Positions 1 through 64,000 of a DNA stretch of 64,000 bases are shown piece after piece; the first letter of the stretch is position 1, and each line of letters opens with the position of its first letter. The stretch is from NCBI RefSeq assembly GCF_007993755.1, contig NZ_CP042467.1:3496001-3560000 (forward strand). Reading direction: 5' to 3'. The DNA comes from Microvenator marinus. Its GTDB lineage: Bacteria; Myxococcota_A; Bradymonadia; Bradymonadales; Bradymonadaceae. Below the pieces are notes generated by a model. It was not told where the DNA came from. It did no database searches and saw nothing but the letters and a program-made list of their open reading frames with translations. The translations under genes were made by a program, and so were the position numbers.

Positions 1-1794
1 CCCAACGGCTACGAGGCGGCGATGAAGGCGGTTCAAGATTCGGCTGATGCTTCGCTTAGCAATGATGACGCCTACTACGTGGTGGATTACGCCGCGCGCG
101 AGTATTTGCCCGACGGCGCGTCTTTAACACTGACCCACACGGTGGTGCGCGTCATGACCAAAAACGCCATCGACCGTTACGCCGAGACGAGCGTGCCGTC
201 CGACGCATATTTGCTGCAGATCCGGACCATCAAAGAGAACGGCGAGACCCTGGTCCCCGACGACGATTCGGGCAAAGAGGCCATCAGTATGCCGGGACTT
301 GCGGAGGGGGATTTTGTTGAAGTTGCCTACCTTCAGTACAGCGGTGCGCCGTTCCCGGGCTCGCATCGGCAGGGCGTGAAGTTCTATTTCAAGATGAAGG
401 ATATCTCGACGCTTCATTCCGAGTATGTGGTCTGGGGTGATGCCGGCGAACTCATTCAGAAAAACAACGCGCCCAAAGTTGAACGCGTTGAGCGCCAGGG
501 CAAAACCGGCATGCGTTTCCTGGCCGAGAATAATCCGCGTCCGCGCCAAGAACCTTACTCGGTGCCTATCGACGAGTTCCTCCCGTGGATTCAGACCTGG
601 CGGCACGCGCTCAGTGTAGACCCTGTAGAGACGTCGAGGCGATCGACCTTCGAGCGAATTCACGACAGCCTACGGCTCAGCGCCGCGCTCGAATCTCAAT
701 TCGATACGTGGCTTGCGGAAGTCGGCGAGGACGTAAAGACCGCCGAAGGCGCGCGCGCGCTCTTCTACAAGGCTGCAGCGTGGATTCCTGATCCGAGCGC
801 GGGCCAATTCGGAACCGAGGCCGCCCATGCGCTTCTCACCCGCGAAGGTAGCGCGCATATCGTCTACAAAGCCCTTTTGGACTACGCCGGAATTCCAGCG
901 GAAATCTACCTTGGACGCAGTGGTCTCGCGAATCCCGAGCCCGACCCCATCAACGAATTTGGGAAATTCTCCATTCCTCTCGTACGGGTTCAGATCGACG
1001 ACCAAACGTTCTGGACCTCGCCAGACGGCCCAGATGCCTCGTGGAACGCGTTGGGCCCCGTGGTGCAGGGTCAGCCCGCAATTTGTGTTACGTGCAAAAT
1101 GGCGAGCACTGAGACGGTTCCTGAGGCCGCACCGTTGAAGTCCTTTGTTCAGAATATTCACGTCAAGGGTTCCGTAGACGAGCAGGGGAATCTAAACGGC
1201 GAAATTGAGATCACCTTGCCGGGTAATGCCGCGCTGAGTTTCCGTCAGGGCCTCCGCTCCAGAAAAGACGCAGAAAATCGCGACAAACTCATGGGGTCCC
1301 TGGCCGCGAATATCGTGCCGGGAAGCGTAGTCACGGGCTATGAGATCCTCAACGAAACAGCGCCCGAGGCTGACCTTGTGATTCGAATCACCCTGGTACG
1401 TCAGGGATTTGCGCGTGTGGTTCCCGGCGGGCTGATGGTGGAGACTCGCATCTTCCCCGAAGCACTCGCTACTTACTATGGCGCCTTGCCACAACGCACC
1501 ACGCCCATGATCGTGGGCTACAATCGCTACACCAACCAGACCCTAGAACTCAGCTTTCCCGCATCACCCGTGGTTTTGAGCTCAGGCATGGAAGGAAAGT
1601 CCCAATTCGGCGACTATGAGCGACGGGTCCAGGTCGAAGGAAATACGGTGAAACTGGTGGCCAATATCGCGATGCCCGTGCAACGTGTAAGCACACAAGA
1701 CTATCCGGCCTTCCAAAAATGGGTCAGCAAGATCGATGAAACCTCAGTGTTGAAGGTCGCCACGCAGGCGGTCTCCTCCGTGCAAGGGCGCTAA
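1..1794 (+). CDS. DUF3857 / transglutaminase-like protein, 3' part (5' end outside window)
   Basis: The reading frame is open from the first base, so the gene starts upstream; the Met codon at 22 is probably internal. The first ~130 visible residues (VDYAAREYLPDGASLTLTH onward) look like a DUF3857 beta-sandwich. A transglutaminase-like helical core follows around 590-1030, then a beta-rich C-terminal part. Where members of the superfamily normally show a G-[DE]-C-x-D active-site segment, this protein reads TREGSAHIVYKALLDYAGI. The catalytic Cys appears to be missing, which suggests a structural rather than enzymatic role. Such proteins are usually periplasmic or envelope-associated, but the signal peptide, if any, is outside the window. 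The stop is 12 bases before the Smr gene, so the two are probably cotranscribed. Family assignment is by pattern only. Confidence 0.8.
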   Translation, partial: PNGYEAAMKAVQDSADASLSNDDAYYVVDYAAREYLPDGASLTLTHTVVRVMTKNAIDRYAETSVPSDAYLLQIRTIKENGETLVPDDDSGKEAISMPGLAEGDFVEVAYLQYSGAPFPGSHRQGVKFYFKMKDISTLHSEYVVWGDAGELIQKNNAPKVERVERQGKTGMRFLAENNPRPRQEPYSVPIDEFLPWIQTWRHALSVDPVETSRRSTFERIHDSLRLSAALESQFDTWLAEVGEDVKTAEGARALFYKAAAWIPDPSAGQFGTEAAHALLTREGSAHIVYKALLDYAGIPAEIYLGRSGLANPEPDPINEFGKFSIPLVRVQIDDQTFWTSPDGPDASWNALGPVVQGQPAICVTCKMASTETVPEAAPLKSFVQNIHVKGSVDEQGNLNGEIEITLPGNAALSFRQGLRSRKDAENRDKLMGSLAANIVPGSVVTGYEILNETAPEADLVIRITLVRQGFARVVPGGLMVETRIFPEALATYYGALPQRTTPMIVGYNRYTNQTLELSFPASPVVLSSGMEGKSQFGDYERRVQVEGNTVKLVANIAMPVQRVSTQDYPAFQKWVSKIDETSVLKVATQAVSSVQGR

Positions 1795-1806
1795 CAAAGG
1801 TAAGAA

Positions 1807-2556
1807 ATGGGCAAGAAGAAGAAAGTCAAAGCGGAACCAGGAACACTGGGTGAACTCTTGCTCAAAGCTGCTGAAGCGCGCGCAGAATCGAGAGAAGCCG
1901 CGAAATCGGCAGCCCCTGAACCCACTCCAAGTCCGGCTCCAGAGCCCGCCGAGCCAAGCCCTGAACCACTAAACCCAGAAGATTTGAGCGACGAAGCCCT
2001 CTTTGCCGCGGCGCTCGACGAGATAGACAAGGGCGCGATTTACGCTGGGAAGTTCGGCAATCTGAATGACGAATGGCGCCCAAAATCCTCGGAAGTCGTG
2101 GAAACCGTGACCGTTGAGGACGTGCGCAAAAAGCAGGACGACCTCTACTTCGAGCGCATGATTGGCCAGCTTCAGAAGCGTTTTGAGGACGGGAAGTATT
2201 ACACACCGGAGCATTATGGCAGCGAGGAGTCTCTGCGGCGTGCTGCGAACCATCGCTACGAAAAAGCTCGCCGAATCGGCCCCATCCCCGTGCTAGATCT
2301 GCACGACGTCACGCTCAAAGAGGTCTTCGAGATCATGGAGGCTTTTGTGCTCAAGCGGCAAAAAGAGGGCGCAAAATTCGTCCGCATCATTCACGGCAAA
2401 GGAAAGAACTCGGCAGACGGTCCCGTGCTTCGTCCGCTGGTTTCCCAATGGGTCGAGGCCTCTGTGCGCTGTATTGGGTGCTTCCCTGAGATTGATGTGG
2501 ATGGAGATCACGGCGTTACCGTGGTCGAGCTCAAGAGACCGAGCCCAACCGCCTAA
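1807..2556 (+). CDS. Smr-domain protein
   Basis: 249 aa. It starts with a Lys-rich MGKKKKVK tip and an Ala/Pro/Glu-rich low-complexity region (residues ~20-60). The C-terminal half is an Smr (MutS2 C-terminal-like) domain: the LDLHDVTLKEVFEIMEAFV segment gives the LDLHG-type motif (Gly replaced by Asp), and IIHGKGKNSADGPVLRPLVSQWV is the characteristic [IV]HGKG..S..G.LR segment. Smr domains bind nucleic acids and in several families cut DNA or RNA. The protein lacks the MutS2 ATPase, so it is a stand-alone Smr protein whose substrate cannot be read from sequence. It lies 12 bases after the transglutaminase-like gene and ends 4 bases before the convergent lipoprotein gene. Confidence 0.9.
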   Translation: MGKKKKVKAEPGTLGELLLKAAEARAESREAAKSAAPEPTPSPAPEPAEPSPEPLNPEDLSDEALFAAALDEIDKGAIYAGKFGNLNDEWRPKSSEVVETVTVEDVRKKQDDLYFERMIGQLQKRFEDGKYYTPEHYGSEESLRRAANHRYEKARRIGPIPVLDLHDVTLKEVFEIMEAFVLKRQKEGAKFVRIIHGKGKNSADGPVLRPLVSQWVEASVRCIGCFPEIDVDGDHGVTVVELKRPSPTA

Positions 2557-2560
2557 CCTT

Positions 2561-4675
2561 TCAGTCAGGCGTGCAGCCATCTGCGCCGCACACGTCGATC
2601 ACCTCAGCACTGTTGCGGAAGAAGTGGACCATCTGGTCGTTATGCCACTCGGCGTTTCTCGGCATCCCGTGCGCATCAAAGCAGCACTGCCCGTAACAAC
2701 AATCAAATGGCGCGCCGCCCGCACTCTCTCCGGCTGGGCAACCCGCCGGGCACTCCAGATCGCTGCCGCCCGTCGGGACCTGGTTTCCAGGAATTGGCCA
2801 CGGATTTCGCCATTCGGTGCCGTTCACCTCAATGCCAAAATCGTAGAGCACCACGGCAGAACCGGTATGTGGGTACGCCGTCTCATCAACGAGCGCGACC
2901 TCGCGTTCAGGGTCGTAATTCTCCATGAGTGCCACGCCCAAACCAGGCGTCCGGGTTAGAAGTTCGTTTTGCAGCACGGAGACCTGGAAGTCGCCCTTCG
3001 TCGGCGCCCAGAGCATATGATTGACCTGTTCGTCGATCGGGTCGGCACTCAGACGCCACATGTAGCTCACAGGATCGGTTCCGTCCCACCAGAGCTGAAT
3101 GGTATTCAGCGCCAGGAGTTGGTCGATAGCATTTCGATATGAGCCACGAAGCACTGCAAAGAAGGGGGCAAAGTCTACTGAGCGATGAAGGAGCGTGCTG
3201 TAGGTATGTCCGGGAACACCAGCGTGGCCGAGGGAGACGTCCGGGCTCAGCGCCACAAAGGTCGGTCCAAAAATCCCACCTTGAGAAATGCCCGTGTAGT
3301 AGAGTTCATCGTTGAGAACGATGTCTCTCGAGTCGATTTCTTCAAGCGCGCCAAACTTGTGCTTGAACGCACGCGCCATGAGGATCCATTCGAGCATGCC
3401 CTGGTGAAGTTGGTCGCCAATCAGGCCAAACTTGGACAGGTTTACCGAGATTAGCGCCGCATCCACGCCACCCTGCGCCCCTGACATTCCCCACAAACTC
3501 GCCCCGAAAAAGATGAACTTATGCTTGTCGGCAATGCGCTGATTGAACCGGCCATAGGTCTGCGAGCCCTCGCCAAAGAGACCGTGGCCGTACATTGCAA
3601 GGCCGTGCGGCTCCTGGGTCAGCGCCGTGCGCGGCACGCTCACCCAGAACTTTACCGTACGCGTCCCCTCGGCCTCCGGCATGCCGTCCTCGCCGATTCT
3701 CAGGCGCGCATCGCCCTCTAAAACCTCGATATAATGCGGCGCATCGAACTCGCCCTCGAGCCTGAATGCCGTGATATCGTTCTCCTCAGGCGTAAACTCT
3801 TGAACCGAAGTTACGCGGAGCTCCGGGCCTTCCGGGAAGGCTTCAAGCGCTTCGTCCCGCATATGAATCATATAGCCGTTGAGGCTATCATTGGATGCTG
3901 TGGTCCAATCCCAGGCGAGGTTTAACGACTCCGTGGTCCAGCCTTCGGCGTTCAAAATGCCAAAAATCTCGTCGAAGCGTGCCTGACGCTCTGCCAGGAA
4001 TCCCGTGGCACTTTGCGTTGCGAGCGCCTCAAACGCAGGGCTTCTCGGGATGTCCGCACCGTCCGTATCCTTAAGGTTTCTAAACGCGACCACGTAGCGT
4101 GTGGCAGGCCGCAAAACCTCAGCAGGTCTCACGATCAGCGTCCTTATCTCGGGATTATCCGTCTGGTTGTCGTGGTCCACGAAGAATGGCACGCGCCGAG
4201 GAGTGTCGCCGACTTCTAGAAAGAGGATTTGAGAGTTTTCGTCGAGCGAATTCTCAATACTGTACTCATCCGGAAGGCCAGAAGCGTCCACGTTCGGGAA
4301 GAGCGCAACGGCCGGTGAGCCAAGCCCGTAGCCGTCTCGACGCTTGTACGGTGCGGGATCGATATGGATTCCGTCCCGGTTTGCTGGCAGCGCCGTTGGC
4401 GTAAACTCAAGGGTGTATCCGGTTTCTCGGCTCGAATCAGGCTTCAAAAAGTAATTCGAAGGCCACGGAAGAGCACAATGCCCGGGGTCGATCTCATCGC
4501 AATCTGAGCGAGTTTCCGGCATGTCCTGTGCCGCGTCCAGATCATCACCAGCATCATCCGGAGCCTGATCATTGGCGGCATCTGTCCCCATATCGGGGTT
4601 TGGTTGGGGTGTGGGCGCGTCGTCCTTACCACATGCGGCAGCCAGCAAAATCAGTGCGAAGAGATAGATTTTCAT
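2561..4675 (-). CDS. Lipoprotein with alpha/beta-hydrolase (lipase-like) domain
   Basis: 704 aa. The N-terminus (MKIYLFALILLAAACGKDD) is a lipoprotein signal peptide with Cys at the lipobox, followed by an Asp/Pro/Gln-rich linker. A hydrolase-like core follows: MYGHGLFGEG resembles the HG oxyanion-hole strand, and YTGISQGGIFG is a G-x-S-x-G nucleophile elbow. The C-terminus is Cys-rich (CPAGCPAG, CCYGQCCFDAHG) and contains several His that could complete a catalytic triad. It is probably anchored in the outer membrane and acts on an ester or lipid substrate, but the substrate is unknown. Its ATG overlaps the TGA of the upstream M48 protease gene (ATGA), so the two are translationally coupled. 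Confidence 0.75.
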   Translation of the reverse strand: MKIYLFALILLAAACGKDDAPTPQPNPDMGTDAANDQAPDDAGDDLDAAQDMPETRSDCDEIDPGHCALPWPSNYFLKPDSSRETGYTLEFTPTALPANRDGIHIDPAPYKRRDGYGLGSPAVALFPNVDASGLPDEYSIENSLDENSQILFLEVGDTPRRVPFFVDHDNQTDNPEIRTLIVRPAEVLRPATRYVVAFRNLKDTDGADIPRSPAFEALATQSATGFLAERQARFDEIFGILNAEGWTTESLNLAWDWTTASNDSLNGYMIHMRDEALEAFPEGPELRVTSVQEFTPEENDITAFRLEGEFDAPHYIEVLEGDARLRIGEDGMPEAEGTRTVKFWVSVPRTALTQEPHGLAMYGHGLFGEGSQTYGRFNQRIADKHKFIFFGASLWGMSGAQGGVDAALISVNLSKFGLIGDQLHQGMLEWILMARAFKHKFGALEEIDSRDIVLNDELYYTGISQGGIFGPTFVALSPDVSLGHAGVPGHTYSTLLHRSVDFAPFFAVLRGSYRNAIDQLLALNTIQLWWDGTDPVSYMWRLSADPIDEQVNHMLWAPTKGDFQVSVLQNELLTRTPGLGVALMENYDPEREVALVDETAYPHTGSAVVLYDFGIEVNGTEWRNPWPIPGNQVPTGGSDLECPAGCPAGESAGGAPFDCCYGQCCFDAHGMPRNAEWHNDQMVHFFRNSAEVIDVCGADGCTPD

Positions 4676-5463
4676 AGTCCGAACTCTTGTTTCTTGGCCT
4701 TAAACTCGGCTTCACCCGTGTAGCTTGGCGTGTTTGACATCTCGCGAATTCGCTCCTGCGCTGTGCGAGCACGCCCTGCTGGGTCAGGGTGTGTCGAAAG
4801 AAACTCAGGCACATTGGAGTCCCCTAACTTCTTAAAAAACGTCACGAATCCTTGTGGGTTGTAACCGGCGCGAACCATGTAGTCGAGACCAAAATCGTCC
4901 GCGTCGTGCTCGTGGTCACGGCTGTACTTGAGGAAATATCCCTGTGCCGCCACGGACCCCGCGAGTCCCGCAAGACCGCTTGGATCCTTGCCCGAAGCCA
5001 TCTGAATGAGTTGGTCTGCTCCAACCATAACCAAGAGCCGTTGCGCCACGTGCCGTCGCGTGACGTGAGCAACTTCATGGCCAAGCACGCCAGCAACCTC
5101 GGCCTCCGAGGACGCGGACTTCAAGAGTCCCGTATAGATGTAGATATTGCCGCCCGGAATCGCGAACGCGTTCACGGTCTTCGGGTCGTCCACCACCGTA
5201 AACGTAATACGAATACCACGCGGGATATCATTCTTGGCGGCCGCTACGATCTTTGCGCCCATGCCACGAATATAGGCCTGCAGGTTCGGGTCCTGATGAA
5301 CCTTGTTCTCGGCCTCGATCTGGACCGCGACCTCCTTGCCCATCTTGTTCTCTTCGGAGACCGGAAAGACCTGGTCTGCGGTCTGTCGCGCCAGATTGGA
5401 TGTGGCGCAAGCTTGCGTAAGCAACACACTAAAAATCAAAGTTAAGAACACTGAATATTTCAT
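4672..5463 (-). CDS. M48-family metalloprotease lipoprotein (LoiP/BepA-like)
   Basis: 263 aa from ATG 5463. The start was chosen because MKYSVFLTLIFSVLLTQAC is a lipoprotein signal peptide and GAGGAA lies just upstream; an in-frame Met 27 codons earlier would bury the signal. The zinc site is HEVAH (HExxH), with the third ligand region EHDADDFGLDYMVRAGY and the STHPDPAGRA segment typical of M48C proteases, which help outer-membrane protein quality control. It is followed, overlapping by 4 bases, by the lipase-like lipoprotein gene. Upstream lie a hairpin of the GCTCTGT-loop family (5480-5500) and three direct repeats (5537-5624), possibly regulatory. Confidence 0.93.
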   Translation of the reverse strand: MKYSVFLTLIFSVLLTQACATSNLARQTADQVFPVSEENKMGKEVAVQIEAENKVHQDPNLQAYIRGMGAKIVAAAKNDIPRGIRITFTVVDDPKTVNAFAIPGGNIYIYTGLLKSASSEAEVAGVLGHEVAHVTRRHVAQRLLVMVGADQLIQMASGKDPSGLAGLAGSVAAQGYFLKYSRDHEHDADDFGLDYMVRAGYNPQGFVTFFKKLGDSNVPEFLSTHPDPAGRARTAQERIREMSNTPSYTGEAEFKAKKQEFGL

Positions 5464-5479
5464 TGTTTTTCCTCGCGTC

Positions 5480-5507
5480 AACGCGGGCTCTGTCCGCGTT
5501 AGTTGCA
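5480..5507. repeat. GCTCTGT-loop hairpin, copy F
   Basis: Stem AACGCGG/CCGCGTT around the 7-nt loop GCTCTGT, followed by TAGTTG. It lies 17 bases upstream of the M48 protease start codon. The copy at 16036-16052 has nearly the same stem and the same flank (CGCGTTAGTTG), and five more copies in the window share the loop but have other stems. Confidence 0.7.
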
Positions 5508-5536
5508 TGTTTGCGGAGATCAATAACCCGCAAACC

Positions 5537-5624
5537 AAAGTCAAAACAACTTAGTGCTGCAAATCCTAAAAAATCAAAGGCAACTTGAATTTTGTGCCGC
5601 ACCCCCCAAAAGTCAAAGACAACT
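5537..5624. promoter_or_regulatory. Three direct repeats upstream of the M48 protease
   Basis: The motif AAARTCAAARRCAACT occurs three times on the + strand at 5537-5552, 5571-5586 and 5609-5624, spaced 34 and 38 bases. The block sits in the 260-base non-coding gap 74-161 bases upstream of the M48 start. Direct repeats at this distance are typical of binding sites for a response regulator or another tandem-binding factor. The regulator is unknown. Confidence 0.4.
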
Positions 5625-5689
5625 CACAATAGAGGAAGGTGAGAACAAGGCTAGACAGCGCAACCCTTGTCAATCATAGCTTTTTACAC

Positions 5690-5722
5690 CACCCATCCGA
5701 AGAAGACAGAGCCTTCTTCTAC
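5690..5722 (-). repeat. GCTCTGT-loop hairpin, copy E
   Basis: On the minus strand GTA-GAAGAAG, loop GCTCTGT, CTTCTTC, then GGATGGG, immediately after the TAA of the small lipoprotein gene. It aligns base for base with the copies at 9712 and 19410, but two stem positions are A:T pairs where those have G:C, so base pairing is kept although sequence changes. It could act as a 3' mRNA structure for the lipoprotein; there is no clear T-run for an intrinsic terminator. Confidence 0.65.
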
Positions 5723-6157
5723 TTACTCACAAATCGGAACTTCCCAACGACCGTTGAGGTTGTGGTCGCCTTCCACAATCAGGCCGCCACCAATGGTTGT
5801 GTCCGTAATCACGTCGATCACCAACCGGCCTTCGGTCATGATCGAGTTGATATTTTCGCCGTGCACCACCGTGACGTTATTGCTCAAGCTGAGCTGAGCA
5901 TCCACAAGTTCGGCGGGTCGAGTAAAGAGAACCGAATCACCACCACCGGCACCAAACCCACAGGGATCTTCGGACTCCTCACCGTAGAGGTCGATCCAGA
6001 ACTCACCTTCCTCAAACGCACTCGGCGAGGCGCTTCCGGACATGAACGTCCATGCCTTTCCGTCAATCGTTCCGGTGAGAGGGCCGTCGCTAAGGGGCGC
6101 CTGATCATCGCCACATGCCATGGCCAAAAGAGCAGCAAATAGTACCAAATACTTCAT
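5723..6157 (-). CDS. Small lipoprotein of unknown function
   Basis: 144 aa with a lipoprotein signal peptide (MKYLVLFAALLAMAC, lipobox LAMAC). The mature part begins GDDQAPLSDGPLTGTIDGKAWTFMSGSASP, an N-terminal pattern seen in small secreted beta-sandwich proteins of the Bacteroidota and Myxococcota, and ends ...NGRWEVPICE. No catalytic motif is visible. It is monocistronic as far as can be seen: 79 bases separate it from the oxidoreductase gene upstream and a hairpin directly follows its stop codon. It is probably an exported envelope protein. Confidence 0.75.
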   Translation of the reverse strand: MKYLVLFAALLAMACGDDQAPLSDGPLTGTIDGKAWTFMSGSASPSAFEEGEFWIDLYGEESEDPCGFGAGGGDSVLFTRPAELVDAQLSLSNNVTVVHGENINSIMTEGRLVIDVITDTTIGGGLIVEGDHNLNGRWEVPICE

Positions 6158-6236
6158 GTCAAAGCCTCTAAGTTATTTGTTCTAAGGACGTTATGGTCGA
6201 ACTTGTGGCCGTTGACGATAGGAAACACTGGAAAAT

Positions 6237-7247
6237 TCAATCTGAAACCACGATCTTGCCGAAATGGTTGCCGGTCGCCAAATGCTCAAAGGCCCTTGGT
6301 GCCTCATCAAATCCAAATCGGTCTGAGATCACCGGTTCAAGATTCAGCGCCGAGACCGCTGCACTTAACGCCTCGAACTCGGCCTTCGGACCCACAAAAA
6401 TCCCCTGCATCCGAATATTGTTCATCAGCAGAGGAGTTGGATCAAACGCCGGCAGGCTGCCGTCGTGCGAAAGCACTCCGATAACGTAGATATTGCCGCC
6501 TGCAGCTACCGCTCGCAATGACTGAGCGAGCGTTCCAGCGCCGCCCACCTCGATGATATGGTCCACGCCTTCTGGACACCACTTCCGGGCCTCGCGGCCC
6601 CATTCCGGCGTGGTCCTGTAGTTGATGGTGTACTCGGCCCCGAGCTCCCGCGCCCGCTCGAGCTTCGCGTCGTCCGAAGACGTCACCGCCACGCGCGCGC
6701 CCATGGCATGCGCCAGCTGCAACGCGAAAATCGACACACCGCCCGTACCCTGAACCAAAACCGTCTCGCCCGGCCGAAGTCCACCATGCGCGATCAATGC
6801 GTTCCATGCGGTCAGAGGCGCGCACCCAAGCGTAGCGGCAGCCTCAAAGCCAAGACCATCGGGAATCGCCACAAGTCCATGCGAGTCAAAAACACGAGAC
6901 TGAGTAAGTGTGCCCTGAAGCGGCCCTCCCAGCGTGGATTTGAGATGCTCGCGCTTGAGCCGCCCACTCTGCCATGTCTGTGCAAATGCGGGCATGACTC
7001 GGTCGCCCACTTTCCAGCTAGCCCCCTCACTCGTCTCCACCACCACGCCGGCCGCATCCGAACACGGCACCAACGGTAGCGGTTGACGAGGGTTATAGTG
7101 GCCTCGAACCATCAGGAGATCGCGGTAGTTCAGCGATGTCGCCTTGATCTCAACACGGACTTGGCCGGGCTGAACCTCTTCGGGCTCTACGCTTTCAAGT
7201 TTGAGATTCTCAACGCCCCACGCCTCAATCATCCACGCCTGGTTCAT
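6237..7247 (-). CDS. MDR-superfamily NAD(P)-dependent alcohol dehydrogenase / quinone oxidoreductase
   Basis: 336 aa from ATG 7247 (MNQAWMIEAWG); this start overlaps the TGA of the upstream aldehyde dehydrogenase gene (ATGA), whereas a longer frame would run far into that gene. N-terminal GroES-like domain with NYRDLLMVRGHYN and PLVPCSDAAGVVV, then a Rossmann nucleotide-binding domain with VQGTGGVSIFALQLAHAMGA. The cluster of Cys that binds structural zinc in classical ADHs is not evident, so it belongs with the zinc-poor MDR branch. It is the last gene of the operon with thiD and the aldehyde dehydrogenase, which suggests it handles an aldehyde/alcohol pair. The substrate cannot be read from sequence. 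Confidence 0.92.
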   Translation of the reverse strand: MNQAWMIEAWGVENLKLESVEPEEVQPGQVRVEIKATSLNYRDLLMVRGHYNPRQPLPLVPCSDAAGVVVETSEGASWKVGDRVMPAFAQTWQSGRLKREHLKSTLGGPLQGTLTQSRVFDSHGLVAIPDGLGFEAAATLGCAPLTAWNALIAHGGLRPGETVLVQGTGGVSIFALQLAHAMGARVAVTSSDDAKLERARELGAEYTINYRTTPEWGREARKWCPEGVDHIIEVGGAGTLAQSLRAVAAGGNIYVIGVLSHDGSLPAFDPTPLLMNNIRMQGIFVGPKAEFEALSAAVSALNLEPVISDRFGFDEAPRAFEHLATGNHFGKIVVSD

Positions 7248-8686
7248 GACAACAAACTCCACGGCTTGGCATCCAAAGTCTTCGGATTGAACTCCGAAGC
7301 CTGCACCAGCTGCGCTTGTGGATAGGCCGTGTAAAGTCCGGCGAGCACCGCACTCGGACGGTGATTCCCAGACTGTTTGACGCCGCCGAAAGGAAGCCGC
7401 GACGAGGCCCCGCACGTAGACCGGTTCAAGTTCAGAATCCCGGTTTCAAGATCGTAACCGAGGTCCTGAAACCTCTCTTCGTCACGAGTATAAATACTCA
7501 TCGCGAGACCAAAATCCGTGGCATTCGCCCACTCCACTAGGTTTGCGTCATTGTGCGCCTTGTAGAGAACGACGTCCGGCCCAAAAATTTCAGCGGCCTG
7601 ATGCGTGCCGCGAGCGTCGCATTCCTTGGCGTGCCAGAGGGCAGGGCTCACAAAATACCCCTGCAAATCCTGGCGCGCGAGGCCTCCCTCGAGCAGATTC
7701 ACCAGCCGCCCATTTTCCGTATCTTGCTGCGCATCCAAGAATTTCTGGAACGCACCTTGAGTGGCGAGCGGCCCCATAAACGTGGTCTCGTTGACCGTAT
7801 CCCCCATGGTGACACGCGCCGAGATATCCCTAAACCGCTCCACGAACTCGTCAAAAACGCTCGCCTCCAGAATGATTCGGCTCGTCGCGCTACAACGCTG
7901 CCCGGCAGTCATATAAGCCGCAAACGCAATATCGTGCGCGGCGTGCTCAAGGCCCGCATCCCCAAGTATAATCGAGGTATTCTTGCCGCCCATCTCCAGA
8001 GCGAGCAGTTTTTGTGGGTGCTCCAAAGTCGCGCGCTTGATCCTCAAGCCGGTCTCGTAGGACCCGGTGAACAAGACCCCCCGAATATCTGGGTGCACAA
8101 CGAGCGCCGCCCCGACTTCACCCGGACCCTGCACAAGGTTGATCACCCCGTCCGGGATACCAGCTTCTCGGGCTGCCTCGATGTAAATCTCCGCGCTCTT
8201 GGCCGTAACTTCCGACGGCTTGAAAATCACCGTGTTGCCGTTGACAAGCGCCGGCACGATATGCCCGTTCGGTAGGTGGAGCGGGAAGTTGAACGGCCCC
8301 AAGACCGCGAGTGGTCCGAGCGGCCGATATCTCCACGAACCTCCACTTAAACCCTCTGGATGAACGTCCGCCGTCAGCGCAGCCCCTTCGCCCGTCATAA
8401 TATCGATCTTGGCGCTCAGCGCGTCTGCTTCGGTGTACGCCTCCCAGAGAGGCTTTCCCGCCTCCAGAGCGATAGTGCGAGCGATGAGTTCACGGCGCGA
8501 CTTGAGCGCCTCCGAGAATTTGTGGAGGTAGCCGATGCGTGCCTCGCGGCCAAGCCGGTCCCAGCTGCGCAGCGCGGCTTTTGCTTTCGCCACCGATGAA
8601 TCAACCTGATTCAGGTCCCACGGGATTTCGTACAAAATCTCTTGCGTGTTTGCTGGGTTTTCTCGAACTAAAATTCCATGACTCAT
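7244..8686 (-). CDS. astD: Aldehyde dehydrogenase, succinylglutamate-semialdehyde dehydrogenase (AstD)-like
   Basis: 480 aa, the usual length for the family. The general base Glu is in LALEMGGKN (near residue 232) and the nucleophile Cys in TAGQRCSATSR (near residue 263). The opening MSHGILVRENPANTQEI and segments such as VLGPFNFPLHLPNGHIVPAL and TGSYETGLRIKRATLEHPQKL are AstD-like. AstD oxidises N-succinylglutamate semialdehyde to N-succinylglutamate in arginine degradation. No other ast gene is in the window, so the real substrate could be a related semialdehyde. The start overlaps the thiD stop and the stop overlaps the oxidoreductase start (ATGA both times). Confidence 0.88.
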   Translation of the reverse strand: MSHGILVRENPANTQEILYEIPWDLNQVDSSVAKAKAALRSWDRLGREARIGYLHKFSEALKSRRELIARTIALEAGKPLWEAYTEADALSAKIDIMTGEGAALTADVHPEGLSGGSWRYRPLGPLAVLGPFNFPLHLPNGHIVPALVNGNTVIFKPSEVTAKSAEIYIEAAREAGIPDGVINLVQGPGEVGAALVVHPDIRGVLFTGSYETGLRIKRATLEHPQKLLALEMGGKNTSIILGDAGLEHAAHDIAFAAYMTAGQRCSATSRIILEASVFDEFVERFRDISARVTMGDTVNETTFMGPLATQGAFQKFLDAQQDTENGRLVNLLEGGLARQDLQGYFVSPALWHAKECDARGTHQAAEIFGPDVVLYKAHNDANLVEWANATDFGLAMSIYTRDEERFQDLGYDLETGILNLNRSTCGASSRLPFGGVKQSGNHRPSAVLAGLYTAYPQAQLVQASEFNPKTLDAKPWSLLS

Positions 8687-9492
8687 TGTACTACTCTCTT
8701 TGTTTGCGAACCCAGCGACGCACGACCTTTACCCGGCCAATACCTCGTCGCTAGACGATCGCTCAAATACTCCCGCGCCATCTCAACCGACGCCAAAACG
8801 TCCGGGTTCGATACCAAAGAAGCCGCGATCGCGGAAGAGAGCGCACAGCCGGTACCCCGCACATCGTCCGGAATTCGCGGAAACGCCTTAAGGTCCAAAA
8901 CCTCGGTTTGCCCACGAAGCATCAGGAAATCAGCCACCTCAGAGTCCGTACTCGGAAGGTGGCCCGCTTTCAAAACTATATCCGCGTCAAATGCCGCTAC
9001 CGCCCCTATCAACGCCGCCTCAATATCCTCACGCTCCATCGTCTCGCGACCCGTCAAAACCAGGAACTCGGGCACATTCGGCGTAATCAACGTGGCAACG
9101 TCCAGGATCGGCTCCCAACCATTCGGCTCCCCGCCGGATAACCACATGGCCTTGTCACCGTCTCCAGACGCCATGACTGGGTCGAGCACGATCGGCACAC
9201 TCAGCGCCTTGAGCCGCGAAGCGACACCCGCGGCAATCTCGGCATTTCCAAGCATCCCGATCTTGACCGCATCTATCTTGAGATCGTCCAAGACCGCGTC
9301 AAGCTGGCCGAGGACTTCATCAACTTCTAGCGTCTTGAACCCTTGAACTCCCTGAGAGTTTTGCCAGACCACCGATGTGATCACGGACGCACCCAGGCAC
9401 CCGAAATCGCGGAAAACCCCAAGGTCTGCGGTGATGCCGGCCGCTCCGGTTGGATCGGTGCCAGCAATGGTCAAAACACGCTTAAGGCTCAT
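8683..9492 (-). CDS. thiD: Hydroxymethylpyrimidine/phosphomethylpyrimidine kinase
   Basis: 269 aa, typical length. Family landmarks: LTIAGTDPTGAAGITADLGVFRDFG at the N-terminus (HMP and ATP site), VKIGMLGNAEI, VLDPVMASGDG, and the anion-hole segment DDVRGTGCALSSAIAA near the C-terminus. It phosphorylates HMP and HMP-P to HMP-PP for thiamine synthesis or salvage. Its position inside an operon with an AstD-like dehydrogenase and an MDR oxidoreductase, without other thi genes, is unusual. A TenA homologue that could supply HMP lies 12 kb away (21388-22020). The start overlaps the stop of the small membrane protein gene. Confidence 0.95.
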   Translation of the reverse strand: MSLKRVLTIAGTDPTGAAGITADLGVFRDFGCLGASVITSVVWQNSQGVQGFKTLEVDEVLGQLDAVLDDLKIDAVKIGMLGNAEIAAGVASRLKALSVPIVLDPVMASGDGDKAMWLSGGEPNGWEPILDVATLITPNVPEFLVLTGRETMEREDIEAALIGAVAAFDADIVLKAGHLPSTDSEVADFLMLRGQTEVLDLKAFPRIPDDVRGTGCALSSAIAASLVSNPDVLASVEMAREYLSDRLATRYWPGKGRASLGSQTKRVVQ

Positions 9493-9671
9493 TTCTGAAT
9501 TTGAGCCTGCTCAGCACGCTTTTCTGCTTGTGCCTTCTCGGCGCTGTCGATCTTGTAGGCGAGCAGGGCGCTGCCGATGATGCCGAAGACCATGGTGAGG
9601 ACGGTGTAAAAAATCACCTTGCGTTTGTATTCGGGCGCTGAAGTGTCAGTCTTCTTCCAAGATGTATCCAC
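9489..9671 (-). CDS. Small single-pass membrane protein
   Basis: 60 aa from a GTG codon at 9671, chosen because AGGA lies just upstream and the hairpin element at 9712-9745 would otherwise be translated. The protein is a short charged head (VDTSWKKTDTSAPEYKRK), one membrane helix (VIFYTVLTMVFGIIGSALLAYKI) and a charged Ala/Glu/Gln/Lys-rich tail that is probably a short coiled coil. Its TGA overlaps the thiD ATG (ATGA), making it the first gene of the thiD operon. The function is unknown; the coupling is the main reason to accept it as a real gene. Confidence 0.65.
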   Translation of the reverse strand: MDTSWKKTDTSAPEYKRKVIFYTVLTMVFGIIGSALLAYKIDSAEKAQAEKRAEQAQIQK

Positions 9672-9711
9672 GGTCGTTCCTGTAAATCGTGTGTTGGGCA
9701 AGGTATACCAC

Positions 9712-9745
9712 GTAGAGGAGGGCTTTGTCCTCCTCAGATGGGCGT
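9712..9745 (+). repeat. GCTCTGT-loop hairpin, copy A
   Basis: GTA followed by stem GAGGAGG (9715-9721), loop GCTTTGT, stem CCTCCTC (9729-9735), then AGATGGGCG. It lies 41 bases upstream of the small membrane protein start, that is, in the 5' leader region of the thiD operon (read on the opposite strand). Confidence 0.75.
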
Positions 9746-9811
9746 AGGCAAAGGCTATAAACACCCACATGCGGAACAACGCACAAAGAAACTCAAAATT
9801 CCCCAACAAAG

Positions 9812-9844
9812 ATAAACATTGTTTACAAAGTAAACTTTGTTTAC
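9812..9844. promoter_or_regulatory. Operator-like array of alternating GTTTAC/GTAAAC half-sites
   Basis: Half-sites ATAAAC (9812-9817), GTTTAC (9821-9826), GTAAAC (9830-9835) and GTTTAC (9839-9844) alternate in orientation with exactly 3 bases between them (9-base period), so overlapping palindromes form. This is a typical layout for a TetR-like or other dimeric repressor binding cooperatively. It lies in the divergent region between the thiD operon and the fatty-acid-hydroxylase gene and overlaps the predicted promoter of the latter. Confidence 0.55.
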
Positions 9845-9850
9845 TATTGT
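9822..9850 (+). promoter_or_regulatory. Predicted sigma70-type promoter of the hydroxylase gene
   Basis: -35 TTTACA (9822-9827), 17-base spacer, -10 TATTGT (9845-9850), about 90 bases before the ATG at 9945. The -35 box and spacer coincide with the alternating half-site array, so a bound repressor would block RNA polymerase. Confidence 0.4.
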
Positions 9851-9944
9851 ACATGGAGTTGGGTAGTAATCATAGAGGCGCATACGCGGACGGAGCCAGG
9901 GTAGACAGAACTCAGATTACGAAACCTCAAGCAGAAAGGTGACC

Positions 9945-10505
9945 ATGTCTATATTCGGATTACTATTAGGATTTCTAGCAGGCGCCACGGCTTGGACCTT
10001 GACCGAATACGGCCTGCACCGAGGCTATGGTCACAAAGGGGGATCTAAGAACCCCTTCACCGTAGAACATCTGGCCCACCACACCGACATCATGTACTTC
10101 GCGCCTGGTTGGAAGAAGTTTGGCGCTGCATTCCTCGTGCTGGGCATCACAGGCCCGCTTCTCTACCTCGCTACGGGAATCTACGGCATTGCCGCCTCCT
10201 TGGGATTTGCGCTCACCTATCTTACCTACGAATTCATCCACAAAAGGCTACATACGCACGGGCCAAAAACTCGCTACGGACGTTGGGCCAGAAGGCATCA
10301 CCTCTACCACCACTACAAACGCCCGAACCTCAACCACGGCGTGACCACGCCCATCTGGGATGCCGTGTTTGGAACTCTCGAAGTCCCGCCAAAGATCGTC
10401 GTTCCGAGGAAAAAAGCGCTGCCTTGGATGTTGAATGAGGAAGGGGAAATGCGGGCGGAGTACGCCGAAGACTTTGAACTACATAGTCCACGCGTCGCAA
10501 ACTAA
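9945..10505 (+). CDS. Fatty acid hydroxylase / sterol desaturase superfamily membrane enzyme
   Basis: 186 aa from ATG 9945 (AGAAAGG five bases upstream; the GTG two codons earlier lies inside that RBS). Two hydrophobic hairpins (SIFGLLLGFLAGATAWTLTEYGL and the FGAAFLVLGITGPLLYLATGIYGIAASLGFALTYLTYEFI region) carry the His clusters of diiron membrane hydroxylases: TEYGLHRGYGH, EHLAHHTD, EFIHKRLHTHG and RRHHLYHHYKRPNLNHG. This class inserts oxygen into acyl chains, sterols or carotenoids; the short length fits fatty-acid or carotenoid hydroxylases. The operator-like array upstream suggests lipid-responsive control. The substrate is unknown. Confidence 0.85.
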   Translation: MSIFGLLLGFLAGATAWTLTEYGLHRGYGHKGGSKNPFTVEHLAHHTDIMYFAPGWKKFGAAFLVLGITGPLLYLATGIYGIAASLGFALTYLTYEFIHKRLHTHGPKTRYGRWARRHHLYHHYKRPNLNHGVTTPIWDAVFGTLEVPPKIVVPRKKALPWMLNEEGEMRAEYAEDFELHSPRVAN

Positions 10506-10517
10506 CTCGCCGCAAAC

Positions 10518-10805
10518 TCAGGATACGATCTTGAGTCTTTCGCCGATCGTGGCGTGAATGGTGGCTGCGGCCGACTTCTCAGTACCTTCGGTGAGCCAGA
10601 CACCGTGGGGTTGAATACCCATAACCGGTGCCTTTTTGCATTGGCCAGTGCACTTCGTCTTCACGATCATGGTTTCTCGGTGCGCGCCAAGATCTTTGAG
10701 GGCTGACTTGACGCCGCATAGCACGTCCTTGGCCCCATTCTTTTTGCAGTCTTTGCCCTGGCAAACCAAGACAACATTTTGAATTTTCCGAAGGTCTCTG
10801 GCCAT
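10518..10805 (-). CDS. (2Fe-2S) thioredoxin-like ferredoxin
   Basis: 95 aa from ATG 10805, chosen because GGAGGAG lies 4 bases upstream. Cys residues CQGKDCKKNG (C-x4-C) and KCTGQCKKAP (C-x3-C) form the four-Cys pattern of thioredoxin-fold 2Fe-2S ferredoxins (NuoE-like/Shethna type), followed by GIQPHGVWLTEG. It is an electron carrier or iron-sulfur sensor in the cytoplasm. A 19-base palindrome resembling a Fur box lies 41 bases upstream, so iron control is likely. Genes on both sides do not reveal a partner enzyme. Confidence 0.88.
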   Translation of the reverse strand: MARDLRKIQNVVLVCQGKDCKKNGAKDVLCGVKSALKDLGAHRETMIVKTKCTGQCKKAPVMGIQPHGVWLTEGTEKSAAATIHATIGERLKIVS

Positions 10806-10845
10806 GCACTCCTCCATAACCAAGTTCGAAAAGGACACTAATGAA

Positions 10846-10864
10846 ATTGAAAATGATTTTCAAT
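10846..10864. promoter_or_regulatory. Fur-box-like palindrome
   Basis: ATTGAAAATGATTTTCAAT is a perfect 9-1-9 inverted repeat matching the Fur family pattern (AATGATAATCATT-like). It is placed 41-59 bases upstream of the ferredoxin start codon, where it would overlap the promoter. Confidence 0.65.
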
Positions 10865-10923
10865 AGCAAGAAGGAAAAAAAACGACCCTCGTTTTCCAGT
10901 TAACTTTGTTTGTTTTGCCACGC

Positions 10924-11598
10924 TTAACCTAGGAGAACGGAGCCCTCATCTACGGGGGCGTCCAAAACTAGCGATTCACCCGTTACCGGGTGCGGGAGCT
11001 CAAGCCGCCAGGCGTGCAGCATCATGCGCGCCACACGCGCGCCGTCCCAGCGCGACACACCACCGTAGAAGCTATCGCCCACAATCGGAAAGCCGAGCCC
11101 GGCGAGGTGCACGCGAATCTGGTGCATACGCCCAGTCTTCGGATACGCCTCAACAACGCTCAACCCGCCCTCAATCCGTCTCCGCTTAAACGTCGTCTCC
11201 GCAAAATCACCGCCGGCCCGAACGGTGACCATCCGGTTTCGCTTCCCGTCGCGTTTTGACGCCAGATGGTTCGTCACCGCGGCCTCTTCCGGAAACTCGC
11301 CTACCACCACCGCCAGATAGGTCTTTTGCGCAAGCCGCTCTCGGAATGCGTCCGTCAGCCCCTTGTTCGCGTCCTTATGCTTACCGAGCACGATCACACC
11401 GCTCGTCTCCACATCGAGCCGATGGTGCAGGGCCGCGCGGGCCTTCGGGTTCGTGAGCCTCAGGTATCGCTCAACGGCAGCAACTAGATGGTCACGCGCC
11501 GGATCACGGGTGCCCTGGCTCGGAAGTCCAGAAGGCTTGTCCACAGCGATAATCCACGTGTCTTCAAAAATGATATGCGGCGAGATGTCGATCAACAT
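10924..11598 (-). CDS. RluA-family RNA pseudouridine synthase
   Basis: 224 aa. The catalytic motif HHRLDVETSGVIVLGK contains the nucleophilic Asp (near residue 62), preceded by WIIAVDKPSGLPSQ and followed by KTYLAVVVGEF and AYPKTGRMHQIRVHLAGLGFPIVGDSFYGG, all standard RluA-family segments. It isomerises uridine to pseudouridine in rRNA or tRNA; there is no S4 domain, so it is of the short RluA/TruC type. It is the last gene of a four-gene operon, 4 bases after ygfZ. Confidence 0.93.
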   Translation of the reverse strand: MLIDISPHIIFEDTWIIAVDKPSGLPSQGTRDPARDHLVAAVERYLRLTNPKARAALHHRLDVETSGVIVLGKHKDANKGLTDAFRERLAQKTYLAVVVGEFPEEAAVTNHLASKRDGKRNRMVTVRAGGDFAETTFKRRRIEGGLSVVEAYPKTGRMHQIRVHLAGLGFPIVGDSFYGGVSRWDGARVARMMLHAWRLELPHPVTGESLVLDAPVDEGSVLLG

Positions 11599-11602
11599 CG
11601 GT

Positions 11603-12631
11603 TCAAGCGCTTAGGGGAGCCACAACGGCTCGAAGTTCACCGATTTCAACCTGCATTCCCGGCTCGTTGTGGTCGCGCTTGAGATAACCCATGGCCACCC
11701 ATGCGCCATCGCCGGTTTGCGCCACACTCCGGACTTCTCCCACGACCTTTCCGTCATGCAAAATCTCAGAATCGAGCGCCGGGGCTTGTTGCCCTTCGAT
11801 CACAAGGCGCCGCAAAAGCTTCGCGGGTACACCGCGCGTGTCTAGGCGTGCGATGACCTCTTGGCCCAGATAACACCCCTTATCGTAGGCGATTGCGTAG
11901 TTCATATCGGCTTCGAGTGGGATGATCTTCTCGTCCATCTCCACGCCAAACCTTGGAATCCCGGCCTCAATTCGGGCGCGCTCCATCGCCAGGTGGCCGG
12001 CACGAATCATGCCAGACGAACGCAACAACACCCGCTCGATGCGTTCCTTGGACTCACGCGGAACGTAGAGCTCAAACCCCGCACCGCCCGTGATTGGCGT
12101 TGCCTGCACCACCACACCATCAGCGCCAATGCGTCCACTGGTCCCATGAAATGGCGCGAGGTTCTCAAGCCGCACAGAAAATCGTCCCGCGGCCTCCAAT
12201 GCCTCGGCGGCACCCGGTCCAAAAACACCCAGGCGCGCTGTGCTCGAGCGGCGGTCATGGAATTTCGCATCTTCCGTAATCACGTGATTCTTAAAGTGCG
12301 AAACAGCTCCGGCAGCGGTCTGGCCCGGCTCGAGGTCCAGGATCAAAATGTCCAGAATGTGCAGGAGGCGCAGGTCCGTCACAAAACGCCCTTTGACGTT
12401 CACGGCGGTCGTCATCATGCCGGCCCCTTCGGCCGCGAGCGTGAACACATTCCCGGTCACGAGGCCCTGAATCAGCTTGACCACGTCTTGGCCTGTAGCC
12501 ACCCAAGTCTCGCGCTCGTCGCGGTCCACCAAGACCACCCCGCTGCGAATACCCTGGTACTCAGCCTCGGGATCACCCCAATGCATCACGACTTCAGCCC
12601 CGCGCCAGACCTCGGTTTCCTTGGACGTCAC
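11603..12631 (-). CDS. ygfZ: YgfZ/GcvT-domain folate-binding protein
   Basis: 342 aa starting with GTG at 12631, which overlaps the upstream stop (GTGA). The signature YDKGCYLGQEVIARLDTRG (near residue 252) is the K-G-C-[YF]-x-G-Q-E motif of YgfZ proteins, which bind tetrahydrofolate and assist iron-sulfur cluster enzymes such as the tRNA thiotransferase MiaB. The N-terminal half (SGVVLVDRDERETWVATGQDVVKLIQGLVTGNV) is the GcvT-like aminomethyltransferase fold. A neighbouring rRNA/tRNA pseudouridine synthase gene fits an RNA-modification theme. Confidence 0.92.
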   Translation of the reverse strand: MTSKETEVWRGAEVVMHWGDPEAEYQGIRSGVVLVDRDERETWVATGQDVVKLIQGLVTGNVFTLAAEGAGMMTTAVNVKGRFVTDLRLLHILDILILDLEPGQTAAGAVSHFKNHVITEDAKFHDRRSSTARLGVFGPGAAEALEAAGRFSVRLENLAPFHGTSGRIGADGVVVQATPITGGAGFELYVPRESKERIERVLLRSSGMIRAGHLAMERARIEAGIPRFGVEMDEKIIPLEADMNYAIAYDKGCYLGQEVIARLDTRGVPAKLLRRLVIEGQQAPALDSEILHDGKVVGEVRSVAQTGDGAWVAMGYLKRDHNEPGMQVEIGELRAVVAPLSA

Positions 12632-14667
12632 GAGTACGCCTCCTCAACACAGCGCACGATCTCTAAGAGCTCCTCGAGCCCCTGATAAGCTGGCGCCTTG
12701 TTGACCATGAGTTGTTGAAGTCGGTCTATCCTCAATTCCATTTCTCGCCAGAGCTCGGGCGCGATCGCCATATCTTTGAGTTCGTCGAGCAGCTCGTAGA
12801 CGATATGTAATGCCTGCACGAGCTGCGTTTCCAATCCCTCAGATGGATCGGCCAGCCAAATCGATTCAGACGCGTGCAAAGTCTCTAGAACGCGTTCCCA
12901 TTCGTCGGCGCTTGGCCTGATTCCGCCAAAGAGCACGCGATGCAGATACTCATCCTGAACCAGCGAATCCACAAAGGTCTTTGCCGCCGCGTGTCTCAAC
13001 GCACTCAGGAGTTGGTGTTGGGGCAGGTACTCGGCCAAAATCGACCATGCGGCTGCATAATGAACACCCAAGGCCGCGATCTGATGGAGCGCATTCTCGC
13101 TCAGAATCATGCGGACATGACCCACCTGGGAGTCCACAAAGTCCTCGCCGGCTTTGCTAAGGCGCTCCCGCAAGTCTCCGACTTGGAGTCCAAATCGCCG
13201 GCTCAGGTCTTCCAGAGAAAGGTGGCTCGGCACCCCGTGAAACTCGAAGATATCCCCGGCCAGACTGTCGCGCAGCGCCTCTGTACAGGACTCGCGCGTC
13301 ATCCCAGGCCGCTCTTCAAAGGTCGGGTTCAGGAATCGCGGCGAGATATCGCCGATGAACGCGCGCCCACCGCTCGTGGTAAAGGCGAGTCGTGTCAACG
13401 ACGGGTCCACCGTGACCGCCCCACGGCTCGCGATAGTCTCAGGCAAAAGCGTCCAACCCTGGCCGGTCTCCACGTTGAAGAGATAGGAGTCCGACCAATC
13501 GGCCACCACAAACGGGCCCGAAATCCAGGTGTAAACGTTGGTCACCATGCGACGACGTGACGAGGAATCAGGCGGTTCAAAGACAGAGTTGCGCGTAGAA
13601 AACCCTGCTTCGGTCTCCACCACATGCGGACCAACGCGCCTTGGTGGGCGCGGGATTTCCTGCAGTTTTTCAGGCGTCCAAAGCCACCAAGACTGGTCGT
13701 CAATATTGCGCACCTCAAGGCCGTCCGGGCCCCAAGAACTCGCCCAATAATCGTCGAGTTCGCGCTCGTCGGTTCCGTCGAGTCGTAAGACCACGGCGCA
13801 CGGCCCAGAGCGTGTCTGGATATTGAACGCGAGCCAATCATTCGAAGGCCCGATCATCGGATGGCCCGAGGTGGTTCCCCGTGTCGAGTAAATCTCCCGC
13901 GCGTCGGAATCGAGACTCTCGACCACCGAAATACGTGTCTCTTCAAACTCGCGGCTCACGATCACAAGCGCGCCACAATAACCGCCCACCCAGAGGAGCT
14001 CGCTACCGCGATCCACCTCATAGACTGTGAAATTGCCGCTCTCGCCCGTAGCCTTGACCTCAAGCCCCGAAATGCCCACCAAATGGTCCTCAAACCATGT
14101 TGGCTGCCCCTGAGCTACGAGTTCGGTGGGATGGAACCACGTCACGAGCGGCACGTCATGTGCCAGCCATTGCGGGCGTCGGGCGATGCGCTCGAGCGCG
14201 CGTGCCGTCTGAGACATCGGCTCGAGCACCGCACGGGTGAATGCCTCCACAAAATTTCGACGAGCCTCCAAGGAACGCTCTTCGAGGCGCGCGCGCCCCG
14301 TGGATGGCGAAAGGTGGAGGTAGATGGACGGGTCCGCACCAAATCCCATTTTGGTAACTCGCCAATCCACACCCTGCTCGTCTTGGTGATCGACGATATA
14401 GACAAATTTGGCGTCGCCAGGCTCGGTCTTCAGGCGCCAGCGCTGGACGTCGATAGTCGGCTCGATCTTGAAGCCGCTCGTGAATTTCTCCACGAATCGA
14501 CGCACCGAATCGTCATCCTTGCCCACCAGAGATGCCCGCCTGTAATCATCGCGCGCATAGTCAACCACGAGGGCGACTTCGTCGTCGTCGAGTCCTAGCC
14601 AGTAGACATCGTGGCCCCCGACGACCTCGTGCCTTAACGAAAAATCAAGGCTGAGCGGTGAGTTCAT
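12628..14667 (-). CDS. Unknown 679-aa protein, beta-rich N-terminal part and helical C-terminal part
   Basis: 679 aa with no signal peptide. Residues ~1-430 are beta-rich with repeated W/D segments (LLWVGGYCGALVIVSREFEETRISVV, HPMIGPSNDWLAFNIQTRSGPCAVVLRLDG, WSDSYLFNVETGQGW, SLTRLAFTTSGGRAFIGDI) that suggest a WD40-like or TolB-like propeller. The last ~250 residues are helical (LSALRHAAAKTFVDSLVQDEYLHRVL..., ELWREMELRIDRLQQLMV). I do not recognise a family. It is coupled to its neighbours by 4-base overlaps: start with the propeller lipoprotein stop, stop with ygfZ. Confidence 0.75.
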   Translation of the reverse strand: MNSPLSLDFSLRHEVVGGHDVYWLGLDDDEVALVVDYARDDYRRASLVGKDDDSVRRFVEKFTSGFKIEPTIDVQRWRLKTEPGDAKFVYIVDHQDEQGVDWRVTKMGFGADPSIYLHLSPSTGRARLEERSLEARRNFVEAFTRAVLEPMSQTARALERIARRPQWLAHDVPLVTWFHPTELVAQGQPTWFEDHLVGISGLEVKATGESGNFTVYEVDRGSELLWVGGYCGALVIVSREFEETRISVVESLDSDAREIYSTRGTTSGHPMIGPSNDWLAFNIQTRSGPCAVVLRLDGTDERELDDYWASSWGPDGLEVRNIDDQSWWLWTPEKLQEIPRPPRRVGPHVVETEAGFSTRNSVFEPPDSSSRRRMVTNVYTWISGPFVVADWSDSYLFNVETGQGWTLLPETIASRGAVTVDPSLTRLAFTTSGGRAFIGDISPRFLNPTFEERPGMTRESCTEALRDSLAGDIFEFHGVPSHLSLEDLSRRFGLQVGDLRERLSKAGEDFVDSQVGHVRMILSENALHQIAALGVHYAAAWSILAEYLPQHQLLSALRHAAAKTFVDSLVQDEYLHRVLFGGIRPSADEWERVLETLHASESIWLADPSEGLETQLVQALHIVYELLDELKDMAIAPELWREMELRIDRLQQLMVNKAPAYQGLEELLEIVRCVEEAYS

Positions 14668-15965
14668 TTGGGATCGATTCGCCAGACGTCAGCGTTGGTC
14701 AGGTCGGCGAAGTAGAGCTTGCCGTCTGGACCAATCGTCAGAGGAGAGAGTTGACCGTCGGTCAGTTCGGTCTGAAGTTCGCGAAGAACCTCACCTTCGA
14801 GGCTAAGTGCCACGATTTTTCCGGAGGCGTTATCACTTACGAAGAGCACGCCTTCGTGATGGACAAGGCCGCTCGGACGCTCAAGCGTTCCTGATGGCAG
14901 GATATCCGTGATGCTCGCACCGTCTAGAACTTGGTTGATAGCCAGCGGCTCGTAGGCAGGAGTAATGGAACCCATGACCGTGGCAGAATCTGGATTGAGC
15001 TTAGCGATACGGCTGTTTCCAGTGTCCGCGATATAAAGCTCACCGTCCACGAAGTCCATATGGCTTGGTACGCCTTCTACACGTGCGAATTCACCCACAG
15101 CGAATCGCTGGATCTCGCCGTCTGAGTGGTCGTGATAGCCCGGTCCATGGTCGCCTTTGAAGTCGTAGCGCTCGACAGCGCCGACAAATCCGTTAAACGT
15201 CCAATATACATTGGCCGTCTCGTGCGCGATTCCCATGCAGAACGGGGTCGAATGCAACATATCCAGGTGCGAGCCGTTCAACGGCGCACCTTCGGAATCC
15301 ACGCCCGGATCTTGCGCGTAGATGCTCAGATCCGACGACCACAATGTGGGTCCAATGAAGTTCGCCGGGTCATCGAGGTAGTTACCCGTGCGCTCTTCGT
15401 GACATGTGGCGAAGGTGGCGCCTGCGCCAAACGCCATGCTCGATGGGCGGCGCATGAAGTGCCACGAATTGCCGTCAACGAGGACCTGGGCGGTTTGGTT
15501 GGCTTCGCCCGGATTGAAGATAATCGTCGTGACACCCTCGAGTGAACCACAGCCCTCGGCCGTAGCGCTGAGGCTTGTGCACGGAGCGTCGCTCTTAGGC
15601 TGGCGCTGGGTAATCCAAAGCTCTTCGGGTTTGATCGGATTGAACGCGAGCGCGGTCGCCTCAAGGGTCACGTTCGCAGTGCTCGTGTGAATCTTCACAA
15701 AGTCCACGCTCGCCGCGTCGCCATCGCCGATGATGTCCGCCACTTCGTTCATGGGCATCGTATTGTTGGGCTCAACGTTATTAGGCTCCGTGTTGTTCGG
15801 ATCCACGTTGTTTGGGTCGGTGTTATTGGGGTCCGTATTATTGGGATCCGTGTTGTTTTCTCCGTTGTTATCGGGGATCACGATCGGATCTTTCTGTTCG
15901 GCATCGTCGCCGCACGCCACAGAAATCAACGATAATCCCAACACTGCTACTAACCACTTCGACAT
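14664..15965 (-). CDS. Lipoprotein with NHL/SMP-30-like beta-propeller
   Basis: 433 aa. Signal peptide and lipobox (MSKWLVAVLGLSLISVAC), then a linker of repeated NNTDP/NNVDP/NNTEP pentapeptides (residues ~35-70). The remainder has propeller-like blades: VPSHMDFVDGELYIADTGNSRIAKLNPDSATVMGS, LERPSGLVHHEGVLFVSDNASGKIVALSLEGEVLRELQ and LSPLTIGPDGKLYFADLTNADVWRIDPK. A TCHEERTGNYLD segment and other Cys could form disulfides or a haem site, though no clear CxxCH is present. It is a surface protein of unknown ligand and the first gene of the operon with the 679-aa protein, ygfZ and rluA. A hairpin repeat lies ~70 bases upstream. Confidence 0.82.
   Translation of the reverse strand: MSKWLVAVLGLSLISVACGDDAEQKDPIVIPDNNGENNTDPNNTDPNNTDPNNVDPNNTEPNNVEPNNTMPMNEVADIIGDGDAASVDFVKIHTSTANVTLEATALAFNPIKPEELWITQRQPKSDAPCTSLSATAEGCGSLEGVTTIIFNPGEANQTAQVLVDGNSWHFMRRPSSMAFGAGATFATCHEERTGNYLDDPANFIGPTLWSSDLSIYAQDPGVDSEGAPLNGSHLDMLHSTPFCMGIAHETANVYWTFNGFVGAVERYDFKGDHGPGYHDHSDGEIQRFAVGEFARVEGVPSHMDFVDGELYIADTGNSRIAKLNPDSATVMGSITPAYEPLAINQVLDGASITDILPSGTLERPSGLVHHEGVLFVSDNASGKIVALSLEGEVLRELQTELTDGQLSPLTIGPDGKLYFADLTNADVWRIDPK
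15759..15858 (-). repeat. 15-base tandem repeats coding for NNxxP linker
   Basis: About seven imperfect 15-base units coding NNTDP/NNVDP/NNTEP pentapeptides in the lipoprotein linker. Near-identical units point to expansion by replication slippage. Confidence 0.8.
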
Positions 15966-16035
15966 GTACGCTCCTTCAAATTACGCCCACTAACGGGGCG
16001 GAGCATGACAGAATCATGCTTTTAAGTCCAGTCAT

Positions 16036-16060
16036 CGCGGGCTCTACCCGCGTTAGTTGG
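16036..16060. repeat. GCTCTGT-loop hairpin, copy G
   Basis: Stem CGCGG/CCGCG around the loop GCTCTAC, followed by TTAGTTGGACG. It is placed between the histidine kinase gene end (16109) and the propeller lipoprotein start (15965), 71 bases upstream of the latter. It resembles copy F in stem and right flank. Confidence 0.7.
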
Positions 16061-16108
16061 ACGTGGAAGAAACGAAACCCAATCAAAATTCCTTGAAAAT
16101 TGAGTTGA

Positions 16109-17194
16109 CTAGGTGTTTTGGGGCAAGAGGACCCTGAACGTGCTGCCGCGCCCAAGTTGGCTCTCCGCCTCGAGGCGCCCACCGAGAAGCTCCACAGTTT
16201 TCCTCGAGATGGGCAAGCCCAGGCCAGTGCCTTCGCCGACCGGTTTTGTCGTGAAGAACGGGTCAAAGATCTGGCTCAGATTTCCTTTCGAGATCCCCGA
16301 GCCTGTATCCTCAATTTCCACCACCACCCACTCGTCTCGAACAAAGGCGCGAACGCAAATCCGGTTCGACTCTGCGTCGCCCACTTCAATGGCTTGCGCT
16401 GCATTCATCAGCAGATTTACAAAAACCTGCCCGAGTTTCGAAAGATGCCCTGAAATCCTCGGCAGCTCGCCGATCTCCTTCACCAATTTCGCGCGATGCC
16501 GGATCGTGTTCCAGCAAATATTGATCGATGAATCGAGCAAATCCGCAAGGTCGATACTCTCGATCACCGCGTCTCCACGGCGAGATAGCGTGCTCAAATC
16601 ACGCACAATGTCTCGAATACGAATCGTGCCCATATGCGCGCTATCAAGTAGCTTCAGGATTTCTTCTCGACTCATGCGCTGCTCGCCGCGCATGTCCTCC
16701 CGAATTAGATCGATATTGACCATCACGTAGGTCAGCGGATTGTTGATCTCGTGGCCCACGCCCGATGCCAGTGTCGCCACCGCCACCATGCGATCCACCT
16801 CCATCATTTTGGCCGATATCGCTTTGCGTTCCGTGAGGTCACGCACCGTGGCGATCACCGAGGTAATCCCATCGTAGAGCGCCGGAATGGAGGCGATCTC
16901 CACCCACATCCAGGTCCCGTCGCGGCGCAACATCCGAAACTCTGCCGGAGGCGTAACGTCCCCACGGATCGAGAGTTCGCGCCGCTCACGCATCAACTCC
17001 CATTCGTCTGGATGCGCGAACTCCTTGACCGACTTACCCACGATTTCGGATGGATCATCAAAACCGAGCATACGCAGGAAGGCTGGATTCACATACGCAA
17101 AAATGCCGTCTTGATGAACGATCATGCCGTCGGGAGACGACTCGATCAAGACGCGTAACTTCTCCTCCGAAAGCCGGATTTCGTGGTCAGTCAA
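16109..17194 (-). CDS. PAS-domain sensor histidine kinase
   Basis: 361 aa. The start is TTG at 17194, overlapping the TGA of the kinase gene (TTGA); this start leaves about 10 residues before the PAS domain (LRVLIESSPDGMIVHQDGIFAYVNPAFLRMLGF, residues ~12-125). HisKA domain with GVGHEINNPLTYV (phospho-acceptor His near residue 150), then HATPase_c: N box LMNAAQAI, G1 IEDTGSGIS, F box DPFFTTKPVGEGTGLGLPIS. There is no membrane segment, so it is a soluble sensor. No response regulator is adjacent. Coupling to a Ser/Thr kinase suggests one cytoplasmic signalling unit. Confidence 0.93.
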   Translation of the reverse strand: MTDHEIRLSEEKLRVLIESSPDGMIVHQDGIFAYVNPAFLRMLGFDDPSEIVGKSVKEFAHPDEWELMRERRELSIRGDVTPPAEFRMLRRDGTWMWVEIASIPALYDGITSVIATVRDLTERKAISAKMMEVDRMVAVATLASGVGHEINNPLTYVMVNIDLIREDMRGEQRMSREEILKLLDSAHMGTIRIRDIVRDLSTLSRRGDAVIESIDLADLLDSSINICWNTIRHRAKLVKEIGELPRISGHLSKLGQVFVNLLMNAAQAIEVGDAESNRICVRAFVRDEWVVVEIEDTGSGISKGNLSQIFDPFFTTKPVGEGTGLGLPISRKTVELLGGRLEAESQLGRGSTFRVLLPQNT

Positions 17195-19278
17195 GTCTTC
17201 GCACCAGCCATTTCACGCTGAAGGTCTACACCAAAAAGTGCACCATCCATCCCAAAATAACCGGTCAACGCATTGTCTGAATTGAAGAACACAGTGCGCA
17301 GGTGGTGAACATCTTCTTTGATGATCATCAGCCGTTTCCCGGTCAGGACCATATGAATTGCGATGGTGTCGTTCTCGAGAAGTACGGCCAGCAAGTGCCC
17401 GTCATTACTAAACGAGAGGTGCTCCACCACACAGGGCACCGAGAAGCGAACGAAAGGCGTCTTCGGAGAAGAGACGTTAAAGACCTCGATCTCCTGTGTC
17501 TTTCGGGCCACCGCAAAGATAGAGCCGATGCGGTTGATCGCGAGGCCGAGTACTGGCGGGCCGTCCTGAAGCCTCACCCAATCAGACTGGGCCGAGCGCT
17601 GCACGTAGACTTTGCCGGAATCTGCGCCGGCGAGCGCCATGCCGGTGTGGTCGCAGTAGGCGATACCCCGCACTGGGTTTTGACGAACTTCCTGAAAAAG
17701 TGTGACCGGAGGTTTTTTGGTTTCTGCGCGGACCACGCTGCCGTCTTGAAGGCCGATCAGCACCCCATTCTTAATCGGGCAGATGCGATGAACGATCTGC
17801 TTGGCCTTGTAGACCTCTGTGACGTGCTCGCCGTCGGAATAGTAGATATGGCCTAGCTCATCTGTGAGCGCGACGCCGGTCTCGTTCGCTGCGCACAAGT
17901 CTATAGGGCGCTCAATCTTTACGCCGAGCGGGAAAACCCCCGTATTCGACTGCCGGATTCGGTCAAAGATCAACGTCCGGTTGAGCTCGCGAGACTCGTC
18001 CACCATCGCTCGAACGCTTGAGCGCGAAGGATAGCGCTTGAAAATAGCAGCTTTCGGGCCCGTATGATCGCGCTCGGTGCTCACAAAAGAGCTCGAATCG
18101 CCTGAGTCTTCCTTGTGGAAATCGGATTCGCTAGACTCAGATGCCGGACTCTTTTGCACCGAAACGGCCTTAATCGGACCGGTTCCAAGCTGAGTTTTGC
18201 GCCTATCCGGAAGAATTTCTGTGGATTCCGTCGCCTTCTTCGGAACCTCATGAAGCGCGCCCGAATAGAGGAGTTCGTCCACTTTCTTGATCACGTCCTG
18301 CAAGGTCTGAGGACGTTGCGTCGGATTCTTCGCCAGCATATCTGCCACGAGGCTCTCAAGAAGCGCCGGAATCGTCTTATCCTTGACCACGTCGCTCAGG
18401 CGAGGCGCGGGTGTGCGCACGTGAGAACGTAGGATTTCGTAGACGTTATCGCTCACAAAAGGCGGCCGCCCTGAGAGCAAGAAGAACATCACCGCACCCA
18501 GGCTATAAATATCGCTCCGTCTGTCGATCTCGCCTGCCATCGCCTGTTCCGGGCTCGCGTAGAGCGGTGTGCCCAAGAACCCCTTCGTCATGCTCACGCC
18601 ATCGTCAAGGCGCACGATCCCGAAGTCGAGCACGTGCACAAAGTCGTCGCCCGCAGGCATGACCTCGAGCATCATATTCTCGGGCTTGACGTCACGATGG
18701 ATCATGCCAATTTCATGCGCCTCGTGCAGACCATTGGCGATCTGTCTGAGCACCGTGACGGCTCGTCGTAGCTCCAGCGGTCCGTCGCGCCGAACGAGCT
18801 CGTCTAGCGTCTGCCCGCTCACAAAATCCATCACGATGCCGACGAAGTTGTCGAAGAGCTCCAAAAGCTCGTAGAACGGCACCACGTGCGGGTTTCGTAG
18901 CCTTGAGATCGCTTCAATCTCGCGCTGAAGACGCGAACGGATCTGCTCTGGGTCCGCGCCCGAGCTCGTCTGTTTAAAATTGATGATTTTGATCGCGAAT
19001 TCGCGTGAAATGGCCAAGGACTCAACGCGATACACAGATCCCATTGCCCCTTGCCCAACGCGTTTCGTTACGAGATACCGGCCGTCCAGAACGCGCCCAA
19101 TCCACGGGTCGAACCCGTCTTGAATCGTCGGCCAGCTCCCCTCTGGCTCGGCGGCGCCGCAATCCAAACACGACGTATCCTCTGGGTACACTACCGCAGA
19201 GCACCGTACGCAATAATGCGACGGAAGTCGGTTGGCGAACTCCTTTCGCCGGCGGTCATATGCTTGTCGATCCCCCAT
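17191..19278 (-). CDS. Ser/Thr protein kinase with N-terminal zinc ribbon and C-terminal propeller
   Basis: 695 aa. Residues ~20-45 hold a zinc ribbon (YCVRCSAVVYPEDTSCLDCG). Kinase domain residues ~68-340: Gly loop VGQGAMGSVYRV, FAIKIINF (Lys), catalytic loop IHRDVKPENMML (near residue 194), DFG in LDFGIVRL, and activation-segment SPEQAM. An acidic/basic linker follows, then ~300 residues of WD-like beta repeats (VALTDELGHIYYSDGEHVTEVY, LIGLQDGSVVRAE, LSFSNDGHLLAVLLENDTIAIH). No transmembrane helix is seen, unlike many PknB-type kinases, so it is probably cytosolic. Its stop overlaps the histidine kinase start. Confidence 0.93.
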   Translation of the reverse strand: MGDRQAYDRRRKEFANRLPSHYCVRCSAVVYPEDTSCLDCGAAEPEGSWPTIQDGFDPWIGRVLDGRYLVTKRVGQGAMGSVYRVESLAISREFAIKIINFKQTSSGADPEQIRSRLQREIEAISRLRNPHVVPFYELLELFDNFVGIVMDFVSGQTLDELVRRDGPLELRRAVTVLRQIANGLHEAHEIGMIHRDVKPENMMLEVMPAGDDFVHVLDFGIVRLDDGVSMTKGFLGTPLYASPEQAMAGEIDRRSDIYSLGAVMFFLLSGRPPFVSDNVYEILRSHVRTPAPRLSDVVKDKTIPALLESLVADMLAKNPTQRPQTLQDVIKKVDELLYSGALHEVPKKATESTEILPDRRKTQLGTGPIKAVSVQKSPASESSESDFHKEDSGDSSSFVSTERDHTGPKAAIFKRYPSRSSVRAMVDESRELNRTLIFDRIRQSNTGVFPLGVKIERPIDLCAANETGVALTDELGHIYYSDGEHVTEVYKAKQIVHRICPIKNGVLIGLQDGSVVRAETKKPPVTLFQEVRQNPVRGIAYCDHTGMALAGADSGKVYVQRSAQSDWVRLQDGPPVLGLAINRIGSIFAVARKTQEIEVFNVSSPKTPFVRFSVPCVVEHLSFSNDGHLLAVLLENDTIAIHMVLTGKRLMIIKEDVHHLRTVFFNSDNALTGYFGMDGALFGVDLQREMAGAKT

Positions 19279-19409
19279 GGATCATCCCCTTCTAACAAAT
19301 CACGACAAAAAGTGCCGCGTGAGCCGCAAAGTGGTACCAGAAACGGCACCTACTTGCAAAGGCTACTAAATAGTAGCAACGCGCGAAATACCCTATTTGA
19401 GGTATAATT

Positions 19410-19440
19410 GTAGAGGAGGGCTCGGTCCTCCTCAGACGGG
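19410..19440 (+). repeat. GCTCTGT-loop hairpin, copy B
   Basis: GTA, stem GAGGAGG (19413-19419), loop GCTCGGT, stem CCTCCTC (19427-19433), then AGACGGGC. It lies between the Ser/Thr kinase start (19278) and the end of the MYXO-CTERM protein gene (19464). Copy A differs by only a few bases over more than 30. Confidence 0.75.
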
Positions 19441-19463
19441 CTTTGGAAGATTGAGTTATGAAC

Positions 19464-20492
19464 TCATGTGGCGGAGTTTCTGCGGCGATATAAAAAGGCG
19501 CCAATAGCGATCAAAAGCCAAGGCCCGAACCCCTCTGAGCCACCGGAGCCCCCTGACCGACACCCACATCCTTCATCGCCTCCCAAAACAGTTGTCCCCA
19601 TATCAGCCCTGATATCGCTGGCCAAATCATCCCCCATATCCGCAATGCCCATATCCGTGGTCCCCATATCCGTGGTCCCCATATCCGTGGTCCCCATATC
19701 CGTGGTCCCCATATCCGAGACGCCCATATCCGAGACGCCCATGTCCGAAATCCCCATATCTTCTTCAGTAGAGTCATCACACACGGCGTCGGTGGTCACG
19801 CAGACCTCCGCATCGCCAATCTCCGTACCCTGAAGCCCCACCGCCTTGACCACAAAACACTCCTCCGGCCGGACATCCCCCGGCAAGAGCTCGGCTCGCG
19901 CAGGTAACTCAGGCACGAGCGCCACACCGTCAAACCCCGAACGATAGACCCTGTAGCCAGCAACGTTCTCGGCAGCTTCGGCCTCAATGCTGAACCCTAC
20001 TCGAGGATACGCGCTATCATCATCGCAGCTGTTGAACTCCATTGGTGCTCGTCTGCATTGAGCGGTCAGAGCCGTAGCTCCCGCAAATATCGGCTCGGCA
20101 GCCGCGGCCGCTCCAGTAGTGAAGCTGAAGTTCGCATCGCCACACACCGAGCCCTCACCAAACACCACCTGGTACTCCATGTTCGGCGAAAGGGTCGTCA
20201 ACGGCTCGATCACCGCAACCTTATTGCTGACTTCGCTGTACGGGTTGTTGCCCTCGAAGACCTCGACCGACGCCAAGACGCCTTGCTGAGAGTCGACTTC
20301 TACCAACGCAAGCCCTGCCTGGGGCTCGGCGAACCCTGGCGTGGTGTCGAAGTAGACGAAGATCTTGGAATCGATCGGAACATCTGTGGCCGCGTCGGCC
20401 GGGACGGTGGACTTCACACAGAATCCAGCCTCGCACGCAAAACCCAGTGCTGGAGCCAAGAAGAGCAATATTGAAACAAGTAATATTTTCAC
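19464..20492 (-). CDS. Secreted Ig-like protein with DMG repeats and MYXO-CTERM-like tail
   Basis: 342 aa. Signal peptide MKILLVSILLFLAPALGFA, then an Ig-like (SbsA-type) domain at residues ~28-130 (STVPADAATDVPIDSKIFVYFD, MEYQVVFGEG), a second beta domain, and a run of MGISDMG/VSDMG/TTDMG pentapeptides. The C-terminus is CGCRSGGSGG, a hydrophobic helix (FGPWLLIAIGAFLY) and RRRNSAT: the Cys-helix-Arg layout of MYXO-CTERM sorting signals, which leads to surface anchoring in myxobacteria. It is probably a cell-surface protein of unknown binding partner. A family hairpin lies just upstream of its start. Confidence 0.82.
   Translation of the reverse strand: MKILLVSILLFLAPALGFACEAGFCVKSTVPADAATDVPIDSKIFVYFDTTPGFAEPQAGLALVEVDSQQGVLASVEVFEGNNPYSEVSNKVAVIEPLTTLSPNMEYQVVFGEGSVCGDANFSFTTGAAAAAEPIFAGATALTAQCRRAPMEFNSCDDDSAYPRVGFSIEAEAAENVAGYRVYRSGFDGVALVPELPARAELLPGDVRPEECFVVKAVGLQGTEIGDAEVCVTTDAVCDDSTEEDMGISDMGVSDMGVSDMGTTDMGTTDMGTTDMGTTDMGIADMGDDLASDIRADMGTTVLGGDEGCGCRSGGSGGSEGFGPWLLIAIGAFLYRRRNSAT
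19634..19763 (-). repeat. 15-base tandem repeats coding for DMG pentapeptides
   Basis: Units such as CCATATCCGTGGTCC repeat with exact 15-base spacing and code for TTDMG/VSDMG/ISDMG on the minus strand. Several units are identical, so recent slippage is likely. Such linkers are a compositional hallmark of Bradymonadia proteins. Confidence 0.85.
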
Positions 20493-20505
20493 AATTTATC
20501 CAAAT

Positions 20506-20535
20506 GTAGAGGAGGGCTCTATCCTCCTGATATGG
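20506..20535 (+). repeat. GCTCTGT-loop hairpin, copy C
   Basis: GTA, stem AGGAGG, loop GCTCTAT, stem CCTCCT, then GATATGGC. It lies 14 bases upstream of the MYXO-CTERM-like protein start codon, on the opposite strand. Confidence 0.7.
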
Positions 20536-20643
20536 CCCAACATAAGACCAGAAAAAGACAAATTGTCAAAAGGGACCTGTTTGCTTCTTCGCACAGAGCC
20601 AATTCTGGATTTTGTTGATATAGAGTTCTGTTACGCACATCCA

Positions 20644-20669
20644 AGGAGGCCAGAGACCTCCTCTACAAT
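20644..20669 (-). repeat. GCTCTGT-loop hairpin, copy D
   Basis: On the minus strand AATTGTAGAGGAGG, loop TCTCTGG, CCTCCT. The left flank AATTGTAGAGGAGG is the same as in copy B. It lies ~12 bases before the methyltransferase start and so in its 5' leader. Confidence 0.65.
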
Positions 20670-20680
20670 TAGGGAACACC

Positions 20681-21388
20681 ATGAACGACTCATTCAATTT
20701 ATTCGCCAACGACTACGACGGATGGTTCGCTGAAAATCAGGACCTGCTTGAAAGTGAGGTTCGCCTGATCGCCCATATCTGGCCTGAGGAAAGACCCGCT
20801 AAGGTTCTTTCAGTGGGCTGCGGAACCGGACTCTTTGAAACCATCCTGAAGCGCAACAATATCGTGATCGAGCACGGCATCGAGCCCGCTGAAGGCATGG
20901 CTGCAATCGCCCGAACCCGCGGTATGAGCGTGGATATCGGGACCGCAGAAACAGCCGATTTCGGCGAAGCAGAGTACGACCTCTTGCTCTTCAACGGCTC
21001 CACGTCTTACGTCAAAGACCTCGAACTCGTCTTCAAACGAGCGTTTCGGGCCCTGCGCCCGGGCGGCTATCTCCTCGTCGTCGACGTCCCACGCGAGAGC
21101 GGTTTCGGCGTTCTCTACTGCCTCGCCGCCGAGCTCGGAACCTGGGACCACCCCTTGTTGGCTGGTGTTGCGCCCAAAGATCCGTACCCGATGCCCTTCG
21201 TAAAGGCCGCCACCTGGCACACGACCGCCGAGCGCATCTCGGCTTATGAGGCTGCCGGGTTTGAGGTGTTGAGTACCGCTCAAACACTCACTACGCATCC
21301 TGGTCGAGCCGGAGAGAGCGTGGAGAACCCACGCGACGGGCATGAATCGGGCGATTACGTGGCCATCCTTGGGAAAAAGGCCAGCTAG
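20681..21388 (+). CDS. Class I SAM-dependent methyltransferase
   Basis: 235 aa from ATG 20681 with AGGGAA upstream. Rossmann SAM-binding motif VLSVGCGTGLFETIL (motif I), acidic residue in IEPAEGMAAIAR, YDLLLFNGSTSYVKDLELVFKRAFRALRPGGYLLVVDVPRE (motifs post-II and III). The acceptor is unknown. The gene starts a three-gene operon with a TenA homologue and an unknown protein: its TAG overlaps the GTG of the tenA-like gene. Confidence 0.9.
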   Translation: MNDSFNLFANDYDGWFAENQDLLESEVRLIAHIWPEERPAKVLSVGCGTGLFETILKRNNIVIEHGIEPAEGMAAIARTRGMSVDIGTAETADFGEAEYDLLLFNGSTSYVKDLELVFKRAFRALRPGGYLLVVDVPRESGFGVLYCLAAELGTWDHPLLAGVAPKDPYPMPFVKAATWHTTAERISAYEAAGFEVLSTAQTLTTHPGRAGESVENPRDGHESGDYVAILGKKAS

Positions 21389-22020
21389 TGCGCATTTCGG
21401 AAAAACTACGCGAACTGCACGCTCCGACGCGTGCGGCGTGCGAGTCGCATCCGTTTGTGCTCGGGATGGCTGACGGGACCCTGCCGCTCGAGTATTTTGC
21501 GCGATGGGTCGCGCAGGACTGGCTCTACCTACAAGGCTACCTTCAGATTGTTCAGCGCGCGGCGGATCTGGCAACCGATAACGATACCAGGGCGCGCTGG
21601 CTCGAAATGGTGAGGCTGACGCGCGATGTGGAGCTCGACCTCCATCGTGGGCTTGCGCGTGAAGTCGGGCTTAGTGAGGACGACCTCGCTCAGACTGCCC
21701 CGTACCCCGCGACAACCCGATACTTGCAGGCCCTCGCCGCCGCCAACACTTACCACGAAGTTGTCGCCACGCTGACCCCGTGCGCTGTGGGTTATGCCGA
21801 AATCGCAAAGAAACTTGGCGCCATGCCGAAGTCGCCCGTGCCTCGATACGCGGAGTGGATTGCAACCTACTTAGACCCCGCGTTTCAGGAAGTTGTGCCG
21901 TGGTTGGAGGCGGAACTCGACATCTGCTCTGACGGGCATGAAGAGGCCGTGTCCAAAGCCTATGCCGCCGCCGTTCAGCTCGAGCTCGACTTCTGGGACG
22001 CCCTCTACGAGAAACCATGA
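21388..22020 (+). CDS. tenA: TenA-family protein (thiaminase II / aminopyrimidine aminohydrolase-like)
   Basis: 210 aa from GTG 21388 (TAGTG overlap with the methyltransferase stop). The all-helical haem-oxygenase-like fold is indicated by FARWVAQDWLYLQGYLQIVQRAADLA. LTPCAVGYAEIAKKL matches the TenA active-site segment with the catalytic Cys, and LELDFWDALYE matches the C-terminal E..FW segment. TenA hydrolyses thiamine breakdown products to HMP for salvage, which ThiD could then phosphorylate. A different substrate cannot be excluded because the neighbours are not thiamine genes. Confidence 0.85.
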   Translation: MRISEKLRELHAPTRAACESHPFVLGMADGTLPLEYFARWVAQDWLYLQGYLQIVQRAADLATDNDTRARWLEMVRLTRDVELDLHRGLAREVGLSEDDLAQTAPYPATTRYLQALAAANTYHEVVATLTPCAVGYAEIAKKLGAMPKSPVPRYAEWIATYLDPAFQEVVPWLEAELDICSDGHEEAVSKAYAAAVQLELDFWDALYEKP

Positions 22021-22625
22021 AACACTTATTAGAGTTTGCCGCGGACTTGACGAACCACGATCCAATGATTGCCAGCGCAATTGAAGCTGCACTGCGGAGT
22101 CCACCAATGACGAACGAGGAGGTCGGATTCTACGGTGCGGCCAAGAATCCACCGGAGATGAACTGCTTTCTCTACCTGGTCACCTCGCTCGGAAACGCCG
22201 GTTACACTTTTTCGGCAGAGGACAAGTATTCTGCGGAGATCTTGGACATCTTTGCACAAAAAGTGGACCTTCCAGCGCGCATTCGTTCCTGGTTTCCGAA
22301 ACGACTCGGTTGGGACTCCGTCTATGAGGCGATTGGCTTAAACAAGCAGGAGCACGGCCGGGCAAGTGCAAGGTTTCAAGCAACTTACGAGCAGGCCTTC
22401 AACGAACTCGAGGCCGCCTTTGAGGCGCGTGGAGAGCGATTGCGCGTGCTGGAATTCCACGTCGGAGACACGATTCCATTTGTGGTCGTCAAACCCGAAG
22501 TCGCCGAAAAATGGGATAACGTCGTTCTTGGGTACGACCGCCAGGGCCGCCCTCTATGCCTATCACAGCCAGACTGGCAGCGATTCGCCGAGCACCTCGC
22601 CTACTCCGCTGGTTTCCCCTTTTAG
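22017..22625 (+). CDS. Unknown protein coupled to TenA
   Basis: 202 aa with ATG overlapping the tenA-like stop (ATGA). I do not recognise a family. The sequence looks like a soluble alpha/beta protein (YGAAKNPPEMNCFLYLVTSLGNAGYTFSAEDKYS; FHVGDTIPFVVVKPEVAEKWDNVVLGYDRQGRPLCLSQPDWQRFAEHLAYSAGF). There is no signal peptide or membrane segment. The coupling suggests that it works with the TenA-like enzyme and the methyltransferase. It ends 7 bases before the convergent giant lipoprotein gene. Confidence 0.75.
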   Translation: MKHLLEFAADLTNHDPMIASAIEAALRSPPMTNEEVGFYGAAKNPPEMNCFLYLVTSLGNAGYTFSAEDKYSAEILDIFAQKVDLPARIRSWFPKRLGWDSVYEAIGLNKQEHGRASARFQATYEQAFNELEAAFEARGERLRVLEFHVGDTIPFVVVKPEVAEKWDNVVLGYDRQGRPLCLSQPDWQRFAEHLAYSAGFPF

Positions 22626-22632
22626 AAAAGGT

Positions 22633-25600
22633 CTACTGGACGACTTCTCTTAAGTTGGTAAGAGATTCTGAATCGAGTCTGAAGACCACGCCGCCAGACG
22701 CAGAGTACGGCCGAACCCGAAACGTATTCGACCAGCCACGCGTGACCCATATGAGCTCACCACCCTCGATGGGCATCAAGGTCTTGGACGTAAAGCCTTC
22801 CAGATTTCCGCCATCCGCACGCCGACCAATGGTGAACGGCTCCATGCCTTCCGCGTAGAAGGTTTCATCCGTGAGCGACCCCGCGCTCGCGACCAGAATG
22901 CGTTTGCCCGCCGCCGAGCTCACGGAGCGAATCGCATCACCGTCTATAGGCGACGCCTGCGCAAAGACCACCGGCGCGTCCACAACGCCGTCCTCACCCA
23001 CGCGCACACTCACCACTGAAGGCTCGGATATCGGAATGCTAAGCCCCTGAATTTCTGCGGTCTCCTCGGCCAAAAACGCCAGATAGTTCTCCTCAAGACC
23101 ACGCCCCATCATCAACTCACCCACTGATGAATTGAACTCCGAAGCGTGAGCCAACGAGAGTCCGGCAGAAACCGTCAGCAGGTGCCCGTTGGCCAAGAAA
23201 ATGGCCCCACCAGTCGCGGACTCCATGGAAATCCCGCGGAATGCCTGTTGCGAGTCAAACTCCCAGAGCAGTGCTGGCTCGGTACTTTGAGCCGTGAACG
23301 CGCCCAGGGTCAAAACACGTTCGGTATTCCCGTACACTGAATCGGCCGTTGCGCTAGACCCAACCACCACGCCGCCATTTGAGAGCACCAGGAAAACAGG
23401 GTCTTGCAATCCTTCCGTGTTCAGAACTTGGGCTTGAGAGATTTCGCCCTGCGCATCCACAACCACCCGAACAAAATCACCTGACGGCACCGATTGCTCG
23501 CCAATTTCCTGAGTCACACCGCCTTCGGCTTCCAGCACGGCTACTACGTTCTGTCCCTGAATTGAGTGACTTACAAGTCGGAAATTTGGCACGTACCATG
23601 CCCATTCAAAGGCTTCCTTATTCCAGCGCGTCAAAACTCGACCTGGTTCAGCCGTTGTCGCCCCTTCCACCACCGTTCCGTCCGGCAAGGGGTCTTCATT
23701 GAGGACCAGAATTTCCGCAGAAAAACTGCCGTCAGGGCGTACGTTGACGTTCTCGTGAATGTAGCCTGTGGTGCTCGCGGCCAGAACAGGTGAGCGCGAA
23801 TACCTGAACTCCCAGACGGGTTCCAGGGGTTTGGCTTCCTCACCTTCGCACTCGCGCCAGAACACGCCTTCTCGGCAGTAGGCGGGCGTAGGGTCCATGT
23901 ATACGCTGCAGAATCCGGCATCGAGGCGGTCCGCAAAACAATGCTTCGGGCCGTCCACAACCCAGCCCGGAGGAGTCTCAAACTCAAGACTCAAGAACGT
24001 CCCATCCCCATGCGTAAACGCGCATTCATCTGCACATTCCTCGCCGGTTTCCAGAATTCGCACTACGGCACCCTCAGGCGCGTCAACCAACTTCAAACTC
24101 CAATTTCTTGGGCCGGCGCTCTCCTGATAAGGCTTAAACCACGTGCGGCTCCAGCCATTGTTCACGCTCAAGCCCACGCCCGAAGCATAGGAGTTATGCG
24201 GCACAGCCAGAAACGCAGTGCCCGCAACGCTCGGATCCCCGTAGTAGCGGTCCTCGTCCACGACGTTGATCCCGAACGTGCCCACAACACCGCCCGAGAC
24301 ACTGGTCAGCTCATTGCCCGCAAGCCGAGTGATGACGAGCTCGGGGCGATGGTCACCATTATGAAAGTTGCCCGTTGCGACACGGAATGAACTCAAGATC
24401 GAGGGCGGTGGGTTTGAGCCGAGCCACTCGGCGATAAGCACCACCTCATTTTCTGGCCCGATATCGAGCTCCAAACCACGAACACCAATCAAGGCGGGGA
24501 GAGGGCGTACAGTGACGCTGCCGTCTTTGATGGAGATGAGAGTCGGAATCTCGTCAGAGACTCGGCGAGGATGACCATCGTTGACTTCGTGCAAGTACAT
24601 TATGGCATGTATCGTGCCGTCCATGTCCGGGTGCACTGAGAACCCACCGTCTGTCTCAAGGTCAATGGCTAAGCCATCTTCCGTGGTGCCGCTGAGCTCG
24701 AGACTGGTCCATTCCGAACCCTCTTCGAGCAGTGCAGCCCAGGTCGCCGGAGCATTGCCATCATCCACTTGAGTCCACGCAAAAGCCCGCCCATCTGGCA
24801 GGAGCCGATAGCGCTCCAGCCGATGGTTTGGCGGCAGCTCGGGCAAAGGCATCTCTTCGGCCTCGGCGCTGGTATCGCCAAGCGTGACCTTGAGGCGTCC
24901 TGTGTACTCGAACCCGTTCTGCGCCTGAATTGTCGGGAATGCCATCAAGAGAAAATAGTCCTGACCTTGTGGCCGGACTTGATAGACGCCAGTGTGGTTG
25001 GTCGAGATCTCGGCGGAATCAATCTCGTTACTTAGGTTGTCAAAACGGTTGATGTGCAAGACTGAGCCTTCCATATGAAAGCCCACGACCCCATTGCCGC
25101 CGTCTGGATGAAGTTGGCCACGCTCCGTCATTTGGTGGTCAATATTTCCACGAATTGGGCACGTATCATGCCGCACGAGGAATGAGTACTGGTTGCCGGC
25201 GATCAGGGCGTCTGACTCGCGCGTAAAGGTGCCCGTCGCGTTATTGAAGAAGTTTCGCGCCGGCAGGCCTTGCCATCTGCACTCTTCGCGCCACGTAAAC
25301 TCCGTCTCCTCGGCGCCCGCGCCCATGTTGAGCACGAGGCGTTCGCGGTGTTGGTAAGACACGATCGGGTACTCAATCGGCTGATCGAATTGACCGGTGG
25401 AGTCCAGATATCGGCTATAGCCGATCTTGCCATCAGCCACCCGAGTAGCCACGATAGTGGAGAGCCCGTTGTCGTTGAATTCCAGGAGGAGCTTTGCGCC
25501 ATCACCGAGTGTTTCCAGATGCGATGCAATCGGCGTCTGGTTGATGACCCCGTTTCGGTAGTCACGCCCGAGCGCATCGACACCGATGAACTCGTTATAG

Positions 25601-25743
25601 CGACCGTTTTGAACCCAGAATCCTTCTGAGATGAGCTCGAACGTGACGTCGCCCGGAGCGATGTCGTCTCCGGGTGCTGGGCCGTCATCGCAATCACCAC
25701 AGCCAAGGAAGAAGAGCGCAAATAGAAACGGAATGTAGCGCAA
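22633..25743 (-). CDS. Giant lipoprotein, beta-propeller-like, function unknown
   Basis: 1036 aa with an export signal (MRYIPFLFALFFLGCGDCDDG) and a Cys in lipobox position, followed by a short Asp/Pro/Gly linker. The body is beta-rich with many repeated short strands ending in W or L (FRVASTWFK.. type, GGVVGTFGINVVDEDRYY, FNVETG-like turns) and a Cys pair region near residues 570-620 (GEECADECAFTHGDG, CREGVFWRECEGEE). No catalytic motif was seen. The 30504-33374 lipoprotein shows the same overall plan (lipobox, long propeller-like body), so the two may be distant paralogues. Confidence 0.75.
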   Translation of the reverse strand: MRYIPFLFALFFLGCGDCDDGPAPGDDIAPGDVTFELISEGFWVQNGRYNEFIGVDALGRDYRNGVINQTPIASHLETLGDGAKLLLEFNDNGLSTIVATRVADGKIGYSRYLDSTGQFDQPIEYPIVSYQHRERLVLNMGAGAEETEFTWREECRWQGLPARNFFNNATGTFTRESDALIAGNQYSFLVRHDTCPIRGNIDHQMTERGQLHPDGGNGVVGFHMEGSVLHINRFDNLSNEIDSAEISTNHTGVYQVRPQGQDYFLLMAFPTIQAQNGFEYTGRLKVTLGDTSAEAEEMPLPELPPNHRLERYRLLPDGRAFAWTQVDDGNAPATWAALLEEGSEWTSLELSGTTEDGLAIDLETDGGFSVHPDMDGTIHAIMYLHEVNDGHPRRVSDEIPTLISIKDGSVTVRPLPALIGVRGLELDIGPENEVVLIAEWLGSNPPPSILSSFRVATGNFHNGDHRPELVITRLAGNELTSVSGGVVGTFGINVVDEDRYYGDPSVAGTAFLAVPHNSYASGVGLSVNNGWSRTWFKPYQESAGPRNWSLKLVDAPEGAVVRILETGEECADECAFTHGDGTFLSLEFETPPGWVVDGPKHCFADRLDAGFCSVYMDPTPAYCREGVFWRECEGEEAKPLEPVWEFRYSRSPVLAASTTGYIHENVNVRPDGSFSAEILVLNEDPLPDGTVVEGATTAEPGRVLTRWNKEAFEWAWYVPNFRLVSHSIQGQNVVAVLEAEGGVTQEIGEQSVPSGDFVRVVVDAQGEISQAQVLNTEGLQDPVFLVLSNGGVVVGSSATADSVYGNTERVLTLGAFTAQSTEPALLWEFDSQQAFRGISMESATGGAIFLANGHLLTVSAGLSLAHASEFNSSVGELMMGRGLEENYLAFLAEETAEIQGLSIPISEPSVVSVRVGEDGVVDAPVVFAQASPIDGDAIRSVSSAAGKRILVASAGSLTDETFYAEGMEPFTIGRRADGGNLEGFTSKTLMPIEGGELIWVTRGWSNTFRVRPYSASGGVVFRLDSESLTNLREVVQ

Positions 25744-25832
25744 AGTGATATCCGTGAAATTTGTGAGATACTTGGTAGACGATAGTACCGAAGGCCCCCA
25801 AATATCAAGTATTCACGCGCATATACACAACT

Positions 25833-28800
25833 CTACATGACGCCCGAAGTGCCTGGCACGGTTTTCCAAACCTCCGTTACCAACGCGTGAAGCAGGGTGT
25901 ACTCGCGGCCCCCTGTACCAAAGTACCCCGAGTCGAGTTCGTCCAATAATCCCAGCGCCGTGGTGTACTCCCCGGCACGAATCGCGCCGGCAGCCAGATG
26001 GCGAGTTGAGTCTTTGCGATTGGCTTTCGTGATCTTCATGCGTGCCGTGTTGGCTTCGTCAAGTAGACCGGCATCGGCCAGCGCCTTGACCACGGATTGA
26101 AGGTTGTAGCGGTCGCGTCCGGCCTTCTCCAGCGCTGCCTCCAAGAGCTCCTTCTGAATCTCTGGCCGTCCCTCCAGATGCTTAAAAGAGTGCCCAATAT
26201 AGCTCAAGTCGATATTCGATTTGAGTCCCTCCAACGCCATCTCCATTCCCGGATGGTTGTCCGCCATCATCTTGATGATTTCGGCCCAGGTATGCCCCTG
26301 AGCGAGGTTCTTGACCGGCTCCATCGCGCTCTCAAAGCAACCCGCCTCGAGCGACGCCTCGGCCAATGCCAGCGCGACTGTGGGCCCGTTGTACCGGTGC
26401 AACTTGGAGGCATCCAGGTTCTGCAGAAAGCCGAGCAACAACTCCTCGGCCTTCGCAGGATTTGCCCGCACACGAAGCTTCAAAATCATGGCGTGAGTTT
26501 CTGGAAAATCCCTTTCTTTCTCGAGCTTTTGAAGTACCGCCTCAGCCTTCTTCGGGTCCAATTCGTTCAGCCGTTCAAGAATTCGCTCTTCCTCTTTTGA
26601 GGTGCTCAAACCATCAAAATACGGCAAGAATCCGAGCGCTCGCTCAGGTGCAACCTCAAGACAAAGATCCACCGTTCGCTGCAGCAATTCAAAGTGTTTG
26701 GCGTGTCCACCCTTGAGGATGCCTTTGAGGAAATCCTCCACGTAATCGAGGTCGCGGGTGGCCAATACAGCGTCCGCAATCTCGGCCAAATCATGCCACC
26801 AAATTCCAGAACTCAGTCGATTCAGCGCCGCCGCAACCCCTTTGGCGTCACGTTTCCACGCGGCCAAAAGCGCCGCCGGCTTGACCCAGTTCCCCTGCAT
26901 ATGACCCTTGGGAATCTCAACCTTATATGGGCTCTCATCGCCCAGAATTTCGGCCGTTCCCGCCAGCCAAGACTTGAGTGCATACGTCAAAGGCTCGTGC
27001 TCGGGCAGAGCTAGCCCAGCTTCCGCAATGCTCGCCAGATCCCGCGCCAGCTTTGTGTGCCCGTGCCGAGCCGCCGCCGCCGCCAGATGAGCCACGGCAA
27101 CCGCGTCATTGAGGTCTTCCGCCGGTTGGAGCTTTTTCGCGAGTGCCTCAACCGACTCCACCTTTCCTTCTCGAATGCGGTGCAACGCGAGCTCGGCTAG
27201 GAACTTCCCAGCGCCTCTGTGCGGGCTGAGGTTTTTTTCCAGATACTCCTCGAGGTCCTGCACACCGTGAGTATTCGGCTGGATGAACTCCTTTGATTTC
27301 TTTGCCTTCCCGGCCTTTGCCGCGCCCTTGAACATGTCCGCGACCACCTTCGGAAAGAGCTTTGGCGCCGCTTTGACGCCGGCCTCCACAGACTCGAACC
27401 GCGACAGCTCCAGGTCCTGCACGGGGTAAGCAAATTTATGGTCCACGACGGCCGAAATCTCGGCACCAGGGTCCTTGGTGGTGATCAGAAATTTGGGAGC
27501 GACAAACCCCCACGAATCCCCCTGCGCAAAGGGCTTAAAGGCGGAATGAAAGAGTTCTTCTTCGGAATTGATATTCGGCGTCTCGAAGAGTTCGTGACGT
27601 GCAATCAGCTCGCCGGCAAGCGTGTAGAACGCCACGGATTCTTTGGAGCTGAGCACGATGGCATCACCGACGTGGATGTTCTTGGCGCCAAATGCTGGGG
27701 CTTCAAAAAGCTTCTTAAAGCCCGGCTTGTTCTCGAAAACCACGAGCGTGTCGTCATTGCGAATCGCCGCGATCGCCGAGTTGTCCGCAAAGAAGGCCGC
27801 CTGTGGGTTTTCTTTTCGATAATAGTCCGCCTCACCGCACTCGATGTCGATGACGCCGGCCAACTCAGGGCCTTTGTACACACGAATGCTCGGCGTCACC
27901 TTGTCCGCGTTCCCCGCGTGGCAGACGTCCAAGAGCCACTCACCGTCCGCCGAGAACGCCAAGTCGCCGCCTCCGATATGCTTGGGCTCGTAGGCGAGCT
28001 TGCCTGTTTTGGCGTCCAGAAACTTGAGCCCGCCATGGTGAAACGCGATCTGATTGCCCTTGGGATCGATGGCCGCAATCTGGCTGATTTCCTTGTAGCT
28101 CCAGACCATCTCACGCGTGGCGGAGTCGATGGCGTAGGCCCCGTGATGCCCGAATCCAACGATGATGCCGTCTGCGCGCCAGACCATTCTGCGCATCGTA
28201 CCCACCTGTGGCCCGTCTTCCGGCTTGCCCTCGAACCCTGTTTTGGCCATGTAGACGGGGTCAACGCCGTGGGGTGAAGGCGTCACGATCGCGCCGGCCA
28301 GAGCCGATTGCTGATAGCCCCAGCACGACACGAACATGCGCGCACCGTCTGGCGCCCAGCACCACTGCGGCGGGTGGTCTTGACCATCAGTCGCGTAGCT
28401 CCAGTTCTGGATTCCCGAGCCTTCTTTGAACGGGTCCGCGTAGCCCACTCCGTTGGTGTCGAACGAGAGGCCGAGGCGGCGACTATCTTGCGACCATTGA
28501 ATCACACCGGCTTCGTCTGGCCAGCCGACCCCGCCCGTGACGTGGTCGATTTGATTGACGCAACGACCGGTCGCAACTTCCCAAACGGCGAGCGAGCCGC
28601 CGGCTTCGTAGTCGTCGCCGCACCAGGAGCCTGTGGCGAAGTATTTGCCGTCCGGCGAGATATTCCAGCCCGTCAGGTCGGTCTCGTGTGGTGTGTTGTT
28701 TTGGAAGGTGACGCGCCCAGCCTTCATAAGGGCATTGAGGTCGTCCGATGGCCGTTCTTCGGGCGCGGCTTCTCCGGGCGCGCCTCCGCTCAGAATCGCG

Positions 28801-29012
28801 ATCAAATCGGATTCACCGAGGACCTGCACGCCGAGTGATGACGCCTTCGCGAGCTTCGAGCCCGCCTTTTCACCGGCGAACAAGATGTCGGTGTTTTTTG
28901 AGACGCTGCCACTGCAGGTTGCGCCCAATTTTTCGAGCTCGGCTTCTGCCTCTTTGCGATTGAGTTCAGAGAATTTGCCTGTGATACAGACTGTTTTGCC
29001 CTTGAGATCCAC
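25833..29012 (-). CDS. BRCT + WD40-like + helical-repeat protein
   Basis: 1059 aa, no signal peptide. Residues 1-75 are a BRCT domain of the DNA-ligase type ([55 protein letters not shown]). A WD40/propeller-like half follows (residues ~110-530: [51 protein letters not shown]). The second half is alpha-solenoid ([39 protein letters not shown], leucine/alanine-rich repeats). BRCT domains bind phosphopeptides or DNA ends, so a nucleoid- or repair-related scaffold is possible, but function is unknown. It is monocistronic as far as can be seen. Confidence 0.8.
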
Positions 29013-29151
29013 GGTGCCTCCTTTGTTGATACCTAGGTTCTAGGAGCCGGCTAGTACGACCTCAACTGAAAGGGTCTGAAACAACCTGTAAACTTAGTTT
29101 CGGTCTGGTACACTTAGGGCTCGGACAATGACCCAGAGGGACGAGCTTTCT

Positions 29152-29712
29152 ATGAAAACAATTCTCACAACACTCTTGCTCAGCCTTGTTTCAGCAACTG
29201 CCTTTGCCGAAGACCTTCAGGTCAAACAAGATGTGGAGCCTGAGACCGAGCACCAACTAAGCCTAACCATTGCACCACTCTGGATTCTGAACGGCCAGCC
29301 ACAAGGGAATATCGAGGTGCGCGTATTTGACAAGTGGAGTGGGTCGCTGGGGCTCGGCTACTCGAACCGGGCTTCATTGCCCCTCGAAGAGTCTGACGTC
29401 ACACATATCGCGATCTCCACCAGCGGGCAGATTCGGTACTACGCCATCGGCGATTTCGACCACGGCATGCAGGTGGGCGCGCATTACCACTACTTCTGGA
29501 CGGAACCATCCACTCAAGGCGTAAAAAACAGGGCCGTCGGAGGGCACACAACTTCCGGATTCCTTGGGTACAAGTACATCACCGATATCGGCTTTACCTT
29601 AGACTTTCAGGGGGGTATCGGGTACTTCGTCACCAGTGATAGAGACGGCCAAGAAGTCGATGGTTCGCGCCCCGTGGCGTATTGGGCCGCCGATATCGGC
29701 TGGTCATTTTGA
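29152..29712 (+). CDS. Small outer-membrane beta-barrel-type protein
   Basis: 186 aa from ATG 29152, chosen because MKTILTTLLLSLVSATAFA is a signal peptide (the in-frame ATG 24 bases earlier would add a polar extension). The mature part has alternating hydrophobic strands and aromatic ends (SLTIAPLWILNGQPQGNIEVRVFDKWSGSLGLGYSNR, GHTTSGFLGYKYITDIGFTLDFQGGIGYF) and ends in Phe (AADIGWSF), the C-terminal aromatic signal of outer-membrane barrels. Its length suits an 8-stranded barrel (DUF3575-like). The last bases overlap the Fic gene start. Confidence 0.75.
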   Translation: MKTILTTLLLSLVSATAFAEDLQVKQDVEPETEHQLSLTIAPLWILNGQPQGNIEVRVFDKWSGSLGLGYSNRASLPLEESDVTHIAISTSGQIRYYAIGDFDHGMQVGAHYHYFWTEPSTQGVKNRAVGGHTTSGFLGYKYITDIGFTLDFQGGIGYFVTSDRDGQEVDGSRPVAYWAADIGWSF

Positions 29713-30269
29713 TTCTCGAGGAAAAGCTCACAAAGAGAAAGGCGAAAGCCCTCTACGATTCTGGCGATATCACTCGCGCTGAAATTGGCACCTACTCTGG
29801 GCTCGCCTATATCCATCGCTACCTCTTTGAAGAAATTTACGAATTCGCGGGAAACCTCCGGACCGTCAACATCTCGAAAGGTGGCTTCCGATTTGTACCC
29901 GTCCTTTACTTGCAGTCCGCCCTCGAACAAATCGACTCCATGCCCCAGCAGGGCTTCGAGCAAGTCGTCGAAAAGTACGTCGAGATGAACGTCGCGCATC
30001 CGTTTCGGGAAGGAAATGGCCGCGCGATGAGAATCTGGTTGGATTTGCTGCTCAAGGCCGAAGTTCAACGCGTGGTTGACTGGAACCAGGTGGACAAGGA
30101 CGAGTACCTTGACGCCATGCAGCTCAGCGTCGTGAACGACAAGGCGATCAAGGGCCTGATTGAACAAGCTCTCACAGATCGAATCGATGACCGCGCGCTC
30201 TATTTGAAGGGGATCGATGTGAGCTACTACTACGAGGGATACAGCGAGTTCAAAACAGAGGACCTTTAG
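29709..30269 (+). CDS. Class III Fic-family protein (AMPylase)
   Basis: 186 aa from TTG 29709, which overlaps the stop of the preceding gene; an ATG at 29682 in the same frame is an alternative start. The Fic core motif HPFREGNGRAMRIW (HPFx[DE]GNGR) is at residues ~97-110. The KGGFRF flap segment and SYYYEG near the C-terminus (residues ~171-176) match the S-x-x-x-E-G inhibitory helix of class III Fic proteins, which auto-inhibit AMP transfer to target hydroxyls. It is a single-gene class III enzyme with no separate antitoxin (unlike class I). The target is unknown. Confidence 0.88.
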   Translation: MILEEKLTKRKAKALYDSGDITRAEIGTYSGLAYIHRYLFEEIYEFAGNLRTVNISKGGFRFVPVLYLQSALEQIDSMPQQGFEQVVEKYVEMNVAHPFREGNGRAMRIWLDLLLKAEVQRVVDWNQVDKDEYLDAMQLSVVNDKAIKGLIEQALTDRIDDRALYLKGIDVSYYYEGYSEFKTEDL

Positions 30270-30320
30270 CGAGAACGTGGTAAGCTTGTGCCCGAACGGC
30301 TAAAACGAGGTTTGCGTTGA

Positions 30321-30536
30321 AGAAACTCCTATCCAGGCGCCCCTGACGACCCCAATAACCCGGCAACGCCCAACAACCCTGACGGGCCAGGGCAGGACGA
30401 CTCGGACGGGCTCGAAGTCTCCGATGGGTGTTCTGCCGCGCACCCAACACACGCACCCTCCATCCTTCTCCTGCTCGGATTCTTCTTCGCCTTGAGGCAT
30501 TCTTCACGGCCACAGGATCGGAGATGCAAGCGTTGA
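30321..30536 (+). pseudogene. Orphan MYXO-CTERM-like C-terminal tail
   Basis: This open frame follows a TGA at 30318 and has no start codon. It reads Pro/Asn/Asp-rich residues (PNNPATPNNPDGPGQDDSDG), then DGCSAAHPTHA, a hydrophobic helix (PSILLLLGFFFALR) and a basic end (HSSRPQDRRCKR), ending TGA at 30534. This is the Cys-helix-Arg layout of a MYXO-CTERM sorting tail behind a linker. The upstream body of the gene is missing, so it is probably the 3' remnant of a deleted surface protein. Its end overlaps the convergent lipoprotein gene end. Confidence 0.45.
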
Positions 30537-33374
30537 GCAAGTTCCTCGGAAACACCCATCCGATAGCACCCAAAGTCTATCCGGACCCGGAAAAAGGCCA
30601 ACAAGCCTTCCGTGGAACGAATGCACACGATGATATCGTTGCTTCCATTCCCCGAGGTCGATGGGTTCAAATCCATTGGGGCTAAGATAGCCGCCTTTTC
30701 GCTCACCGAGTTCATCCACCACCACGGCATAGGCTCGGTTTTCAACGTCGAAATTGGGTTCGAGTAGCTGGCCTTCGTTCCAGATTTCTACGGAATCGGC
30801 GCCAGGAGCAAGGCGATAGACCCCGGGAGTGATGGACGATTGGAGCAAGAGTGAGCCGTCTTCGAGGCCCACCATCATATCAAAATACGCGCCACCAAGC
30901 TGGTCCACAATATCCTGTGTGACCGCCGTATTCACACTGATGGCACCGGTCTCGTCCATACAAAAGATAGACGTGTCGTTCTGAACTCCGCAAAGATCCC
31001 CGTTCGGACGCCGAGCCAGAAAACCTTGCGAACCTTCTGGTGCGTCTGGCAGCGCAGTCCACTCACCAGACGAGCTCAAGTGGAACCAAAATGAGCTGGT
31101 ACCATACCCGTAGTTGATGATGAGACCGCCGCCCGGCGAGGCAAAATACCCCAGTGGTTGTTCCTCTCCGAGGGTCTCAGGACGCTCAAAAAATGCGCTC
31201 TCACGACTACTGAGCATGATATCCCCGTTTAGGTACACCTCCCAAACCCCCGCGCCCTTTCGGTCCGCGACATTGCCGCCAGGCGTTCGCTCCAAGTGAC
31301 GTGTGAATCCAAGCTCGACACCCCCCGGCGTAAAGAGTTTGTCGCGCGTTGCGTATCCTCCGCCATCAAGATTCGCGAACACACCGCCCATCGGTGAAAT
31401 GAAGTTGCTGTAGTCGATCTTCGAATGCTCCACCCCGAGCCGCATTCTACCGACTCCGGGCACCGGGCCTTCGGCGTAGAACGGCATATAACGAAGCGCA
31501 AAAAGGGCATCGTTTGGCGGCAGAGTAGAAAGATCGCGCCCACCAAACGTCGGGTCAGCCTCGACGTCACGAGAAACCAACGCACAATTCTCAGAAATCT
31601 GCATAACTTCTTTCGCCGCAACCCCGGCAATAGACCAGCCCTGCGTTTCCAGAATCTCAGTGGTTTCTGGCCAGCAAACCACAACGTCCGCACCATGGTC
31701 AGCCGCGACAACACCCAGTGCAGGAGGAAACTCAAACGGCACCGGAGTCTGCAACTTCGTGGTGTAGAATCGAGTGCTCCCAAGTCCGATCGGATTCGTC
31801 GTTCTCAAACTGTACGTCGCGACCAGGAGCCGACCATCACCTCCCTTCGTGCCCGTCAAATCAAGCGCTGCGACCAGGGTTTCTCCCTCCGGTAGTCGAA
31901 CTCGACCTATCGCCTCTGGAACCAACCTTCCATCCGAGAGGACCACGCGGTCAATCGAGCCATCCGGGGAGGCGAGCAAGATATGTTGACCTCGCTCATC
32001 AGACGTCACCGAAAGTTGCCCGGTCAAAGTGGTGACCGGAACCGGAGTCGAGAGCACATCGTCCACCATCTTTGCGTGCATCAGCAGATTATTCGATCCA
32101 ATCCACGCAAGCTCCACGGGGTCTCCGGGAGCGGCGAGTGAGAGGACCATCTTGGGGTCCTCAAGCCGTGACGCAAGTACTCCCGTAAGGCTATCAAGGA
32201 GAGTCGAATTGCCGAAAAGTGGGCGCTTATCGTCCGTGTTCACGTCGTGAAAAACGGTGGAGTAGGTTTCTTGCCACGAAACGCTATCGTACCGACTCGA
32301 GAACACGTTGAACTGCTTTAAGAGCCGAGGCTCCCGAGTCTCAGGCGTCGCGTAGATTGCGACAGGGAACTGATCGCCTTGATCGGTCGCGCTACCGAAC
32401 CTATCTCGAGGCACCCAGTAGACTTGGTCATCCGTCACAAGCGCGCCCGTCGCGTCGCTGGTGAATCGCATACGGTACGACTGGCCGAGCCGCTGTTTGG
32501 TGCACGATGGTCCCTTGTGAAAGGTGTCGAGTACGCCCGGCTCCCCCTCTTGAGTTGCGGACGTTCCGTCGACCTTGAAACAAAGGTCTACCTCGCATCT
32601 CCCGTCATTCGCTGCACATCCTTCCCAGCCCTTCACGATCAAAAGCGCAGAGTCCGACCCCGCAGGCCGAACAAGGGAAACCGAGGTGGTGCTTAGGTTT
32701 CCTAAACGCTCCGAGTCTATGGCCACCGGAACTGGGACGTCCGCGGACACCGTTGGCCTTGTTTCGGTTTGACTCTCCAACGGAATAGCGAAATGCGTGT
32801 GGGCAAAACTGAGCGACCCTTCCAGGGAAGTCAGTCCAATGCCTTCGATATAACGCCGAGTCGTAACGAAATCGTCGGTCAGATTCTTCTGAGTGATGGT
32901 CCATATGGTTTGTTCCCCGTGCGCCGTGGGTTCGGTGGTCCGGGAGACAACTTCGTATTCGTAGAGCACCGTGTCACCGAGCTTTGCGCGCCATCGCTTT
33001 CCGACACGCGCGACCTTCGGGACAAACATGATGGGGTTCTCCAACCATCCATCCTGGCTGCTGAACCACAACTCGACGCCGTCCTTCCCGTTGTGAAGGA
33101 AGGTGGAGTGCAGCTCGGGGACCCATAGGTCACGAGCGACTTGGTAGCGATAGAACTGCTTACCATCATGTTCCACGAGTGCATCAAAAACCCCGAAAAA
33201 CGGAGCGCGTCGTGTGCCAACACTCAGGGGTTCAAGTGGTTCCGTATTCGCCTCGCCGCTACCCTCGGAGAGGATTTCGGTGGAGGCACCTCCAGCCTCA
33301 TCATCGCTGCATCCCACCAGAGATGCGAAAGAAATCAGCGCAGAGATCAACCATAGCAATGCAAATTTCGGCAT
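30504..33374 (-). CDS. Giant lipoprotein, propeller-like, function unknown
   Basis: 956 aa from ATG 33374, selected because PKFALLWLISALISFASLVGC gives a lipoprotein signal peptide; the frame is open 135 bases further upstream. After the lipobox comes an Asp/Gly/Glu-rich linker, then a long beta-rich body with repeated short motifs (LRYMPFYAEGPVPGVGRMRLGVEH, GGGLIINYGYGTSSFWFHLSSSGEWTALPDAPEGSQGF). Two Cys in VCWPETTEILETQGWSIAGVAAKEVMQISENCALV may pair. No enzyme motif was seen. It resembles the 22633-25743 lipoprotein in design. Confidence 0.75.
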   Translation of the reverse strand: MPKFALLWLISALISFASLVGCSDDEAGGASTEILSEGSGEANTEPLEPLSVGTRRAPFFGVFDALVEHDGKQFYRYQVARDLWVPELHSTFLHNGKDGVELWFSSQDGWLENPIMFVPKVARVGKRWRAKLGDTVLYEYEVVSRTTEPTAHGEQTIWTITQKNLTDDFVTTRRYIEGIGLTSLEGSLSFAHTHFAIPLESQTETRPTVSADVPVPVAIDSERLGNLSTTSVSLVRPAGSDSALLIVKGWEGCAANDGRCEVDLCFKVDGTSATQEGEPGVLDTFHKGPSCTKQRLGQSYRMRFTSDATGALVTDDQVYWVPRDRFGSATDQGDQFPVAIYATPETREPRLLKQFNVFSSRYDSVSWQETYSTVFHDVNTDDKRPLFGNSTLLDSLTGVLASRLEDPKMVLSLAAPGDPVELAWIGSNNLLMHAKMVDDVLSTPVPVTTLTGQLSVTSDERGQHILLASPDGSIDRVVLSDGRLVPEAIGRVRLPEGETLVAALDLTGTKGGDGRLLVATYSLRTTNPIGLGSTRFYTTKLQTPVPFEFPPALGVVAADHGADVVVCWPETTEILETQGWSIAGVAAKEVMQISENCALVSRDVEADPTFGGRDLSTLPPNDALFALRYMPFYAEGPVPGVGRMRLGVEHSKIDYSNFISPMGGVFANLDGGGYATRDKLFTPGGVELGFTRHLERTPGGNVADRKGAGVWEVYLNGDIMLSSRESAFFERPETLGEEQPLGYFASPGGGLIINYGYGTSSFWFHLSSSGEWTALPDAPEGSQGFLARRPNGDLCGVQNDTSIFCMDETGAISVNTAVTQDIVDQLGGAYFDMMVGLEDGSLLLQSSITPGVYRLAPGADSVEIWNEGQLLEPNFDVENRAYAVVVDELGERKGGYLSPNGFEPIDLGEWKQRYHRVHSFHGRLVGLFPGPDRLWVLSDGCFRGTCSTLASPILWP

Positions 33375-33537
33375 GCAGGTACTCCAATAAATTGTCATGA
33401 GAACAGTTGAAGAACTTATAGGCCCATTCTCGGCAGCGGACAAGATTCTACAGGGCCTGAACACTTCTGAAGAAAGCAGAACCAACCTTGCATTTGATTT
33501 CAGCCCCACCCACTATGGGCCCCATTAAGGAGATTGC

Positions 33538-35979
33538 ATGAGAATCAAGTGGTTAGTGTTTGTGGGTTTGTTCGTGGTTGGGTGTGGCTCCGATCTGACG
33601 AAGACTCCTACCCAGGGGCCAGATATGAGTCCGGCCCCGGACATGGAAGAACGGGACGCAGGTGGGACCGCCGACATGGCTCAAGACGCATCGAGCGACA
33701 TGACCGAGCCCGATTTGGGGCCTGACGCAGAACCCGACATGACTGAGCCAGACATGGCCGAGCCAGACATGCAACCCGATATGACTGAGCCAGACATGCC
33801 TCCACCGGACCCGTGTGAAGGCGTTGAATGTGGCATGGGGGAATGCGTAGATGTGGGCACCGGTGCTCAGTGTGAATGCGATGAAGGGTACATTCCAGAC
33901 GGCCTATCGTGTGTCGAGATCCCGATTGACCCTGTTCTAGTCGTCAACCTCGCCGGGCCTGCGCAAACTACAGAGGCTGGGGGAAGCACCACGTTGAGTG
34001 TACGGCTATCTCACGCGCCTTCGGCCGCGGTCAGTCTTCCCCTGAGTGTTTCGATGACACGCGAGGCATTTCTGAGTCCAACTTCGCTGACTTTCACCAA
34101 CTCCAACTGGTCTACCCCACAACTCATCACCGTCACCGGCCGCGACGACTCGTTGGACGATGGCAACCAAACCTACACCGTGACCATTGGGCCCAGCACC
34201 AGTCAGGATGCGGACTTCGTGGGACTCACAGACTCGCAATCTCTGCTTAGTCTAGACGGGGTTTGTGGCAATGGTTTGCAAGATGGAACCGAGGCGTGTG
34301 ACGCGCCGGGCCAATCTCAGCAATGTGCGTATGGGCAGCAATCGTGCACGGTGTGCAATAGCTCGTGTCAGTCGGTGCCGGGGCAGGTGGTAGGTTACTG
34401 CGGTGATGGAATCAAGCAGACGCAGGAGGCTTGCGACAGCCCTGGCCAGTCTCAGCAATGTGCGTACGGGCAGCAATCGTGCACAGTGTGTAATAGCTCG
34501 TGTCAGTCGGTTGCGGGGCAGGTCACAGGCTATTGTGGCGATGGCGTGCGGCAGAACCAAGAGGCGTGCGACGTGCCGGGCCAATCTCAACAATGTGCGT
34601 ACGGGCAGCAATCGTGCACGGTGTGTAATAGTTCGTGTCAGTCGGTGCCGGGGCAGGTGGTAGGCTATTGTGGCGATGGAGTGCAGCAAAACCAAGAGGC
34701 ATGTGACGTGCCGGGCCAATCTCAACAATGTGCGTATGGGCAGCAGTCGTGCACGGTGTGTAATAGCTCGTGTCAGTCGGTTGCGGGGCAGGTCACCGGC
34801 TATTGCGGCGACGGCATCAAGCAAGCTCAGGAGGAGTGTGATGGCCAAGCGCAATGTCCGAGCGGGCAGTCAGGCACGGCCACGTGCAACAGCTCCTGCG
34901 TGGTAGATACGAGCAGCTGTTTAAGTAATGTGCTGAAGATCGATTCCGGCATCGACCATTCTTGTGCGGTCATGCGCACGGGCCAAGTCAAATGCTGGGG
35001 CCGAAACAACCACGGGCAGCTTGGCGATGGCACCACTCAGGACCGCAGTACCGCTGTGACCGCCACGGGCATCACAAATGCCGTAGACATCAATCTAGGC
35101 AGCTACCACACATGCGCTCTGCTCTCCAACGGCGGCATCACGTGTTGGGGCCGAAACACATCCGGGGAGCTAGGAGTCGGCAATAATCAACCTCAAACAG
35201 GCAAAGTCGCCGTCGCGCTCATCGACGATGCGATCGCAATCGGCGCAGGCGGCGCGCACACCTGCGCGGTGCGCGAAGATCGAACCCTCTGGTGTTGGGG
35301 AAATAATATTTCGGGTCAGCTCGGCCGTGGCACCACCAACCTCGGGCCTACTCCTACCGCGGTCAGCGGAATTACAGATGCCGTCCAAGTTGAGGCGGGA
35401 ACCGCTCATACGTGCGTGGTCAACTTGACCGGCGAAATGCGGTGTTGGGGTGACAACACCTACGGACAGATCGGGGACGGAACTACGCTCAACCGACGAT
35501 GGGCCCCAACCTTTCCAAACCTCGTCTCCGTGACGCAGGTAGATGCCGGCGACTACTTCACGTGTGCTCGATTGAACACGGGTTCGCTGAGATGCTGGGG
35601 CTGGAATATCAGGGGCCAACTCGGCGACGGAACCTACGACTCGGCTGAAACCCCTCAGGTGGTTCAGAACCTGGTAGATGCCGCCTTCATCTCAACATTC
35701 GGCGCCCTCAGCTGCGCGGTGCGCACCAACGGACTCGCCATGTGCTGGGGTGTCAATCTAGACCAGCAAGTAGGCAATCAGAGTTCCGCCGACGACATCG
35801 CGAGCCCAGTCACTGTCACCGGATTGACCTCCGTCGAGATGATTTCTGCAAGCACGCTGAACACCTGTGCGCTCCTTCAGAGCGGCGAGGTCAAATGCTG
35901 GGGCGCGAACCACTACGGCCAACTCGGAGACGGAACCACCACCGACTCGGCCACTCCAGTGAACGTCCTCAACCTCTAA
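33538..35979 (+). CDS. RCC1-repeat lipoprotein with EGF-like and Cys-rich repeats
   Basis: 813 aa. Signal peptide and lipobox (RIKWLVFVGLFVVGC), then a low-complexity DMTEPDMAEPDMQ linker. Next an EGF-like unit (CEGVECGMGECVDVGTGAQCECDEGYIPDGLSC), a beta-sandwich that may be Calx-beta-like, and 4.5 Cys-rich repeats of 45 residues (CGDGIKQTQEACD...CNSSCQSV). The C-terminal half holds seven RCC1-type blades built on CWGxNxxGQLGDGT, enough for one complete seven-bladed propeller. It is a surface-exposed binding protein of unknown ligand. ATG 33538 has AAGGAG upstream. Confidence 0.9.
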   Translation: MRIKWLVFVGLFVVGCGSDLTKTPTQGPDMSPAPDMEERDAGGTADMAQDASSDMTEPDLGPDAEPDMTEPDMAEPDMQPDMTEPDMPPPDPCEGVECGMGECVDVGTGAQCECDEGYIPDGLSCVEIPIDPVLVVNLAGPAQTTEAGGSTTLSVRLSHAPSAAVSLPLSVSMTREAFLSPTSLTFTNSNWSTPQLITVTGRDDSLDDGNQTYTVTIGPSTSQDADFVGLTDSQSLLSLDGVCGNGLQDGTEACDAPGQSQQCAYGQQSCTVCNSSCQSVPGQVVGYCGDGIKQTQEACDSPGQSQQCAYGQQSCTVCNSSCQSVAGQVTGYCGDGVRQNQEACDVPGQSQQCAYGQQSCTVCNSSCQSVPGQVVGYCGDGVQQNQEACDVPGQSQQCAYGQQSCTVCNSSCQSVAGQVTGYCGDGIKQAQEECDGQAQCPSGQSGTATCNSSCVVDTSSCLSNVLKIDSGIDHSCAVMRTGQVKCWGRNNHGQLGDGTTQDRSTAVTATGITNAVDINLGSYHTCALLSNGGITCWGRNTSGELGVGNNQPQTGKVAVALIDDAIAIGAGGAHTCAVREDRTLWCWGNNISGQLGRGTTNLGPTPTAVSGITDAVQVEAGTAHTCVVNLTGEMRCWGDNTYGQIGDGTTLNRRWAPTFPNLVSVTQVDAGDYFTCARLNTGSLRCWGWNIRGQLGDGTYDSAETPQVVQNLVDAAFISTFGALSCAVRTNGLAMCWGVNLDQQVGNQSSADDIASPVTVTGLTSVEMISASTLNTCALLQSGEVKCWGANHYGQLGDGTTTDSATPVNVLNL
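34264..34860 (+). repeat. 135-base tandem repeats inside the RCC1 lipoprotein gene
   Basis: Units start at 34264, 34399, 34534, 34669 and 34804 (exactly 135 bases apart), each coding a 45-residue Cys-rich module. Units 2-4 are near-identical at the DNA level, so recent duplication or homogenisation is likely; the fifth is partial and diverges after ~10 codons. Confidence 0.9.
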
Positions 35980-36101
35980 CGTCATCTCCGGCGCTCTTTC
36001 CGCAATCCTGGGGAAATCTCCTCATTCGGCATATATCGTGCCGCACCTTGAGCTATACTCCTCAAAACCCGTAACTAAAACGGTAACCAAACGAGGTCCC
36101 G

Positions 36102-37028
36102 ATGAAGCTCATAATCCGTTTCGTATACGGCTCATCTTACAACGTAGCCGTTGACCACACTCATCTGATTACCGAGGGGCATACCCTGATCGCCATGATG
36201 CCGTGGGGAAATCTCCAGTTTGGCGCGTGTGATTGTGAAGAATGTGCTCGGCAAGATGAGGTCCAGCGCGCCGACCCAAACTCCTTTTTGGGCTGGCTCA
36301 TCGAAGACGTGAGGCCTGCCGAAGTTCTCCTCGTCTTGCACCCAGACATGACCCTGCCGGTAGGAGAAGAAGGATTGGCTACAGGCGCGGTGAAGTTCGT
36401 CTCACAGATTGCCAAAGCCCTGCTCGATGAAGGGGTTCTCGCCGAGATCACGGACAGTTTCGGCGAAGCACTCGAGCCCGGAAGCTGGGTCCGATTTTCC
36501 AGAGACTACCTGGTCAACCAGACCTACTGCCTCGAAGCCGGCATGCTTGGTCAGGTGATGCCCGACCCCTATCGAATCTGCACGCCGGGTGTCAGCGCGC
36601 TGGTGAGACCCGTCGGCTTCGACTTCGAGTACGGCTTTTTTTGCGAGCTATTCGAACCCATCTCCGAGCCCGACGATACCGCCATCAAAGAAGCTCAGGA
36701 ACAAGCCAAACAATCGTATGTAGGCTTTCAGGAACGAAACGGCTGGCACGGCATCCTCGGCCCCAACCTCCCCATCGATCGCGCCACGCGCGAGCTGCTC
36801 GCCTTCACGCGAAACCTCCCACAAGAGACCAATGAGAAGGCCGTTCGCGGTGGACTCAAACGGGTGGCAAAACTTCTGGATAAATTCGCGATCAGTCCAT
36901 GGGCCGACGATGCGGCGACCCTCTCCGTGCAATGCCGAAACGACCTTGACGCCAAAGCAGTTTCCCCAGAACTGATGGACGCGCTGCGAGCCTTCTTAGA
37001 GCGTGTGGAGGAGGCAGAGAAGGTCTGA
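36102..37028 (+). CDS. Unknown soluble 308-aa protein
   Basis: No signal peptide or membrane segment. The N-terminal segment MKLIIRFVYGSSYNVAVDHTHLITEG and a Cys pair (FGACDCEECARQ) could bind a metal. The middle is alpha/beta and the C-terminus is helical (RELLAFTRNLPQETNEKAVRGGLKRVAKLLDKF). I do not recognise a family. ATG 36102 is preceded by GAGG. It ends 3 bases before the convergent small lipoprotein gene. Confidence 0.75.
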   Translation: MKLIIRFVYGSSYNVAVDHTHLITEGHTLIAMMPWGNLQFGACDCEECARQDEVQRADPNSFLGWLIEDVRPAEVLLVLHPDMTLPVGEEGLATGAVKFVSQIAKALLDEGVLAEITDSFGEALEPGSWVRFSRDYLVNQTYCLEAGMLGQVMPDPYRICTPGVSALVRPVGFDFEYGFFCELFEPISEPDDTAIKEAQEQAKQSYVGFQERNGWHGILGPNLPIDRATRELLAFTRNLPQETNEKAVRGGLKRVAKLLDKFAISPWADDAATLSVQCRNDLDAKAVSPELMDALRAFLERVEEAEKV

Positions 37029-37031
37029 AAG

Positions 37032-37478
37032 TTAGTCGAGCTTGCTCAGAATGACTTGGGAAAGGGTTGCTGCCGGAAGGTCATTGTCGATTCGATAGGC
37101 TCCTTCGAGTTCTCCTTCAATCAGCACCGCGCTTGCCGATAGCTCAGTGCTCGCGCCCCACCAGTAGAGGTAGAAGTAGGAGTCACAATGAGGAGTTTGG
37201 AACTCCTGTCCCGAAGTAATCCACTTCACGTTCGCGAGGGCGTTGGCCCCCATGGCACGGGCTTCCTTGATTGCGTCCGCGAGTGCAACTTCAGAGGCTC
37301 GACCGCAAAATCCCAGGTAGTTCGCCCAGCCATCCTCTACAATGCGCCCCATCTCCCGGTACTTGGTGTCCGGCCTTTCGGTGTAGGCGTTGTAGGCACT
37401 GTAGTTCACGTTGGCCGTCGAACGCCAAGAACAACCAACACAAAGCAAAGCGGCAGCAAAAATCGCAAATCGGTTCAT
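37032..37478 (-). CDS. Small lipoprotein of unknown function
   Basis: 148 aa. Signal peptide and lipobox (MNRFAIFAAALLCVGCSW). The mature part includes ADAIKEARAMGANALANVKWITSGQ, the pattern of small envelope proteins with a YbjQ/UPF0145-like alpha/beta fold ('A...A..LGANAVV.V.'), but the match is loose. It is monocistronic and faces the 308-aa protein gene tail to tail. Confidence 0.7.
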   Translation of the reverse strand: MNRFAIFAAALLCVGCSWRSTANVNYSAYNAYTERPDTKYREMGRIVEDGWANYLGFCGRASEVALADAIKEARAMGANALANVKWITSGQEFQTPHCDSYFYLYWWGASTELSASAVLIEGELEGAYRIDNDLPAATLSQVILSKLD

Positions 37479-37661
37479 ACAAATCTCCTCTCAGATTAGG
37501 GATGAGGAGTGTATCAATTGGTTTGGCACGATTCGTACCAAGGCTGACGAATGTTCGTTTTTGTTGGGCCCAAAAATTTGTCGATGGACGTCGCAAAAAA
37601 GAAGTGCTCGGCAGGATACGTGCCTCAATCGTGCTTACACTCCTCAAGTCCGTAGAGGAGA

Positions 37662-38006
37662 GTGCATATCGAGGAGGTGCAGGCGCTCTTAGACTGGCTC
37701 AATGCGCATATGGAGGAGCATGGCACATCAGTGAGTAGGCGAGAGGATCTTGAGATCAAGAAGACGTTCCTTGAGAGGAAACTCTTGGACTCGTATCCGG
37801 AGCCGCTCACCGAACAAGAACGCGTGATTCGCAGAAAGGCTCTGGAGAACGTCTCCGCCGAGCTCTCGCGCACAGAGAGCATCATAGGGGAATTCCGCGA
37901 GAGCAACCGCGAGCTCGGCCGATACGGGCTCGCGAACATACCGTTCTGGCTCGCAGAAGAGCTTGTGTGGATGGAGTTGAAGAAACAAAAAGGAGGCAAA
38001 GAATGA
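37662..38006 (+). CDS. Unknown helical protein, first of a coupled pair
   Basis: 114 aa from GTG 37662 with GAGGAG directly upstream. It is almost wholly alpha-helical and charged (REDLEIKKTFLERKLLDSYPEPLTEQERVIRRKALENVSAELSRTESIIGEFRESNREL), so coiled coil is likely. Its stop overlaps the next start (ATGA at 38003-38006). The pair lies at the edge of the defence island; a toxin-antitoxin-like relation is possible but not shown by any motif. Confidence 0.6.
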   Translation: MHIEEVQALLDWLNAHMEEHGTSVSRREDLEIKKTFLERKLLDSYPEPLTEQERVIRRKALENVSAELSRTESIIGEFRESNRELGRYGLANIPFWLAEELVWMELKKQKGGKE

Positions 38007-38659
38007 CTGAGTACCGCCAGCATGAAGACGTCAGAGAAGAAGAGCACCAACGCATCCGAGCGATCTGCATGGAGCGATTCGAGTACTATTTTGACCCGTT
38101 CAATGACCAGCTCGAGCTACTTAACACCCTCGAGCGCGAGTTCCCTGACATCGACCCCGAATGGCTTGAGGACTACATGATCGACGCCTATTCAGACCGC
38201 GACTACGAGACCCGTAACTCGTACTCGGTGATGGAGTGGTCGGGCGGCGAAGGATTCAGCGGACCAGTCGGCGAGGTCGTAGCGATCAAAGAAGTCGAAA
38301 AGGACTATCTTGTGATCGCCTACACCGAGGGCTCGCCCGGCTACTCCGAGATGGCCCGCTACCGAAAACGAGAGTTCGACGCTCTCTCAAAGGAGGACCA
38401 AAGCGTTCTCTTGCTGAGCTTCATTCGCGCTTTGAGCAGAGACGGAGACGTCTTCGAGGAGGGAATGTTCACCATCGACTTCAAGCGAATTCTGAAGAAG
38501 GAGGCAGACGTGCTCTTCAAGGCGATGGGCGTCAAAGGGGACTCCATCGGTTTCTACGAGCTCGAGGGCAATCTCAATATCGAAGGCGAGCTCGAAGATG
38601 CTCTCTCCGCGATTAATGCCCGCGCTGCTGCCGTCAAAATCGAGGTATTACTCATATAA
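38003..38659 (+). CDS. Unknown protein, second of a coupled pair
   Basis: 218 aa from ATG 38003, overlapping the stop of the preceding gene. It starts with a charged helix (QHEDVREEEHQRIRAICMERFEYYF), has an alpha/beta middle (VVAIKEVEKDYLVIAYTEGSPGYSEMARYRKREFD) and a helical end. No family was recognised. Its stop codon lies inside a 36-base perfect palindrome (38647-38682). Confidence 0.65.
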   Translation: MTEYRQHEDVREEEHQRIRAICMERFEYYFDPFNDQLELLNTLEREFPDIDPEWLEDYMIDAYSDRDYETRNSYSVMEWSGGEGFSGPVGEVVAIKEVEKDYLVIAYTEGSPGYSEMARYRKREFDALSKEDQSVLLLSFIRALSRDGDVFEEGMFTIDFKRILKKEADVLFKAMGVKGDSIGFYELEGNLNIEGELEDALSAINARAAAVKIEVLLI

Positions 38660-38682
38660 GGTAATTACCTTATATGAGTAAT
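38647..38682. terminator. 36-base perfect palindrome
   Basis: Eighteen-base arms with no loop, reading ATTACTCATATAAGGTAA on each strand, centred between 38664 and 38665. It spans the stop codon of the 218-aa protein gene. It may be a terminator structure or a protein-binding/recombination site at the left edge of the defence island. It is AT-rich and lacks the usual T-run. Confidence 0.45.
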
Positions 38683-38766
38683 GCCTTACGAGGGTAATAG
38701 GGCGACTAAAGACCAAGATCACGATCTAACCAAGATGGTGCGCATGGATAAGCTAAAGGAGGTTTG

Positions 38767-39537
38767 ATGGTTCATATTCTTGTCCCTGAAAGACAATCAC
38801 CAAATACAATTGATCAGATCAACGCTCAGACAAAGACCGTTAGATCTATTATTGAAGAGAATCAGGCGAAGTATGATGACGGAATAGCTCGACTTGGCGA
38901 TATTATCACCTCTCAAGAGTACGCTGATATCTTGACGGGTAGCGACATTGGTTGTCCTGGGTATTACAACCATAAGTGGGAGACTGATCTTATGATCAGT
39001 TCAACAACAGGAAGACATGAGGAGGATAGGGATCAAGAGGTCTACATCGCTGAATTCCTCGCTGTGTGCTCCGAGCTACTGGAGCTTGGCACAAGCGGAA
39101 CAATCTTTGACTGGCGAACACCAGCGAGTGATATCTTTCACGGTCTCATTTCCTCTCTCAAGGAACCTTGGTTTATCGACCGCTATCCGCAGACCCTCCC
39201 TAATTTTGTATGGGTAGACTTCACGTCTGAAGACATGAAAGCTAAGATCCCATCATCGCTACATTCAAGCTCGGCACTTGCCATTGAAAGAGCCAACATG
39301 ATTCTCATCAACCAAGATGTATCCTCATGGGCCCTTGGACACTACATGATTCACGAGTTGGCACACTTACTAGTCAGGGCGCCTCACACGGCTCATGGTA
39401 GGTATTTCCGCTATTGTAGCATATGGATGTGGGGCAACCTCGACAAAGAGCTTGGAACGCAGATGGGGGCAAAGCTGATGGCATTCTATCAGGCGTCTGA
39501 TCTCTCTTACTCTCTTCCGCCAAGTAAGGTTCAGTGA
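38767..39537 (+). CDS. HExxH metalloprotease-like protein
   Basis: 256 aa from ATG 38767 with AGGAGG upstream (the TTG codon three bases before it is less likely). A zinc-site segment MIHELAHLLVRAPHTAHGRYF provides HExxH plus a further His and the HG..F pattern of SprT-like or other bacterial metallopeptidases. The N-terminal ~90 residues include QINAQTKTVRSIIEENQAKYDDGIARLG, a likely coiled coil. AT-richer than the region to its left, suggesting transfer. It converges on brxHI with 12 bases between stops, so it may belong to the defence island. Protease activity is inferred from the motif only. Confidence 0.6.
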   Translation: MVHILVPERQSPNTIDQINAQTKTVRSIIEENQAKYDDGIARLGDIITSQEYADILTGSDIGCPGYYNHKWETDLMISSTTGRHEEDRDQEVYIAEFLAVCSELLELGTSGTIFDWRTPASDIFHGLISSLKEPWFIDRYPQTLPNFVWVDFTSEDMKAKIPSSLHSSSALAIERANMILINQDVSSWALGHYMIHELAHLLVRAPHTAHGRYFRYCSIWMWGNLDKELGTQMGAKLMAFYQASDLSYSLPPSKVQ

Positions 39538-39549
39538 TGTACCATACGA

Positions 39550-42267
39550 TTAAGAGGGCAAAAGCAGCAGGACTTCCGCGTCCAAGGCTGCGTATTCCAA
39601 CTGCTGCAGCGTTAGCGGCCGTTGAGCCCAATCGCTAGTTTGCTGCGTCTTGTCCAATGCGATATTGAGTTCCCTCTCGCAAACCGCTTTCAGGCTGTGA
39701 CCATCCAGTGCATCTGGGTCGCGCATCCGTGAAGCGACCATGGTGTCATGCACACCGTTCAAGGCCAGGCCCACCCTTTCAAAGACTTCCTCTTCGAAAG
39801 CGGCATTGTGGATAAGCTTTGTGGGAGACTCCTCGCTCAGAATATCAGCCAAGACCCTCAAATCAGCGATCTCAAGTGCATCGATTAGATAAGTCTCGGT
39901 GGGGCTAGCCAGCTGTATGAGGCAAAGGGTACGGGTGCCTAATGTGGTCTCCACGTCCAAGCCAAGGACGCTCTCTTCTTTCAGAGTTTTCACAGCGCTT
40001 CGTAATTCGGCTTCTGACGCGATCCATTTCCGTTTCCGCCCACGAGTCCAAGATTCGGGCAGCTGAGTCTTAGCTTGCGTTCTAGGCGCCTCCAAAAGGG
40101 CAATCTCGCGTTTCGTAGGCAAGCCGATTCCGTCGGGCACGCTTGAGAGTCCACTACGATGGTCACCCGTAAGCCAACCCCATGTGGCGGCAATGTCGAT
40201 GAGGTGTGTAGCGAGGACCTCGCGTTCCACCCATGGTGGCATCAGCGTCTGGAATTTCGATAGTCGATAGTTCGGAAGGGATTGGCCCACCTCCGCCCAA
40301 AATCGCTCATTCTCCCAGAATTCAAACTCCTTAAGCTTAGACAGTGTTTGTTGAAAGACATGTGGCTCCGCCGTAACTCCGCGTATCCTCAGGGCGAAGT
40401 TATCTTCGGAGATCTCCCAGCCCGGCATACTCGCGTTTAGGGCTCGTCTGAGTGTGGAATTGATTTTTCCACCGGCGAAAGTCCACCAGGTGATTTGTCT
40501 GTCACCAAACTCAACCCCGTCAAACTCGGCTTCCCAAACGTTGGCCATTGCGCCACGCCAGCGCTTAAGTGCAAGCGCGGCCTTTCGGTCCAAGTACTTA
40601 AACTCCTGCTCGGACGCCAAAATTGCCTTCATCTTCTGACAAAGTTCGAAGCCCAAAAACTGCGGGCTAAAGCCACCCCATTTCGGCTCCTTCCCCCGCG
40701 GTGCTGGGCCCACAATCACACGCTTGTCGGTATGCCGCACTTCTTTCACGAACCAAGACTTTCCCGCCAAAAGAAACGAGCTGATGTTTTCGCTCAACAT
40801 GTCCACAAATTCCTGTTCAAGGAATCCTAGCGGACTGCCCGTCTCCTGCGCGACGGTGTAGAACTCGGGGCTTGAGAAGACCGCATAGAGTTCCATGAAG
40901 TTCTTCTTGCCAAATCGATGCTCTGCCTTGGATCCCAAAACCAGGAGACCAGACGTTTCAAGTAACGAGCGGTCCTTGATGAGCCAGTCCACGAGCCGTT
41001 CAAACTCTGCGCGATGAATGCCAGAAAAGTCAGGAACCTTCGCGAAATGCTCCCACGCCTTGTCGCGGCTGATTCCGCCTCTAGCGAGTGACATGGCGAG
41101 TAGTTGATGGATCAACACAGGCCAAGCGCGGTTGGTCAGCTCCACGGACTCCACCCATTTCTCACGCGTCAGCTCGATTAGAGCTACCGCCTGCAAAACC
41201 GAATCCTCAGCTTCACAAAAGAAGGTCGTGTTTGCGTGCTTCCCAGCGCGGCGCCCCGTTCGGCCCATACGCTGTTTGAAAGAACTTACGGTAGTGGGGG
41301 CACCGGCCTGGAAGACCAAATCCAAATCACCCACATCGATCCCAAGCTCCAAGGTCGATGTGCAAATGATGCAGGCGGCATCTCCCTTGTGGAAGCGTTC
41401 CTCGGCCAATTCACGCTCTTCTTTCGACACCGAACCATGGTGCACAAAGATTTCGGTGCCACGGTCGCGCATCTTTTGGGCAACGTTTTCGGTGGTTGCT
41501 CGCGTTTGGCAGAAGAAGAGGCTCTTCTTGCCAACGCCCATAAGTGCCGCGGCGCTTGAGAGCGCAAGCGGATTCTCATCGTGCATGACGAGCAGCTCTC
41601 GCGGCTCAGGCTTGGATGGCGGGTCAACTACTCGTCCGCCTCTCTTCGAAGAGCCCGCAATCCACTCCAGAATTGCATCAGGGTTTCCGACGGTGGCACT
41701 AAGCCCCACCCGCTGAACATCGAATTGACTCACATTTGCGAGTCGCTCCAAGACGCTTATCAGGTGAGAACCACGGTCCGTGCCCGCCATCGCGTGTACC
41801 TCGTCAACAATCACAAACCTCAAGTTCCTGAAAAGTTCGCGCTCATTGACCCGCGACGACATCAACATCACCTCCAATGACTCCGGAGTGGTCATCAAGA
41901 GGTCGGTGGGATCTTTCAGGAACCGCTTGCGCTCCGATTCCGAGACGTCGCCGTGCCAAACCATACGACGCATGCCCACCATTTCGGTATAGAGCCCAAG
42001 TCGATCACGTTGATTGTTGAGTAGCGCCTTGATTGGTGCCACGTAGACGGCTCCAACACCCGGCAACTGATCATTCATCAACCGTGCAAGAGTAGGAAAG
42101 ATAGACGCCTCCGTCTTTCCACCCGCAGTTGGCGCCAGGATAACGACATTCAGTCCCTCCAGAAGGGTCTCGCCCGCCAGCTCCTGAACCGGACGTAATG
42201 CACTCCATCCGAGTCGACTAACAATTGCGTCTTGAAGCCGCGGTGGGAATTTCGAGAAAACGGTCAA
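39550..42267 (-). CDS. brxHI: BREX helicase BrxHI with C-terminal RNase D-like exonuclease domain
   Basis: 905 aa from TTG 42267, which overlaps the brxD stop (TTGA). Lhr-type SF2 helicase: Q-motif region, Walker A APTAGGKTEASIFPTLARL (near residue 46), Walker B VDEVHAMAGTDRGSH (near 156), motif VI QRMGRTGRRAG. From residue ~765 to the end is a DEDDy 3'-5' exonuclease: LGLDVETTLGTRTLCLIQLAS (Exo I, D-x-E), IHNAAFEEEVFERVGL (Exo II with Glu where Asp is usual) and YAALDAEVLLLL (Exo III, Y..xD). BrxHI is a component of BREX types 2 and 6. It is the last gene of the pglZ-brxD-brxHI operon. Confidence 0.85.
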   Translation of the reverse strand: MTVFSKFPPRLQDAIVSRLGWSALRPVQELAGETLLEGLNVVILAPTAGGKTEASIFPTLARLMNDQLPGVGAVYVAPIKALLNNQRDRLGLYTEMVGMRRMVWHGDVSESERKRFLKDPTDLLMTTPESLEVMLMSSRVNERELFRNLRFVIVDEVHAMAGTDRGSHLISVLERLANVSQFDVQRVGLSATVGNPDAILEWIAGSSKRGGRVVDPPSKPEPRELLVMHDENPLALSSAAALMGVGKKSLFFCQTRATTENVAQKMRDRGTEIFVHHGSVSKEERELAEERFHKGDAACIICTSTLELGIDVGDLDLVFQAGAPTTVSSFKQRMGRTGRRAGKHANTTFFCEAEDSVLQAVALIELTREKWVESVELTNRAWPVLIHQLLAMSLARGGISRDKAWEHFAKVPDFSGIHRAEFERLVDWLIKDRSLLETSGLLVLGSKAEHRFGKKNFMELYAVFSSPEFYTVAQETGSPLGFLEQEFVDMLSENISSFLLAGKSWFVKEVRHTDKRVIVGPAPRGKEPKWGGFSPQFLGFELCQKMKAILASEQEFKYLDRKAALALKRWRGAMANVWEAEFDGVEFGDRQITWWTFAGGKINSTLRRALNASMPGWEISEDNFALRIRGVTAEPHVFQQTLSKLKEFEFWENERFWAEVGQSLPNYRLSKFQTLMPPWVEREVLATHLIDIAATWGWLTGDHRSGLSSVPDGIGLPTKREIALLEAPRTQAKTQLPESWTRGRKRKWIASEAELRSAVKTLKEESVLGLDVETTLGTRTLCLIQLASPTETYLIDALEIADLRVLADILSEESPTKLIHNAAFEEEVFERVGLALNGVHDTMVASRMRDPDALDGHSLKAVCERELNIALDKTQQTSDWAQRPLTLQQLEYAALDAEVLLLLPS

Positions 42268-43586
42268 AACACATCCATAACCGGAATGGGTTCTTCATCA
42301 GGGTCAAACCCCGCGTCATTGCCTTCGATCACACTCTCTTCTTCGAGGCTCAGTGATACGGGTTCAAACTTCCATTCCTTCATAGGATTGAACTCAGGAT
42401 TCTGCTCGACGATATCCATTTGTTCGACCAACTGACGCAAGTACTGCCGCGGAACAATTCCGACATCCTTCTTAAACCCTTTTGTAACCTCATCCACCAG
42501 CCGGTCGATAAACTCCTCGCTTATCTTCTCCTCAAGGTTACCCCGAGATTTGGCTGGGTAGAGCTCCCGCAACTTCATCGACACTTCCTTCAGTCGCTTC
42601 TCGTCAAATGGCACGAGCTCGATCTGAGGTTGACGCATGTTTGCGAAGGTGCCCTGACGTGTAAATCGAATACGGTCGTGCAGTGGTGCAAGGCCGCAAA
42701 CACCCCGAGTCGTGTCAAAAAACTCCGGTGTACCCGTGAAGATCCACAACATACCTGGATACGAGCCCGCAATATCTACAATCTGTCGGATACCGTTGAG
42801 GGATTTGCCCCGAGAAGTCTTATTCGGGACGCGCAGAATCGTCTCAACCTCGTCGATGATGACAACCAAGCCCTTATAGCCGGACGCCTTGACGATCTCG
42901 AGCACGCCACGAAGGTAATCCATGGCGTCTTTGCTCTCGATATTTCCGCGAATACCTGCTGCCTTCTTTGCTGATGCACTCACGTTCGAGCTGCCGCAAA
43001 GCCACGAGAGGAGAGAGCCCGCTTCAGCAGACTCGCCACGTTGCTTAAAATCAAAAATCGTCTGAACCACGCGGATGAGGTCTGCCGGAGCCTTGCCACT
43101 GGACATCGCATTCAGGTTTTCCTTGATGCGTGCACGCACTTTGTCGTCGAAGTCCCGGGCATTCTCATCAGCGCCGGCATCGATCAGCTGCTCCTCGACA
43201 CGGTAGATCCAGCGGTCCAAGATATCGTTGAAAGCGCCGCGCTCACACATCGAGGTACCAAGCTCAGACATTATCTTTCGATAGACCTCGTCAAACTTGT
43301 GAAATCTCAGATCGTTGTCGGAAACCACAACAAAACTCGTCGCGTATCCCGCATTTCTCGCCTCGAGCTGGGCGAGCTTGGCCATAAACGTCTTCCCGCA
43401 ACCATAGCCACCGCGCAAGAACTTGGTTTGACCCTCTCCTCGCTCGATCAACTCAAGCTGCCGCTTGATTTCGTTTCGTTGTCTGTCGATCCCCACAGCA
43501 AACGTATCAATCCCACGCTCGGGTACAACGCCCGTGCGCAACTTCTCAAAAATATGATCCACGTCTCGTTGAGTTAACGCACTCAT
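42264..43586 (-). CDS. brxD: BREX system P-loop ATPase BrxD
   Basis: 440 aa. AAA+-type ATPase with Walker A RGGYGCGKTFMAKL (near residue 60), Walker B VVIIDEVETILR (near 242) and an Orc/Cdc6-like layout (DUF2791). Start IDRQRNEIKRQLELIERG. The family is found in BREX types 2 and 6 beside brxHI, as here. ATG overlaps the pglZ stop and its stop overlaps the brxHI start, so the three are translated as a unit. It probably acts as a cytoplasmic ATPase that drives the helicase or DNA remodelling. Confidence 0.9.
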   Translation of the reverse strand: MSALTQRDVDHIFEKLRTGVVPERGIDTFAVGIDRQRNEIKRQLELIERGEGQTKFLRGGYGCGKTFMAKLAQLEARNAGYATSFVVVSDNDLRFHKFDEVYRKIMSELGTSMCERGAFNDILDRWIYRVEEQLIDAGADENARDFDDKVRARIKENLNAMSSGKAPADLIRVVQTIFDFKQRGESAEAGSLLSWLCGSSNVSASAKKAAGIRGNIESKDAMDYLRGVLEIVKASGYKGLVVIIDEVETILRVPNKTSRGKSLNGIRQIVDIAGSYPGMLWIFTGTPEFFDTTRGVCGLAPLHDRIRFTRQGTFANMRQPQIELVPFDEKRLKEVSMKLRELYPAKSRGNLEEKISEEFIDRLVDEVTKGFKKDVGIVPRQYLRQLVEQMDIVEQNPEFNPMKEWKFEPVSLSLEEESVIEGNDAGFDPDEEPIPVMDVF

Positions 43587-46429
43587 TTCTTTCCACCTTC
43601 ACGGAAGTAGCGCTTGATTCCGCCGATATGGTCTACTTTCAAATCAAAAGGCGCAAGCCTGACGTACGCCTCCACGTGCGTGGCGAACGCGCGTGCCGCG
43701 CGCGACTTGCCAGTTAGCGCTATGATCTCTTCTTCTGTGACTACACCATGCTTCGCTAAATGTTCAAAAATTGGCCGCGCGTCGTCCGGCATCTTCGCCA
43801 ACCAGTCGATATCTTCATGCTCTTTTTCGTCTCGCTGCTCGTCTTCAAAGACCTCACCTGACGCGCTCAAATCGAATCGATGGTCGGGTAGGAACGGCGT
43901 CACATCCGCTACTTTGCTTGGGTGGAACACTTCCACAGGAACACGCTGATCTGTTTGTCCACTCAGCTTGAAGAAGACCTCAAAAGGCTTGCCGACTGGT
44001 GCGTGGATGGAACCCGCTTCGGTACGTGCCCCTCGCGCCTGGCAAAGCTCTACCCGCGCATCTCTGCGGTCAGGCACGTGCATGGATAGCTCGATTTCAC
44101 GTGAAGCGCCGAAGCCAAGTGCCACCTGGGCCTGAACCTCCACGATGAGCTCCAAACAATGCATACCCGCCACGCCCTCTTTGACCTTGCCTTTCACCGC
44201 ATAAGAAAGGGTGTTGCCCCCGCTCGGCGAGCGATGCACAACTTTGAGGACAGGAATGACGCGCTCTTGAAGACTGTTTCCGCCATGGACAAAATTGAGC
44301 GAGCGTTTTCCGACCTCAAAAACAGCCGTCGTCTCGGGGAACATCAAATAGCCTTTCGCCCCCACATACCCCAGATCCTCCAGTGTCACTCGAACCTCGC
44401 CCGGATGGTCGGCAGCCACCATGGAGTAGACGTGACGGCGCGAGGGGTCCACCTTGCGACCATGAGGCAGAGAAATCCGTGTTCGGTCGTCCAAAAGCAA
44501 GAAGCCATGGTCACTGGTGATCACGAAACGTCTCACCCCAGCGTCTCGCAGTAGCTGCCACGCTGCACGAAGCTTCGACATCACATCATCAAACACAGAA
44601 GGCCCAACATTGCTCTCGCCGGCTTTGTCGATCTCTTCGCTATGTACCACCACAAGTTTAGCCCTCGAGATAGATTGGCGCAGACTCGACGCATCTCGAG
44701 AAACGACTTCTTCCAGGGATATCCAAGGGCAATTCACGCCGCCGACTCGCTCATGCATTGCGCGTTTTCGCGCCTCAGGTCTCAGTACCTGAAACTCACC
44801 GGTTGAGAACCCGACAATCTTCTCACTCTTGTCTAAAACAGCGCTGAGTTTTCCACCGTTTGAGACTGGGGCTAGGGCGTTCATTCCGACACAAGTCTCG
44901 CTCGGAAGCTCGGCGAGTGCTGGGCTGAGCGACGCAACAACACCAGCGCTCGCCTCGAACGTACGCATCAACTCTTGCCCCATCTCGTAGCGCAATCCAT
45001 CCACCACAAAGAATGCGGTTAAACCCTCTTCGGTGCTTGGTTTGACCACATCATCGAAGATATTGCGCTGTTGCATAGGAGGGCTCGGCAAGAAACCATC
45101 GGCGCGCGAAAGCTCCGAGAATCTCAAGGCCCATGCATCCGCCCACTTCCGCCAACGCACCCGCATTTCGTCCAATGCGGCTCGAAGCTCATGAAACTGA
45201 GGTAGTCGAGGGCTCAAAATAGCTGCTCGCCTTTGCTCCAAGTGACGATGCAAACGGTCAACGGCTTCACCGTGCATGGCATAAAACTGGACCGCCTCAT
45301 CAATGCTTTGTCCACCAAGAGTTTGCCCAGCGTTGCCAATGGCCTGACCAAGGCTTGCGCCCAATAAGAGTAGCTCCCAGGCGAGTACGCGCGATGGGTC
45401 GCGACGCAGCCAAAACGATGTGTGAGGTTCTTTTACGCGCGGTGTGGCCCACGTGAGCACGGGATTCCAGTCCGTCTTTTGGAGTGACTCCAGTGCCGCG
45501 TTGAGAACCAGATCCTCTTCAAACCGAAAAGTATCGATCTTTCCAAGGTCGCGCGCGTGGGCCACCTGAACTTCGTCCGCGAGGAGCGCCTGCGTATCGT
45601 CGGCCGCCCGCTGGTAGAAGTCCGGGTGATGGTCGCGGAGCATGCGTGCAATGCCACGACAGGTGAGTTTTACGGCCTGTGGTAACTCGCCGACGCCGCG
45701 CAAAAGCGGGCTCACAGGTTCGCGCTGAAGATCGTCCACAAACTCCACGCTGAGCGCCCAGCCCGCCAGCGCAAACGCCCAGCTCGCCCAGTCATGCGTC
45801 GCCCCCAGTCCGTAGAGTGGCCACTGCTGGGTGATTCCCGTCCACACCGTCCATTGCTCCCAGAATTCGGTCGCATATTTGGGGTCTGTGAGCTGGAAGG
45901 TGCCGCCGAGCAAGTCTTGCAAAACACCTTCAGCGCCCCGCAACTTGAGCTGCGCCTGAAACCCGCCGGATGCTGCTTCGATGCACGCCTTGACCCACTC
46001 ATCCGCGGCTTCGAGCGACAGGTCCGGCGAGTCCGCAAACAAGGCAATAGCCTCCGGTGCCGCGTGGCTCGTCGCCGCCTCGACCACAAGGGTTTTCATG
46101 GCGCGCCGGAATCGTTTGCCCGCCAGATAAAACTCGTAGACGGGCGATGCCTTGATAGACTCTTCGTTAAAGCCTGGCATGTGAATGAGTAACGGTGCAC
46201 GTGTAGGCCCAGCCGCAATCCCCTCCAGCTGGAACATCAGCTCAAGATGCGAGCCGCGGTACGCCGTCACTTCATACGGCAACTCACCGTTCTGCCGACG
46301 TGCCCTGAGGCCGTCCACAAAGCCCGTGTAGTGATGATCGGCATCCAGCCATATCACAACCCCATCTTTCCTGATCTCGGCCCTCAGCTCCTTCTCAAGA
46401 GCACTAGAAACCTGCCCAAACATTATCAT
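43583..46429 (-). CDS. pglZ: BREX alkaline-phosphatase-like protein PglZ
   Basis: 948 aa from ATG 46429 (MIMFGQVSSALEKEL), with GAAGGG ~9 bases upstream; the frame stays open to 46471 but has no RBS there. The PglZ domain of the alkaline phosphatase superfamily is shown by AFFVVDGLRYEMGQELM (metal-binding Asp, near residue 478) and FVITSDHGFLLLDD (near 639). The N-terminal ~400 residues are helical and BREX-specific. PglZ is a core component of all BREX types. First gene of the coupled pglZ-brxD-brxHI operon; its upstream region is shared with the divergent NTPase operon. Confidence 0.88.
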   Translation of the reverse strand: MIMFGQVSSALEKELRAEIRKDGVVIWLDADHHYTGFVDGLRARRQNGELPYEVTAYRGSHLELMFQLEGIAAGPTRAPLLIHMPGFNEESIKASPVYEFYLAGKRFRRAMKTLVVEAATSHAAPEAIALFADSPDLSLEAADEWVKACIEAASGGFQAQLKLRGAEGVLQDLLGGTFQLTDPKYATEFWEQWTVWTGITQQWPLYGLGATHDWASWAFALAGWALSVEFVDDLQREPVSPLLRGVGELPQAVKLTCRGIARMLRDHHPDFYQRAADDTQALLADEVQVAHARDLGKIDTFRFEEDLVLNAALESLQKTDWNPVLTWATPRVKEPHTSFWLRRDPSRVLAWELLLLGASLGQAIGNAGQTLGGQSIDEAVQFYAMHGEAVDRLHRHLEQRRAAILSPRLPQFHELRAALDEMRVRWRKWADAWALRFSELSRADGFLPSPPMQQRNIFDDVVKPSTEEGLTAFFVVDGLRYEMGQELMRTFEASAGVVASLSPALAELPSETCVGMNALAPVSNGGKLSAVLDKSEKIVGFSTGEFQVLRPEARKRAMHERVGGVNCPWISLEEVVSRDASSLRQSISRAKLVVVHSEEIDKAGESNVGPSVFDDVMSKLRAAWQLLRDAGVRRFVITSDHGFLLLDDRTRISLPHGRKVDPSRRHVYSMVAADHPGEVRVTLEDLGYVGAKGYLMFPETTAVFEVGKRSLNFVHGGNSLQERVIPVLKVVHRSPSGGNTLSYAVKGKVKEGVAGMHCLELIVEVQAQVALGFGASREIELSMHVPDRRDARVELCQARGARTEAGSIHAPVGKPFEVFFKLSGQTDQRVPVEVFHPSKVADVTPFLPDHRFDLSASGEVFEDEQRDEKEHEDIDWLAKMPDDARPIFEHLAKHGVVTEEEIIALTGKSRAARAFATHVEAYVRLAPFDLKVDHIGGIKRYFREGGKK

Positions 46430-46560
46430 CACAACGAACCCTTCAGAAAGATGAAAACTTGAAGTCAACAACGGTGCGGAGGCGCGCGAGAAGTGTTGAC
46501 CATCATCCTCGGAAACTGCGATGCCTACAATTCAAAAGTTGGACAGGTGCCTAGGAAGAT

Positions 46561-46610
46561 TTTCGTGAAAGGAGGATTTTCTCGCATGAGAAAACTAAGA
46601 TTTCACGAAA
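46561..46610. promoter_or_regulatory. Nested inverted repeats in the pglZ/NTPase intergenic region
   Basis: Outer arms TTTCGTGAAA (46561-46570) and TTTCACGAAA (46601-46610) enclose inner arms TTTTCTC and GAGAAAA around a GCAT loop (46577-46594). All arms pair perfectly. It lies in the 437-base gap between pglZ (starts 46429) and the NTPase gene (starts 46867), so it could be an operator for either operon or both. Nothing else recognisable except a weak small ORF is in the gap. Confidence 0.5.
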
Positions 46611-46625
46611 GTGGTCGCCGTCCGA

Positions 46626-46841
46626 TCACGCCTTGAGCGCATCTTCATTGAGTCGGTGAAGAATTCTGCTCACACATGTCTCCTTGACCGCGTCCGCATC
46701 ATACTCGACCATAACATCTTCACCTGTGAACCGGTCTTGCGTATGCCTGTAAGGATGACGACGAGTCTCCACCACTACAACCAGCTGCCCATTAACTCGG
46801 TGCATCACCAGACTCGGCCGTCCTTTGACAGTTCGAGCCAC
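46626..46841 (-). CDS. Possible small hypothetical protein
   Basis: 71 aa from GTG 46841, preceded in frame by TGA and without a clear RBS. Residues such as SLVMHRVNGQLVVVVETRRHPYRHTQDRF and a helical end VMVEYDADAVKETCVSRILHRLNEDALKA look protein-like and no homologous family is recognised. It occupies the gap upstream of pglZ and could be a truncated gene. The evidence is weak. Confidence 0.3.
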   Translation of the reverse strand: MARTVKGRPSLVMHRVNGQLVVVVETRRHPYRHTQDRFTGEDVMVEYDADAVKETCVSRILHRLNEDALKA

Positions 46842-46866
46842 GGTCGGCGCTCAATAAGGAGAGCGG

Positions 46867-49800
46867 ATGGGTAGGTGGCAGACGAGTCTTCAAAGTCGGC
46901 ACGAGTACGCAATAACGGTTGGCGTGTACTATGCCGCGAGGTTCATGTCTGATTTTACCCGCGGAGACATAGCCGATTTTCGAGTAACACGAGAAACGGA
47001 GGACAAGTCCAAATGGGATGATCTTGAGTTCCAAATTACCCGTCAGAAAATCACTACCTTTCATCGATATCAAGTGAAGGATCAAAAAACTCCGCTGGAT
47101 CAGGTCGAATTCACGGAGATGCTGCGGGAGGTGCACACATCTAAACAGCGGAGATACGAATTCTTTGTGTCGACTTTGGTAAAGATTCCGGGGTTTGGAT
47201 CACTCGTTGAGTTGCAGAAGATTTGTGAACGACTGTCAAAACCGAATGCAGAAATTGGACTAATTCAAAAGAGTTTTCATCGAGAAGAAAAAAAGTTCGT
47301 TGAGGGGATACGTGCTGCGCTTGATGTAGAAATCGAAGAAGTTATGGCCATCTGCCAACGGCTCTCCATAAGGTCTGCAGATGAAAGGCACCTTCGCGAT
47401 CATGCAGCGGATCTACTTAGAGAACTTGGCGCGGAGGAGCCGCTCACTGCCTCCGCACTACTTCGCGAGAGTTTGAGGGGTTTAGATGGCGCATCTCATC
47501 ACACTCTCTCTGAGTTTTTCAAGATCCTGGATTTGGAAACGCCTTCCATAATTAACGTTAGCAAGTTAAGGGAACGAACAGAAGAAATTGCCACCAAGTT
47601 AATCAATCAGAAGTGGAAAGCCGTCCGTGATGGGGATCCAATACTCTTGCCGCTGCGGACGGCGACCCTCATTACTCGAACCGAAGAAAGTGCTCGACCG
47701 ATTGACCTATCTGTGGCCGCACTTGGGTGTCGCCGAATGGTAATCGTTGGCCCCCTTGGTAGTGGAAAGAGCACAACCGCTGCTCAACTTGCCAGAACAA
47801 TCCAGCACGATAGTCCAGATGAATGGGTAGGGCTCGTTCATGCCTCTGAATTGACTCATAAGAGAAGCGCAGAACCTTTTGATTTGTTGGACATCCTCCA
47901 TTTTATTTATTTCAACGGTGGTGGTTCGGACTTGGGAAAGCCTCCGCTAGCGGTTGTTGTAGATGGCTTCGACGAACTTGGTCCAGCAGACCAACAAAAG
48001 CTCAGGTCCCGATTGGATAAGTCGAATATCACCCACGTAGCCATAATGTCACGACCGCTCGACGTTCGCTCATACCAAGCATCGGGTTGGGACTGCGCCA
48101 GTTTGCGCCCGCTCGCAAAAGAGGAGATGAAACAGCTACGCCTTGCAGAATTTGAGGCGATCAACAAGGGAATGGAGAGCCAGGCCGGGTATCTAGGTGA
48201 AACTCCCTCAGCTTTAGAAGGACTTCCGGCAACACCACTTACTGCCCGACTCATGTTGGAGTCCAATCGCCGGAACCTCTCCAACACTGGGTTTCAGACA
48301 CTGGGCGATTTGCTCTACAATCTGTTGCACACACGTCTAGGGGACTGGGACTCCGCGGCTGGACAACTGGAGGGCAGCGAATTCACAGCAGAGTTCCCTC
48401 AGCCTGATCAGCGGATGAATGTCTTCGGAGTTTTGGCCCTGCAGGGGAAAATCAGTCTTCCCATCTCCAAGGCTCTGAAAGTCTTGGAGGCGAAACTAAC
48501 CCCAAAAGTTGCTGCCTCAGCAGTTGATGAATTCATCCAACGGGGGTTGTTGGTAGAAGAGACGAAGGGTCGAGTAGATTTTCCTCTGGAAGCTATTCGC
48601 GAATTTTCAGCAGGATGGGCTGCATCCCAATCCGATGAGGCTCTGAGCAATTTGGCTTGGCGCGAGTTTGCTTTCGCATGCTGCGCACTCCGACGACGAG
48701 AAGAATTGGACGGGGATGTGCTCGTTGGCATGTTTGCCAAAAATGCCGCAAAAATTGGACTGACTGAGACGTGCTATGCCGTTGCTGAGACAGACGACAG
48801 GGGCCTCGCCGAACAACTTTGGATTGCGGTCAACGAAGGGCGAATGAGCCGTTGCATAAGACGCTTTCCGATCCGGGAAGGTGAATGGTCTGAAGCCGTT
48901 GCACGCGCATTGTATCTCGGTGGTGAGACAGGATTCGATTGGTTCTGGGGTGCCTATTTAGACCCGCGCTATCCGCTCAATGACGAAGATTTTTGGGTGG
49001 TTGAAGGAGTCTTGCCGCGCTGGATCGCACAGCACGAAGTGCTACCCAACTATGCGAGCGAAAAGCTCATGCTGCTCGCGAGAACGTTGTTGGTGACACA
49101 CCAAGGTTCAATTTCGCTGTTGCCTGCACTAGCGACGGTCGTACCCGAGGTGTTTGATCCAATAGAGCGTCGCTGGTTTCAATTTCATGCTCTGGCATCT
49201 CAATCACTCCGCCAGTTTCCACAAAGAGCACTAGAGTCTTGTTTGACGGAAGACCAGGAGTTGACGCTCGCAGTTGCGGCGATTTGTCCGTATGCCCCTG
49301 ATGTCTTGGAATGGTGGTTGTCTAGATTTAAGGAACCGCCGCCAGTCGAACTTGTGTGTCGCTTGTTTGGGAAGAACTTCGACCCCGATAGACGAGCGAA
49401 TCTGTTTAGTAAGATCGAAAAATTGGTCGGTTGTGAGGGATTTCAAGCTGTGGCGCGATTGGCCGCGGCGGATAACAGCCCTCTCGCAAGTGTGGAACTC
49501 TTTCGACGAGGTGAACGAGATTTTGATTTTCTGCTGCCTGGACTCGAACATGGGATCCATGACGGTGGGTACGTCGCGGAAGCTGCTGAGATTTACGCGC
49601 TGCTGGTACGTTCTCAACCAGATGGAGCGACTTGGCTCTCCCACCGTATGGGCGAAAAGTGGTGGAATGGCATGTCGACCCACTGGGAAATTCTCCTGGG
49701 TCTGCTGAAGCCAAGCGACGACAGTCTGGTAAACACACTCGTCAAAGCCATGAGTGGAACAACTTCCTTCACCCTCAGCCGCCGGCCAGATCTCATCTCA

Positions 49801-51750
49801 CGAATTCAGAGCCTTCTCCAGTGCGGTAATGCGGCTACGATCGAAAACGACCTCCGAACCTTCCTTTCGTCACCAAACCAGTTTGAACGATACGCGGCGG
49901 CTTTTCTTCTCACCATCCCGCATTTTTCAGAATTTGCCCGTAGAATCGGATTAGAGCGATTGCTTGATTTTCGCGCCAATCCAGTCATTTGGAATAACGA
50001 GTTGGACGAATATTTGCTCACACAGAAGTATTCAAGTGCCGAGCTACTCTCCTTGGAGAGCATTGCTGTGTCTGGACCGGACGAGCCCGCAGCTCTAGCA
50101 GCCGCAATTCTACTTGTTAATGAGCAGAAACTAAGTGACGAACTTCGCCAAAGAGTCATTCGACTATCACTCTCCTACAAGTGGCCGTTTAGCTGCAGGG
50201 AATTGGTAGGAAAGACTATTTCGCGGGAAGAAGCCCACGGGGCGTTCATTAAACTAGTGCAGGAGAATGGACCACTATCCGATATCGCCGCCGACAAGCT
50301 TCTCACAGAGTATGACTTGTCTGATGATGTGCAAAAGCGTTGCATCGCCGTAGTGTTTGAATCCGTCTTCCGTGCTTCAACGTGGGAACAAGTTGAAGCC
50401 TTGGTTAGCGATAGCGAATTCATCCAACAGTCCGAAGCACTTCCATTCGACTCACCATCCCGATTGTTGGCGTCAAGTGTCCGTTCCGCATTATCGTCCA
50501 ATGCAAGCACAAGTCGGATAGGATGGCGTCAGTTGGTATGGAGCGCGGTGAAGCAAGACGATCTCCGAATGATGAATGTTTCCGCGGCTCCGTTGCATTT
50601 ACTTCAGATCGGTCAAGAGTTTCCGACCGTTGGGGACGCTATCGGAGAAGCAGCTACTGCGTTGCTCGGTGAGCTTGACTGGGACCAAGTCGGACCTGAA
50701 AGTTTACATTGGCTAGGTGTGCTATCGGATGAATTCGGAGACCTTTCGCTGAAGGTTGTAGAGCAACTGTTAAAAATCAAACCAATCAATCCAAAGGGAC
50801 AGGGAGCGCTGTATGCACGCCGAGGTGAAGATTTTGTGGTCATTCCTCACGATCGTTGGGAGGTTCCTCAAACCGAGCAACTGAGCCCACCAACGTCCTC
50901 ATCTTTGCGAGATATTGCCAAGTCAGAGACCCATAATGTTCCGTTGCGTTGGGGGCTAATCCTCGACTGGGATCTTCTTAGGCAAGAAATCCTCACGCAG
51001 GATGTGGAAGTTCTTGTTTCGGCGAGTCCAATAGGTGCATTGCTGGCGTCTGCACTTAGCTTCATCCTTGACCAACAATTTGACCCAGCAACAGTCTCCG
51101 CAATTCAAGCCCAAGGTCGTTGTCGTTTTGCCTTTCACAACGACAACCGAGATACATCACTTTTTCTAACCCTCAGTAGAGCTGCGCTTCGCAGGACTGA
51201 AAATAGCGAAGCTGTAGTGAAAGAAATGCTCAATCGTCTGCGCCAGAAGGACCGGTTCGGACGTCCATCACTTAGTTTGTTGACAGGCTTGGCGGAACTC
51301 TCTCCCAAAGACTTACCGATTTCCGTAGCTCTTGAGGCAATTGGGGAAGAACCCACAAGAGCTGCCACTAAACTCCTACTGGAACTCTTGGCACTCGACG
51401 ACGCCACACTTGCAGCCCATCACGACTTCATCAACCGAACCATCAAAAGGTTGGATGTCAAATATAGCCACCCTTTCGTTGACCCTTTTGTTCTATTTGC
51501 CTTACCAGCACTTCTCAGGCGAGAGCTGCTTCACCCGTCCACTGCAGAAACAGCTGCCCGGGTAGTCTTTCAAGGGACAGTACTCACTCTTAACAATCCC
51601 AATCTGGGTCACCGAACTGGTGTCGAAATAGAGAGCCTTACAGAACGGATCCACCCGCAGGTGTGTAGTTGTTGGCGAAAATTGATGGTAGGTGATCCCA
51701 AACTGTCATTGGTTGCCACGCTTCTCCAGCGATCGACGATTCAGAATTAG
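46867..51750 (+). CDS. STAND/NACHT-type NTPase with N-terminal PD-(D/E)XK nuclease-like domain
   Basis: 1627 aa from ATG 46867 (AGGAGA five bases upstream). Residues ~10-130 resemble the Cap4/Mrr-type dsDNA nuclease: VTRETEDKSKWDDLEFQI then HRYQVKDQ, a D...QxK arrangement. The P-loop NTPase follows: Walker A VGPLGSGKSTTAAQLA (near residue 296), Walker B LAVVVDGFDELGP (near 366), then a NACHT-like helical arm (SRPLDVRSY, LPATPLTARLMLESNRR). The remaining ~1000 residues are helical/leucine-rich and could be a sensor repeat region. The plan matches Avs-like STAND defence NTPases (effector, NTPase, sensor). Opposite strand to the BREX genes; AT-richer. Operon with the HEPN-toroid gene 73 bases downstream. 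Confidence 0.8.
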   Translation: MGRWQTSLQSRHEYAITVGVYYAARFMSDFTRGDIADFRVTRETEDKSKWDDLEFQITRQKITTFHRYQVKDQKTPLDQVEFTEMLREVHTSKQRRYEFFVSTLVKIPGFGSLVELQKICERLSKPNAEIGLIQKSFHREEKKFVEGIRAALDVEIEEVMAICQRLSIRSADERHLRDHAADLLRELGAEEPLTASALLRESLRGLDGASHHTLSEFFKILDLETPSIINVSKLRERTEEIATKLINQKWKAVRDGDPILLPLRTATLITRTEESARPIDLSVAALGCRRMVIVGPLGSGKSTTAAQLARTIQHDSPDEWVGLVHASELTHKRSAEPFDLLDILHFIYFNGGGSDLGKPPLAVVVDGFDELGPADQQKLRSRLDKSNITHVAIMSRPLDVRSYQASGWDCASLRPLAKEEMKQLRLAEFEAINKGMESQAGYLGETPSALEGLPATPLTARLMLESNRRNLSNTGFQTLGDLLYNLLHTRLGDWDSAAGQLEGSEFTAEFPQPDQRMNVFGVLALQGKISLPISKALKVLEAKLTPKVAASAVDEFIQRGLLVEETKGRVDFPLEAIREFSAGWAASQSDEALSNLAWREFAFACCALRRREELDGDVLVGMFAKNAAKIGLTETCYAVAETDDRGLAEQLWIAVNEGRMSRCIRRFPIREGEWSEAVARALYLGGETGFDWFWGAYLDPRYPLNDEDFWVVEGVLPRWIAQHEVLPNYASEKLMLLARTLLVTHQGSISLLPALATVVPEVFDPIERRWFQFHALASQSLRQFPQRALESCLTEDQELTLAVAAICPYAPDVLEWWLSRFKEPPPVELVCRLFGKNFDPDRRANLFSKIEKLVGCEGFQAVARLAAADNSPLASVELFRRGERDFDFLLPGLEHGIHDGGYVAEAAEIYALLVRSQPDGATWLSHRMGEKWWNGMSTHWEILLGLLKPSDDSLVNTLVKAMSGTTSFTLSRRPDLISRIQSLLQCGNAATIENDLRTFLSSPNQFERYAAAFLLTIPHFSEFARRIGLERLLDFRANPVIWNNELDEYLLTQKYSSAELLSLESIAVSGPDEPAALAAAILLVNEQKLSDELRQRVIRLSLSYKWPFSCRELVGKTISREEAHGAFIKLVQENGPLSDIAADKLLTEYDLSDDVQKRCIAVVFESVFRASTWEQVEALVSDSEFIQQSEALPFDSPSRLLASSVRSALSSNASTSRIGWRQLVWSAVKQDDLRMMNVSAAPLHLLQIGQEFPTVGDAIGEAATALLGELDWDQVGPESLHWLGVLSDEFGDLSLKVVEQLLKIKPINPKGQGALYARRGEDFVVIPHDRWEVPQTEQLSPPTSSSLRDIAKSETHNVPLRWGLILDWDLLRQEILTQDVEVLVSASPIGALLASALSFILDQQFDPATVSAIQAQGRCRFAFHNDNRDTSLFLTLSRAALRRTENSEAVVKEMLNRLRQKDRFGRPSLSLLTGLAELSPKDLPISVALEAIGEEPTRAATKLLLELLALDDATLAAHHDFINRTIKRLDVKYSHPFVDPFVLFALPALLRRELLHPSTAETAARVVFQGTVLTLNNPNLGHRTGVEIESLTERIHPQVCSCWRKLMVGDPKLSLVATLLQRSTIQN

Positions 51751-51823
51751 TCAGCCGCTGATCTGAGAGAAGCAGTCAGTCATTGGCGGCACATTAAGAG
51801 GTTTTTGGCGAGAGATAGAAAGC

Positions 51824-53407
51824 ATGGATGTTAATCAGAATGCAGTGATTTTGTGGCGCAGACTTATTGCTGTGCGAAGTATTTATCAACAAGTTCAGCG
51901 TCTACCAACGGAGATATCTCGTGCCGTGAGCTCCGTGACTGGTGTCACGCATTCCAGCCTCCTCGATGAGTATCCAAACCCCGAAGAAGAAGACTTCCTG
52001 AAAAGGCTGGAAGGAAACTTCGCGGTTTTCGAGGAAGAACTTGCTACATGCTTGAGGGAAGAAGTGGTCAGGAGCGTTCAAGGTTCCCACTCACCAAAAT
52101 TGCTATCTTTGCTTCGGAGTTTGGAGCAACAGGCGTTTGATGACTTGGAAAAGCTGGACATGGGTACTTCCAAGGCTGAGGCATTTTTGTTGGCCCATCG
52201 TGATCAGTTCTACTACAATTTTACGGCATCATATTCAGTTGCGGCATACTTTGCTGACTCGCTTGAGGAGACACGGCGATTGATTATTGGCGACTGGAAG
52301 CAGCTGATGAGAGAAAAGAAAGCTCAAGGTAGTCAATATGATACACTGATATTCTGGCGTCAGGGTCAAGACGGTCGAATCAACGCGGAACGCTTCCGAT
52401 TTCTTGAATCAGCTGAGATCACTGACTTCAGGGATTTGGAGGCAGAGATTATTCGTACGTTTCGACGGCCGCTCCACCCCATTCACGACCTTTGGTTTAT
52501 TGGCAAATGCTCAGCTCTAGAACATCACATCCGCTCTTATATTGATGTTGCATTGGATGAGATTTTGGAAAGTTTTGAGTCCACAGGATACGAGCGGGAT
52601 TTCGGAAATTTTCCAAACGGGGGGATGGTATTGGGGACTGCATTTGGCGCATATGCACTTGCACGCTTCGGCCGAATTTCAATACATCGCAACGCACGTG
52701 ACAAAGCTCTCAACTGGCTCGTCGGGCAACAACATCCCTCTGGTGCTTGGGGCCATATCGAATTGGACAAGGCTAAGACCACTTACCACCCAGACATTTG
52801 GGTAACATTGGTGGTCCTTGAGGCGCTCAGGTTGGCCCATTTTGAGGCTCAGCACACGATAGCCTCGGGCGTATCCTGGCTTCTCGCACAACAACACACA
52901 GATGGAGCTTGGTATGGTGAAAAAGCCCCTGTTCCCAGTGATGCACTTACCCTCGCAATTTTCGAGTATTTACAGGACGCTTCGGCCGGTGCGGTAAAAG
53001 GACAACCGTTGAATCAGCTTGGCCACGATTTGCTACAGCGTTCCCGGGAGTTTTTGTTGGAGGATCGCGCCAACTCGCTACGCTTGGCCGTTATGACGGC
53101 ACATCAAGGTCTCGAGATGTTGCTTTATAGCTGGCTAGGTGCTCTAAACATCCGTACCATCGATAATAACGCTTCGTTGGGCGTCAGAATCGCCACGAAG
53201 AAGATTAGAGAAGCCTTCTACACAAAAAAGCGGCTAAATCAGGGGCATCTCATGCCCTACGAGAGTGAGATCGAACGGCTTGCATACTTTCGAGATGAAG
53301 TTGTTCATAAAGGTGCAGCTGTTCCTGCGCAAGAAGGGTTTCATCTGATTGGATGCATCATGAAATTCGTGAAGTGGGCAGAAAACGAGCTTGAGGCGGT
53401 TGTTTAG
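51824..53407 (+). CDS. Terpene-cyclase-like toroid protein with C-terminal HEPN-like domain
   Basis: 527 aa. N-terminal ~200 residues are helical and unassigned. Residues ~260-400 contain alpha/alpha toroid motifs of the squalene-cyclase/prenyltransferase type: ALNWLVGQQHPSGAWGH and VSWLLAQQHTDGAWYGE, each with the QxxxGxW-like turn. There is no DXDD (cyclase) motif in this region. The last ~110 residues resemble a HEPN domain (TAHQGLEMLLYSWLG...LAYFRDEVVHKG, an R-x4-H motif near residue 490). HEPN domains are frequent RNases in defence systems. It follows the NTPase gene by 73 bases on the same strand, and its end overlaps the pglX end by 4 bases. Role unknown. Confidence 0.7.
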   Translation: MDVNQNAVILWRRLIAVRSIYQQVQRLPTEISRAVSSVTGVTHSSLLDEYPNPEEEDFLKRLEGNFAVFEEELATCLREEVVRSVQGSHSPKLLSLLRSLEQQAFDDLEKLDMGTSKAEAFLLAHRDQFYYNFTASYSVAAYFADSLEETRRLIIGDWKQLMREKKAQGSQYDTLIFWRQGQDGRINAERFRFLESAEITDFRDLEAEIIRTFRRPLHPIHDLWFIGKCSALEHHIRSYIDVALDEILESFESTGYERDFGNFPNGGMVLGTAFGAYALARFGRISIHRNARDKALNWLVGQQHPSGAWGHIELDKAKTTYHPDIWVTLVVLEALRLAHFEAQHTIASGVSWLLAQQHTDGAWYGEKAPVPSDALTLAIFEYLQDASAGAVKGQPLNQLGHDLLQRSREFLLEDRANSLRLAVMTAHQGLEMLLYSWLGALNIRTIDNNASLGVRIATKKIREAFYTKKRLNQGHLMPYESEIERLAYFRDEVVHKGAAVPAQEGFHLIGCIMKFVKWAENELEAVV

Positions 53408-56400
53408 AACAAGTCGCCTTGGACGAGCTTCAGTTCGTGCACGATCCAGTTTCCAAGGCTGCGGGCTCGTTTTGTTACCGTTTCACCCTGGAGTCTTGTA
53501 CGAGCGCGAATCACCTTCTCAGCGGCTTTATCCATGTTTGAAATGGATTTATACAGAGCCAATACTTCCTTGATCACGGCCCATTCGCGGAAGGCTTCCC
53601 GTGCAATGGGAAGTCGTCGGTCGGAGTTGATAACAAACTCTCGCCCCATTGCTGATAGGCCACGATCTTCCATGATGAGTCCCACCTGTTTGCCCAATCG
53701 CGTATAGCGGTCCACCGTGCGAATAGTCTTCACACCCAGGTACCAGCGCAATTTATCTTTATCCTTGAGGTTAAGCGCGATGCCTTCCAGAAGCCGGGTG
53801 AGCATCACCAACTGGTGCGCATCAGGGATGACCAACTCTTCCTCTTCCTCCTCCGACACTCGCAATCGGCCAGGCAACGAAGAACGATAGGCAGCCTCAT
53901 TGTAGCTATCCATTTCCTGAATCGGCTGAGCTTCGCTGTAGAACACGGATTCATGTTGACCTGCTTCAATGGCTTCAACAACCCGTGCGAAGGCAGCTTT
54001 CCGGATTTGTGGGAGCAACTTTTCGAGCACTTCTGTCTGACTTTCCAGCCCTGTGATGAAGTCATTGCCGAAACCAGAAAGAGTCAATCCAACGGCGTCA
54101 ACGAAGCCCAAATCACTGGCCAATTCTGAGGTGCTGGAACGCCAAGATTCGTCAAAATTGGCCAACGACCATTCCTTAATCCGAGCAACAATTACCCTGG
54201 GTTCACGAATCCCAAAGTGGAGCGCGTAAAGGTATTCGCGTAACGCCACAAGTTGCTCTAAACCTGACCGCTCAGGACGAACATTCAACTTGCCTTCTTC
54301 ACGCTTGGAGGGGCGAAGCTCCAGCACGTTGTCTGGCGTTGGCGATTCTTCATCGCTCGAATCCAGGTCATCGTCGTCCACAATCTCATCATCTTCGAAC
54401 ATGTCTTCTGGTGGGACGAGGTTGCGAAGGATGGTTTCGCGGTTGCGGACTTCGTGGGGATGTGAGGTGGCGAAGGTGGTGCGGGCGGCTTCTTCGTCGG
54501 GGCTCAAGAGGCGGAATTCGATGCCTTGTTTTTTGGAGAGGCGAAGTTCCATTTCCCAGATTTCGGCAGGGAAGTTGGACCAAAGGCCGGATTCCAAGAT
54601 GGTCATGGTGGGGACGAGTTTTTTGTTGGTGCCGCGGCCCATGCGGCGCTCTGCTTCTTTCTCGACTCCCGCAATGGCATCCAATGCGTGGTCGCGCAAA
54701 TAGGCTTCGCGATGAGGGATGTCGCCACCATCGTTCACGTTGCGGCCGCCCGGGCGGTAGGGGGCTTCGGTGATTTTGAAGTCGGCTTGGATTTCATCCT
54801 GGAGGCGAAGTTCCCATGCCCTGGCGCGCTCGGCGTGGTAGCGCCAGAAGCATCCGTGGGCCACGCCAAGTGACGGGTCTTCCTGACACTTTTTATCCAC
54901 GCGCGTCGGCCAATAACGCATCGCCAAATGCGACCAATCATAGTCCTTCTTACCGCTCGCCTGCGCCAATTCCTTCCACCACTTTTTGGGGTCTTTCCAC
55001 TGCGGCTCCAGAAGGGGCCACAGGGCAGCGGAGTTGATCATCACACCATCATCAAGGGTTGGGTCGTAAACCGCGTCAATTTCGCGCTCAGGGCATTTGG
55101 CGTCCGTGGGCGGTGCACCGCGCTCGGCGCATGCCTCCACGTTCTGAATAAATTCTTCGAGCTCAGTTTTTGCTTTGGTGAGTCTATCGAATTCTTTTTC
55201 GGCTGCGGATGCCGTCTTTTTATCGGGGTTATTGCGTGCGGCACGCAAATCATTCAGCGCGCCGTCAATCCGATTCATGGTGGGGTGCAAGTGATCGGCG
55301 AGCAGGACGCGGAGGGTGTTTGCGCCCATGCGGTGGATGTTGACCCAGGCCACAAATGTTTTGTTGCTTGATGAGAGCGGCCAGTGGATGGGGCGGTTTT
55401 CGTACATTTGCCGATGAATATCTTTGAAAAAATCATTGGCGAGCCATTCGCGAAGACTTTTTTTGGAATTAATTTCCGCCCCGAATTCCGCCCATTTTTG
55501 GTGAATAATTTTTGCGGCGTTATGACCTAAGCCATCGCGAAAATGATCTTTTTCGAGCGTCGTATCCAGGAAGAGGATGGCGTGTGGGAGTGCATTTGAC
55601 AGGTCATCTTTTGCTGGGTCGAGGATGCCTTCCCCATGAGCGCCGAAGCGGCCGAGGGCCACGCCAAGCGCAAAACTCAGATGGTCGGTGGGTGGCTCCG
55701 GATCGAGTTCTTCGAAATATTCTGGGAGTGGTTCGTCATTTTCACGATCGACTGCGATTTGCGCCCACTCTTGGACATGTTTCCATGGTGACGGCCCCGG
55801 TTTTTTGAACTCCACAGAGGGTTCGCGATGTGCTTCGTGGAGACTACCGGAGAGTTCGAGAACGCCAAAGATGTTTGACGACTTCAGATCTCGTTGGAAA
55901 GGTAGTCGCGCAAGGTCACCGACTGTAAAGTGAATTGTTGGATTTAGACTTGATGCTATCTCGCGAGATTCCCGCGAGTTGAGAAGACATAATATCGCTG
56001 CGCTCTCTTCTCCAAACACTGTGCGAGCCATATCACCAAAGATTGAGGGAAAGCGATGCCAACGACCACTGAATGTCCCCCCTAGTGTTTGAATGGCCAC
56101 ACCTTGCTTCATATAGAATGCCTCGTTCTGAGGTCTCGCCGCCAAGGTCTTGGATTCGGCACCAACTCGAATCTCCAGTCCACGACAACGCCAATTGATA
56201 ATCCAGCTAAGTGGTTCATGCCAGACCCGGCCCTCGCCACCCTTTATGAATGGTAGCCAAAGCTTACATGACGAAAGATCGCTGACGGTTGGAGCAAGTG
56301 GGACTGCTCTCTTGTTTACTTCCCAAGGCAGCCGGATGGTTCTGTCATTGTTCCCCGTGCAAAGCCCTTGCTTAACTTGATACAGGTCTCCAATGGTTCT

Positions 56401-58632
56401 GGATTCCCCATATGTGGTTAGTCGCGTCTCGTCCCACCAGTAGACGAGGGGCCATTCGGGGACGACTCTGAGAGCGAGCGGATCAAAGGTGTGGCGACCT
56501 TCGTGGCAAAGGGTGGCGGCTCGCTTTCGTTGTGTTCGTGCACGATCATACGAGTTGTCATCTGGTGCTGTTGGCTGAAGCGCAATACTCTGGTCAGGCC
56601 GATGTGTCGATCGATGAACTACACTCACGACAACGCTCAGCACATCGTTGGGTACTTCGTCAAAAGCACCGACAGCAAAGTCGCCCAGTCCACGCAGGTC
56701 AAATGTACCGAATATGTGCTGACGCAGCCCTGAATATTGCTTGATGAACATCCAGTTGCGCATCGTGAGCATCGAAGACACACCGCCCTCGCGCACAAGC
56801 TCCAGCCCACGAAGCAAAAATGCGGCGTAAAGATCGGCTTTGCCGAGCGGGTAATTCTTGGTGATGTAGGTCGTATCCTCCATCTTCGAAGTGCCCTGAT
56901 AAGGTGGGTTTGCGACCACCAAATCGTATGTACCTTCGCGCACCATACGCACAAATCGAACGCCCGCGGCGAGCTGTTGGCCGCGGAGTCGAAGTCCCAG
57001 ATCGTCGCCTCGTGTGTGGGCTTTTAGGAACTTCTCAAGGCGGTCCAAGAGGGTCTCGCGCGCCTGTTCGGGGGCGAGTGATTGCCGAGGTTGTTTGGGT
57101 GCAAAGCCGCCTAAAAGATCGCCCTGGTCGGGGATCGCTTTGCCGAGCTCGTATTTGGTCAGCGCCTCGTCCACCGTCGTGTTGATTTTGAGGAGCGAGC
57201 CAAGGTGGTCGGCACCCCTGAGTGCGTGGACCAACGTATCTGTGAGCGCGGCCGGGATGCCGGTCTCTTGCTCAACTTCTTCGCGAAGTTGCACGAGCGC
57301 CGGATCGTCATCCGCCAGGCTCGCCAGGCTCAAGTTGGACGCCACCAGATTGAGGTTCTCGGGGCGTGCGTTGGGCGCGATTTGCCGCGCTTTTAAGAAG
57401 AGCGCAGCGGCCGCAATCTGCACGGCGCGTGGGTCCAAGTCGATGCCGTGGAGGTTCACCGAAAGAATCCTCTCCACAATCGCCGTGTCCTGCCATTCGT
57501 CGCGATCCTGCTCGCCGCGGTGCTGCGCCTCCTCCCTGTAGAGCGGCACGAGCATATCCAGGGCGACCACCAAAAAGTGGCCGGAGCCGACGGCGGGGTC
57601 GATGAGTTTCAGGTCGCGCAAGGTCTCAGGCGCATGTTTGACGGCATCTTCGGGGATGGGTTGCGGGATGTAGTAGGCCCAGTGATGCTCCATCTGGGTG
57701 TGAAGCGGCATCAGCTCCGTGAGTGCGACACCGCCGTTTTCTGGGCCGGCCTCGCGCTTTGCTCGCCAGTCTTTTCGGCGTTCTTCCAGTGCGGCGAGTG
57801 TGCCGGAAGATTCGGCGAGCGGCGTCCATCCGTGCTTTTGGCATGTAGCGTGCCACATGGGGCCGAGGCTGTTTTGCAGCAACCAGTCTACCATGTAGCG
57901 CTCGGTGAACATCTGCGTTTTGCTTGCGATCTCGTGCGGCTCGACTTTGCCGCCGCTGTTGAGCTTTGCGTCGAGCGCTTCGCGCGCGGGGTCGTTCCAG
58001 TATTGATAGACCCAGCCAAGGGTCATGTCGTCTGTCCAGCAGGAGTCGAGCTCGGGTTGGTTGAGCTCGCTGACCAGGTGGTTGAGGATGGCGGGTGTGA
58101 GCGGGATGAGGTCGGCCACGCCGGCGGGCCCGAAGATGCCGGGGAGGTCGCTGGCGAGCTCCTCGAAGACGAGTTTGAGGAGGAACTCGAACCCTTCGGT
58201 CGCATCGTCTTTGACAAGGGCAGGGGCGAGCGCACGGAAGTCTTTGTAGCCCGCGCTCTGTAAGCCCCGAGAGAGCACAGGAGTGGGCCGTAGCGCACGT
58301 CCGCCCGCTGGTGCGGCTTCCATGAGGCGCAGGATTACGAGCCGGTTTAGGAGTGTGTATGCAGCTTGTAGGATGGCTTCGTGGAAGAAGTCGTCGCGTG
58401 TGCGAGCCCCCTTTTTCCCGGTCTGCACATCCGCGCGCAGCTGTTCATCCATCCACTCTTCCAGACGTCGCCGCCGCGTATCCCTGGCCTCATCCAGACC
58501 AGCATCATGCGCCCGTTTGATGGAGAGCCGATACTCCGCTTCGGTAGCGGTACTCAGGTGTCTAAGGAGGAACCCGCGCAGGTCACGGATGGTTTTGGAG
58601 AGCGCCTTCTTGGCGTCGGAAGTCATCGTCAT
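53404..58632 (-). CDS. pglX: BREX adenine-specific DNA methyltransferase PglX (long form)
   Basis: 1742 aa, longer than the usual ~1200. Start ATG 58632 with GGGGA upstream. N-terminal helical region, then SAM motif I DPAVGSGHFLVVALDML (near residue 347) and the amino-methylase motif VANPPYQGTSKM (near 573), with HGIDLDPRAVQIAAAALFLKARQ between them. Residues ~700-1050 correspond to a target-recognition region with distinctly lower GC than the N-terminal part. The C-terminal ~350 residues are an acidic linker (EDDEIVDDDDLDSSDEE) and helical/winged-helix-like extension. PglX methylates host DNA for self-recognition in BREX. It lies apart from pglZ because the NTPase/HEPN pair intervenes. Confidence 0.87.
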   Translation of the reverse strand: MTMTSDAKKALSKTIRDLRGFLLRHLSTATEAEYRLSIKRAHDAGLDEARDTRRRRLEEWMDEQLRADVQTGKKGARTRDDFFHEAILQAAYTLLNRLVILRLMEAAPAGGRALRPTPVLSRGLQSAGYKDFRALAPALVKDDATEGFEFLLKLVFEELASDLPGIFGPAGVADLIPLTPAILNHLVSELNQPELDSCWTDDMTLGWVYQYWNDPAREALDAKLNSGGKVEPHEIASKTQMFTERYMVDWLLQNSLGPMWHATCQKHGWTPLAESSGTLAALEERRKDWRAKREAGPENGGVALTELMPLHTQMEHHWAYYIPQPIPEDAVKHAPETLRDLKLIDPAVGSGHFLVVALDMLVPLYREEAQHRGEQDRDEWQDTAIVERILSVNLHGIDLDPRAVQIAAAALFLKARQIAPNARPENLNLVASNLSLASLADDDPALVQLREEVEQETGIPAALTDTLVHALRGADHLGSLLKINTTVDEALTKYELGKAIPDQGDLLGGFAPKQPRQSLAPEQARETLLDRLEKFLKAHTRGDDLGLRLRGQQLAAGVRFVRMVREGTYDLVVANPPYQGTSKMEDTTYITKNYPLGKADLYAAFLLRGLELVREGGVSSMLTMRNWMFIKQYSGLRQHIFGTFDLRGLGDFAVGAFDEVPNDVLSVVVSVVHRSTHRPDQSIALQPTAPDDNSYDRARTQRKRAATLCHEGRHTFDPLALRVVPEWPLVYWWDETRLTTYGESRTIGDLYQVKQGLCTGNNDRTIRLPWEVNKRAVPLAPTVSDLSSCKLWLPFIKGGEGRVWHEPLSWIINWRCRGLEIRVGAESKTLAARPQNEAFYMKQGVAIQTLGGTFSGRWHRFPSIFGDMARTVFGEESAAILCLLNSRESREIASSLNPTIHFTVGDLARLPFQRDLKSSNIFGVLELSGSLHEAHREPSVEFKKPGPSPWKHVQEWAQIAVDRENDEPLPEYFEELDPEPPTDHLSFALGVALGRFGAHGEGILDPAKDDLSNALPHAILFLDTTLEKDHFRDGLGHNAAKIIHQKWAEFGAEINSKKSLREWLANDFFKDIHRQMYENRPIHWPLSSSNKTFVAWVNIHRMGANTLRVLLADHLHPTMNRIDGALNDLRAARNNPDKKTASAAEKEFDRLTKAKTELEEFIQNVEACAERGAPPTDAKCPEREIDAVYDPTLDDGVMINSAALWPLLEPQWKDPKKWWKELAQASGKKDYDWSHLAMRYWPTRVDKKCQEDPSLGVAHGCFWRYHAERARAWELRLQDEIQADFKITEAPYRPGGRNVNDGGDIPHREAYLRDHALDAIAGVEKEAERRMGRGTNKKLVPTMTILESGLWSNFPAEIWEMELRLSKKQGIEFRLLSPDEEAARTTFATSHPHEVRNRETILRNLVPPEDMFEDDEIVDDDDLDSSDEESPTPDNVLELRPSKREEGKLNVRPERSGLEQLVALREYLYALHFGIREPRVIVARIKEWSLANFDESWRSSTSELASDLGFVDAVGLTLSGFGNDFITGLESQTEVLEKLLPQIRKAAFARVVEAIEAGQHESVFYSEAQPIQEMDSYNEAAYRSSLPGRLRVSEEEEEELVIPDAHQLVMLTRLLEGIALNLKDKDKLRWYLGVKTIRTVDRYTRLGKQVGLIMEDRGLSAMGREFVINSDRRLPIAREAFREWAVIKEVLALYKSISNMDKAAEKVIRARTRLQGETVTKRARSLGNWIVHELKLVQGDLF

Positions 58633-58840
58633 GGGTGTTTCCCCAGCGTAGCCGGATTGAAGGATTTAATTCTTGTATCACGACACGCTGGAAAGTCGAA
58701 TCCCTAACTCAGAGTACTAGCAGAGTCCGGAAACTGCCGTGATGTGAATCGCCGGAACAAGCGGCTTCCCGGTCACCTTGGTGAGACAGTTTTGGGAGGA
58801 TGCCCCCCTTAAGTGGAATAGTGTGTGACCAAACGGATTT
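58633..58840. other. Non-coding stretch upstream of pglX
   Basis: A short region between the pglX start and the zinc-ribbon ORF. I see no ORF with a plausible start, no repeat and no clear promoter beyond scattered AT-rich tracts. Confidence 0.5.
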
Positions 58841-58987
58841 TCAGTTGGTTTGGCCGCAATCCGGGCAAATGTTAGATACGTTGTTGCCTGGCCGTTTTGT
58901 GCATGGTGTATGCCAACCAGTGCCACAGCGCTTGCAGATATAGTGGCTACAGGACTTTTTGCAAACACTACAATGTACGCGTTTCAA
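58841..58987 (-). CDS. Short zinc-ribbon protein, start uncertain
   Basis: 48 codons from TTG 58987 to TGA 58841. The product has Cys pairs CSVCKKSC, CKRCG, C and CPDCG with His between them, a strong zinc-binding pattern (HCSVCKKSCSHYICKRCGTG then ISNICPDCG-like). A textbook AGGAGG lies upstream, but the ATG best spaced from it (58997) is one base out of frame and meets a stop after nine codons. So either the true start is TTG or another rare codon, or the gene has a frameshift. It lies on the same strand just upstream of pglX, ahead of the defence operon. Confidence 0.55.
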   Translation of the reverse strand: MKRVHCSVCKKSCSHYICKRCGTGWHTPCTKRPGNNVSNICPDCGQTN

Positions 58988-59158
58988 CTTTCCCCATTCG
59001 ATTACCTCCTATATCGTACAGTGGGGTAGCGATAAACCGTTGCGTCAGCATCTGTCAACGTTGTACCTCGCTTGATGATTGCCGCTTCGGCATGACTTCA
59101 CTTGTTTGCGTTTGCGAAGTTTCGTTAGTTCCGAAAAGGTAGTGGCACGGGTTAGGTG

Positions 59159-60676
59159 ATGAAGGTTGACGACTTTGACGCAAGACTTTCCAGTGCTCTC
59201 CGGGGTGGAGTCTGTTCCGTCGCACTTGTTGAAATTGACGGGGAATACAGCGGCTGCGGTTTGGTGGAGAAACAAAATCTTACTTGGGAGTGGTTGAGGG
59301 CGAAATGCAATGGTAGGCCCTGGGTTTTTACCCAGCTTAGCGAGGTTCAATTCGCTGTCCTAGACACCACGGCAACAGATTGCCTTTCAGAGTTACTTGA
59401 AATCAATCGTGACGTGAGCTGTAGCGCTGAGACGTTGAGATTCATTGCAACAGGAGTGAATGTTCACCCAGTCATTTGCGTACGCCCAACTCCAAGCTAC
59501 GAACTCGAGAGATTTTTCAAGGCCCGGATCTTGATTGGTCATGAGAAGATGGATGAGCTTAAGGGAGCAATTGAGCGTCTGAACGAGCGTCTGTTTCCCC
59601 TCGCAGCCGACCAAATTTCTGCACTTCAAACCCCGGTCGCTTTCGCTGAGGCTATTCTTCAACGGCGCGAGGACTTTCAAGCGTTTCTGGTGGTGAGTTT
59701 GAGCCCGCTTCCGCGTTCGGGAACCAAATCTTTTGAGTTTGCTCTCAACGCACTGCTGCTAGCAGTAGCACGGTGTGTTGACCCTGAAGATTTGATTATG
59801 ACGATCGGCGAATGGGTCTTTGTAGGTCTAAAGAAGTATTCCTCATCTTGTCTGGAAAGTATCCAATCCGACCTCCGTATGATTGGCGCATTTCCACATT
59901 CGCTTGTCTTCGCGTGCGGACTTTGTTCAGCCCTGAAAGAGGTGAAGAATCCGCTGGCTAAACTGATAGAAAAGGCTCTCTTGGAACACTGTTGGAAGCA
60001 CCGAAGAGCAGGATTTGAGCTCTTTTCCTATCCCCGCCCACAAACGGCAGCAGCATCGGTCGTGGATCTACAGATGCATTGCATAGTAGTTGCCCTGAAG
60101 TATTTCTGCGCCATCCTCTTGGGGCTAATCGGCAAGCTTGATAGCAATTTGAGACTGGGCTTTCTGACCTCCATGGGCGGTACCAATTTTACGATCAAGT
60201 CTTGGTGTGTGCTTGCAAGCGAACTCCTTGAAGCACTGCGCACGATAGAACCACCTCACCCGATATTGCAGACCTGTGACCCAGAAGAACTTCGGCTGAT
60301 CACTCGTGAAACGATAGTGCGGTATGCTCATCGTGTTGAGTACCTACCTCCGCGCTGGCTAGAGGAAACCGTGAGTTCCCAGATTCCAGAGTTGTGGCTA
60401 GAACTCGACGAGGAGCTTGCGATTGGTCATCGCCTAAACGAGGTCTTGAGTCTTTTGGAGTCAACTCTCGACTCGTTTGTTGGAACATGGCGGGTCTACG
60501 GCTACACCAAAGGAGAGTTGTTTGTCTGTGAAGAGGGTGAGTCTAAACCTTGCCTTCCGACGAGTTCTTTTGGCGAACTGTCTGAAGGACACCTATGGAT
60601 ACAAGCTCCAGATAATAGCCTTTTGCCCTTGGCGCCCATCCTTCATTTTCGCGACAAGAGAGTGGTGATTGCGTAA
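59159..60676 (+). CDS. Unknown protein with degenerate GGDEF-like region
   Basis: 505 aa from ATG 59159. Residues ~165-300 read like a diverged GGDEF/nucleotide-cyclase fold (DFQAFLVVSLSPL...DPEDLIMTIGEWVFVGLKK, with GEWVF where GGDEF would be; LVFACGLCSALKEVKNPLAKLIEKALLEHCWKHRRAGFELF). Catalytic Asp/Glu are not conserved, so it is likely inactive or has changed activity. N-terminal ~150 and C-terminal ~170 residues (ending LWIQAPDNSLLPLAPILHFRDKR) are unassigned. It follows the BREX locus in opposite orientation. The assignment is tentative. Confidence 0.5.
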   Translation: MKVDDFDARLSSALRGGVCSVALVEIDGEYSGCGLVEKQNLTWEWLRAKCNGRPWVFTQLSEVQFAVLDTTATDCLSELLEINRDVSCSAETLRFIATGVNVHPVICVRPTPSYELERFFKARILIGHEKMDELKGAIERLNERLFPLAADQISALQTPVAFAEAILQRREDFQAFLVVSLSPLPRSGTKSFEFALNALLLAVARCVDPEDLIMTIGEWVFVGLKKYSSSCLESIQSDLRMIGAFPHSLVFACGLCSALKEVKNPLAKLIEKALLEHCWKHRRAGFELFSYPRPQTAAASVVDLQMHCIVVALKYFCAILLGLIGKLDSNLRLGFLTSMGGTNFTIKSWCVLASELLEALRTIEPPHPILQTCDPEELRLITRETIVRYAHRVEYLPPRWLEETVSSQIPELWLELDEELAIGHRLNEVLSLLESTLDSFVGTWRVYGYTKGELFVCEEGESKPCLPTSSFGELSEGHLWIQAPDNSLLPLAPILHFRDKRVVIA

Positions 60677-60896
60677 AACGTTCTTGGAGATCGTGAAAGA
60701 GATGGAGGGTCAAGGAGTTGAGACGTCTTCGCCACCTAGGTTCAGTTCTAGGGTCGCGATTGTCTAGGTTCACGGTTTGGCAATCTTTCCAGGCCGGCAT
60801 GGATTGTGCCGCATTCGAAATTTCTTTGTGTTTCTAGTTGACGGAGCTGTTGTCATCTAACACCATCTGGCGAGTAGGACTGAACGATGGTGGCTG

Positions 60897-62129
60897 GTGA
60901 ATATCGACTTCAAGAGTTTCATTGGGGTGCTCATTTTCTTGTGCTTTCTAGCGCCGAATTCTTGGGCGCAAGAGCAGGCTGTCGAAGTTGAAGCGGTGGG
61001 AGCGAGTTTCAGAGAAGCAACTGTCAACGCCCAACGCAGTGCGGTTGAACAGGCAGTCGGCACCCTGATATCCAGCGATACCCTCGTCATAGATGGGGGA
61101 TTGATTCGCGATGAAATTCTCTTGTACTCCAGCGGCTACATTCAGACTTGGGAAACCATTTCCAAAGAGAGGCTTGGGGATGGCAGCTTCAGGGTCAAGA
61201 TTCGTGCTCTCGTTGCCACAAGTCGTTTGAGCGATAAACTTGTTCAACTTAAGGTTTCTGGGGAGACATCGGGCAAAGACATTATGACCGAGTTGCGCAC
61301 CAAACAAGAACGCGGAAAACAGAGTAGGATGCTGGTCGCGAAAGCTCTCAGACCGTTCTTGAATGCTGATTGTGTCAAGGCTGACATTGTAGCGCAACGA
61401 GTTGTTGTTGATAAAGATTTAAAGGGTCGCATTCACTTTGAGGGTCTAGTTGAGATAGACCAAGTTTGCTACCAACAAGCCCGAGCGAATTTGGTTAATG
61501 TCTTGTCGAAGGTGGGTGTTAAGTACGCGAAACAAGTCGTGGCCGAAAAGACCAAGACCGATGGATACTTCTTCCCGACTCGTTGGCCATCGCCATGTCG
61601 CAAGAGGCGTACTTGTGACTCCTATATGATCGCCGTGCAAGCATCTCATAATTCAAGTCCAGCCAACTTTGACATCTACGAACTTCACCCGTCTGCAATT
61701 GATATGGAAATGATCGCAGAAGGATTGGAGGGTTCTGTGAACTACTACAAATTTAGCGTCGTGAATGTTCGGTTCGATTGGTACGATTCCGACGGTGGAC
61801 TGGTGCTCTCGAAACAACTCAGTATTGGCAATGAGGATAGTCAGATAGACCAGTTCGAGAACGGCACATTGATCTTGATGAGCTGGGTGAAGAATCCCAC
61901 CGGAAATTGGCCAACTTTGGAACAAAAAGAGCGATTTGAACTAGTAGTAGAAGAAACCGAGGCTCTGGAGACTGCAACAAAATATGATGTCACCGTTTCG
62001 ACCAAGCTAGGTATCCAAACTATTAAGGAGCCGAGTCTTCCGAAGCGCGCTGAGGAGCCAGAAACAGAAACCCCCGCCAATCGCAGAACGCGGGAGTGGA
62101 GTAAGCGACCGAACTGGTCAGATCGCTGA
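60897..62129 (+). CDS. Secreted LPP20/FlgT-like protein
   Basis: 410 aa from GTG 60897. Signal peptide (FKSFIGVLIFLCFLAPNSWAQ). The N-terminal ~130 residues of the mature part (VGASFREATVNAQRSAVEQAVGTLISS, ILLYSSGYIQTWETISKERLGDGSFRVKIRALV) match the LPP20/FlgT-N domain found in periplasmic flagellar-ring and envelope proteins. The C-terminal half has a beta-rich segment. It is paralogous to the gene starting at 63342: both read ...(Y)SSGYIQTWE / (Y)SGGFIRSWE.... It starts the operon that runs to the end of the window. Confidence 0.75.
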   Translation: MNIDFKSFIGVLIFLCFLAPNSWAQEQAVEVEAVGASFREATVNAQRSAVEQAVGTLISSDTLVIDGGLIRDEILLYSSGYIQTWETISKERLGDGSFRVKIRALVATSRLSDKLVQLKVSGETSGKDIMTELRTKQERGKQSRMLVAKALRPFLNADCVKADIVAQRVVVDKDLKGRIHFEGLVEIDQVCYQQARANLVNVLSKVGVKYAKQVVAEKTKTDGYFFPTRWPSPCRKRRTCDSYMIAVQASHNSSPANFDIYELHPSAIDMEMIAEGLEGSVNYYKFSVVNVRFDWYDSDGGLVLSKQLSIGNEDSQIDQFENGTLILMSWVKNPTGNWPTLEQKERFELVVEETEALETATKYDVTVSTKLGIQTIKEPSLPKRAEEPETETPANRRTREWSKRPNWSDR

Positions 62130-62143
62130 GGTTTTTCATAGTC

Positions 62144-62758
62144 ATGTTTTCCCTTTCACCCCACAAATCTCTACAGACTCCAGGATGTCTGCGGACGTGT
62201 AGGCTCGGACTTCTAATCTTTTTGATGGGGTGTGGTGGCAATAGTGTTTCTTCGTCGAAGGGTCAGCCTCGCGAAGAATCACTTGAGTTGGAACAAGGTC
62301 AGCATCGGAACACAATCACTGCCCAGGCCAACGCGTCGTTTAGGGATCAACTACCAAAAGTGAATGCCGTCTTTGATCCTGACTTCGAAGCATTTTTTCT
62401 GAAGGACGCTTTGCTCTTGGATGGCCATACAAGACTGGTCGAAGATTCCCGCGGTCGATTCATCATAGCGCCGGGATCCACAGCAACGAACGGCAAGAGT
62501 ATTGGTGTGCAGCAACGAGTTGCAGAGGTTACGGCACGTCGTAACCTCGCTGCGTATCTTGAAGTGCAAATTTCGAGTGAGATTAGAATCGAGTCTACGG
62601 AAGATGAGCACGGATCGACGGAAGAAACTAAAATAGTGTTAGTAGAGAAGACAAAACAGTTCGTGAGAAAGGCACAGATCGTAGGCAGATGGTACTCCCC
62701 AGACGAAAGAGAGTATTACGTTGCTGTAGCGGTGTCCGTTCCTCCGACATTTAGGTGA
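62144..62758 (+). CDS. Lipoprotein, LPP20-like
   Basis: 204 aa. The signal region LRTCRLGLLIFLMGCGG ends in an LMGC lipobox; the start at ATG 62144 is the only one available, though a long N-region precedes the hydrophobic core. The mature part has a VQQRVAEVTARRNLAAYLEVQISSEIRIEST segment like the 'A...A...L...' helix of LPP20 proteins, and VGRWYSPDEREYYVAVAVS. It follows the FlgT-like gene by 14 bases and precedes the next lipoprotein by 9. Confidence 0.7.
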   Translation: MFSLSPHKSLQTPGCLRTCRLGLLIFLMGCGGNSVSSSKGQPREESLELEQGQHRNTITAQANASFRDQLPKVNAVFDPDFEAFFLKDALLLDGHTRLVEDSRGRFIIAPGSTATNGKSIGVQQRVAEVTARRNLAAYLEVQISSEIRIESTEDEHGSTEETKIVLVEKTKQFVRKAQIVGRWYSPDEREYYVAVAVSVPPTFR

Positions 62759-62767
62759 GCAATCGCA

Positions 62768-63349
62768 ATGAGACAAAATTATGGTGTTGTTTTTTTCTCC
62801 CTCACAGTTTTGCTGAGTGCGGCGTGTGGAGGACCTGAGACTCGACAAGAGAAGTTGGAGCAAACAAGTTCTAGTAGCTGGGGAGAAGTCCCTGAGTGGG
62901 CAGACAAGGTTCCTGCAGGGTGTGGCGTGGGGAGCGCCAAGTTTCGTGGCAATCGTTCCATGACTCGCGATTCTGCTGTTTCCCGCGCCAGAGCAGACCT
63001 TGGCCGTCAGCTAGAGACTCGAGTTCAAGACATGTTTAAAGACTACCGTGCCGAAGGTGAGGCAGCAGGCGAAGACTTTAGCGAAGAGAGAGTGACGAGT
63101 GTAACGCGTAACATCACAGATGTCAGTTTGGCGGGCACTTCGGTTGAGGCAAACTTCTTGACTGATACCGACCCTCAAGAATTCTACGCCCTTGTTTGCA
63201 TCAATACCGCCAAGTTCATTGAAGCTTTTGGCGAAACAGAAGGATTGTCCGACTCTGCTCGAGCTGCCCTGAAAGCACGGGCGGAGTCTGAGTTCAAGGA
63301 TTTAGATGAACAACTCAAAAAGCTGGATGGCAAATCCTCGGATGAATGA
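62768..63349 (+). CDS. LPP20-family lipoprotein
   Basis: 193 aa. Signal peptide and lipobox MRQNYGVVFFSLTVLLSAACGG. WADKVPAGCGVGSAKFRGNRSMTRDSAVSRARADLGRQLETRVQDMF is the classic LPP20 core ('P.W....P.G..vG.g.....a...A...Ar.eLa..l...v'), and DTDPQEFYALVCI follows. The C-terminal end is a charged coiled-coil tail. It is coupled to the next gene: the TGA at 63347 lies within the ATGAATGA start region of the 63342 gene. Confidence 0.8.
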   Translation: MRQNYGVVFFSLTVLLSAACGGPETRQEKLEQTSSSSWGEVPEWADKVPAGCGVGSAKFRGNRSMTRDSAVSRARADLGRQLETRVQDMFKDYRAEGEAAGEDFSEERVTSVTRNITDVSLAGTSVEANFLTDTDPQEFYALVCINTAKFIEAFGETEGLSDSARAALKARAESEFKDLDEQLKKLDGKSSDE

Positions 63350-64000
63350 ACGTCAATGGACCACTTTTTGGTTTTTCGACATCTTTAAGTTGTACAACCT
63401 CACGCTCTTGATGGTCAGCTTGTTTCTAGTTTCTCCGCTGCCAGTTCAAGCTGAAGGAGGGGACACGACTGTTATAGCGTCAGGCTATGGTGCAACTGCC
63501 GCAGAGGCAAAACGGGCAGCACAACGAAATGCAATTGAGGATGCGGTAGGCGTTCTTGTCTCTCACGAAACAATAGTTGAAAATGACCAACTCATAGCTG
63601 ACAAGATTTTGACCTACTCCGGTGGCTTCATTCGCTCATGGGAAGTTTTGCGTGAAGAGAAGTTGGATGAAGTCTTTTTCGTCGAGATAAGGGCCATCGT
63701 CTCTTCTGCACGCCTCCTCAACCGTTTAGAAGAGCTCGAAGTGGTAAACGGAGAAATTCGAGGACAGGACATAAGTGCTGAAGCTGCGAGCAAGCAACGA
63801 AGGGCTGAGGATAGCCGAAAGGTATTGAACGACGCATTGGAACCTTTTTTTAATTCGTCGTGCGTATCAAGTGAGATTGTTTCACAAAGCGAAGTTGAAT
63901 TGGGAAGTAGCTACGAAAAACGTTTGCGTTTTCGTGTTCGCGTCGGAGTAAACGTTAAGTGTTACAAGGAGGCCCACGCCATTCTGATTTCAGCGCTCGA
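63342..64000 (+). CDS. Secreted LPP20/FlgT-like protein, 5' part (runs off the window)
   Basis: Starts at ATG 63342, overlapping the end of the previous gene, and is open to the last base (219 complete codons). Signal peptide FKLYNLTLLMVSLFLVSPLPVQA, then VIASGYGATAAEAKRAAQRNAIEDAVGVLVSHETIV and ILTYSGGFIRSWEVLREEKLDEVFFVEIRAIV, clearly paralogous to the protein at 60897. The paralogues also share the LVALEPFF/ALRPFL..DC segment. The 3' end is outside the window. Confidence 0.75.
   Translation, partial: MNERQWTTFWFFDIFKLYNLTLLMVSLFLVSPLPVQAEGGDTTVIASGYGATAAEAKRAAQRNAIEDAVGVLVSHETIVENDQLIADKILTYSGGFIRSWEVLREEKLDEVFFVEIRAIVSSARLLNRLEELEVVNGEIRGQDISAEAASKQRRAEDSRKVLNDALEPFFNSSCVSSEIVSQSEVELGSSYEKRLRFRVRVGVNVKCYKEAHAILISAL

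Follow-up and report, generated by a model that had tools for sequence, protein, structure and literature searches.

Two predicted tandem TetR operators before a membrane hydroxylase gene of Microvenator marinus, probably served in trans by a regulator from an amidohydrolase operon

QacR is a TetR-family precedent for an operator that takes more than one dimer. DarR is described with two dimers on overlapping palindromes of one operator (PMC10636190), and DesT and MadR are described as TetR-type regulators of lipid enzymes that respond to acyl-CoAs (PMC8872791; PMC3462791). The class Bradymonadia, to which Microvenator marinus belongs, is placed in the Myxococcota (PMC11509652). Here we analysed a window of 64,000 nucleotides from the chromosome of this bacterium (positions 3,496,001 to 3,560,000 of NZ_CP042467.1), in which an array of half-sites lies before the gene of a membrane hydroxylase (Table 1). 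We find it very probable that this array, at 9812-9844, represents two tandem operators for a TetR encoded far away at G000:C1:1766340-1767038, which would control the hydroxylase in trans.

Table 1. Features of the hydroxylase locus, in window coordinates
Feature	Position	Strand	Description
Predicted operator unit 1	9812..9826	.	ATAAACattGTTTAC; 11/12 letters of GTRAAYnnnRTTYAC, a motif defined from relatives
AAA spacer between units 1 and 2	9827..9829	.	In class relatives mostly AAA or TTT and, by our reading, in the -10 of the TetR gene
Predicted operator unit 2	9830..9844	.	GTAAACtttGTTTAC; palindromic unit of 15 bp without mismatch, its centre lying 18 bp from that of unit 1
Candidate promoter	9822..9850	+	TTTACA-17-TATTGT, overlapping both units; 9/12, weak evidence
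Fatty-acid-hydroxylase family membrane enzyme, proposed controlled gene	9945..10505	+	PF04116; 186 aa

The array reads ATAAAC at 9812, GTTTAC at 9821, GTAAAC at 9830 and GTTTAC at 9839, with half-site spacers att, aaa and ttt. A preliminary description of this DNA had reported four GTTTAC/GTAAAC half-sites alternating in direction with an exact 9-base period; the period and the alternation stand, and the first half-site carries A for G, hence a score of 23/24 against the alternating GTAAAC/GTTTAC model of period 9. In six simulated sequences of 5.85 Mb with the dinucleotide make-up of the window, matches of at least 19/24 occurred 0.33 times on average and none reached 20/24. Short repeats are common and the promoter scan given below did no better than chance, as would suit a chance repeat or a non-regulatory inverted repeat; such an origin is nevertheless extremely improbable in view of the simulations, and is already contradicted by the conservation of the motif before 31 of 39 TetR genes of relatives. 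An RNA element was also discarded as a reading of the region, since nothing in 9400-10600 matched Rfam at the gathering score.

Searching the genome with the pattern RTRAAYnnnRTTYACnnnRTRAAYnnnRTTYAC, with up to 3 mismatches allowed, returned exactly two places, the array of the window and G000:C1:1767051-1767083 (GTAAACaatATTCACtgtGTAAACattGTTCAC), with 0 for the reversed pattern used as control. The second array ends 12 bp from the start of a 233-aa TetR gene on the minus strand, on the same chromosome and 1.74 Mb from the hydroxylase, and the two perfect 15-bp units of this putative promoter lie between a TTGACA and the start, as judged from sequence evidence only. A further copy with a TetR-type gene nearby had been predicted in the preliminary description, which had named a lack of other sites in the genome and of conservation in relatives as the outcome that would speak against it; both a second site and conservation were found. 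The N-terminal helix-turn-helix of this TetR matches PF00440 (TetR_N, E 1.8e-7) and its C-terminal ligand/dimer domain PF13305 (TetR_C_33, E 7.9e-8), both above cut-off. Its NCBIfam matches are all far below cut-off, and its 14 PDB matches, several of them without a specific name, include none named DesT, FabR or MadR. A gene for a 574-aa amidohydrolase (Amidohydro_3) follows on the same strand, 14 bp behind. Exact single 15-bp units occur at three other places in the genome (reversed control 1), two of them in predicted coding regions and one in a 16S rRNA recognised from its sequence; the regulon therefore comprises two promoters at this stringency, and a wider one was rejected on these grounds.

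Another regulator with a similar specificity could conceivably bind the array at the hydroxylase, since other TetR-like proteins are likely in the genome, with 14 (E 1e-6 search) and 26 (profile search) first-look candidates, and the hydroxylase is unlinked to the TetR at 1767 kb. We regard this as quite improbable: the genome has a single protein of this TetR subfamily, by the E 1e-6 search and by the profile at E 1e-20, the promoter of that protein holds the only other array, and the subfamily is linked to this hydroxylase in many relatives. Returning to the TetR at 1767 kb, the hydroxylase has no adjoining TetR and has kept the operator, and is therefore probably controlled in trans; as this TetR adjoins the amidohydrolase and not the hydroxylase, the case for control of the hydroxylase is carried by the shared operator.

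The preliminary description had named the gene downstream of the array a hydroxylase, and the profile match bears this out (E 2e-15, 57.8 bits against a cut-off of 31). Its best start is the ATG at 9945, with GAAAGG 11 nt before it. The protein has no NCBIfam match and a distant likeness to yeast Scs7 (chains 4zr1 and 4zr0, E 4e-9 and 1e-8), and the histidines H25, H30, H42, H45, H46, H99, H103, H119, H122 and H123 are invariant in 13/13 aligned rows, which comprise the window protein together with homologues from 12 of the 20 top-scoring loci elsewhere. These histidine clusters are presumably the ligands of a di-metal site. An OlsE-like ornithine-lipid hydroxylase was considered as its identity and rejected, an OlsB-type N-acyltransferase (PF13444) having no match in the genome, though other routes may exist. 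As to the promoter, the preliminary description had called the -35/-10 pair good. TTTACA (9822-9827) and TATTGT (9845-9850) are indeed present, but the word was too strong for a pair scoring 9/12, when chance alone would give 0.8 of them over a scan of 1,081 bases. The ancestral TetR -35, a TTGACA 11 nt before the array, is replaced by CCCCAA at the window hydroxylase, whose promoter is therefore another one, perhaps this TTTACA/TATTGT pair.

Two neighbouring frames were also noted. The short minus-strand frame at 9492-9677, divergent from the hydroxylase and about 140 bp from the array, would start at a GTG and yield about 60 aa, including a stretch that resembles a membrane segment and giving no Pfam match; the frame continues without a stop through the array as far as an ATG at 9854, and could be under the same operators as the hydroxylase. 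Immediately upstream of another minus-strand frame, 10518-10838, which encodes a thioredoxin-like 2Fe-2S ferredoxin, ATTGAAAATGATTTTCAAT at 10846-10864 is palindromic except at its centre base. This Fur-box-like sequence suggests iron control of the ferredoxin frame, a convergent neighbour of the hydroxylase.

Homologues of the hydroxylase were found in 29 of the 57 genomes searched, its own included (E 1e-3), and neighbours were read for the 20 best loci in other genomes of the class (L006-L025) and for 9 weaker ones (L026-L034). A homologous TetR precedes the hydroxylase in 11 of these 20 (L006, L007, L008, L009, L010, L013, L014, L015, L018, L022 and L025), often with the TetR stop and the hydroxylase start overlapping or nearly so. 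The other nine, among them L017 where the contig ends, have no such TetR adjoining and no array (best score 14/24), and the 9 weaker loci have neither a TetR of this subfamily nor an array. Among the other loci read, no hydroxylase that lacks an adjoining TetR has an array, and the proposed trans arrangement is, within this set, known from the window's genome only. At two of the nine loci (L011 in G055, L012 in G047) a different TetR, more distantly related, is encoded divergently from the hydroxylase and the GTRAAY array is absent; the hydroxylase may have been put under another TetR there.

The TetR profile matched in 61 of 282 genomes that form a sample of the phylum (E 1e-20). The hydroxylase adjoins the TetR at 15 of the 20 best TetR loci outside the class; in a further set of 42 loci, for the most part weaker and mostly read as stretches of about 2 kb, it does so at 16. 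The two 20-locus sets are best-scoring matches and their linkage rates are thus higher than that of the further set, and contigs ending inside an operon (L007, L017, L045, L047 and L161) limit the adjacency counts. A scan of named genomes returned only one distant hydroxylase, from a Polyangiaceae MAG, and a plasmid search returned three Streptomyces clavuligerus records with 39.5% identity.

The conserved element of the TetR genes is a perfect unit of the form GYRAAYnnnRTTYRC, found upstream of 11/15 genes in the main clade of the class, 3/4 in a second clade of the class and 17/20 beyond the class, with dinucleotide shuffles giving means of 0.0, 0.0 and 0.01 genes for the three sets and about 0.01 for the whole. 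These counts omit L045 and 7 of the 27 loci of the E 1e-6 search, namely six distant ones (L049, L050, L058-L061) and the C-terminal fragment L056. The second-clade miss (G023:C411) has a perfect unit further upstream, and in a fifth member of that clade (G022:C680) the array lies after the TetR and before an amidohydrolase. A second unit, matching at least 11/12 and 15 to 60 bp away, accompanies the first in 5/15, 3/4 and 11/20 genes of the three sets, most often at a spacing of 18 bp and otherwise at 19, 22, 32, 33 or 43 bp, the last in G056:C674 and G045:C17. No unit at 11/12 or better was seen in 21 of the 82 TetR loci read. The motif is thus conserved in relatives, although its place in them is ahead of a TetR gene that comes first in the operon.

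Because units are single or widely spaced in some relatives, we take the 15-bp palindrome as the unit, and the most fitting reading of the array at 9812-9844 is a pair of tandem TetR operators, each of 15 bp and spaced by 18 bp, of which the inner GTTTACaaaGTAAAC palindrome is a by-product. We rejected this inner palindrome as the functional unit, as G056:C674, G045:C17 and G023:C411, where units are single or widely spaced, keep GYRAAYnnnRTTYRC instead. The regulatory reading of the preliminary description, a repressor-type operator array before the hydroxylase, therefore appears largely right, its promoter being revised and its geometry becoming two tandem GTRAAYnnnRTTYAC units. In main-clade genes TTG starts exactly 11 nt before the array in 13/15, with TTGACA in 7 (the exceptions are G045:C47 and G027), and beyond the class a TTG at this distance is seen for 11 of the 18 genes having a unit. 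By our reading, a 17-nt spacer from this TTG puts the -10 on TAC and the AAA or TTT spacer, and in class relatives the inter-unit spacer is mostly AAA or TTT and falls in the -10 of the TetR gene. The operator seems to sit across the core promoter of the TetR gene, where the A/T spacer may at the same time serve as part of the -10.

The operator of the window could also be a relic of a lost TetR-hydroxylase operon, now unbound or functionless, considering that the hydroxylase has no neighbouring TetR and that the ancestral -35 was not kept. Decay would be expected without use, however, and the array is among the best preserved seen, with one perfect unit and one with a single departure, when many relatives keep just one good unit; we judge a relic marginally less probable even than a different regulator, and retain two operators in use by the TetR at 1767 kb as the preferred reading.

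Array-like sequences were seen in other contexts as well. G004 has two TetRs of the subfamily, L008/L051 (G004:C62) with an operator of GTAAAAggcATTCAT type and L036 (G004:C50) with one of GTAAATggtGTTTAC type, as if these paralogues had diverged in specificity. Further array-like matches occur in G009:C266 (L082), in G023:C389 (L088, by our reading preceding a lipoprotein-like gene), in contigs 12, 43 and 46 of G004 and in G022:C960, and G043 has seven, where the reversed control gave 11. In G009 the match (L082 1492-1524) is GTTAACGGCGTAAACTAAGTTTACGCCGTTAAC, a palindrome of 33 bp with only the centre base departing from symmetry and with the same 9-bp period; no subfamily TetR is found in that genome at E 1e-6, and the palindrome possibly serves another regulator.

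The protein side of the proposed interaction points the same way. The segment L-T-V-G-A-L-Y-R-Y-F, which we assume to be the recognition helix of the TetR at 1767 kb, has Thr (residue 47) at its second position. In a first set of 40 loci we noticed a correspondence between this residue and base 3 of the half-site, fixed the rule in writing and then read 42 further loci, the criterion being A at base 3 of some half-site and loci without a unit being set aside (4/40 and 17/42). Such an A was found in 24/24 genes with Thr, 0/9 with Ala or Val and 2/3 with Ser in the first set, and in 13/13, 0/5 and 1/7, respectively, in the held-out set, so that both sets pooled give 37/37 for Thr, 0/14 for Ala/Val and a mixed 3/10 for Ser. 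The residue was taken from the alignment, not from the letter pattern, for 19 held-out rows and one row of the first set, and for L045 the bounds were hand-set around the array lying behind its TetR. Over 51 genes (those with Thr, Ala or Val), a tree from which the helix columns had been removed shows 4 changes of the residue and 4 of the base, and a tree-aware pair test gave 1 supported pair (4 on all branches), too few for significance. In agreement with the rule, the TetR at 1767 kb has Thr and each of the four half-sites of the window operator has A at base 3. With about four independent changes, we take this matching as supportive, not as proof, of the TetR reading the operator.

How the regulator may have come to lie beside an amidohydrolase is suggested by its relatives. 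Close relatives of the amidohydrolase stand beside subfamily TetRs in G004:C50 (78% identity), G022:C680 (57%), G025:C164 (56%) and G045:C17 (54%), with a partial copy (50%) in G056:C674, and are divergent from the TetR in G025:C164, G045:C17 and G056:C674. The genome of another relative (56%, G050:C112) has no such TetR at E 1e-6, and no array was found in the stretch scanned. In the f2/f3 families, TetRs on the amidohydrolase side make up a clade of their own (support 99/100), and GCGAAC/GTTCGC is frequent in their operators. The TetR at 1767 kb and that of G004:C50, though beside amidohydrolases, pair together (99/97) and group with hydroxylase-type TetRs of G011 and G002 (91/93), in a tree with several weak forks and long branches, and both have the hydroxylase-type helix and GTRAAY operators. 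In the simplest history, a hydroxylase-type TetR would have ended up in front of the amidohydrolase in their common ancestor, after which the hydroxylase in the window's genome would have kept the operator only. A relative from outside the class, G260:C75, encodes a TetR, the hydroxylase (43%) and an amidohydrolase (42%) one after another on one strand, a gene row that hints at a shared hydroxylase-amidohydrolase pathway. One could speculate, as a tentative and rather doubtful extension, that in a phylum-wide TetR regulon the hydroxylase hydroxylates and the amidohydrolase cleaves the amide of the same N-acyl lipid, with a repressor that senses this lipid or its acyl part, was re-sited to the amidohydrolase operon and runs both in trans through retained twin operators.

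For the control itself, we infer that TetR dimers on the two units would bind across the hydroxylase promoter and block RNA polymerase, and that the same TetR would bind its own promoter and thereby control the amidohydrolase behind it, a small-molecule ligand releasing it from both. A hydroxylase that is the second gene of the repressor's operon in many relatives would here have come apart from it, the operator staying with each. A lipid signal for this TetR, as raised in the preliminary description, is plausible from the families of the two enzymes.

Among the literature matches listed, half-site letters returned papers unrelated by title, and Bradymonad TetRs returned nothing on this regulon by title; TetR family with fatty acid hydroxylase returned only a Zymomonas survey, and TetR with sterol desaturase repressors in Myxococc- and the WHG domain returned nothing. 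Judged from these searches, the regulon is apparently undescribed, with a mechanism of ordinary kind. An uncharacterised membrane hydroxylase family of the phylum gains with it a candidate regulator, a defined operator and a one-residue/one-base rule. The conservation of the operator looks like outliving gene linkage, so that a regulon may be readable from DNA, and knowing the ligand would reveal the lipid that these bacteria detect ahead of its modification.

Compared with known systems, the window enzyme is like the Scs7 / FA2H-type fatty acid hydroxylases in its PF04116 match and invariant histidine clusters, but differs in its length of 186 aa and is related only distantly. The arrangement resembles QacR and DarR in that more than one TetR dimer would sit on a promoter operator, here with a geometry derived from sequence; whereas the palindromes of DarR overlap, the predicted units here are neighbours whose centres lie 18 bp apart, and certain relatives carry a single unit or a pair separated by 19 to 43 bp. 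With DesT, FabR and MadR it would share TetR-type repression of lipid-modifying enzymes, which in those systems serve fatty-acid desaturation, whereas the proposed target here is a hydroxylase-family enzyme, often encoded in the TetR's own operon.
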